33,235 nt of DNA from Armatimonadota bacterium (GCA_015486155.1 WFSF01000225.1:1-33235), one strand, 5' to 3'. Counted from the stretch's first letter, positions 1 through 33,235 are shown. Numbers and translations are program-made. The notes: generated by a model from the sequence alone, not told the origin.

Positions 1-350
1 GCCCCCGCCCCCGCACGCCGCGAGGTCGGCCCGCCGAACACGAACGGCTCCCCGTCCGCCACGACCGTGGTGTACGAGGTCCACGGTTCTCGGCTGCCAT
101 AGATGAGCACCTGGTTGTCGTCGGAGGCGCGTGAGGGGTCGCCGCCGGTGGTGTCCACGGCGAAGCGGCCGGTCTCCTGCGCGCCCGCGTTCACGCGGAT
201 GCGGATGAACTCGTTGGCGACGGAGACCACCGGAACCGGGGCCCGATTTTCCGCCTCGGCCTTCGGCGGCTCCGCCCGCGCGGGCGAGGTGAAGGCCGCG
301 AGCGCACACAGCGTCAGCGCGGCGGCACAGTTGCGAATCGTGATGCGCAT
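1..350 (-). CDS. Secreted protein of unknown function, 5' portion only (runs off the left edge)
   Basis: Not in the ORF track. Reverse complement from ATG at 350 gives MRITIRNCAAALTLCALAAFTSPARAEPPKAEAENRAPVPVVSVANEFIRIRVNAGAQETGRFAVDTTGGDPSRASDDNQVLIYGSREPWTSYTTVVADGEPFVFGGPTSRRAG..., open to the edge with a signal-peptide-like N-terminus; directly follows tonB on the same strand. Confidence 0.75.
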   Translation of the reverse strand, partial: MRITIRNCAAALTLCALAAFTSPARAEPPKAEAENRAPVPVVSVANEFIRIRVNAGAQETGRFAVDTTGGDPSRASDDNQVLIYGSREPWTSYTTVVADGEPFVFGGPTSRRAGAG

Positions 351-354
351 GGGG

Positions 355-1068
355 CTATCCTCGCTTGACCTTTCCGTCCGTGAACTCGATGGTGACCTCG
401 ACCTTGCCGGGGGCGGGCTTTCCGTTCTTCATGCCCGGCCGGAAGACCCAACCCTGCTCCAGCGCCCGCTTGGCGGCGTGGTCCAGCACCGGGTGGCCGG
501 AGGTATGCAGCACGGCGACCGACTTGACCTTACCGTCCGGGCCCACGGTGACCGCGAGCGTCACCCGGCCCTCCATGCGCGCGTCGAGCGCGCGCTTGGG
601 ATAGACGGGCAAAGGAGCCTCCGCCTCCGCCGGACCGTACGTGGGCCCGGTCTCCTCTTTCCGCCTGGTCTGGTCGGCGGCGACACCCTGGGGCTTCGGC
701 CTCTCGGCGGCCGGCTCGCGGGACTTGTTGGAGGTGAGGATGCGGGGGGCCGGCGATTTGGCGCCCTCGTTCTCGGTCTTCGCCGCGGCCGCATTGGGAG
801 CGGTCCGGCGCGGCCGCGCCGCGTTCTCAGGCCGTTTGACGACCTCGGGAGTGCGCCTCCCCCCCGAGACCAGTGTGGGCGCGGTGCGCTCCGTGACGGT
901 GAGCTCGATGGGGATCAGCGCCTTGCGCGCGGCCGGGCCGCGCCCTGCGAGCAGCCCGATGAGCAACAACAGGAGTGCGTGGAAGCCAACGGAGACCGCG
1001 GCGGCGACGCGGTACCGCTGGGCCTCCCCCATCGGCGGTCTCTCTACGATTGCCTGCTCTGCCGACAT
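355..1068 (-). CDS. tonB: TonB family energy-transducing protein
   Basis: N-terminal TM segment, Pro/Lys/Arg-rich linker, C-terminal domain PVYPKRALDARMEGRVTLAVTVGPDGKVKSVAVLHTSGHPVLDHAAKRALEQGWVFRPGMKNGKPAPGKVEVTIEF; next to exbD/exbB. Confidence 0.92.
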   Translation of the reverse strand: MSAEQAIVERPPMGEAQRYRVAAAVSVGFHALLLLLIGLLAGRGPAARKALIPIELTVTERTAPTLVSGGRRTPEVVKRPENAARPRRTAPNAAAAKTENEGAKSPAPRILTSNKSREPAAERPKPQGVAADQTRRKEETGPTYGPAEAEAPLPVYPKRALDARMEGRVTLAVTVGPDGKVKSVAVLHTSGHPVLDHAAKRALEQGWVFRPGMKNGKPAPGKVEVTIEFTDGKVKRG

Positions 1069-1084
1069 GGAGAATCCTCTGCCC

Positions 1085-1540
1085 TCACCGCGGCGGTGTG
1101 CGCTCTTGCGTGCGCTTCGGGTTGGCGGCGAGCGCTATCCGGTGGAACCCGGAGGCGCGCACTTCGTCCAGCGCCTCCACCAGTTGCGAATACGGAACCT
1201 TCTCGTCGGCGGCCACCACTATCTGCGCGTCGGTGTCGCCCTTGGCCGCCTCTGTCACCGCCTGACCCAGGCGGCCCGCGGTCACGACCCGGCCGCCCAC
1301 CCGGGCGGGCTGGCCCGGCAGGAGGGTGATGCTGACGCGCGTGGGCACTGGGGAGGCGGTCTTCGCCGACGGGAGTTTCAGGGCCAGCCCGGTGCGGGCC
1401 CCGGCAAAGGTGGTGGTCACAGCGAAGAAAATGAGCAGGATGAACACCGCGTCGATCATGGCCGTGAGGTCCAGATAGGGGCGCAGGCGGCGCCGGCCCC
1501 GCGGAAGGAGAGACCCTCCCCAGGCGGATTGTCCGTTCAT
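1085..1540 (-). CDS. exbD: Biopolymer transport protein ExbD/TolR
   Basis: N-terminal PYLDLTAMIDAVFILLIFFAVTTTF and C-terminal QIVVAADEKVPYSQLVEALDEVRASGFHRIALA typical of ExbD/TolR. Confidence 0.93.
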   Translation of the reverse strand: MNGQSAWGGSLLPRGRRRLRPYLDLTAMIDAVFILLIFFAVTTTFAGARTGLALKLPSAKTASPVPTRVSITLLPGQPARVGGRVVTAGRLGQAVTEAAKGDTDAQIVVAADEKVPYSQLVEALDEVRASGFHRIALAANPKRTQERTPPR

Positions 1541-2151
1541 CGTCCCCCTCCCGCCCTGGTCTGAAGGTTCAGGAGCTCGGTCACGCGCAACTCGATCTCG
1601 TGGGCGAGCGCGTCCACGCGCCCCGCGAGCGAGTTGTAGACGATGAGAAAGGGAATGGCGATGCAGAGGCCCGTGAAGGTCGTGATGAGCGCCTCGGCGA
1701 TGCCGCCGGAGAGGGCGGCCGCGTTGCCGATGTCGCCCCCGGCGATCACGCGGAAGACCTTGATGAGCCCGGAGATGGTGCCGAGAAGGCCGAGCAGCGG
1801 CGCTACCGTGACCATGGTGGCGAGCACGGGCAGGCCGCGCTCCAGCACCGGTTGCTCGGAGAGCGCCACCTCCCGGGCCACCTCCCTCAGGTCCTCCTTG
1901 GGCATGTCGAAATTGGCGAGCGCGGCGCCCAGCACTCTCGCCACCGGCCCCGGGGTGGCCTCACACACCCCCCTCGCCTCCTCCTGGGACCCGCGCTCCA
2001 GGGCGGCCCGAATCTTATCCATCAGCCTCTTGCTGTCCGGCCTGGCGTGGCGCAGATACAGCCAGCGCTCGACCGCCACCACCAACGCGATCACGCTGCA
2101 CAGCAAGAGGGGGATCATCACGACACCGCCGCGCGCGATTGGCTCGAACAC
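1537..2151 (-). CDS. exbB: MotA/TolQ/ExbB proton channel family protein
   Basis: MFEPIARGGVVMIPLLLCSVIALVVAVERWLYLRH...LPVLATMVTVAPLLGLLGTISGLIKVF...GGIAEALITTFTGLCIAIPFLIVYN; overlaps exbD start. Confidence 0.94.
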   Translation of the reverse strand: MFEPIARGGVVMIPLLLCSVIALVVAVERWLYLRHARPDSKRLMDKIRAALERGSQEEARGVCEATPGPVARVLGAALANFDMPKEDLREVAREVALSEQPVLERGLPVLATMVTVAPLLGLLGTISGLIKVFRVIAGGDIGNAAALSGGIAEALITTFTGLCIAIPFLIVYNSLAGRVDALAHEIELRVTELLNLQTRAGGGR

Positions 2152-2305
2152 CGCTTCATTCCTCCTGACACTGGGCTGAAATCGCTGCCGCTTTCGGCGC
2201 GGTTAGACACGGCGAGGCAAGGAATGTCGCGGGCGGAGCGCGGGGAACCGGGGCTGCCCGGCGTTGCCGGATATTTCGCGGCGGAGCCCCAAGGGCAGGG
2301 CGGCG

Positions 2306-3439
2306 TCAGGCCTCCCGCTCGTCAATCGGCACGTAGCGGCGCTCCGCGGGGCCGATGTAATTGGCGCGGGGGCGGATAATCCGGTTGTTCTGCCACTGCT
2401 CCAGGATGTGCGCGGTCCACCCGACGATGCGGCTGCACGCGAAAATCGGGGTGAACAGCGAGGCGGGAATGCCCATCAGGTGGTAGATGATCCCGGAGTA
2501 GAAGTCCACGTTGGGCCGGACCTTGGTGTTGGCCACCATCACGCGTTCCACCTCCTGGGCGATCTCGAACCACTTCATCTCGCCCTTGCGCTCGGAGAGA
2601 GCCTTCGCATAGCCCCTGAGCAGGGTGGCGCGGGGATCCTCGACCCGGTAGACCCGATGGCCGAAGCCGGGGACCTTCTGCTTGCGGTCTAGTGCGTCCC
2701 GCACCCACCTCTCGGCGTTGGCCGGGTCCCCGATCTCATCGAGCATGTGCATCACCTGCTCGTTTGCTCCCCCATGGAGGGGGCCCTTGAGCGCGCCGAT
2801 GGCGCTGGTCACCGAGGAGTACATGTCCGACATGGTGGCCGCGGTGACCCGGGCGGCGAAGGTAGAGGCGTTCAGCTCGTGATCGGCATGGAGAATCAGG
2901 CAGATGTCCAGGATGCGCGCGGTCTCATCGTCCGGCGGAGTGCCGTGCAGGGTGTACAGGAAGTTGTAGGCGACCCCCTTGCCCGGCAGCGGCGGCATGG
3001 GCTCCTCTCCCTCGCGCAGCCGCTGATGGCCGGTGATGACCAGGGGCATCCTCTCGGTGAGGCGCTGCGCCTTGCGGAGGCAGGCGTCGAGACGGGTGTT
3101 GCCGGAGTCGGGGTCCCAGTGCCCCATGGAGGAGACCGCGGTGCGCAACACCTCCATGGGAGTGGCCATGCGGGGGAAGAGGCGCAACACCATGGTCACC
3201 CGAATGGGGAGATCCATGCTTCCGGTGAAGCCGTCGAGGAAGGCGTCGAATTCCACCTTGCCCGGCAGGCGTCCATACCAGAGCAGGTACGCCACCTCCT
3301 CGAAGGTGCTCTTCTCGGCGAGCTCTATCGCATCATAGCCGCGATAGAGGAGCTTGCCCTTTTCGCCGTCAATGAAACAGATCCGCGAATCACAGGCAAT
3401 GATGTCCTCCAACCCGGCCTTTGCGTTGTTGTTTCCCAT
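2306..3439 (-). CDS. Citrate synthase / 2-methylcitrate synthase family
   Basis: GLEDIIACDSRICFIDGEKGKLLYRGYDAIELAEKS...HADHELNASTFAARV...GPLHGGANEQVM...PGFGHRVYRVEDPRA...RPNVDFYSGIIYHLMGIP; start trimmed from the track ORF to MGNNNAKAGLEDI. Confidence 0.95.
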   Translation of the reverse strand: MGNNNAKAGLEDIIACDSRICFIDGEKGKLLYRGYDAIELAEKSTFEEVAYLLWYGRLPGKVEFDAFLDGFTGSMDLPIRVTMVLRLFPRMATPMEVLRTAVSSMGHWDPDSGNTRLDACLRKAQRLTERMPLVITGHQRLREGEEPMPPLPGKGVAYNFLYTLHGTPPDDETARILDICLILHADHELNASTFAARVTAATMSDMYSSVTSAIGALKGPLHGGANEQVMHMLDEIGDPANAERWVRDALDRKQKVPGFGHRVYRVEDPRATLLRGYAKALSERKGEMKWFEIAQEVERVMVANTKVRPNVDFYSGIIYHLMGIPASLFTPIFACSRIVGWTAHILEQWQNNRIIRPRANYIGPAERRYVPIDEREA

Positions 3440-3534
3440 GCTCGCCGATGCCTCCTTTTCCGTCTGCGGTTTCTCATAGAATCTGCATGATAGCATGAAC
3501 TCCGCCCCGAGGTGAAGAGAAAGCCATCGCGATT

Positions 3535-3563
3535 TTGACGGGGGCGAGCTCTGCGGCTATACT
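3535..3563 (+). promoter_or_regulatory. Candidate sigma70-type promoter
   Basis: TTGACG (3535-3540), 17-nt spacer, TATACT (3558-3563), upstream of the transporter remnant and the M55/URO-D genes. Confidence 0.6.
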
Positions 3564-3598
3564 CGACCGCACACCCCCCGGAAAGGATTTCCGCGCCC

Positions 3599-3938
3599 AT
3601 GTGGCTCTGGGACTGGATAGGAGGCGGGAGCAGCGTGTCCGCGGTGTTCGTGATCGCGGCCGCCACGGCGCTGGCTCTGCTCATCGGCAGCATCCGGTTG
3701 GCACGCATCCGCCTCGGCCGCGGTGGGCGCATTGCTGGCAGGATTTGGGCTCCGCTTGCGCTACTTCTCTGTTTGCGGGCTGATGGCCGGGAGCATGACG
3801 GATCCGCCGGCGCTGGCGTTCGCCTCCTCCGGCACCCGCACGCGGGAGCCGATCCCGGCCTACGCGACGGTATATCCGCTGACGCAATTGATGAGGGCGC
3901 TGGCCGCGCAACTGATCGTGTTGTTGTTCGTGCGATGA
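3599..3938 (+). pseudogene. Remnant of an AspT/YidE-type membrane transporter (N-terminal tip joined to C-terminal end)
   Basis: Frame of 3599: MWLWDWIGGGSSVSAVFVIAAATALALLIGSIRLARIRLG. Different frame from about 3723: GALLAGFGLRLRYFSVCGLMAGSMTDPPALAFASS...IPAYATVYPLTQLMRALAAQLIVLLFVR*. The ends resemble opposite ends of a much longer transporter; the middle is absent. Confidence 0.65.
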
Positions 3939-3962
3939 CGGGCAGCGCGAAGGGAGCAGCAA

Positions 3963-4787
3963 ATGAAGGTCTTCGTGATGACGGACGTGGAGGGCGTGGC
4001 CGGGGTGCAGGACTGGGACTGGACCACCCCGGGCAAATTACACTACGCGGAGGGGCGCGAACTGTTGACGCGGGAGGTCAACGCGGCCGTGGAGGGGTTG
4101 CTGGAGGGCGGGGCGACGGAGATACTGGTGTGCGACGCGCATGGGCCGGGAGGAATTGATGTGCAGCTTCTCGACCCGCGGGTCAGCCTCCAGCGCGGCT
4201 GGCCGGACGAGGAGTGGCCGTTGGGGCTCGACGAGTCCTTCGACGCCGTCGTCTGGGTGGGGCAGCACGCGAAGGCGCGCACTCCATACGGCCATCTCTG
4301 CCACACGCAGTCCTTGCATTACCTCGAGGAAACGGTGAACGGGGTCGCCATCGGTGAATTCGGCGAACTGGCGATGTGCGCCAGCGAACTGGGGGTGCGG
4401 TCCATCTTCGGGTCCGGGGACGAGGCCTTCTGCCGGGAGGCGGAGGCGCTGGTGCCGGGGATCGAGACCGCGGCGGTGAAGCGCGGGCTGCGGGCGGACG
4501 TCGGCGGGGACCTCGACGTGGACGAGTACCGCCGGGCCACCACCTCGGCCGTGCACCTTCACCCCGTGCGGGCGCGGGAGCTCATCCGCGAGGGAGCCCG
4601 TCGCGCCGTCGAACGGGCCAAGAACGAGGATTTCGGGATCATCCCGCTCCAGCCCCCCTTCCGCCGGGTCGTGAAACTCCGCCGAAGCGACCGCCGCCCC
4701 TCGGCCACATTCATGGAAGTCGAGCACCCCTCCAGCTTCATCGCCGTCATGAACATGTGGGGAGAGGAGCAGCCGCTGGATGAATAG
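3963..4787 (+). CDS. M55 family D-aminopeptidase-like protein (DppA-like)
   Basis: MKVFVMTDVEGVAGVQDWDW...ILVCDAHGPGG...VVWVGQHAKARTPYGHLCHTQS...GVAIGEFGELAMCASELGVRSIFGSGDEAFCREAEALVPGIETAAVKRG. Confidence 0.88.
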   Translation: MKVFVMTDVEGVAGVQDWDWTTPGKLHYAEGRELLTREVNAAVEGLLEGGATEILVCDAHGPGGIDVQLLDPRVSLQRGWPDEEWPLGLDESFDAVVWVGQHAKARTPYGHLCHTQSLHYLEETVNGVAIGEFGELAMCASELGVRSIFGSGDEAFCREAEALVPGIETAAVKRGLRADVGGDLDVDEYRRATTSAVHLHPVRARELIREGARRAVERAKNEDFGIIPLQPPFRRVVKLRRSDRRPSATFMEVEHPSSFIAVMNMWGEEQPLDE

Positions 4788-5961
4788 CGCCTCCGGGGAC
4801 GCGCGGTGGGACGCGCGCGCCATCGCCCGCCACAACGCGGAGGTGGAGAAACTGTGGCGGGATTTCCACTCCGGCGCGCCGGCGCGCGTGCCCGTGGTCT
4901 GGAACTTCAACACCCGGTACTATCTGCTCGATCCCGCGCTGAATCAAAAGGGTTACACATTCGAGCAGTATTTTCAGGACCCGGACGCGCAGTGGGAGGT
5001 GCAGCTCGCGTTTCGCAGGTGGATCCGCGAGCACGTGTCCATGGATCAGCCCTGGGGCCTGCCCGAGGAGTGGGACGGACTGAGGCCGGACTTCCAGAAT
5101 ATCTACGAGGCGGCATGGCTGGGCTGCCCCATCGAGTTTCGCCCGGGCGAGGTGCCGGACACGTGGCCCCTCCTCAAGGAGGACAAGGGGAAACTCGCAT
5201 CGCTGAGCATCCCCGATCCCCTGCACGGCGGCATAATGGGCCGGGCGTGGGAGTTCTATCAGCGCTTCGAGGAACGCAGAAGGCGCGAGGACTTCTGTGG
5301 GCGTCCGGTGGGACGGTCTCTTCTCAGCGGCGGCGGTACCGACGGTCCCTTCACGGTGGCCTGCAACCTTCGGGGAGCCACCGAATTGTGTCTGGACCTC
5401 TACGAGGACCCGACCTTCGCGCGCGAATTGCTGGAGTTCGTGACCGAGGCGATCATCACACGGGTGCGCGCGGTGGGCGAGGTGAACGGCGTGAAGTACC
5501 CGCAGCCCGGATGGGGGTTCGCGGACGACAGCATCCAACTGCTCTCCGTAGACCAGTACCGCGAGTTCGTACTCCCCCATCATCTCCGCATGGTCTCGGA
5601 GTTCTCCCAGGGCGGACCCAATGCCATCCACCTGTGCGGAAGCGTCCAGCATCTGCTTCCCATCGTGCAGCGCGAGCTGAACGTCCAGGACTTCGACCTC
5701 GGCTTTCCGGTGGACCTGGGCCGCGCCCGTCGGGAGCTCGGGCCGGGCGCGCTGCTGCGGGGCAACCTGCACCCGCAGACGCTGAAGGAAGGGCCGCCTT
5801 GCAAGATCGAAGAAGAGACTGCTAGTATCATGGCCGGCGGGGCCAAGGAGGGGCGGCGGTTCATCTTCTGCGAGGGCAACAATGTCGCTCCCGGCACCCC
5901 GCTGGAGCACTTCGACGCGGCCTACCAGGCGGCCCGGAGGCATGGAAGGCACGAAGGATAG
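4780..5961 (+). CDS. Uroporphyrinogen decarboxylase-like (URO-D/MtaA-type) protein
   Basis: GPFTVACNLRGATELCLDLYEDPTFARELLEFVTEAII...DDSIQLLSVDQYREFVLPHHLRMV...HLCGSVQHLLPIV...LLRGNLHPQTLKEG...RRFIFCEGNNVAPGTPLEHFDAAYQAAR; start overlaps the end of the M55 ORF. Confidence 0.85.
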   Translation: MNSASGDARWDARAIARHNAEVEKLWRDFHSGAPARVPVVWNFNTRYYLLDPALNQKGYTFEQYFQDPDAQWEVQLAFRRWIREHVSMDQPWGLPEEWDGLRPDFQNIYEAAWLGCPIEFRPGEVPDTWPLLKEDKGKLASLSIPDPLHGGIMGRAWEFYQRFEERRRREDFCGRPVGRSLLSGGGTDGPFTVACNLRGATELCLDLYEDPTFARELLEFVTEAIITRVRAVGEVNGVKYPQPGWGFADDSIQLLSVDQYREFVLPHHLRMVSEFSQGGPNAIHLCGSVQHLLPIVQRELNVQDFDLGFPVDLGRARRELGPGALLRGNLHPQTLKEGPPCKIEEETASIMAGGAKEGRRFIFCEGNNVAPGTPLEHFDAAYQAARRHGRHEG

Positions 5962-6288
5962 ATAGACTGCTCCCAAATCGCGTGTCCATTCTGCTCCATC
6001 ACTTTTCCCCTCAGCTGATAAACGTCATGACTTCGGCACATGGCGAGCCGCCTTGTATGCATTTTGGCCAACCAGCAGGGAAGTCCGCACACAATTTTCG
6101 CTGTAGAGGGGCTATCCTGTTGGTCGCCTTCACACGCTGTAGTCATGGGGACGTGAGGGTCCATCAGGGAACCTAACTTGGAGTCATTCGCCTCGTGGTA
6201 GCGGCCGCGATGAGCGCGGCCATCGTCTCTGCTCCGCGCGCTGCGGGCAGAGAGAGTTTGGGGTTGGGCGAATGGGGTTGCCAACTGC

Positions 6289-6350
6289 GGGAGCCGAGCC
6301 CGCCCTTCCCTCCCTGGTGGAATGTGGAAGGAGCGGCTGGCTCGGCTCCC
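6289..6350. repeat. Perfect 12-bp inverted repeat (long-loop hairpin) in convergent intergenic region
   Basis: gggagccgagcc (6289-6300) and ggctcggctccc (6339-6350) are exact reverse complements; nested ccttcc/ggaagg. Confidence 0.7.
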
Positions 6351-6357
6351 TGCCCCA

Positions 6358-6379
6358 GCATGTGGTTATTGCCACATGC
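6358..6379. terminator. Compact hairpin, candidate 3'-end structure of the minus-strand GH20-like gene
   Basis: gcatgtgg-ttattg-ccacatgc: perfect 8-bp stem, 6-nt loop, about 28 bp past the stop codon at 6407; no clear T-tract. Confidence 0.4.
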
Positions 6380-6406
6380 GGCGGCGCGTCCATTATCCCC
6401 GATGGT

Positions 6407-8674
6407 TCATTCCCAGCCGGGCAATTTCCCCTTCTTCTCCGGCCGGTAATCCTCCCATTTGGGCGTCTCGACGGTCGTGATTCCCAGGAGCATGGGCCGC
6501 GCGTCAGAGCCGCCGTGGGTTCTGTGTTCCGGAGGCAGAGCTCCCGCGCCGTGGAGCGTGATGGAGACGATGGGCGTACCCGGGCGGGGATTCGTCCATT
6601 CCAGCCCCCAGACCACGAGCGGCCGGCCGTCGGGAAGTTCTCCAGCGGGGAGCTCCCGCGGCTGATAGAGCAGCGCGTGTCCGTGATCCCACTCCATTAC
6701 ATTCTCCCCGTAGCGAATCTCGACGCTGCGGCTCAGTCCGTCCGCATAGCGCACCTCATACCAGCCGAGGAGCTCGGCCGCGTCGCGCGGGAAGTTGGTG
6801 CCATCCCCCGCGTGCGCGGGCTCGCCCCCCTTCGCGTCGGCGGCCTGCCAGAAGATGAGCGCGCCGTATTCGCCCTCTATGGGGATGGAGGCGGAGACAT
6901 GGGGATACTCGGCCTCCGATTTGTGGGCGCGTTCGACGACCACCACGGCGGATCCGGATGCCTCGCCTGCGCCGCCGAATGAATATGGGACGCCGTCATA
7001 CTCGGCCGGACCGACGCGCAGGCCGCTCAGGTCCCACTGGTCTGTCTTCAGCGGGGCATTTGCGGCCGGCGCGATCGAGACGACGCGCTTGCGCTCCGGC
7101 TTGACGGCGAGGCTCCACAGGCGGGGTTCCCCCCAGGAGCGCTTCAGGCGGTCCCGCAGCCGCGGCATTTGCCGCGCGCTCATCTCCTCCGCCGCGCGCG
7201 GCTCGGGCCATCGATTGGACCAGAGCAGGTTCGCGGAGTACATCGCGGGCGGGTAGTGGATCATGCCCAGTTCGAAGTCCTCCCAGGCGCACCAGGAGGA
7301 GATCTCCGCGCCGAGCACGCTGGGGTGGGCGCTCCGCGCCTCCCAGTCGGGGAAGCGGCGGCCGTCGAAGTTCCCGTAGATCTGCTTGAAACCAAGGTCC
7401 GCGATCACCTCGTCCGCGTCCTTCTGACCGCGGTACCACGACCAGTTGAGGATAGTGATGTGGGGCGCGCCGGCGCGGATGATTTCCGCCGCCCGCTGGG
7501 TGTCCGGGTGGTCGTAGACGACCTTGTCGGTCTCTATCTTTCTGCCGATGCCGTTGTGCGTGGGCACCAGGTGGTCGCTCCACATCCACACCCCCAGGCC
7601 GCGCTCGATCAGCCAGGAGGCGATCTTCACCACATCCTCGCCGAAGAGTTCGCCGGTGTCCCGCTGCCGACACTTTTCGCACCAACCGGCCTGCCGCCAT
7701 TCATCGTGCCCGATGTGGACGCTGCGGCACTTCGCGAGCTCGATGTATTCCTGCATCACCTGGAACAGAATCTCGTAGGAGCGCGGGTTGCTGGGGCAGT
7801 ACGAGTCCGGGAAATCGGCCTCCTGGATCTCGGCGATCTCCCGAAACACGGTCGCCAGATAGTAGGCATGGCTCAGCGATTGTATCTCCGGGACCGGCTC
7901 CAGGTGATATTCCCTCGCCCAGTCGAAGAGCGCGGCCAGGTCCTCGGCCTCGACATAGCGGCCGTCGGCCAGATGGGTATGGATGGACCCGGAAAACCGC
8001 CGGCCGGGGCCGAGCGGACAATGCTCCCCATAGATGCGCCCGGTGTCTCCGATGGCGCGCATTTCCTCCACGAAGCGCCTCCAGCCGGCGGCCAGCTCGG
8101 GCTTGCCGCGCAGCCGGACTCCGCCGCCGACTTCGATGAAGAGCCCGTTGAACTTGTAGCGCACCAGGAAATCGCGCAGATAGCGCCGCGCGTAATTGAG
8201 GTGGTCCGCGCCCGGCAGGTAGAGGTGGACCATGCGCACCGGCTTGTAGGGCCAGTCCCGGATCTCCGCCCCGCGCAACACCACCTGGTCCCCCCTCCGC
8301 TCCGCCAGTTGCACCAGGGTGGCGACCGCGTGCTGCGCGCCCCGCGTGTCGCGGCCGACCGCCTCGGCCCCCTGCGCGGACACCTTGAGCAGATAGCCCT
8401 CGGGCTGAGTGGGCAGCGGCCCCTCCGGGGGAGCGAGCTTGTCCGCGGTCCCAATGCGAATGGGAATCTTTCCGGCGGGGACCCGGCCGCGCACGATGGG
8501 AACGACGAGGTTGTGGTCGTCCATGATCATGTCGGCGAACAGGCGCAGGGGCGCGAGCTCGGTCTCGCCCGCGCCGGGCGCGGCCGCCAGCACCGCGTCG
8601 GCGAGAGGAAGCGCGTCGTCGCGAAAGGCGGCTTCCTGGGGTATGGGCCAGAGCAATGAGCGTCTATCTTGCAT
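6407..8674 (-). CDS. Glycoside hydrolase family 20-like protein (beta-N-acetylhexosaminidase-type fold)
   Basis: GH20-like N-terminal domain (GYLLKVSAQGAEAVGRDTRGAQHAVATLVQL), barrel (YKFNGLFIEVGGG...EPVPEIQSLSHAYYL...SVHIGHDEWR) with the expected Asp-Glu pair; extra C-terminal domain. Confidence 0.8.
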   Translation of the reverse strand: MQDRRSLLWPIPQEAAFRDDALPLADAVLAAAPGAGETELAPLRLFADMIMDDHNLVVPIVRGRVPAGKIPIRIGTADKLAPPEGPLPTQPEGYLLKVSAQGAEAVGRDTRGAQHAVATLVQLAERRGDQVVLRGAEIRDWPYKPVRMVHLYLPGADHLNYARRYLRDFLVRYKFNGLFIEVGGGVRLRGKPELAAGWRRFVEEMRAIGDTGRIYGEHCPLGPGRRFSGSIHTHLADGRYVEAEDLAALFDWAREYHLEPVPEIQSLSHAYYLATVFREIAEIQEADFPDSYCPSNPRSYEILFQVMQEYIELAKCRSVHIGHDEWRQAGWCEKCRQRDTGELFGEDVVKIASWLIERGLGVWMWSDHLVPTHNGIGRKIETDKVVYDHPDTQRAAEIIRAGAPHITILNWSWYRGQKDADEVIADLGFKQIYGNFDGRRFPDWEARSAHPSVLGAEISSWCAWEDFELGMIHYPPAMYSANLLWSNRWPEPRAAEEMSARQMPRLRDRLKRSWGEPRLWSLAVKPERKRVVSIAPAANAPLKTDQWDLSGLRVGPAEYDGVPYSFGGAGEASGSAVVVVERAHKSEAEYPHVSASIPIEGEYGALIFWQAADAKGGEPAHAGDGTNFPRDAAELLGWYEVRYADGLSRSVEIRYGENVMEWDHGHALLYQPRELPAGELPDGRPLVVWGLEWTNPRPGTPIVSITLHGAGALPPEHRTHGGSDARPMLLGITTVETPKWEDYRPEKKGKLPGWE

Positions 8675-8792
8675 TGAAATCTCCTCGGAGATATGGGGAT
8701 CACAGGGGTTGTTTGCGGTTCGTCCTCACACTCCTTCATTCGATATCGCCGCGGGCAGGAGAGAGGGGAAGAAGGGCGGAACACATTTCGGC

Positions 8793-9686
8793 ATGGCGGA
8801 GGTCTGGATCGACACCGATATCGGGGACGACATCGACGACGCGGTGGCCTTGTGGGCGGCGGCGCGTCACCCCAGGCTGCGGCTGGTGGGCGTCTCCACC
8901 GTGTATGGCCCGGTGGTGGGGCGCGCGTGGCTGGCGGCGGAACTGCTGAAGCGCCTGGGGTGTGAGGCGCCGGTGCTGCCGGGGGCCGCGCGGCCGCTGG
9001 AGGGAGAGCCTCCCATGGCCGAGCCGCGCTCCTATCTGCGCCTGGCGCCGCGGTCGGTATACGACTACATGCCGGCCTCGGACGAGGCGATGATATCGCT
9101 GATCGCGCAGGCGATGCTGGCCCGCGCGCGGCCGTTCCACCTCGTCACCATCGGGGCCATGACCAACGCGGCGCGGCTGGCGCGCGATCACCCCGCGGTG
9201 CGGGAGAGATGGCTGAGCGTCACCTGCATGGCCGGGCGGCTGGAGCAGAAGCCGGAGTACAACGTGCAGTGTGATTACGAGGCCGCGCGCATCGTGTTCG
9301 AGGAACTCTCTCCCCGCGTGGTGGGACTGGAGGCGTGCAGCCACACCTTGCCTCGCGCAGAGGTGGAGGAGACCCTGCCGCGGAACGATGCCGCCCTGTT
9401 CTTTCTCGACTGCTATCGGGAGTATCGGGCACAAGCAGAGTGGGCGGGCGCGGACCCGGAGCTCCGGCCGCTCACTTTGTTCGATCCCATCACCGTGCTC
9501 TCGCTGGTGTGCCCGCGCGCGTTCGATTTCCAGTCCGTGCGCGTGCTGGTGGAGGGGAAGGGACGGCTGCGGCTGACCGATGACGGCGCGGCCGTGCAGT
9601 ACGCGCTGTCGAGCAAGTGGCCGCGCCTGAAGCCGGTGATCACCCGGCTCCTCGGAAGCGCGCAGCGGTTCACACGTCGAACCTGA
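8793..9686 (+). CDS. Inosine/uridine-preferring nucleoside hydrolase family protein
   Basis: MAEVWIDTDIGDDIDDAVALWAAARHPRLRLVGVSTVYG...HLVTIGAMTNAARLARDHP...EYNVQCDYEAARIVFE...LFDPITVLSLV; start trimmed from the longer track ORF. Confidence 0.9.
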   Translation: MAEVWIDTDIGDDIDDAVALWAAARHPRLRLVGVSTVYGPVVGRAWLAAELLKRLGCEAPVLPGAARPLEGEPPMAEPRSYLRLAPRSVYDYMPASDEAMISLIAQAMLARARPFHLVTIGAMTNAARLARDHPAVRERWLSVTCMAGRLEQKPEYNVQCDYEAARIVFEELSPRVVGLEACSHTLPRAEVEETLPRNDAALFFLDCYREYRAQAEWAGADPELRPLTLFDPITVLSLVCPRAFDFQSVRVLVEGKGRLRLTDDGAAVQYALSSKWPRLKPVITRLLGSAQRFTRRT

Positions 9687-9820
9687 ATTGGGGGGCGATG
9701 TCGCGATTGCCGGACATCGAGATTCTAGGAAGCCGTGTACAGGCCGGCGAAGAGGGGAATCACCCACCCTAAGGGCGAGACGAACGCAGTTCCCCAAATT
9801 GCCAAATAGAGGAGGCACGC

Positions 9821-10504
9821 ATGTCCGAGCAGGAAATACAGACGTTGCCGTTGATTGGAGAACCCGCGCCCCAGTTTCAGGCGGAGACGACACAGGGAAC
9901 CATCAATTTCCCTGACGACTTCCAGGGAAAGTGGATAATATTCTTCTCCCATCCCGCGGACTTCACCCCGGTATGCACCACGGAGTTCATGACCTTCGCC
10001 AGCATGGCCGAGGACTTCAAGAAGCTCAACACCGAGCTGGTGGGGCTGTCCATCGACTCCACGTTCAGCCACATCGCCTGGCTGCGGACCATAACGGAGC
10101 GCATCGAGTTCAAGGGGATGAAGGGCGTCGAGGTCAAGTTCCCGGTGATCAGCGACCTCACCATGGAGGTCGCGCGCAAGTACGGGATGCTGCACCCGGC
10201 CGCCAGCAACACCCAGGCGGTGCGCGCGGTGTTCATCATCGATCCGGAGGGCATCGTGCAGGCGATGGTGTACTATCCGCTGAGCATCGGGCGCAACATG
10301 GAGGAGATAAAGCGGCTGCTGATCGCGCTTCAGCGCAACGCCAAGCACAGCGTGGCCACCCCCGCCAACTGGCAGCCGGGGGACGAGGTGATCATCCCGC
10401 CGCCGGGCTCCTGCGGAAGCGCCCGCGAGCGGGTGGCGCAGGCGGGAGAGGACTACCGGTGCCTCGACTGGTTCCTGTGCCTCAAGAAAGACCCCGGGGC
10501 CTAG
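9821..10504 (+). CDS. Peroxiredoxin (Prx6-like subfamily)
   Basis: FFSHPADFTPVCTTEFMTFASM peroxidatic Cys motif; C-terminal NWQPGDEVIIPPPGSCGSA...DYRCLDWFLCLKK; good RBS upstream. Confidence 0.95.
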   Translation: MSEQEIQTLPLIGEPAPQFQAETTQGTINFPDDFQGKWIIFFSHPADFTPVCTTEFMTFASMAEDFKKLNTELVGLSIDSTFSHIAWLRTITERIEFKGMKGVEVKFPVISDLTMEVARKYGMLHPAASNTQAVRAVFIIDPEGIVQAMVYYPLSIGRNMEEIKRLLIALQRNAKHSVATPANWQPGDEVIIPPPGSCGSARERVAQAGEDYRCLDWFLCLKKDPGA

Positions 10505-10561
10505 CGCAAGCGCGCGTGCGGTCCGACCGACCATTACAACCGGTGAGAAATGAGGAGCGCC

Positions 10562-11041
10562 ATGCTGAACGAGAGAATGGAAGAAGGGTTGAACAAGCAG
10601 ATCGTGGCCGAGCTGTACTCGGCCTATCTCTACCTGGCGATGTCCGCCTATTGCCATGCGAGCAAAATGCCGGGCATGGGCCACTGGATGAAGAAGCAGG
10701 CCCTGGAGGAAGAAAGCCACGCCCTGAAGATTTTCGATTACGTGGCGGCAAACGGCCGCGCTCGGCTGAGCGCAATCGAGGCGCCGCCGGCGGAGTGGGA
10801 TTCGCCGCTGGCGGTGGCCAAGGGGGTGCTGGCGCATGAGAAGAAGGTGACCGCCATGATCGAGGCCCTGGTGGAGACCGCCAAGGAGGAGAAGGACGCG
10901 GCCACGGAGGAATTCCTCGCCTGGTTCATCGAGGAGCAGGAGGAGGAAGAGGAGAGCGCCGCAAAATTGGTGCAGATGTTGAGCGGCGCCCAGGACGCGC
11001 AGGCGCTCGCACGGGTGGACGCCGAGCTGGGAAAGAGATGA
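10562..11041 (+). CDS. Non-haem ferritin
   Basis: MLNERMEEGLNKQIVAELYSAYLYLAMSAYCHASKMPGMGHWMKKQALEEESHALKIFDYVAANG...EEKDAATEEFLAWFIEEQEEEEESA; bacterial ferritin ligand spacing. Confidence 0.94.
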   Translation: MLNERMEEGLNKQIVAELYSAYLYLAMSAYCHASKMPGMGHWMKKQALEEESHALKIFDYVAANGRARLSAIEAPPAEWDSPLAVAKGVLAHEKKVTAMIEALVETAKEEKDAATEEFLAWFIEEQEEEEESAAKLVQMLSGAQDAQALARVDAELGKR

Positions 11042-11051
11042 GGAGAGGGAG

Positions 11052-11546
11052 ATGCCATTCGCTTTCAACGCCGACGAAATCCTGACGGTCGCCGAGCAGA
11101 TCGAGCGAAACGGGGCCGCCTTCTACCGGAAGGCGGCGGACAGGCAGTCCGACGAGAAGGCCAAGCGGATGTTCCTGGACCTGGCCGCCATGGAGGACGA
11201 GCACGAGCAGACGTTCGCAACCATGCGCGCGGGGCTGACAGAACAGGAGCGGAAGCAACTGGTCTTCGACCCGGACGAGGAGACTCCGCTCTATCTCCGG
11301 TCTCTTGCGGACCGCAATGTGTTCGATGTGACCGGAGATCCGTGGGAGAAGTTGAGCGGGGAAGAGGACATCGTCCATATCCTTCGTTTCGCCATTCAGA
11401 TGGAGAAGGATTCGGTGGTATTCTACACGGGCCTCAAGGAAATGGTTCCGGCGCGCTTCGGAGGAGACAAGGTCCAGTCCGTCATCAAGGAGGAGCTGGG
11501 GCACATCTCCACCTTGGCCGCGCTGGCGGACACCTGGAGCGGTTAG
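11052..11546 (+). CDS. Rubrerythrin-like ferritin-fold protein lacking a rubredoxin domain
   Basis: EILTVAEQIERNGAAFYRKAADR...MFLDLAAMEDEHEQTF...ILRFAIQMEKDSVVFYTGLKEMV...VIKEELGHISTL; two E..ExxH-type helix pairs. Confidence 0.88.
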   Translation: MPFAFNADEILTVAEQIERNGAAFYRKAADRQSDEKAKRMFLDLAAMEDEHEQTFATMRAGLTEQERKQLVFDPDEETPLYLRSLADRNVFDVTGDPWEKLSGEEDIVHILRFAIQMEKDSVVFYTGLKEMVPARFGGDKVQSVIKEELGHISTLAALADTWSG

Positions 11547-11577
11547 ACACAAGTGCGGAAGGAGCGGTGGATTTGCG

Positions 11578-12795
11578 ATGAGCGATAGTTTTTCTGCGGT
11601 AAAGTTGACCGACCGCGTCTACTGGGTAGGCGCGATCGACTGGGAGCTGCGCGACTTTCACGGCTATGCGGTGGAGAGAGGCTCCACCTACAACGCCTAT
11701 CTGGTGCTCGCGGACAAGGTGACGCTGATCGACACCGTGAAGGCCCCGTTCTACGAGCAGATGATGGCGCGCGTCGCCTCGGTCGTGGACCCGGGGAAGA
11801 TCTCGTATGTGGTCGCCAACCACGCGGAGATGGACCACACCGGATCCCTGCCGCGGGTGATCGAACGGGTCAAGCCCGAAAAGGTGGTCGCATCCGCGCC
11901 GGGGGTGAAGGCCATCGGCCAGCACTTCCGCCTGAGCCAAGAGCTCACCGCGGTGAAGAACGGCGAGACCTTGAGCCTGGGCAACACCTCCCTGACCTTC
12001 CTCGGCACCCCCATGGTGCACTGGCCGGACAGCATGTTCAGCTACCTAGCCGACGAGCGGCTGCTGTTCTCGAACGACGCCTTCGGGATGCACCTGGCCT
12101 CCACGGAGCGATTCGCGGACGAACTGCCGGAGTGGCTGCTGGATTACGAGGGGAGCCGGTATTACGCGAACATCGTCCTCCCCTTCTCCACTCTCGTCCT
12201 GAAACTTCTGGACAAGGTCAAGCAACTCGGCCTCGCGATCGACATCATCGCGCCGAGCCACGGGCCGGTGTGGAGGAAGAACCCGAGCTGGATCGTGAAC
12301 CGCTATGCCGACTGGGCGGGCGGGCCCCTGGAGAAGAAGGCGCTGATCGTCTACGACAGCATGTGGCATTCCACCGAACTGATGGCGGCGGCGATCGCGG
12401 ACGGCGTGCAGGCCGGCGGCGCGCGCGCGAAGCTCCTCTCGCTCAAGGGCTCCCACCGGAGCGATGTCGCCCACGAGGCCCTGAAGGCGGGAGTGTTGCT
12501 GGTGGGCTCGCCGACGTTGAACAACGGGATGCTTCCCTCTGTGGCGGATGCGCTCACCTACCTGAAGGGATTGAAACCCCGCGTGCCGACCGGCGCCGCC
12601 TTCGGCTCCTATGGTTGGAGCGGGGAAGCGTGCGCCCACATCGAGGACGTACTCTCGGAAATGGGGCTCTCTCTCCTCCGAGAGGCGCTCAGGGTGAAAT
12701 ATGTCCCCAACGAGGAAGCGCTCGCGCAGTGCGTCGAGCTGGGCCGACTCACCGCGGCGAGATTGCTCAGCCCGACCGCTGGAGCGGGAGCGTAA
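11578..12795 (+). CDS. Flavodiiron protein (FprA/NorV-type; O2 or NO reductase)
   Basis: Beta-lactamase-like diiron core NHAEMDHTG, MVHWPDSMF, FSNDAFGMHLAS, APSHGPVWR; C-terminal flavodoxin domain ALIVYDSMWHSTELMAAAIADGV...GSPTLNNGMLPSV. Confidence 0.95.
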   Translation: MSDSFSAVKLTDRVYWVGAIDWELRDFHGYAVERGSTYNAYLVLADKVTLIDTVKAPFYEQMMARVASVVDPGKISYVVANHAEMDHTGSLPRVIERVKPEKVVASAPGVKAIGQHFRLSQELTAVKNGETLSLGNTSLTFLGTPMVHWPDSMFSYLADERLLFSNDAFGMHLASTERFADELPEWLLDYEGSRYYANIVLPFSTLVLKLLDKVKQLGLAIDIIAPSHGPVWRKNPSWIVNRYADWAGGPLEKKALIVYDSMWHSTELMAAAIADGVQAGGARAKLLSLKGSHRSDVAHEALKAGVLLVGSPTLNNGMLPSVADALTYLKGLKPRVPTGAAFGSYGWSGEACAHIEDVLSEMGLSLLREALRVKYVPNEEALAQCVELGRLTAARLLSPTAGAGA

Positions 12796-13829
12796 TGGCG
12801 CCTTCCGCCCTCTCCGCGGCCGATGTGCGCAGCGTGCTGGCGCGGGCGATGGAGAGCACGGCGGTGCTGGCCCCGGTGAGGCGGGGACGCTCTTCATTCG
12901 CCTTCCAGTGGATCGCGGACCCGGCGGAGGCGGTCTTCAGTTATCCCCGCACCATCCTCCCCCCCAAGCAGGCGCTGCTGCCGCCCCGGGAGGACCTGTT
13001 CGTCTTTCAGCGCGCCCCGGAGCCGGCGGTGCGGCCGCCCGCGGCGCCGGACCCCATCACTCTGTTCGGCGTGCACCCGTGTGATCTGGCGGCGATCGGC
13101 CAGCTCGACTGGGCGATGCAAGAGAGGCACGGGATCTGCGACCCCAATTACGCCGCGCGCCGCGCCCACACCACCATCATCGGCCTGGAGTGCCTGCCGG
13201 ACGAGTACTGCTTCTGCCCCTCCGTGGGCACGGCCCACACCCGCGCGGGGGCCGATCTGTTTCTGACCCCGGTCGGGGAGGAATTCGTGGCCGAGGCGCT
13301 CACCGAGAAGGGAGAGGCCCTGCTCGCCTCCGCGGGAGAGAAGCGCGCGCCCAGCGCGGAGGCGCGGGACACCTGGGAGCACTGGGCGGAAGACAAGGAA
13401 AGCCGGGTTTCCCGACGCCTGAAGGCGCAGCCGAAAGAACTTCCCGACTTGCTGGAGGCGGAATACGAGAGCGAGGTGTGGGAGGCGACCGCGGCGCGCT
13501 GCTACAGCTGCGGAACCTGCACCAGCGTCTGCCCCACCTGTTTCTGCTTCGATGTCGAGGACGTGGTGGAGGTCGGGCTCGCCTCGGGGGCCCGCAGGCG
13601 GCAGTATGATTCCTGTCAGTTTTTGGAGTTCGCGTCGGTGGCGGGAGGACACAACTTCCGCGGCGAGCGTCCGGACCGGGTGCGCCACAGGTGGTTTCGC
13701 AAGTTCGTCCACCTGAATCGGGAGTACGGGGACGCGTTTTGCGTTGGGTGCGGCCGGTGCACGAAGTTCTGCACCGCGGACATCGGCCTCGTGGAGGTGC
13801 TCAATTCCATCGTGGAGGCGTCGGAATGA
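12795..13829 (+). CDS. [NiFe] hydrogenase / sulfhydrogenase beta-type iron-sulfur subunit (HydB-like)
   Basis: Two 4Fe-4S motifs CYSCGTCTSVCPTCFCF and CVGCGRCTKFCTADI; FGVHPCDLAAI...GLECLPDEYCFC; starts by TAATG overlap with the flavodiiron protein stop; precedes gamma, delta, alpha genes. Confidence 0.88.
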   Translation: MAPSALSAADVRSVLARAMESTAVLAPVRRGRSSFAFQWIADPAEAVFSYPRTILPPKQALLPPREDLFVFQRAPEPAVRPPAAPDPITLFGVHPCDLAAIGQLDWAMQERHGICDPNYAARRAHTTIIGLECLPDEYCFCPSVGTAHTRAGADLFLTPVGEEFVAEALTEKGEALLASAGEKRAPSAEARDTWEHWAEDKESRVSRRLKAQPKELPDLLEAEYESEVWEATAARCYSCGTCTSVCPTCFCFDVEDVVEVGLASGARRRQYDSCQFLEFASVAGGHNFRGERPDRVRHRWFRKFVHLNREYGDAFCVGCGRCTKFCTADIGLVEVLNSIVEASE

Positions 13830-14683
13830 CGCAGACCCGCAGCAGGCGCGCGGGCCCCGATCCGTCGGGACTCTACCTCCCCCGGACGGCCCGCGTGGTG
13901 CGCGCCGAGAACCTGACCCGGCAGGACCGCCTGATCGAGATCGCGCTTCCAGAGGGGCAGGCGCTGGGACACCGCCCCGGCCAATTCGTACAGGTGAGCC
14001 TCCTCGGGTATGGGGAGGCCCCCATATCCGTGTCCTCCGGGCCGCAGCAGACGGGGAGCTTCGAGCTCTGCGTCCGGCGGTTGGGAAATGTGACCACCGC
14101 GCTGCACGCCCTGCAACCCGGAGACCCGGTGGGGATCCGCGGGCCCTTCGGCAACGGTTTCCCCATGGACCACCTGGTGGGCCGGGACTGCCTGGTGGTG
14201 GCGGGCGGCATAGGGCTGGCCCCGCTCAGGTCCGTCATCCACTCCATCCTCGCGCGCAGGGAACGCTACGGTCGGCTCATCGTGCTGCACGGGGCGCGCC
14301 GGGAGGAGGACATCTTGTTCCGGGACGAGATCGCGGAATGGCAGCAGGACCCGCGCAACGAGGTGCTGCTCACGGTGGATGAGCCCACTCCCGGCTGGAA
14401 GGGCCGCGTGGGGGTCATCACCACGCTATTCCCCGAGATCGAAGTGGACCCCGCGAACCTGGTGGTGGTGGCGATGGTGGGGCCTCCGGTGATGTACCGG
14501 TTCGTGATCCTCGAACTGCGCGGACTGGGCATCAAGAACGACCAGATGTTCATGTCCCTGGAGAGGCGCATGAAGTGTGGAGTCGGCAAGTGCGGGCACT
14601 GCCAGATTGACGGCCGGTGCGTGTGTGTGGACGGCCCGGTCTTCTCCGGGACCGAAATCATGGCGATGCACGAGGCGATATAG
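13826..14683 (+). CDS. Sulfhydrogenase gamma-type FAD/NAD(P)-binding subunit (HydG-like)
   Basis: GHRPGQFVQVSLLGYGEAPISVSS...FELCVRRLGNVTTALHAL...VAGGIGLAPLRSVI...MSLERRMKCGVGKCGHCQIDGRCVCVDGPVFSG; ATGA overlap with beta. Confidence 0.92.
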   Translation: MTQTRSRRAGPDPSGLYLPRTARVVRAENLTRQDRLIEIALPEGQALGHRPGQFVQVSLLGYGEAPISVSSGPQQTGSFELCVRRLGNVTTALHALQPGDPVGIRGPFGNGFPMDHLVGRDCLVVAGGIGLAPLRSVIHSILARRERYGRLIVLHGARREEDILFRDEIAEWQQDPRNEVLLTVDEPTPGWKGRVGVITTLFPEIEVDPANLVVVAMVGPPVMYRFVILELRGLGIKNDQMFMSLERRMKCGVGKCGHCQIDGRCVCVDGPVFSGTEIMAMHEAI

Positions 14684-14685
14684 GG

Positions 14686-15498
14686 ATGGCGGAGAAACCC
14701 CGCATAGCCTTCTTCGACTTCGCGTGCTGCGAGGGGTGTCAGCTCACCGTGCTCGGCCTGGGCGAGCCGCTGCTGAAACTGCTCGAGCGCGTGGAGGTGG
14801 TCACCTGGCGGGAGGCGATGTCGGAGCGGAGCGACGACTTCGACATCGCGTTCGTGGAGGGGAGCATCACCCGGGATTCCGATATCCCCCGGCTGCGACG
14901 GATTCGGGAGCAGGCCAAAGTGCTGGTGGCGCTGGGGACCTGCGCCACGCTGGGCGGGCCGCACGTCTCCGCCAACAACTGCGACCGCGGCGAGTTGCTG
15001 AGGCTGGTGTACGGCGGGGAGGGGGCGCAGTTCGAGGCCGGCGAGGTGAGGCCGCTCTCGGCCGTGGTGCAGGTAGACGCGTTCATCCACGGCTGCCCCA
15101 TCAACGGAGACGAATTCCTAACCGTCGCCAACCATCTGCTGCTCGGCAAGGCCTATCATCCCCCCAGCCGGCCGGTCTGCCACGAATGCAAACTCAACCA
15201 ATACGAATGCGTCCTCGATCGGGGGCAGATCTGCCTGGGGCCGGTGACCCGCGGCGGGTGTGACGCCATCTGCACCAGCCGGGGTAGCCAGTGCTTCGGC
15301 TGCCGCGGGCTGGTGGACGATCCCAACTTGAACGCGGCGAGGGAGGTGCTCGCGGAGCACGGTTACACCGTCTCCGACATCATCGGCATGTTCGACATCT
15401 ATTCGTTACGCTCGCCGGCGGCGGCCGAAGCGCGGGAGACGGCGCGGCAGGACCGGGGCGCAATCGAGAAGGGCGCGGAGCCATGGAGATCAAGGTAG
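14686..15498 (+). CDS. [NiFe] hydrogenase small (delta) subunit
   Basis: FFDFACCEGCQLTVLGLGEPLL...VALGTCATLGGPHVSAN...AFIHGCPINGDEFL...PVCHECKLNQYECVLDRGQICLGPVTRGGCDAICTSRGSQCFGCRG. Confidence 0.93.
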   Translation: MAEKPRIAFFDFACCEGCQLTVLGLGEPLLKLLERVEVVTWREAMSERSDDFDIAFVEGSITRDSDIPRLRRIREQAKVLVALGTCATLGGPHVSANNCDRGELLRLVYGGEGAQFEAGEVRPLSAVVQVDAFIHGCPINGDEFLTVANHLLLGKAYHPPSRPVCHECKLNQYECVLDRGQICLGPVTRGGCDAICTSRGSQCFGCRGLVDDPNLNAAREVLAEHGYTVSDIIGMFDIYSLRSPAAAEARETARQDRGAIEKGAEPWRSR

Positions 15499-16742
15499 AA
15501 CATATCACGCGGGTCGAGGGGCACGGCAACATCGTCGCTTCGCTTCAGGGCGGACGCGTGGAGCAGGCTTTTTTTCAGGTGGTGGAGGCGATCCGCTTTT
15601 TCGAGGGTTTTCTTCGGGGCAAGAGCTGGCGAGAGGTCAGCCACCTGGCGAGCCGCATCTGCGGCATCTGCGCCATCAGCCACAGCACCGCCTCCCTGCA
15701 GGCGACAGAGCAGGCGCTCGGCCTCGCTCTATCCCCGCAGGCGCAGTTGCTGCGACGGCTGATCATGAACGCGGAGATCTTGTCCAGCCACGCGCTGCAC
15801 GTCTATTTCCTCGCCGCGCCCGATTTCCTGGGGCTGAAGAGCGTGATGCCGTTGATAGAGACCGGCCCGGAGGTGGTCGCGCGCGCGTTTCGCCTGAAGA
15901 AGACCGGCTACGAGCTGGCGGAGGTGGTGGTGGGGAGACACACCCACCCGGTGGCGGCCGTCCCCGGGGGGTTCACGATGGCGCCCGAAGAGAGCGCGTT
16001 GCGCGCGGTCAGGGACAAACTGACGGCGCTGCGCCCCGACCTGGAGGCCACCGTGGAGTTGTGGAAGACGCTGGAGGTTCCGGAGTTCTCCCGCCCCACC
16101 GAATATGTGTGCCTGCGACGGCCGGAGTACTACGCGTTCGAGGGCGGCGAGATCGTCTCCAGCGAGGGAGACAGCGTGCCCGTAGCGCGCTACGGGGAGG
16201 CGATCGAGGAACACGTAGTCTCTCACTCCACCGCCAAGCACGCGCGCTGGCACCGGGAGAGTTACCTGGTGGGGGCGCTGGCGCGGGTGAACAACAACTG
16301 GCGGCAGCTTCACCCCGCGGCCCGGCGTGCGATGGAGGCGATCGGCCTCCAGCCGCCCTGTCACAACACGTTCATGAACACCGCGGCCCAGGTGGTGGAA
16401 ATTGTGCACTGCGTGGAGGACAGCATCGCGCTGATCGACGAAATCCTCTCGCTTCCGCTCCAGGAGGAGTGGGAGCCGGAGGTCACCGCCCGGGCGGGAG
16501 AGGGTGTGGGCGCGGCGGAGGCGCCCCGCGGGCTGTTGATACACGACTATACATATGATGAGCAGGGGCGATGCGTGAGGGCGAACTGCGTGATCCCCAC
16601 CAATCAGAATCTCGCCAACCTGGACGCCGACATGCGCGCGCTGTTGCCGCAGTTGTCCGCGAGGACACAGGAAGAGGTCCAGCTGCGACTCGAAATGCTG
16701 GTGCGCTCCTATGACCCCTGCATCTCCTGCTCGGTGCACTGA
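15483..16742 (+). CDS. [NiFe] hydrogenase large (alpha) subunit, group 3b-like
   Basis: MEIKVEHITRVEGHGNIVASL...ASRICGICAISHSTASLQATEQALG (N-terminal CxxC) and LVRSYDPCISCSVH* (C-terminal DPCxxC). Confidence 0.94.
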   Translation: MEIKVEHITRVEGHGNIVASLQGGRVEQAFFQVVEAIRFFEGFLRGKSWREVSHLASRICGICAISHSTASLQATEQALGLALSPQAQLLRRLIMNAEILSSHALHVYFLAAPDFLGLKSVMPLIETGPEVVARAFRLKKTGYELAEVVVGRHTHPVAAVPGGFTMAPEESALRAVRDKLTALRPDLEATVELWKTLEVPEFSRPTEYVCLRRPEYYAFEGGEIVSSEGDSVPVARYGEAIEEHVVSHSTAKHARWHRESYLVGALARVNNNWRQLHPAARRAMEAIGLQPPCHNTFMNTAAQVVEIVHCVEDSIALIDEILSLPLQEEWEPEVTARAGEGVGAAEAPRGLLIHDYTYDEQGRCVRANCVIPTNQNLANLDADMRALLPQLSARTQEEVQLRLEMLVRSYDPCISCSVH

Positions 16743-16811
16743 CGCGCCCCTCGGAATGGAGTCGAGGGTGGATTCAATCTCCTTCATATCAGTCGGAGGC
16801 GGTGGAAGTCC

Positions 16812-17630
16812 ATGACGAAGCACAACGCGATAGAGATGGCCCTCTCTGACCAAATCGTGCAACTGGCCCGCACCGCGGGCCATCTTTGGGGGAAAGGCTG
16901 GGCGGAGCGCAACGGAGGCAATATCTCGGTGGACGTTACCGAGGAGATGTCCTGGGTGGCGTACTCCCGGAGCAGAGATCTCTTCCACGAGCAGGAAATC
17001 CCGCATGAGAATCTCGCCGGCCGCGCCTTTCTGGTGACCGGGGCGGGGACCCGCATGAGAGATGTCGCGGAGATGCCAGCCCGCAACTGCTGCGTATTGC
17101 GTATTTCGGAGGATTTGGACGGTTACTACCTGCTGTGGAATGGAGACCGGCAGGACCTGCAGCCCACCTCGGAGCTGGCCTCTCACCTGGCGATCCATGC
17201 CCTGTTGCGGCGCGAGCAACGGCCGGAGCGCGCGCTCCTGCACACCCACCCCAATGAACTGATCGCCCTCACCCACATGCCCGGCCCAGCGAAGGCGGAG
17301 ATGCTGGTTGATCTGCTGTACGCCATGCATCCCGAATTGAAACTCATCCTCCCCCGGGGAGTGGGCTACGCGCCCTATCGGCCGCCCGGCTCGGCCGAGT
17401 TGGCCGAGGTCACCCTGTCCGCCCTGAGCGAGCACCGAGTGGCGATCTGGGAGAAACACGGATGTGTGGCCGTGGGCAAAGGCCCCGCGGAGGCGTTCGA
17501 CTTGATAGATGCGGTGAACAAGTCCGCCGTCATCCTATTGCTCTGCAAGGCGGCCGGATACGCGCCGGAGGGGCTGAGTGCGGAGCAGCTCGAGGAGCTG
17601 GGCCGGCCGCGGGGTCATAGGCCGACATAA
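16812..17630 (+). CDS. Class II aldolase, rhamnulose-1-phosphate aldolase-like
   Basis: GHLWGKGWAERNGGNISVDVTEE...LVTGAGTRMRDVAEMP...LLHTHPNELIALTHM...AIWEKHGCVAVGKGPAEAFDLIDAVNKSAVILL. Confidence 0.85.
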   Translation: MTKHNAIEMALSDQIVQLARTAGHLWGKGWAERNGGNISVDVTEEMSWVAYSRSRDLFHEQEIPHENLAGRAFLVTGAGTRMRDVAEMPARNCCVLRISEDLDGYYLLWNGDRQDLQPTSELASHLAIHALLRREQRPERALLHTHPNELIALTHMPGPAKAEMLVDLLYAMHPELKLILPRGVGYAPYRPPGSAELAEVTLSALSEHRVAIWEKHGCVAVGKGPAEAFDLIDAVNKSAVILLLCKAAGYAPEGLSAEQLEELGRPRGHRPT

Positions 17631-17664
17631 AAAAGGGGGCGCCCCGCGCCCAGCGGGCCGCCCC
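17629..17664 (-). terminator. Intrinsic terminator for the minus-strand half-rubrerythrin gene
   Basis: ggggcgccccgc-gccca-gcgggccgcccc (17636-17664): 12-pair stem with one mismatch; on the minus strand followed by C then TTTTTT (A-tract 17629-17634 on plus). Confidence 0.8.
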
Positions 17665-17690
17665 AAGTCATCCTGATCGCGGCCGCCGCG

Positions 17691-17984
17691 TTATTCGGCG
17701 GCCATCTCCTCGACCTCCTCCTTGCCCTCCTGGAGAAGTTTCTCCTCGTCCGGCGCGAGCCGTCGGAGCAATTCCAGGAACTCGCCCGCGTGGACTCGCT
17801 CCTCGTCCGCGATATCGATCAACACTTTCTTTGCCAGCGGGTCATCGGTCGCCTCCGCATGGGCCATGTAGACGTGCACGGCCTCCTCCTCCGCGGCGAG
17901 GTTCAAGCGGATCGCCCGGATCAACTCGCTCTTCGTCATCTTCTTCGGAACGACGCCGGAAAACGGATTCACAAACTCTGGCAT
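17691..17984 (-). CDS. Half-size (demi-)rubrerythrin / ferritin-like protein, about 97 aa
   Basis: FVNPFSGVVPKKMTKSELIRAIRLNLAAEEEAVHVYMAHAEATDDPLAKKVLIDIADEERVHAGEFLELLRRLAPDEEKLLQEGKEEVEEMAAE; single two-helix diiron half with E..Y..H and DEExxH. Confidence 0.85.
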   Translation of the reverse strand: MPEFVNPFSGVVPKKMTKSELIRAIRLNLAAEEEAVHVYMAHAEATDDPLAKKVLIDIADEERVHAGEFLELLRRLAPDEEKLLQEGKEEVEEMAAE

Positions 17985-18067
17985 TCCCTGACTCCTCCTT
18001 TCCCGTCACTGGCACCGCGGGCCGCGGCCCTTCATCTTTGATTTTCTCGCCGACGCCCCGCGCCTCC

Positions 18068-18085
18068 TGTGCGGAAATGCGCACA
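18068..18085. promoter_or_regulatory. Candidate operator dyad in the divergent promoter region
   Basis: tgtgcg-gaaatg-cgcaca: perfect 6-bp inverted repeat between the divergent half-rubrerythrin and Rrf2 genes. Confidence 0.4.
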
Positions 18086-18115
18086 CAAACCGGACGAGAA
18101 TTGTCGGGAAGGATA

Positions 18116-18143
18116 TTGACCGGCCGGAGATTTCTGGTATAGT
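18116..18143 (+). promoter_or_regulatory. Candidate sigma70-type promoter for the Rrf2-hcp operon
   Basis: TTGACC (18116-18121), 16-nt spacer, TATAGT (18138-18143), about 30 bp before the Rrf2 ATG. Confidence 0.6.
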
Positions 18144-18173
18144 AGTACCGAAATAACGATAGGGGCGAAGGGT

Positions 18174-18596
18174 ATGTCCAGTCTGCTCCGAATTTCAGAG
18201 GCCGCCTCTCTCGCCATGCACACCATGGTGCTGCTGGCCGCCACAGAGAACCGGCGCTGGTCGATCAAGCAACTGGCAGAGAAGCTCGACGCCTCCGGCG
18301 CACATCTCTCCAAGGTGCTCCAAAGGCTCGCGCACGAGGGGTTGGTGGTCTCGGAGCGCGGCCCCAAGGGGGGATACTCCCTGGCGGCGTCCCCGGAAGA
18401 GGTCACCCTGCTGCGTATATACGAGGCGATAGAGGGACCGCTGACGTCATCGGAGTGCATCCTCGGCCTAGACAAGTGCCCCTTCCGCAAGTGCATTTTG
18501 GGCAGCCTGATCGCCCACCTCAACGGGAAAGTGAAGAGGCAGCTGGCGGGCAGCACTCTGGCTCAGCTGCGACGCCTCTACAGGAGCGCATCATGA
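18174..18596 (+). CDS. Rrf2 family transcriptional regulator with three-Cys cluster motif
   Basis: Winged-helix WSIKQLAEKLDASGAHLSKVLQRLAHEGLVVSERGPKGGYSLAASPEEVTLLRIYEAIEGPL followed by ECILGLDKCPFRKCILG; linked to hcp. Confidence 0.93.
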   Translation: MSSLLRISEAASLAMHTMVLLAATENRRWSIKQLAEKLDASGAHLSKVLQRLAHEGLVVSERGPKGGYSLAASPEEVTLLRIYEAIEGPLTSSECILGLDKCPFRKCILGSLIAHLNGKVKRQLAGSTLAQLRRLYRSAS

Positions 18597-18769
18597 GGGT
18601 GATGAGACAGGTCATCTTCGCGCACAACGATCCCGAGTCGGTCGAGATCGCTTACATGGAGGTGCCGTGCTGTTCGAGGCTGACAAGGGTGGCGCAGGAG
18701 GCGTTGCGCGCGCCGCAATGCTCCAGGGAAGCAAAGGCGACGCCGATCCCGGGTCGCCTGAAGCGATAA
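18593..18769 (+). pseudogene. 58-aa ORF equivalent to the C-terminal part of the ferredoxin commonly located between Rrf2 and hcp genes
   Basis: MRVMRQVIFAHNDPESVEIAYMEVPCCSRLTRVAQEALRAPQCSREAKATPIPGRLKR*; the NDxxSVEIAYMEVPCCSxLxRVAQEAL part matches my recollection of the tail of that ferredoxin; the 4Fe-4S region is missing; ATGA overlap with Rrf2 stop. Confidence 0.6.
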
Positions 18770-18793
18770 TCGGATGTACGAGGAGGCAATGCT

Positions 18794-20437
18794 GTGTTCT
18801 GCTATCAATGTGAACAAACTGCAAAAGGCATGGGTTGCACCGTGCGCGGCGTGTGCGGGAAAGATCCGCAGGTGGCCGCGCTCCAGGACCTGCTGGTTCA
18901 TGCGCTGAAGGGACTTTCGATGTACGCGCGGCGCGCCCGGCCCCTGGGACACCAGGACCCGGAAACCGATGTCTTCACCGCCGAGGCGCTCTTCGCCACG
19001 CTCACCAATGTGAACTTCGACGCCGAGGACATGCAGCGGTTTCTGCTGCGCGCCCACGAGTTGAAGGAGCGCGCCAAGGACGCCTACGAGAAGGCGTGCG
19101 CCGCGGCCGGCAAGGAGCCGGAGGCATTGGACGGGCCCGCGGCCTGGCGGCCCGCCGACACGCTGGAGGGGCTGGTGCAACAGGGTGAGGAGGTCACGAT
19201 CCTCAAGCGCAAGCAGGAGCTGGGCGACGACGTGACCGGATTGCAGGAGTTGCTGCTCTACGGCCTCAAGGGTCTGGCGGCCTATGTGGACCACGCGCAG
19301 ATCCTCGGGGTGCGGGACGACGAGGTCTTCGCATACCTTCATGAGGCGCTCGACTACCTGGCGGGGAACCCATCCGACATCGACGAGCTGGTCGCCAAGT
19401 GCCTGAAGTGCGGCGAGGTCAACCTCAAGGCGATGGAATTGCTCGACAAGGCCAACACCGGAGCCTATGGCGATCCCGAGCCCACTCAGGTGCGGATCGA
19501 GCCGGTGAAGGGGAAGGCGATCCTGATCTCCGGGCACGACCTGAAGGACCTGGAGGAATTGCTGAAGCAAACCGAGGGCAAGGGAATAAACATCTACACC
19601 CACGGCGAGATGCTGCCGGCGCACGGATACCCCGGCCTCAAGAAGTACCCGCACCTCGTGGGCAACTACGGGGGCGCGTGGCAGCTCCAGCGGCGCGAGT
19701 TCGACGCCTTCCCCGGGGCGATTCTCATGACCACCAACTGCATCCAGGAGCCCCGAGACAGTTACCGGGATCGCATCTTCACCACGGGCGTGGTGGGCTG
19801 GCCGGGTGTCCGGCACATCAGCGACCGCGACTTCACCCCCGTGATAGAGGCGGCGCTCGCCCAGCCCGGCTTCACCGAGGACGGCCCGGATCGCAAGATC
19901 ACCGTCGGTTTCGGGCATGCTGCCGTGCTCGGGGTGGCCGACAAGGTGGTGGAGTTGGTGAAGCAGGGCAAGATCCGCCACTTCTTCCTCATCGGCGGGT
20001 GCGATGGCGCCAAGCCGGGCCGCAGTTACTACACCGAGCTCGCGAAGGCGGTGCCCGACGACTGCGTGATCCTCACTCTCGCCTGCGGAAAGTACCGGTT
20101 CAACAAACTGGACTTCGGCGCGATCGACGGAATCCCGCGGCTGCTGGACATCGGCCAGTGCAATGACGCCTACTCCGCGATCCGCATCGCGCTGGCGCTC
20201 GCCGATGCGTTCGAGACCGATGTGAACAGCCTGCCGCTGTCCCTCGTGCTGTCCTGGTTCGAGCAGAAGGCCGTGGTGATCTTGCTCACCCTTCTGCACC
20301 TCGGCATCAAGAACATGCGCCTGGGACCGAGCCTGCCCGCCTTCGTCACCCCGCCGGTGCTCCAGAGCCTGGTGGACAATTTCGCCCTGACGCCGATCAC
20401 CACGCCGGAGGAGGATCTGAAGGCGATGCTGGGATAG
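18794..20437 (+). CDS. hcp: Hybrid cluster protein / hydroxylamine reductase
   Basis: MFCYQCEQTAKGMGCTVRGVCGKDPQVAALQD... (N-terminal Cys motif), GHDLKDLEELLKQTEGKGINIYTHGEMLPAHGYPGLKKYPHLVGNYGGAWQLQRREF, CDGAKPGRSYYTELAKAVPDDCVILTLACGKYRFN; GTG start. Confidence 0.97.
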   Translation: MFCYQCEQTAKGMGCTVRGVCGKDPQVAALQDLLVHALKGLSMYARRARPLGHQDPETDVFTAEALFATLTNVNFDAEDMQRFLLRAHELKERAKDAYEKACAAAGKEPEALDGPAAWRPADTLEGLVQQGEEVTILKRKQELGDDVTGLQELLLYGLKGLAAYVDHAQILGVRDDEVFAYLHEALDYLAGNPSDIDELVAKCLKCGEVNLKAMELLDKANTGAYGDPEPTQVRIEPVKGKAILISGHDLKDLEELLKQTEGKGINIYTHGEMLPAHGYPGLKKYPHLVGNYGGAWQLQRREFDAFPGAILMTTNCIQEPRDSYRDRIFTTGVVGWPGVRHISDRDFTPVIEAALAQPGFTEDGPDRKITVGFGHAAVLGVADKVVELVKQGKIRHFFLIGGCDGAKPGRSYYTELAKAVPDDCVILTLACGKYRFNKLDFGAIDGIPRLLDIGQCNDAYSAIRIALALADAFETDVNSLPLSLVLSWFEQKAVVILLTLLHLGIKNMRLGPSLPAFVTPPVLQSLVDNFALTPITTPEEDLKAMLG

Positions 20438-20472
20438 GCCGCGGCCTGGAAACGAAGCGCACACGTCCCGAA

Positions 20473-20501
20473 AAAGGAGTCCGCCGGAGGCGGACTCCTT
20501 T
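20473..20501. terminator. Intrinsic (probably bidirectional) terminator after hcp
   Basis: aaaggagtccgcc-gga-ggcggactccttt: perfect 13-bp stem, 3-nt loop, followed by tcgctttt. Confidence 0.85.
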
Positions 20502-20554
20502 CGCTTTTCCGTGGTACAATGCCGCAGATGATATTGCAGCCACCATGGAGGCCT

Positions 20555-20806
20555 ATGATGGTCAGAACCCAGATTCAACTGCCGGAACGGGACCTGGCCG
20601 AGCTGCGCCGCCTGGCGGCCGAGGAGGGAATCTCGGTCTCGGAGCTGGTGCGACGCGGCATAAGGCGCGTCCTGGAGGACAAACGTCGCCCTGGCAGAGA
20701 AGAGCTGTGGGACCGGGCCATGAAAATCGCCGGCAAATACCGCTCCGGAAAGAGCGACGTGGCCCAGCGGCATGACGATTACCTGGCCAAGGCCTACGAG
20801 AAATGA
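20555..20806 (+). CDS. Ribbon-helix-helix (CopG/VapB-like) antitoxin
   Basis: MMVRTQIQLPERDLAELRRLAAEEGISVSELVRRGIRRVLED: RHH motif; immediately precedes a PIN-domain ORF. Confidence 0.8.
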   Translation: MMVRTQIQLPERDLAELRRLAAEEGISVSELVRRGIRRVLEDKRRPGREELWDRAMKIAGKYRSGKSDVAQRHDDYLAKAYEK

Positions 20807-21138
20807 CGGTATTCGCCGACACCTCCGGCCTGTACGCGCTGCTGGATGCGGAGAACAGGGGCCGCCGCGGAAATCCTCACCACCAACTATGTGCTCGTCG
20901 AAACGGCCGCGTTGATTCAGAGACGTCTGGGGATCGAGGCAACGCGCGCGTTCGCCGAATCCATCGTTCCGCTGCTCGCAATCGAATGGATCGACCCGGA
21001 GGTTCATGCGGGCGCCGTCTCCACTCTCCCGGCCGCCAACCGGCGCGACCTCACTTGCAGTGGTTTGAATGCCTTCCGTGAAAGAAGGAGCATAACGGTA
21101 TCTGAAGAAGCAGTTTCCCGATATGACACCCCACAGTG
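20803..21138 (+). pseudogene. Degenerate PIN-domain (VapC-like) toxin
   Basis: MTVFADTSGLYALLDAENRG in one frame, then AAAEILTTNYVLVETAALIQRRLGIEATRAFAESIVPLLAIEWIDPEVHAGAVSTLPAANRRDLTCSGLNAFRERRSITV in another; the segment between and the C-terminal acidic (LVDC-type) region are lost or altered. Confidence 0.75.
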
Positions 21139-23078
21139 ATAAGAGAGACCGGCAAGGAGGCGTAACCCCGCGCGCCATTCTGCTTTCCTTTCTGTTGCTG
21201 TTGCTCTTCATTCCGATCGTGTTCTACGTGGAGATCGCGTGGCGAAAGGCGGATGTATTCGTCAACCTCCCCGCGATGGGGCCGATCGTAGTCGTCCTGT
21301 TGCTCACGGGGGCGATGTCCCTGCCCGTGCTGCGCCGCATCGGCCTGACCAGGCGCGAGCTGCTGGTCGTCTACATCGTCCTCCTGGTCGCCGGTCCCAT
21401 TTTCAGTCACAGCGTGATGCTGTGGATGTTGTGCAAGACCATCGCCTACTACTACATGGGACAGGCCGACCTGAGTTGGCAGAACGTATTTCTGAAGGAC
21501 ATACCGACCTGGTTCGCCCCCCACAGCCGAAGCGCCGTGGACGGATTCTTCGAGGGCCATGCCTCCGTGCCATGGAGCGAGTGGCTTGTTCCCACTCTGG
21601 CCTGGGGCGCGTTCATGATCAGCCTCTTCCTTGCCGCTTTCTGCGTGGTGGCCCTGTTGCAGAAACAGTGGGTCCGCGGGGAGCGTCTGAGCTTTCCATT
21701 TGCGCAGATCCCCCTTGAGATCGTGCGCGAGGGAGCCGACGGCAAGGCTCGACTGCCGGTGAGGGTGGCCTTCTGGCTGGGGCTCGGGGTGTCGTTCGGC
21801 ATTGCCTTCATCAATGGGCTGTCCACCCGATACCCCTCCATCCCGGCGATCCCACTCGGCCCCAAACCGCTTATGGCGTGGCAGCGGGTGGGGCCGCTCG
21901 CAGGGCTCGGCGAGATAGACTTGGTGTTGTGGCCGTGGATGATAGCCATCGCCTATCTGGTGCCCAAGGAGTTGTCTTTCTCTACCTGGTTCTTCTGGCT
22001 CGTCGACGTAGGACTGACAGTAATCGCCATTGCCGCAGGAGCCACCCCCCAGCGGCCGGAGGAATGGTTCGGCTCCACCTTCCCGGCCCCGCGGTACCAG
22101 GGAGGCGGCGCGGTGATCGCGCTGGCCATCTGGGCGCTGTGGATCGCGCGCGGGCACATCGCGAACGCGCTCCGCACGGCCTTCGGGCGAGGCGAGAAAG
22201 GCGCTGACGCAGACGAGCCTCTTCCCTATCGATGGGCGGCGATCGGCCTGTTGATCACGTTCTCCGGCATGGTGTATTTCGGCTGGGTGGCGGGTTGCCG
22301 GCTGGTGGTCAGCCTGGTGCTGATGGGTTCCATCATCGCCTACTACGTAATGTGGGCAAAACTGCGGGCGGAGACGGGAATGGGATTCCTCCCCTATCCG
22401 CTGGAGATCCAGGCCGCGATGGAGGTCCCCCTCGGCACGGCCGCCTTCACCTCCCGCGAGTACATCACCATGATGTCGACCCGCTGGGCGTTCTTCCCGG
22501 GCTTCAATGAATCCTATGAAATCTGCACGGGGGCCGCGCTGGAATCCATGAAGATCGCCGACTCGGCCGGGATAAACCAGCGCCGGCTGGCATTCACCGT
22601 GATCGGAGGGGTGATTCTGGCCACCGTGGTGGGGATCCCGATAATGCTGCTCGGCGTGTACAAGTACGGTTTCTTCGGCCTGGCCTCCGCGGGCACCAAT
22701 TCCTGGCTGGGGAGCCAGAGCATCAATGACGGATACCGCATCACCGGGCCGCTCATGGATCCGCAGGGCACGGACGTAAACGGATTGATGGCCATGATCG
22801 CCGGCGCGGCCTTCGCGGTCTTTCTCGGGGCGATGAGGCTGCGCTTCTGGTGGTGGCCCTTCCACCCCATCGGCTACATGGCCGCCATGTGCTGGGGCCT
22901 GCACTGGTACTACATGCCGTTCTTCATCGGATGGGCCCTGAAGACCCTGGCGATCCGCTACGGCGGACTGCGCCTCTACCGCTCAACCGTGCCCATAGCC
23001 GTCGGCGTGATCGTGGGCGACATGGTGAACCGGGGGATGTGGGCGGTAATCGCCTTGCTGACGCACGGGATGGTGTAG
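21123..23078 (+). CDS. Large polytopic membrane protein, DUF6785-like / distantly OPT-like
   Basis: 651 aa with many TM segments; FFWLVDVGL, MWAKLRAETGMGFLPYPLEIQ, GTNSWLGSQSINDGYRITGPL, LRLRFWWWPFHPIGYMAAMCWGLHWYYMPFFIGWALKTLAIRYGGLRLYR. Confidence 0.75.
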   Translation: MTPHSDKRDRQGGVTPRAILLSFLLLLLFIPIVFYVEIAWRKADVFVNLPAMGPIVVVLLLTGAMSLPVLRRIGLTRRELLVVYIVLLVAGPIFSHSVMLWMLCKTIAYYYMGQADLSWQNVFLKDIPTWFAPHSRSAVDGFFEGHASVPWSEWLVPTLAWGAFMISLFLAAFCVVALLQKQWVRGERLSFPFAQIPLEIVREGADGKARLPVRVAFWLGLGVSFGIAFINGLSTRYPSIPAIPLGPKPLMAWQRVGPLAGLGEIDLVLWPWMIAIAYLVPKELSFSTWFFWLVDVGLTVIAIAAGATPQRPEEWFGSTFPAPRYQGGGAVIALAIWALWIARGHIANALRTAFGRGEKGADADEPLPYRWAAIGLLITFSGMVYFGWVAGCRLVVSLVLMGSIIAYYVMWAKLRAETGMGFLPYPLEIQAAMEVPLGTAAFTSREYITMMSTRWAFFPGFNESYEICTGAALESMKIADSAGINQRRLAFTVIGGVILATVVGIPIMLLGVYKYGFFGLASAGTNSWLGSQSINDGYRITGPLMDPQGTDVNGLMAMIAGAAFAVFLGAMRLRFWWWPFHPIGYMAAMCWGLHWYYMPFFIGWALKTLAIRYGGLRLYRSTVPIAVGVIVGDMVNRGMWAVIALLTHGMV

Positions 23079-23139
23079 CGAGCAATCGAATCCCCCGGGA
23101 GCGCCGCGCGGTAGGGGATCGCGCCCCCGCCACCCTGCC

Positions 23140-24219
23140 TCACAGCAGTTCCCGCTGGGGCTTGCCCTGGCGGTTCTCCTCGCTCTCCACGCCGAGGTGT
23201 TGATAGGCCTTTTCGGTGGCGATGCGCCCCTTGGGGGTGCGGGCGAGCAGGCCGGAGTGGAGCAGGAACGGCTCCACCATGTCCTCCAGGGTCTGCACTT
23301 CCTCCTGGAGCGTGGCCGCGAGCGCCTCGATTCCCACCGGCCCTCCGCCGTGCTGAAGAACGATCACCTCCAGCAGGCGGCGGTCGAGCGGAGTGAGCCC
23401 CGCCTCGTCGATCCCCTCCAGCTTCAGGGCGGCGTCCGCGATGTCCGGGGTGACCCGGCCCTTCGCCTTCACCTGGGCATAGTCCCGCACCCGGCGCAGC
23501 AGTCGGTTGGCGATGCGGATGGTGCCCCGGCTGCGCTCGGCCAGCACCCGCGCGCTGGCCTCATCCACCTCGACCTCCATCAGCCGGGCGGAGCGGTGTA
23601 TCGCCTGCACCAGCTCCTCCGGCGAGTAGAACCTCAGCTCGCGCACGATGCCGAAGCGCTGGCGAAGGGGCGGACTGAGCAGCCCCGCGCGGGTGGTGGC
23701 GCCGACGAGCGTGAACGGCTGGAGGCGGGACCGGTAGATGCGGGCGTGGGCCCCCTTGTCGAAGATGATGTCCACGGTGAAATCCTCCATCGCCGAGTAG
23801 AGCAGTTCCTCCACCACTCTCGGCAGCCGGTGGACCTCGTCTATGAACAGGACGTCCCGCTCCTCCAGGTTGGTGAGGATGGACACCAGGTCTCCGCCCC
23901 GCTCTAGGGCCGGGCCGGAGGTGCCCTTGAATTGCACCCCCAGCTCGTTGGCGATGATGCGCGCGAAGGTGGTCTTCCCCAGCCCCGGCGGCCCGTAGAA
24001 GAGCACGTGATCCAGCGGCTCTCCCCGCTCCTTCGCCGCCTGGATGGAGATGGAGAGCGCGTTCACGACATCCCGCTGCCCGATGCACTCCTCGAAGGTG
24101 CGCGGGCGCAGGTTCCACTTGTCCTCGCGCTCCTCGACGCCGGCCGGGGAGATCGTCTCCTCGGGTTCCGGCTCCGGCGATGATTTGCCGCGTGGCCGTT
24201 TGCGCGCCGGCTTTGCCAC
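23140..24219 (-). CDS. ruvB: Holliday junction branch migration helicase RuvB
   Basis: [58 protein letters not shown]...[25 protein letters not shown]...[21 protein letters not shown]. Confidence 0.98.
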
Positions 24220-24222
24220 CCT

Positions 24223-24849
24223 CTATCCTTTCTCCCCCCGGTAGACTTCCTCGAACAGTTCCTCCGCGGTCTTCACCCCCGGCCGCCGCAGCAGGGCGGC
24301 CTGCACCATCCTCTGCGCCTCGGTGCGCGTATGCCCCAGCTGCTCGACCAGCACCGCCATCACCTCGTCCCGCACATCCTCCGCCGTCTCCTCCGATTCG
24401 GGCTCGCCCGACTCCGGCATCAGGGCGAACTTCCCCACGCGCCCGTAGAGCGTGGCGATGATCTTGTCGGCCTTGCGGGGCCCGATCCCGTCGAGCGACC
24501 GCAGCACGGCCGCGTCCTTCGCCTCGATGGCGCGGGCGATGCGCGCTATCTCCAGGGAGAGCGCCCGGCAGGCGGCGCTGGGGCCGATGTCCTCCACCGT
24601 CACCAGCAACTCGAAGAACTCCTTTTCCAGCGGAGACTCGAAGCCGATCAACAGCGGCTTGGGGCTGCGCTCCGTCTGGTGGTAGGAGATATGCAATCTC
24701 ACGTGGTCCCCCTCCGGACCGGCCTTTCGGTCGCGGAAGGCCGACCGCACGATCACCGGGAGCAGCACCTCATAGCCCACGCCGCCGGCGAGCACGACGA
24801 CCCTGTCGTCCAACTTCTGGAACAGCCTTCCCTCCAGAAACGAAATCAC
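24223..24849 (-). CDS. ruvA: Holliday junction branch migration protein RuvA
   Basis: MISFLEGRLFQKLDDRVVVLAGGVGYEVLLP...LRSLDGIGPRKADKIIATLYGRVGKF; upstream of ruvB. Confidence 0.93.
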   Translation of the reverse strand: MISFLEGRLFQKLDDRVVVLAGGVGYEVLLPVIVRSAFRDRKAGPEGDHVRLHISYHQTERSPKPLLIGFESPLEKEFFELLVTVEDIGPSAACRALSLEIARIARAIEAKDAAVLRSLDGIGPRKADKIIATLYGRVGKFALMPESGEPESEETAEDVRDEVMAVLVEQLGHTRTEAQRMVQAALLRRPGVKTAEELFEEVYRGEKG

Positions 24850-24870
24850 TCCTCGCGACCTCCCATTATG

Positions 24871-25365
24871 CTACAGCGCGGCCCCTTCCCGCAGCGCGCC
24901 CACCACCGCCAGCGCCATGGCGTCGCACACGTGCTCCGATGAAGGGCTTTTCTTCAAGCCCAGCATCCGCGTCACCGCCCGTCGTATCTGGTCCTTGCCC
25001 GCGCGCCCGGACCCGGTGAGGGCCTTCTTCATCTCCGCGGGCGCGATCTCCAGCACCCGGATCTCGTTGTGCGCGGCCGCCAGGCAGATCACCCCCCGCA
25101 CGTGCCCCATGAGAATGGCGGTCCGGGGGAAGCCGTACTCCGTGTAGAGACCTTCCAACACCATGAGCATGGGCCGCCATCGGGCCAGCACCTCGTCCAA
25201 CTCGCCGTGGATGCCGTCGAGGCGTATCTCGACCGGCTGCCCCCGATTGCTGCGGATGCAGCCGGAGTCGCACACCCTCCACGGCCCGTCGCCCGTGCGG
25301 GTCGGCGCCTCGAGCACCGCGTATCCCGTGGCCGTGAGCCCGGGATCCACGCCGACCACCGTCAT
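24871..25365 (-). CDS. ruvC: Crossover junction endodeoxyribonuclease RuvC
   Basis: MTVVGVDPGLTATGYAVLE...LVLEGLYTEYGFPRTAILMGHVRGVICLAA...IAPAEMKKALTGSGRAGKDQIRRAVTRMLGL...EHVCDAMALAV; a longer start (25434) is possible. Confidence 0.95.
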   Translation of the reverse strand: MTVVGVDPGLTATGYAVLEAPTRTGDGPWRVCDSGCIRSNRGQPVEIRLDGIHGELDEVLARWRPMLMVLEGLYTEYGFPRTAILMGHVRGVICLAAAHNEIRVLEIAPAEMKKALTGSGRAGKDQIRRAVTRMLGLKKSPSSEHVCDAMALAVVGALREGAAL

Positions 25366-25446
25366 TTTTCTGGCTCGCGCTTTGCCGCCGCGCACCGCAT
25401 CCGTCCTCGCACTCTTGCTGTCAACTAATACCACGCGGGGAGCGCA

Positions 25447-28317
25447 TCACTCCTGCGTCTTGGCCAGCAACTCGTCCAGCGTCTGCTGCAATTCCTTCAG
25501 CGCCTTCCCGTATCCGGCCCAGTCTCCCTTGCGCTGCCTTTCGAGGGCGGTGCGGAAAGTCTGGTCCGCTTTCTTCGAGAGCCGCCTGATCTCCTCCGGC
25601 ACCGTCAACTGCGGCGCGGCGGCGCGGCCGGCCGCCGCAGGAGGCGCCGCAACTGCCTTCTTCCTTCCCTGCGCCTCCGAGATCAGCGCGGGCGGCGGAG
25701 TCCCGATCAGGTTGGTGATGGCCTGCGAGAGGGTGGAGCCGCGCGCCACATCTCCGTCCCCCGTTCCCACCACCACGAAGTTCAACTCTGGGATGGCCCC
25801 GGTGGTGGCGCTCAGGAAGAAGGGCTCCACGTAGAGGATGGAGTCCCCCATCGGCAGCACCAGCAGGTTGCCGCGGATCAGGGAGGATCCCTGCTGGTTC
25901 AGCAGGGTGATGTCCCGGCTGATCTCGGTGTCCTGGTTGATGGCCGCCTCGATCTGGATGGGGCCCCATACCTGTTCCGTCCTGGGGAACTGATACAGCA
26001 CCATCTTTCCGTATTCCTTCCCGTCACACCTCCCCGCCAGCCAGGCCACCATGTTCGGCTTGTTCTTCGGGGTAAAGGGAAGCATGAGCAGGAACTCGGG
26101 CTTCTTGCGGTCCGGCATCCTGACGATGGCGTAGTAGGCCTGCATCGGCTCCTCGCCGCCCTCTCCCGCGGACCGGGAGACGCGGCCCACCGTCTTGCGC
26201 GCCTCGCTGGCGACCTCCCATTTCTCGCTGCCGCTGTAGAACACCCTGGGATCGGTCACATGATATCGGGTCAATATGCGGCTCTGGGTGTTGAACAACG
26301 CCTCCGGATATCTGATGTGCTTCACCAGGTCATCGTCCATCTCGGAGATGGGCTTGAACATGCCGGGGAAGATGCGCTGGTAGGCCTGGATGATGGGGTC
26401 GCTCGGATCGGCGACATAGAACTCCACCGTCCCGTCGTAGGCGTCGGTGACCACTTTGACCGAGTTGCGCACGTAGTTGAACCTGCCGCCGGTGGCCGTC
26501 GTGTAGTACTCGGAGTAGGGGTACATGTCCGAAAGAGTGTAGGCGTCCTGAATCCAGCAGATACGCCCGTCGTCCCTCAACACCACGTAGGGATCCCCGT
26601 CGAAGGAGAGGAAGGGAGCAATGATCCGCGCCCGCTCGCCGACGTCCCGCCCCCAGAGGATGCGGCTCTTCTTGGTGATCAGGGTGGAGATGAGAATGTT
26701 GACATCGTTGAACCGCATGGCGATAGCCGCCCTCGCCAGCGGGGAGCCCAGAGACACGCCCCCCTTGCCGTGGTAGCGGGACTTGGCGATGGTGTTCGCC
26801 TCGATCACCGGATGGTCGTTCTCCATCACCTTCGTTCCCACGATTACGTAGTTCTGCGTCAATTCTCCGTAGTAGATCCCGGGCCGGGTGACCTGAAGCG
26901 CGAACGAGGACTTGGGGGGAATGTCCCTGATGACCAGGTTGGGCAGGCCGGACTCCATCACGTCGGTGACCGGAGACATCACCAGGCCGTATCCGTGCGT
27001 GTAGAAGATGTGGCGGTTCTGCCAGGTCTTCACCGGCAGGTCGTTCTCGTCCATCTCCCGCGCGGCGAGCATCACCTGGCGGTAGCGGCCGTTGATCTGG
27101 TATCGGTCGATGTCCACCGAGTGGAAGGAATAGTACTGTTGCAGTTCTTGCTGCTTCTGATAGGTGGTGAGCAGAGGACGATAGTCCCACAGGCGCACGT
27201 TCTCCAGAGTGGCGAGATGCTCTTTCACGCGGTCAATGGTGACCGGCGACATCTGATCCAGCTGGCGGACTTCCATCCGCGCTCCATCCAGGCCGTATCC
27301 CTGCCTGGTGAACTTGATCGAGCGCTCGATGTACTGCTTTTCCTTGGTGAACTCGTTGGGAGCCACTTGGAAGCGCTGCACCAGCGCGGGGTAGGCGACG
27401 TTGAGCAGCAATGAAGTCACCGCCAGAAATCCGATCCCCGCCAGGGGCAGCCAGATGCCGCGGAAGCGCACATTGGCCAGGGCCATCAGGGCGCACAGGA
27501 GCGCCACCACGAAGAGCACCTTGTAGGCGAGGAGTTGGGCGTTGACATCGGTGTAGGCGGCGCCGGTAAAATTCTCGTTCCGCTGCGAGTAGAGCAGAAA
27601 ATATCCCTCCAGCCGGTAGCCGAACGCCTTCACCGCCAGGATGAGGGCGAGCAGCACGGAGAGGTGGGTCTTGACATGGGGGGCCAGCACGGGCATGCCC
27701 CGCAGCGCCCGGATCGCCTTGTCCAGGTAGTGGGTGGCGGCGGTGACGATGAAGACCAGGATGAGGGAGAGGTAGGCCCATTGCCACAGGTACTGCCAGA
27801 AGGGGAGCCGGAAGACGTAGAAGCCGACATCCCTGTGGAACACGGGGTCGAGTACGCCGAATCGCCCTCCCTTCAGGAAGAGCAGGTAGATGGGCCACTT
27901 CTCGGCCGCCGCAACCCCCACGCCCCAGGCGGCCAGCGCCACCACAAGCACCACGGCGAGGGAGAGATAGCGCTCGGAGAAATACTCCATCACCTCCGCG
28001 ATCCGCTGGCGCAGCAGGCGCTCCTCCTCGTACCAGGAGGTGCGCGGGGCCAGCCGGCGCGCGATCCACACATTGCCCAGGGTCAGGGCCAGAAAGCCGA
28101 ACCCGAAAATGAGCCCCAGGCCCACGCGGGTGCGCAGAATGGTCCAGAACACCTGAGGATACCGGACATCCTGCACAAACCACAGCCAGTCGGTGTAGAG
28201 ACGGGAGAAACGCGGCAACACGTAGGTGACGCCGATGACCAGCAGCATGAGGATGCCCCAGCCGATGACTCTGCGCTTGAACCGACGTCTCCCGAAGTCC
28301 GCGGTGACGATGCTCAT
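25447..28317 (-). CDS. UPF0182 family membrane protein (about 956 aa)
   Basis: N-terminal multi-TM region then QYIERSIKFTRQGYGLDGA...RYQINGRYRQVMLAAREMD...WQNRHIFYTHGYGLVMSPV...RPGIYYGELTQNYVIVGTKVMEND; typical UPF0182 motifs. Confidence 0.93.
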   Translation of the reverse strand: MSIVTADFGRRRFKRRVIGWGILMLLVIGVTYVLPRFSRLYTDWLWFVQDVRYPQVFWTILRTRVGLGLIFGFGFLALTLGNVWIARRLAPRTSWYEEERLLRQRIAEVMEYFSERYLSLAVVLVVALAAWGVGVAAAEKWPIYLLFLKGGRFGVLDPVFHRDVGFYVFRLPFWQYLWQWAYLSLILVFIVTAATHYLDKAIRALRGMPVLAPHVKTHLSVLLALILAVKAFGYRLEGYFLLYSQRNENFTGAAYTDVNAQLLAYKVLFVVALLCALMALANVRFRGIWLPLAGIGFLAVTSLLLNVAYPALVQRFQVAPNEFTKEKQYIERSIKFTRQGYGLDGARMEVRQLDQMSPVTIDRVKEHLATLENVRLWDYRPLLTTYQKQQELQQYYSFHSVDIDRYQINGRYRQVMLAAREMDENDLPVKTWQNRHIFYTHGYGLVMSPVTDVMESGLPNLVIRDIPPKSSFALQVTRPGIYYGELTQNYVIVGTKVMENDHPVIEANTIAKSRYHGKGGVSLGSPLARAAIAMRFNDVNILISTLITKKSRILWGRDVGERARIIAPFLSFDGDPYVVLRDDGRICWIQDAYTLSDMYPYSEYYTTATGGRFNYVRNSVKVVTDAYDGTVEFYVADPSDPIIQAYQRIFPGMFKPISEMDDDLVKHIRYPEALFNTQSRILTRYHVTDPRVFYSGSEKWEVASEARKTVGRVSRSAGEGGEEPMQAYYAIVRMPDRKKPEFLLMLPFTPKNKPNMVAWLAGRCDGKEYGKMVLYQFPRTEQVWGPIQIEAAINQDTEISRDITLLNQQGSSLIRGNLLVLPMGDSILYVEPFFLSATTGAIPELNFVVVGTGDGDVARGSTLSQAITNLIGTPPPALISEAQGRKKAVAAPPAAAGRAAAPQLTVPEEIRRLSKKADQTFRTALERQRKGDWAGYGKALKELQQTLDELLAKTQE

Positions 28318-28450
28318 GGGTTTGCCTCCCGGGTGGCAATACTAGTCTGGAGGAAATTCTCGTGGACCTCCGGCCGGCTCTCCGGCCGCGCCGCCGCGCG
28401 CGGGTCCGCCTCGGCGGACCGCGGCGACGAGCTGAGACATGGGGCGGCCG

Positions 28451-29560
28451 TCAGCGTCCTCGCAAGAACGTGGGCACTTCGAGGTCGGCGTCCGGAACCG
28501 GCTCCACTTCGGGCACCGCCGACTCCGCGGCCTCGGCCCGCGCCGCGCGCCGCACCCGGTCGAACCCGGTGGCGAGGACGGTGATGCGCACCTCCTCCTG
28601 CGGCTCGTCGTCCATCACGACGCCGAAGAGCACGTTGGTGTCCGGAGAATCCGAGGCGGCGCGGATGACCTGCGCGGCCTCTTCCACCTCGGACAGCAGC
28701 AGGTCGCTTCCGCCGGTGATGTTGAAGAGAATGCGGGTCGCCCCCTCGATGGAGGTCTCCAGCAGCGGGCTGGAGATCGCCGCCTGGGCAGCATCCACCG
28801 CCCGGGTCTCGCCCCGGCCGGTGCCGATGCCCATGAGGGCGGTTCCGGCGTCCTGCATCACCGCCTTGATATCTGCGAAGTCCAGGTTGACCAGGCCGGT
28901 GACCGTGATCAGGTCGGAGATTCCCTGCACCCCCTGCCGCAACACCTCGTCGGCGAGCTGGAATGCCTCCAGCAGGGTCACCTTCTTCTGCACCACGCCC
29001 AGCAGGCGGTCGTTGGGGACCGTGATGAGGGTGTCCACCTTGGTGCGCAGGTTGTCCAGGCCCTCCTCCGCGATGCTCTGCCTCCGGCCCCGCTCGAACC
29101 CGAAGGGCTTGGTCACGACCGCGACGGTGAGCGCGCCGAGTTCCCTGCTCACTTCGGCGACGACGGGGGCCCCGCCGGTGCCGGTGCCGCCTCCCATGCC
29201 CGCGGTGATGAAGACCATATCCGAGCCGGCAATCGAGGCCTTGATATCTTCTCTGCTTTCCTCCGCCGCCTGGGTGCCGATCTCCGGGTCTCCCCCTGCG
29301 CCCAATCCATTGGTCACGCTGGGGCCGAGCTGCAATTTCTGCCCGGCCGTACAGCGAGACAGCGCCTGCTTATCAGTGTTGGCCCCTACGAATTCGACCC
29401 CCTGCAGCCCAACTTCTATCATGCGATCCACGGCGTTGCACCCGGCTCCGCCCACGCCGACGACCCGAATCACCGCGCCATCTGTGCTCTGGCTGCTCGC
29501 CATGCCCGTCTCTCCTCCTCCTGGCGCCGGAGCTGCCTGTTGCGGCTCCTTGGCAGTCAT
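28451..29560 (-). CDS. ftsZ: Cell division protein FtsZ
   Basis: [38 protein letters not shown]...[41 protein letters not shown]-type motifs and C-terminal [11 protein letters not shown]; start site uncertain (29560 or 29503). Confidence 0.97.
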   Translation of the reverse strand: [369 protein letters not shown]

Positions 29561-29712
29561 GGATTTCCCCTCGGACGGCTCCGCCGTCCGATCAGGCTGC
29601 GCTTCTTCCCGTCGTCTCCGTCTGCCCGTTGCCACACTCAACCTCGCTCGGCTGCCCCTTCGCTTCACCGAAAGGGCGGCCTATTGCGATTTTCTTCGAC
29701 GCCCTGCGCATC

Positions 29713-30354
29713 TCACCTCTTGCCCTGATTGGGCTTCTCCGGCTCTGTGGGCGACGTTTGTCCGGCATTGCGCGTGCCCACCACCACTTTGCTCGGGCGC
29801 AGCACGCGTCCGCCGTGCATGTATCCTTTCTGCGTCTCCTCCACCACCACACCCTCTTCCGCGCCCGGCGGCGCCGCGACTTGGGCCACCGCTTCGTGCC
29901 GGGTGATGTCGAACTGTTGCCCCACGGCCTCGATGGGTTTCACATCCCACCGCGCCAGCAAGTCGAGAACCTGGCGGTAGATGAGTTTTACCCCATCGTA
30001 CACCGCCTGCGCCTCCGGGGAGGCGTCGGGCGCCAGCCGGGTGGTCTCCAGGGCCCGCTCCAGGTTGTCCACTACGGTCAACATGTCCCGCAGCACATCC
30101 TCCGAGCCGCGGAGTTCGGCGTCCGCGATTTGCTGCCTCGCCCGTTTCCGGGCGTTGTCCATGTCGGCCACCGCCCGGAGATAGCGGTTCCGCATCTCCT
30201 CCACCTGGCGCTCCAACTCGGCGGCGCGCGCGGTCAGAGCCTCCATTTCCCGGTCGCCGACGGCGGTTTTCTCCTCGTCCTTCGAAGCCGGCGCCGCGGC
30301 CGAGTTCGCCTCTTCCTCCGGCGCCGCCTCTTGTCGTTCCCGGTTGTCCTTCAC
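29713..30354 (-). CDS. grpE: Nucleotide exchange factor GrpE
   Basis: RYLRAVADMDNARKRARQQIADAELRGSEDVLRDMLTVVDNLERAL...VYDGVKLIYRQVLDLLARWDVKPIEAVGQQFDITRHEAVAQV. Confidence 0.95.
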   Translation of the reverse strand: MKDNRERQEAAPEEEANSAAAPASKDEEKTAVGDREMEALTARAAELERQVEEMRNRYLRAVADMDNARKRARQQIADAELRGSEDVLRDMLTVVDNLERALETTRLAPDASPEAQAVYDGVKLIYRQVLDLLARWDVKPIEAVGQQFDITRHEAVAQVAAPPGAEEGVVVEETQKGYMHGGRVLRPSKVVVGTRNAGQTSPTEPEKPNQGKR

Positions 30355-30403
30355 CTGGCACTACTCCTCAATCGTTGCCCAGAGGTTCATGCCCCACCCA
30401 TGC

Positions 30404-31057
30404 TCACCTCTGGGCAAGGAATGCATCAAATCCGTCTTCCTGGAGGCGCATCGCCTCCTGCCGCGCCTCCTCCTCGGTCCGGAAGTGTCCCGTAAACACC
30501 CGGTAGGTCACCTGATCCCCCGACCGGTCGGGCTGAATCGTGGTCGGATAGCCCGCTCTGGTTAGTTCGTCGGCCAGTTCCCGCGCCCCTTGCTCGGACA
30601 CGAACGCGCCCACCTGAAGCACGTACGGCCCCGGTCTCTCCCCCGCGCTCTGCGGCTGGGGCTGTTCCGCCCCCGCTTCACTCGGCGCGGCGGTCTCCGC
30701 GGGCGCCGCGCCGCCCTCCGAATCGACTTCCACGCCATTTTCCTCTGCGCCGGGCGGCGGGGTCTCCGGCTCCTGGTATCGCTCGGGGACGTGGACCGCG
30801 CTCGGGACCAGCGGCGCAGGAGGCGACTTCGCTTCTTCCTGCCCCTCTGCCTGAGGCAACTTCTGCCTGTCGATCTCGGGGCCCGCCTTCACGTAGGCGC
30901 GGGCGATCACCGCCCTCCCGACCACGAATCCCACGGCAAACACCAGCACCAGCAGGGAGAAGGTGAGGAAGGCGGCGGGCAGAGACCCTCGGGGCATTCT
31001 TTGCTTGGGCGTTCGGCGCTGCTGTTCCTTCCAGCTGTCGTCACTGGGAGCGGTCAT
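30404..31057 (-). CDS. SPOR-domain membrane protein
   Basis: Single TM (LPAAFLTFSLLVLVFAVGFVVGRAVI), low-complexity linker, C-terminal YVLQVGAFVSEQGARELADELTRAGYPTTIQPDRSGDQVTYRVFTGHFRTEEEARQEAMRLQEDGFDAFL. Confidence 0.88.
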   Translation of the reverse strand: MTAPSDDSWKEQQRRTPKQRMPRGSLPAAFLTFSLLVLVFAVGFVVGRAVIARAYVKAGPEIDRQKLPQAEGQEEAKSPPAPLVPSAVHVPERYQEPETPPPGAEENGVEVDSEGGAAPAETAAPSEAGAEQPQPQSAGERPGPYVLQVGAFVSEQGARELADELTRAGYPTTIQPDRSGDQVTYRVFTGHFRTEEEARQEAMRLQEDGFDAFLAQR

Positions 31058-31170
31058 TGGTGATCATCGCTCCTTTCCGGCCCCCGTCATTGCGCGGCTC
31101 GCCCCCGCGCCGCGGCGGAGGCGAGCACAGGGCCTCCCCTTCGTCGGCCGCGCATCCGCAGAGAGGGGGA

Positions 31171-31941
31171 CTAGCTCTCCTCCCCCTCCATCACTCCGAC
31201 GTTCACCTCGATGTCCGCCCGCTCCTCGATGCGCTCGATCTTGCCGTCCCGAATCCACACCACGCGGTCGGAGACGTCAATCATCTTCAGGTCGTGGGTG
31301 GCGGAGATGATGGTGACGTTCTTCTCCTCGTTCATCCGCTTGAGCAGGGCGATGATCTCTTTGCCGGTCCGCAGGTCCAGGTTTCCGGTCGGCTCGTCCG
31401 CGAGGATGATGGCCGGGTCGTTGGCCAGCGCCCGGGCGATCGCGACCCGCTGTTGCTGGCCTCCGGAGAGCTCCGTCGGTTTGTGGTCTCTCCGGTCTCC
31501 GAGGCCCACCACCTTGAGCAATTCCGCGCCCTTGTCCAGGGCCTCGTCGGTGCTGAGCCCGGCGAACACCATCGGCAGCGTCACGTTCTCGATCGCGGTC
31601 ATCACGGGAATCAGGTTGAAGGTCTGGAAGATGTACCCGATCTTGCGGCAGCGCAGCCAGGCGAGCTCCGTGGCGCTGAGCTGCGCCATGTCCACCTCGT
31701 CGATGAACACCGTTCCCTTGGTCGGTTTGTCCAGCCCCCCGATCATGTTGAACAGAGTGGACTTCCCGGACCCGGACGGGCCCATGATGGAGACGTACTC
31801 GCCGCGGCGGATGTCGAGCGCGACGTGATCCAGCGCCCGCACCTCCTGGCCGCCCATCACGTAGTACTTGGCCAGGTCCTTGGTCCGCACGATGTACTCG
31901 TAGACCGACCCTCCCGTGGCTTCTCCCGTGCTTGCTGTCAT
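31171..31941 (-). CDS. ABC transporter ATP-binding protein (MacB/LolD-type)
   Basis: Walker A GPSGSGKST, signature LSGGQQQRVAIARALANDP, Walker B IILADEPTGNLD. Confidence 0.96.
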   Translation of the reverse strand: MTASTGEATGGSVYEYIVRTKDLAKYYVMGGQEVRALDHVALDIRRGEYVSIMGPSGSGKSTLFNMIGGLDKPTKGTVFIDEVDMAQLSATELAWLRCRKIGYIFQTFNLIPVMTAIENVTLPMVFAGLSTDEALDKGAELLKVVGLGDRRDHKPTELSGGQQQRVAIARALANDPAIILADEPTGNLDLRTGKEIIALLKRMNEEKNVTIISATHDLKMIDVSDRVVWIRDGKIERIEERADIEVNVGVMEGEES

Positions 31942-32022
31942 CTTCTCACTCCCTCAGGTGCGCTCTCTGCGCACCAGTCGCTAGCTCGATATTGCGCGCC
32001 GACGCCGGTGACGGCATCGGGA

Positions 32023-32706
32023 TCAGAACTCGGACCTCAGCGCCGCGGCCGGGGGCATTTTCGCCGCGCGCCATGCCGGATAGAGCGCCGCCAGGGCCGA
32101 GAGAATTCCGCCGATGAGCACCCCGATGACCACGCAGACCCAGAGCTGAATCGGCTTGCCGCCGAGTTGCACTGCTGGGGTCACCCAGGCTACGAGCGTG
32201 TTCTTCGCCCCGATCCGGCCTATCCACATGATGGTCATCGCCGCCGTGCCTATCACCGCTCCCCCCACGGACCCCAGCACCCCCAGCAGGAGCGCCTCCA
32301 GGATGAACAGCCGGACGATGAATCGGTCGAGCGCGCCGAGGCATTTCATGGTGCCGATTTCTTTGTAGCGCTCGGTCACGGACATGAGCATCGAGTTGAC
32401 GATGCCCACGGTGGCCACCACCAGGGACATGGTAACCAGCCAGATGGTCCTGGCCTGCATCTCTGCGGCCTGGGGCGTTATGCCCTGCCGGAGGTCCAGG
32501 TTCGCCTTCACCGCGGCGGCCGCGCCGCCGAAGAACACGGCGCTCATGAAGGCCGTGCCCAGGAAGATGCCCGAGGCGGTGATGACGGACCGGCCGAAGC
32601 GAACGAAGATGTTCTCCCTGGTCATCTGAAACGCCTTGGACCAGGGCAACATGATCTGGTGCTGGATTCCCGCCTTGTCCGGTATTCTGTCGACTACCCC
32701 TGCCAT
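32023..32706 (-). CDS. Short FtsX/MacB-type ABC permease lacking a large periplasmic domain
   Basis: MTRENIFVRFGRSVITASGIFLGTAFMSAVFF...MLMSVTERYKEIGTMKCLGALDRFIVRLFILEALLLGVLGSVGGAVIG...LAALYPAWRAAKMPPAAALRSEF; start trimmed to MAGVVDRIPDKAG. Confidence 0.88.
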   Translation of the reverse strand: MAGVVDRIPDKAGIQHQIMLPWSKAFQMTRENIFVRFGRSVITASGIFLGTAFMSAVFFGGAAAAVKANLDLRQGITPQAAEMQARTIWLVTMSLVVATVGIVNSMLMSVTERYKEIGTMKCLGALDRFIVRLFILEALLLGVLGSVGGAVIGTAAMTIMWIGRIGAKNTLVAWVTPAVQLGGKPIQLWVCVVIGVLIGGILSALAALYPAWRAAKMPPAAALRSEF

Positions 32707-32720
32707 GGAGCTACTCTCCC

Positions 32721-33152
32721 TTATTTCGTGCGCTTCCCTTTGCCGTCCGGGAGGCCGGCGATCTTCGATTCGCCCTCCCGTTCCTGCACCAGGAAGGCCA
32801 CCATTCCTCGTTTTCCAAGGTCCCGAAGGTAGGTCCTCAGGGACCATTCCGCCTCCGCGCGGGTCAGTTTGTGCTCCCGCTGGAAGACCTCTATCATATC
32901 CTGTAAGGTGTTTTTCCCGTCACACAGCTCCCATACCTGCTTCCCCACCTCATCGAGTTCCACCATCCGCTCCCGAGGGATGGGAAACAAGACCGCCAGC
33001 AGCCACACCCACCAGGAATTGCTGCGCTGGAGGTATACCTTCAATCCTCCCTTCTCGGTCGGCTCGGTCTTCAGTTCCGGATTCCGCATCGGCCGGGAGG
33101 TGAACACCTGCTCCGGCGTCAGCAACGGCATCTTCCTGCGTCTGATTCTCAC
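32721..33152 (-). CDS. PqqD-like (RRE-fold) protein
   Basis: LKVYLQRSNSWWVWLLAVLFPIPRERMVELDEVGKQVWELCDGKNTLQDMIEVFQREHKLTRAEAEWSLRTYLRDLGKRGMVAFLV resembles PqqD/RRE; GTG start overlapping the upstream stop (GTGA). Confidence 0.7.
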   Translation of the reverse strand: MRIRRRKMPLLTPEQVFTSRPMRNPELKTEPTEKGGLKVYLQRSNSWWVWLLAVLFPIPRERMVELDEVGKQVWELCDGKNTLQDMIEVFQREHKLTRAEAEWSLRTYLRDLGKRGMVAFLVQEREGESKIAGLPDGKGKRTK

Positions 33153-33235
33153 GGTTCCTCATGGCAAACGATTGAGTCTACCACCGCCTTGAGCACTTCG
33201 CCCGACTCCGGCTCCACGCTCTCCACCAGGTAGAG
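33149..33235 (-). CDS. C-terminal end of an unidentified protein (runs off the right edge)
   Basis: Reverse complement open frame ...LYLVESVEPESGEVLKAVVDSIVCHEEP* ending 4 nt into the PqqD-like start; not in the ORF track. Confidence 0.55.
   Translation of the reverse strand, partial: LYLVESVEPESGEVLKAVVDSIVCHEEP

Follow-up and report, generated by a model that had tools for sequence, protein, structure and literature searches.

A gene block joining a flavodiiron protein to a group 3b [NiFe] hydrogenase in Armatimonadota, a candidate for hydrogen-linked oxygen defence

Introduction

Flavodiiron proteins (FDPs) generally draw their electrons from rubredoxins or from NADH-dependent oxidoreductases (PMC6033852). 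In Thermococcus, rubredoxin is described as being reduced from NAD(P)H through NROR, and the locus tags of Thermococcus onnurineus place the FDP, NROR and rubrerythrin genes (TON_0863-0866) apart from those of soluble hydrogenase I, SH I (TON_0534-0537) (PMC4463584). The means by which strict anaerobes with O2-sensitive hydrogenases and CO dehydrogenases withstand oxygen are not settled, and neither is the source of the electrons used for detoxification.

In this study, we analysed a stretch of 33,235 nucleotides from an Armatimonadota bacterium (GCA_015486155.1, WFSF01000225.1:1-33235), hereafter the window, in which an FDP gene is joined to the four genes of a [NiFe] hydrogenase. The components of this locus are all known. 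A linkage between an FDP and a group 3b hydrogenase was not found described in the open-access literature, and the FDP-hydBGDA arrangement, together with its rubredoxin history, appears new.

Gene order and protein identity

All five genes from FDP to HydA could be assigned an identity, with Pfam and NCBIfam agreeing on each (Table 1). The tight packing reported in the first-pass annotation of this DNA is found at every junction. The FDP stop codon (TAA, 12793-12795) shares a nucleotide with the HydB start (ATG, 12795-12797), giving TAATG at 12793-12797; HydB and HydG overlap by ATGA (13826-13829); HydG and HydD are separated by 2 nt; and the last 16 nt of HydD are shared with HydA, so that the HydA start codon (15483) lies inside the 3' end of HydD. 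In another genome of the same genus (G001), the FDP stop and the HydB start also overlap, as GTGA. An aldolase-type gene lies downstream of HydA, and a scan of the locus for promoters and terminators returned counts at shuffle level.

Table 1. Genes of the FDP-HydBGDA locus and its surroundings (positions in the window)
Product	Position	Strand	Evidence
Peroxiredoxin, AhpC/TSA, 1-Cys-type C-terminus	9821..10504	+	AhpC-TSA 2e-33; NF009668 324.5 bits (cut-off 211)
Non-heme ferritin	10550..11041	+	PF00210 6.5e-38
Fer2, rubrerythrin-like ferritin-fold diiron protein	11052..11546	+	PF02915 2.6e-8; nearest solved TM1526, 1vjx
Class A FDP, metallo-beta-lactamase-like diiron and flavodoxin domains	11578..12795	+	PF19583 and PF00258; intact reading frame
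HydB, hydrogenase beta subunit	12795..13829	+	two [4Fe-4S] motifs; ShyB/HydB 226/219 bits, AsrA-like; intact reading frame
HydG, gamma subunit, FAD/NAD(P)-binding, [2Fe-2S] PyrK-like	13826..14683	+	PF00970, PF00175, PF10418; NF006220 260.6 bits; intact reading frame
HydD, [NiFe] hydrogenase small subunit	14686..15498	+	PF01058 2.3e-23; HydD/ShyD 169/167 bits; intact reading frame
HydA, [NiFe] hydrogenase large subunit, group 3b	15483..16742	+	PF00374; sulfhydrogenase 1 alpha 9e1j 244 bits; intact reading frame
EncFtn-like/rubrerythrin-like protein, 97 aa	17691..17984	-	PF22277 7.2e-8
Rrf2-family regulator, adjoining Hcp	18174..18596	+	PF02082 4.7e-28; TIGR00738
Hcp, hybrid cluster protein/hydroxylamine reductase	18794..20437	+	NF003658 829.5 bits (cut-off 367)

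The FDP comprises 405 aa and, by Pfam, its two domains only, with no additional one. Its diiron ligand set (HxExDH, H, D, H) is complete and invariant across 21 aligned homologues. The nearest solved relative is Moorella FprA (1ycf, 396.8 bits); both this protein and Desulfovibrio gigas ROO (361.7 bits) share with it the same two domains and every diiron ligand. The window protein is a class A FDP, for which O2 or NO reductase activity with rubredoxin is predicted. Unlike these two relatives, it has no adjacent rubredoxin, and a hydrogenase comes next instead.

The four genes that follow provide every subunit of a group 3b enzyme, namely the large, the small, the FAD/NAD(P) and the Fe-S subunit. 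The cluster cysteines of HydB are invariant across 27 aligned homologues, and HydA carries the two [NiFe] motifs, L1 as RICGICAISH and L2 as DPCISCSVH, fitting RxCGxCxxxH and DPCxxCxxH; the protein ends exactly at the L2 histidine. Among the solved structures compared, HydA scored highest against sulfhydrogenase 1 (244 bits), followed by the methyl-viologen-reducing (MvhA, 177), NAD-reducing (141) and F420-reducing (91) enzymes, and the 3b reference is therefore nearer than those of groups 3c, 3d and 3a. Based on the motifs and this ranking, the group 3b identity proposed in the first-pass annotation holds, and HydBGDA is well supported as a group 3b [NiFe] hydrogenase with a predicted H2:NAD(P) oxidoreductase activity. 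The soluble hydrogenase I of Pyrococcus and Thermococcus, also of group 3b, has the same four subunits in the same order, shares the L1 and L2 motifs and provides the best solved HydA matches (9e1j, 244 bits; 5yxy, 242.7 bits). It differs in that the window HydA lacks a C-terminal extension and the window operon is joined to an FDP. None of the four subunits reached the NCBIfam equivalog cut-offs for Pyrococcus-type sulfhydrogenase, and HydA fell far under its own (260.8 against 880).

The same-strand run extends upstream of FDP, an extension absent from the first-pass annotation. It starts with the peroxiredoxin and continues through ferritin and Fer2, with gaps of 45 nt between peroxiredoxin and ferritin, 10 nt between ferritin and Fer2, and 31 nt between Fer2 and FDP. 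Fer2, of 164 aa, has no rubredoxin domain, and its diiron ligands (E-x6-Y / ExxH / E / ExxH) are kept in 15-16 of 16 aligned homologues. With Hcp downstream, genes for O2, peroxide and NO defence thus flank FDP-hydBGDA, and as far as the neighbours are concerned the setting of a scavenging system, as first suggested, is borne out.

Conservation of the gene block

The adjacency of FDP and hydBGDA, which the first-pass annotation proposed to survey in relatives, recurs in other genera and in one other family. A Fer2-FDP-HydBGDA block is present in the genome of the window (G000) and in G002 and G007, which belong to other genera of the same family (f1). In G006 the same block is interrupted by a contig break, the two contig ends fitting together within HydB, and in G001, from the genus of G000, FDP-HydB-HydG-HydD lies on a contig that ends on both sides. 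Between f1 genera the proteins of the block are approximately 60-70% identical and the flanking genes differ, indicating that the block is conserved and not merely awaiting rearrangement. Upstream of it, G002, G006 and G007 carry a full rubrerythrin with a rubredoxin-like domain (domain confirmed for G002). G251, from another family of the phylum, has on one strand the order Rbr-Fer2-Hcp-CydA-CydB-FDP-HydBGDA, in which the presence of CydA-CydB ties the hydrogenase to O2 reductases. A copper ATPase between FDP and Hcp, as in G059, was ruled out in G251, where the genes are those of cytochrome bd.

In the HydA tree, f1 and G251 group together in a single clade (support 100/99), to which the FDP-linked arrangement is confined. 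The FDP tree left the branching around the window protein unresolved, and the AU test did not reject a grouping of the hydrogenase-linked FDPs in one clade, whether for family f1 (p 0.138) or with G251 included (p 0.137), a result compatible with co-inheritance of FDP and hydrogenase but not requiring it. Fer2 also lies directly upstream of HydBGDA without an FDP in G036, G286 (two loci), G259, G274, G268, G269, G272 and probably G013, that is, in 8-9 loci beyond the FDP-linked ones, all of which fall in one larger HydA clade (19 rows). A rubrerythrin-like diiron protein of the Fer2 type is therefore the wider neighbour of the hydrogenase, to which f1 and G251 have added the FDP.

The linkage is restricted. 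Among 292 genomes of the phylum, searched at E values up to 1e-80 for HydA and 1e-60 for FDP, HydA was found in 57, FDP in 65 and both in 28 (hand count). The two genes were adjacent only in G000, G002, G007, G251 and, across the contig break, G006; linkage was not seen in the other 23 of the 28, nor within 30 kb in any of the 37 genomes with both genes (hand count) among 286 Omnitrophota, and these linkage counts are a minimum, since draft contigs can mask adjacency. A scan of genome contigs with HydA returned four distant loci, none with an adjacent FDP. Such a restricted distribution weakens the reading of the block as a defence operon.

Alternatively, the main task of the hydrogenase could be to supply the Wood-Ljungdahl pathway with NADPH made from H2, its genes having been passively inserted into a constitutively expressed stress cluster. 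G000 encodes CO dehydrogenase, formate-THF ligase and acetyl-CoA synthase, as well as a hydrogenase that we read from its sequence as Mvh-type, and confinement to one HydA clade would fit this explanation. However, a passive linkage would be expected to have decayed by 60% identity, the same HydA lineage is joined to Fer2 even in loci that lack an FDP, and the G251 block adjoins cytochrome bd genes. We consider a passive origin very improbable.

Rubredoxin and the route to the flavodiiron protein

No rubredoxin motif was found in the window, in agreement with the first-pass annotation. From this absence it had been proposed that HydB or HydG passes electrons directly to the FMN of the FDP, a step that finds no support here: the genome check that had been suggested revealed one stand-alone rubredoxin in G000 (contig C16), and G002 has one within the operon. 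In fact, the sole PF00301 rubredoxin found in the G002 genome sits exactly between FDP and HydB. The corresponding gap of G007 (232 nt) scored 52 against the G002 rubredoxin gene, compared with a mean of 24.8 (sd 4.3, maximum 48) in 500 dinucleotide shuffles, and still encodes in-frame fragments, GDPDNGV and FCPQC among them. This gap is probably a rubredoxin relic; those of G006 and G251 gave no such signal.

On a wider scale, eight genomes (G002, G009, G010, G012, G013, G036, G270 and G274) have a rubredoxin gene after FDP on its own strand, and in G059 and G283 the two genes are convergent neighbours. Stand-alone rubredoxins are kept elsewhere in G000, G001, G006 and G007. In G001, G005, G006 and G007 they occupy a common locus, adjoining a zinc alcohol dehydrogenase-like gene, and on its other side the G001 locus has a flanking gene in common with the C16 locus of G000. 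Most simply, the ancestral order would have been FDP-rubredoxin-HydBGDA; two genera would then have lost the operon copy, its role passing to the other rubredoxin. For this reason, the lack of a rubredoxin in the window does not imply direct transfer.

A direct complex would require that HydB or HydG reduce the FDP flavin without rubredoxin, acting as an H2:O2 or NAD(P)H:O2 oxidoreductase. Gene linkage of the kind expected for it occurs in several f1 genera and in G251, FDP and HydB overlap in the window and in G001 with no rubredoxin gene between them, and the operon rubredoxin has apparently been lost from genera g6 and g1. Moreover, FDP-HydBGDA adjacency is kept in G251 (95% complete), the exception among the linked genomes in giving no PF00301 match at all. 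Nevertheless, a rubredoxin is available to the FDP in both G000 and G002, being absent only in G251, and the stand-alone copies of G000, G001, G006 and G007 could serve as well; the loss of the operon gene is equally explained by takeover from the second locus. Given also the general use of rubredoxins or NADH-dependent oxidoreductases by FDPs (PMC6033852), direct transfer appears improbable.

Host metabolism and electron supply

The gene content of G000 was drawn from family searches in a genome that is 87% complete. Searches of G000, G001, G002, G006 and G007 found neither cytochrome bd (PF01654) nor heme-copper oxidase (PF00115). Taken with the Wood-Ljungdahl genes, this makes the G000 host look like an acetogen-type anaerobe, in which the FDP would be the main recognisable O2 reductase; at this completeness, a reductase or oxidase may have been missed.

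The locus resembles the NAD(P)H-NROR-rubredoxin-FDP chain of anaerobes in that rubredoxin adjoins FDP on the same strand in the eight genomes listed above, one of these rubredoxins lies inside the FDP-hyd block, and rubrerythrins are neighbours. The difference is that no clear NROR was found and a 3b hydrogenase stands in the position of the reductase. PF18267, the rubredoxin-reductase C-terminal domain that occurs in NROR, matched a single G000 protein, a pyridine-nucleotide oxidoreductase whose gene neighbours encode a CooF-like protein and CO dehydrogenase, and gave no match in G001, G006 and G007, where an NROR-like protein might be missed by this search. HydB and HydG are homologous to AsrA and AsrB of anaerobic sulfite reductase (142.7 and 220.4 bits), which form an electron module leading from NADH to the terminal enzyme; the window has no AsrC, and the small and large hydrogenase subunits come next instead. 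With no dedicated NROR recognised, HydBG, as an AsrAB/PyrK-like NAD(P)H module, is left as a candidate rubredoxin reductase, a suggestion for which no documentation was found in the literature consulted. In addition, G059 has an FDP adjoining a rubredoxin, gave no PF18267 match and lacks a 3b hydrogenase, and other rubredoxin reductases must therefore exist in the phylum.

The main rival to a defence operon that shares electrons is co-regulation without electron exchange. The FDP would then shield the O2-sensitive hydrogenase and other metalloenzymes, an unrelated NAD(P)H reductase would serve rubredoxin, and the hydrogenase would be limited to balancing H2 and NADPH. FDP-rubredoxin pairs do occur in the phylum without a linked hydrogenase, G059 being one such case, and in Thermococcus the FDP, NROR, rubrerythrin and soluble hydrogenases shift their expression jointly (PMC4463584). 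On the other hand, overlapping reading frames and an order kept across genera suggest more than common regulation, and the PF18267 search, with its possible misses, pointed to no dedicated NROR-like protein in G000, G001, G006 and G007. We regard co-regulated protection as a possible but less likely account.

Our preferred reading, for which we judge the case evenly balanced, is an operon for defence against O2 and peroxide, possibly also NO, in an acetogen-like anaerobe, where the group 3b hydrogenase acts as electron supply or buffer for a rubredoxin-dependent FDP. What is established is the identity of the genes, their intact motifs, the conservation of the linkage, the position of the G002 rubredoxin gene between FDP and HydB, and that no terminal oxidase was found. 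The evidence that speaks for it is the persistence of the block across f1 genera at approximately 60-70% identity with differing flanks, the rubredoxin between FDP and HydB in G002 with its probable relic in G007, and the rubrerythrin upstream in G002, G006 and G007 together with the Fer2-HydB loci that have no FDP. We infer the electron flow, direction, carrier and substrate as follows. H2 would be oxidised at HydA/HydD, and HydB/HydG would relay the electrons to NAD(P)H and, either without an intermediary or by way of a small reductase, to rubredoxin. The rubredoxin, which in the genus of the window is encoded in trans, would reduce the FDP, which would turn O2 into water. Peroxide would be handled by Fer2 and by rubrerythrin or peroxiredoxin, and ferritin would store the released iron. 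Scavenging of O2 or NO driven by H2 or NAD(P)H, the role first proposed for the FDP-HydBGDA cluster, is plausible. A hydrogenase, an O2 reductase, a rubredoxin and a rubrerythrin-like protein in one conserved operon make a concrete candidate for H2-powered O2 defence and would offer group 3b enzymes a role beyond NADPH balancing.

It is rather unlikely, in our view, that HydBGDA itself reduces rubredoxin (or the FDP) in a dedicated H2-rubredoxin-FDP chain, standing in for NROR and independent of the NAD(P)H pool. If it does, H2 would directly drive the removal of O2 and peroxide, and the Fer2-linked relatives would be H2-driven peroxidase systems.

Finally, the nearest solved FDP is annotated as a nitric oxide reductase, and Hcp and an Rrf2-family protein are encoded nearby; NO is thus possibly a substrate of the FDP beside O2, and the Rrf2-family protein is a possible stress regulator. 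The 97-aa EncFtn-like protein encoded between HydA and this regulator is kept near the operon in G002, G006 and G007, and shows 75-78% identity in loci L046, L047 and L048.

Hydrogenase gene neighborhoods and rubredoxins in relatives

Fer2, a rubrerythrin-like diiron protein without a rubredoxin domain, is encoded immediately 5' of the group 3b hydrogenase genes HydBGDA, with the flavodiiron protein (FDP) absent there, at loci L055, L065, L066, L067, L069, L071, L072 and L074. This pairing of the hydrogenase with a diiron protein is the more widespread one: many of the phylum's genomes have Fer2-HydBGDA with no FDP at this position. In G251, which belongs to another family, Fer2 and FDP share one locus (Table), and no rubredoxin of family PF00301 was found in this genome (95% complete).

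Table. Coordinates of the features described
Source	Position	Feature
Window	16713-16742	HydA C-terminus; the last ligand histidine is the final residue (DPCISCSVH, then stop)
Window	17691-17984	Gene for a 97-aa EncFtn-like/rubrerythrin-like protein
G251, L063	5846-17011	Rubrerythrin, Fer2, hybrid cluster protein (Hcp), cytochrome bd (CydAB), FDP, HydBGDA; all same strand
G007, L097	4360-5418	ABC-transporter permease (BPD_transp_1); rubredoxin domain near N-terminus
G000, L094	2420-2860	Apparent C-terminal remnant, after the rubredoxin of contig C16

Frames similar to the G007 permease, each with a rubredoxin match, are present in G006 and G003. The remnant in G000, the window's own genome, looks like that of a zinc alcohol dehydrogenase-like gene; such a gene adjoins rubredoxin in G001, G005, G006 and G007.

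Window HydA lacks a C-terminal extension, as do its counterparts in G002, G004, G006, G007, G251, G036, G267, G272 and G274; maturation of all these HydA proteins may dispense with the customary endopeptidase cleavage. Short extensions are carried by HydA of other relatives.

Counterparts of the EncFtn-like gene in G002, G006 and G007, 75-78% identical, invariably lie close to the FDP block.
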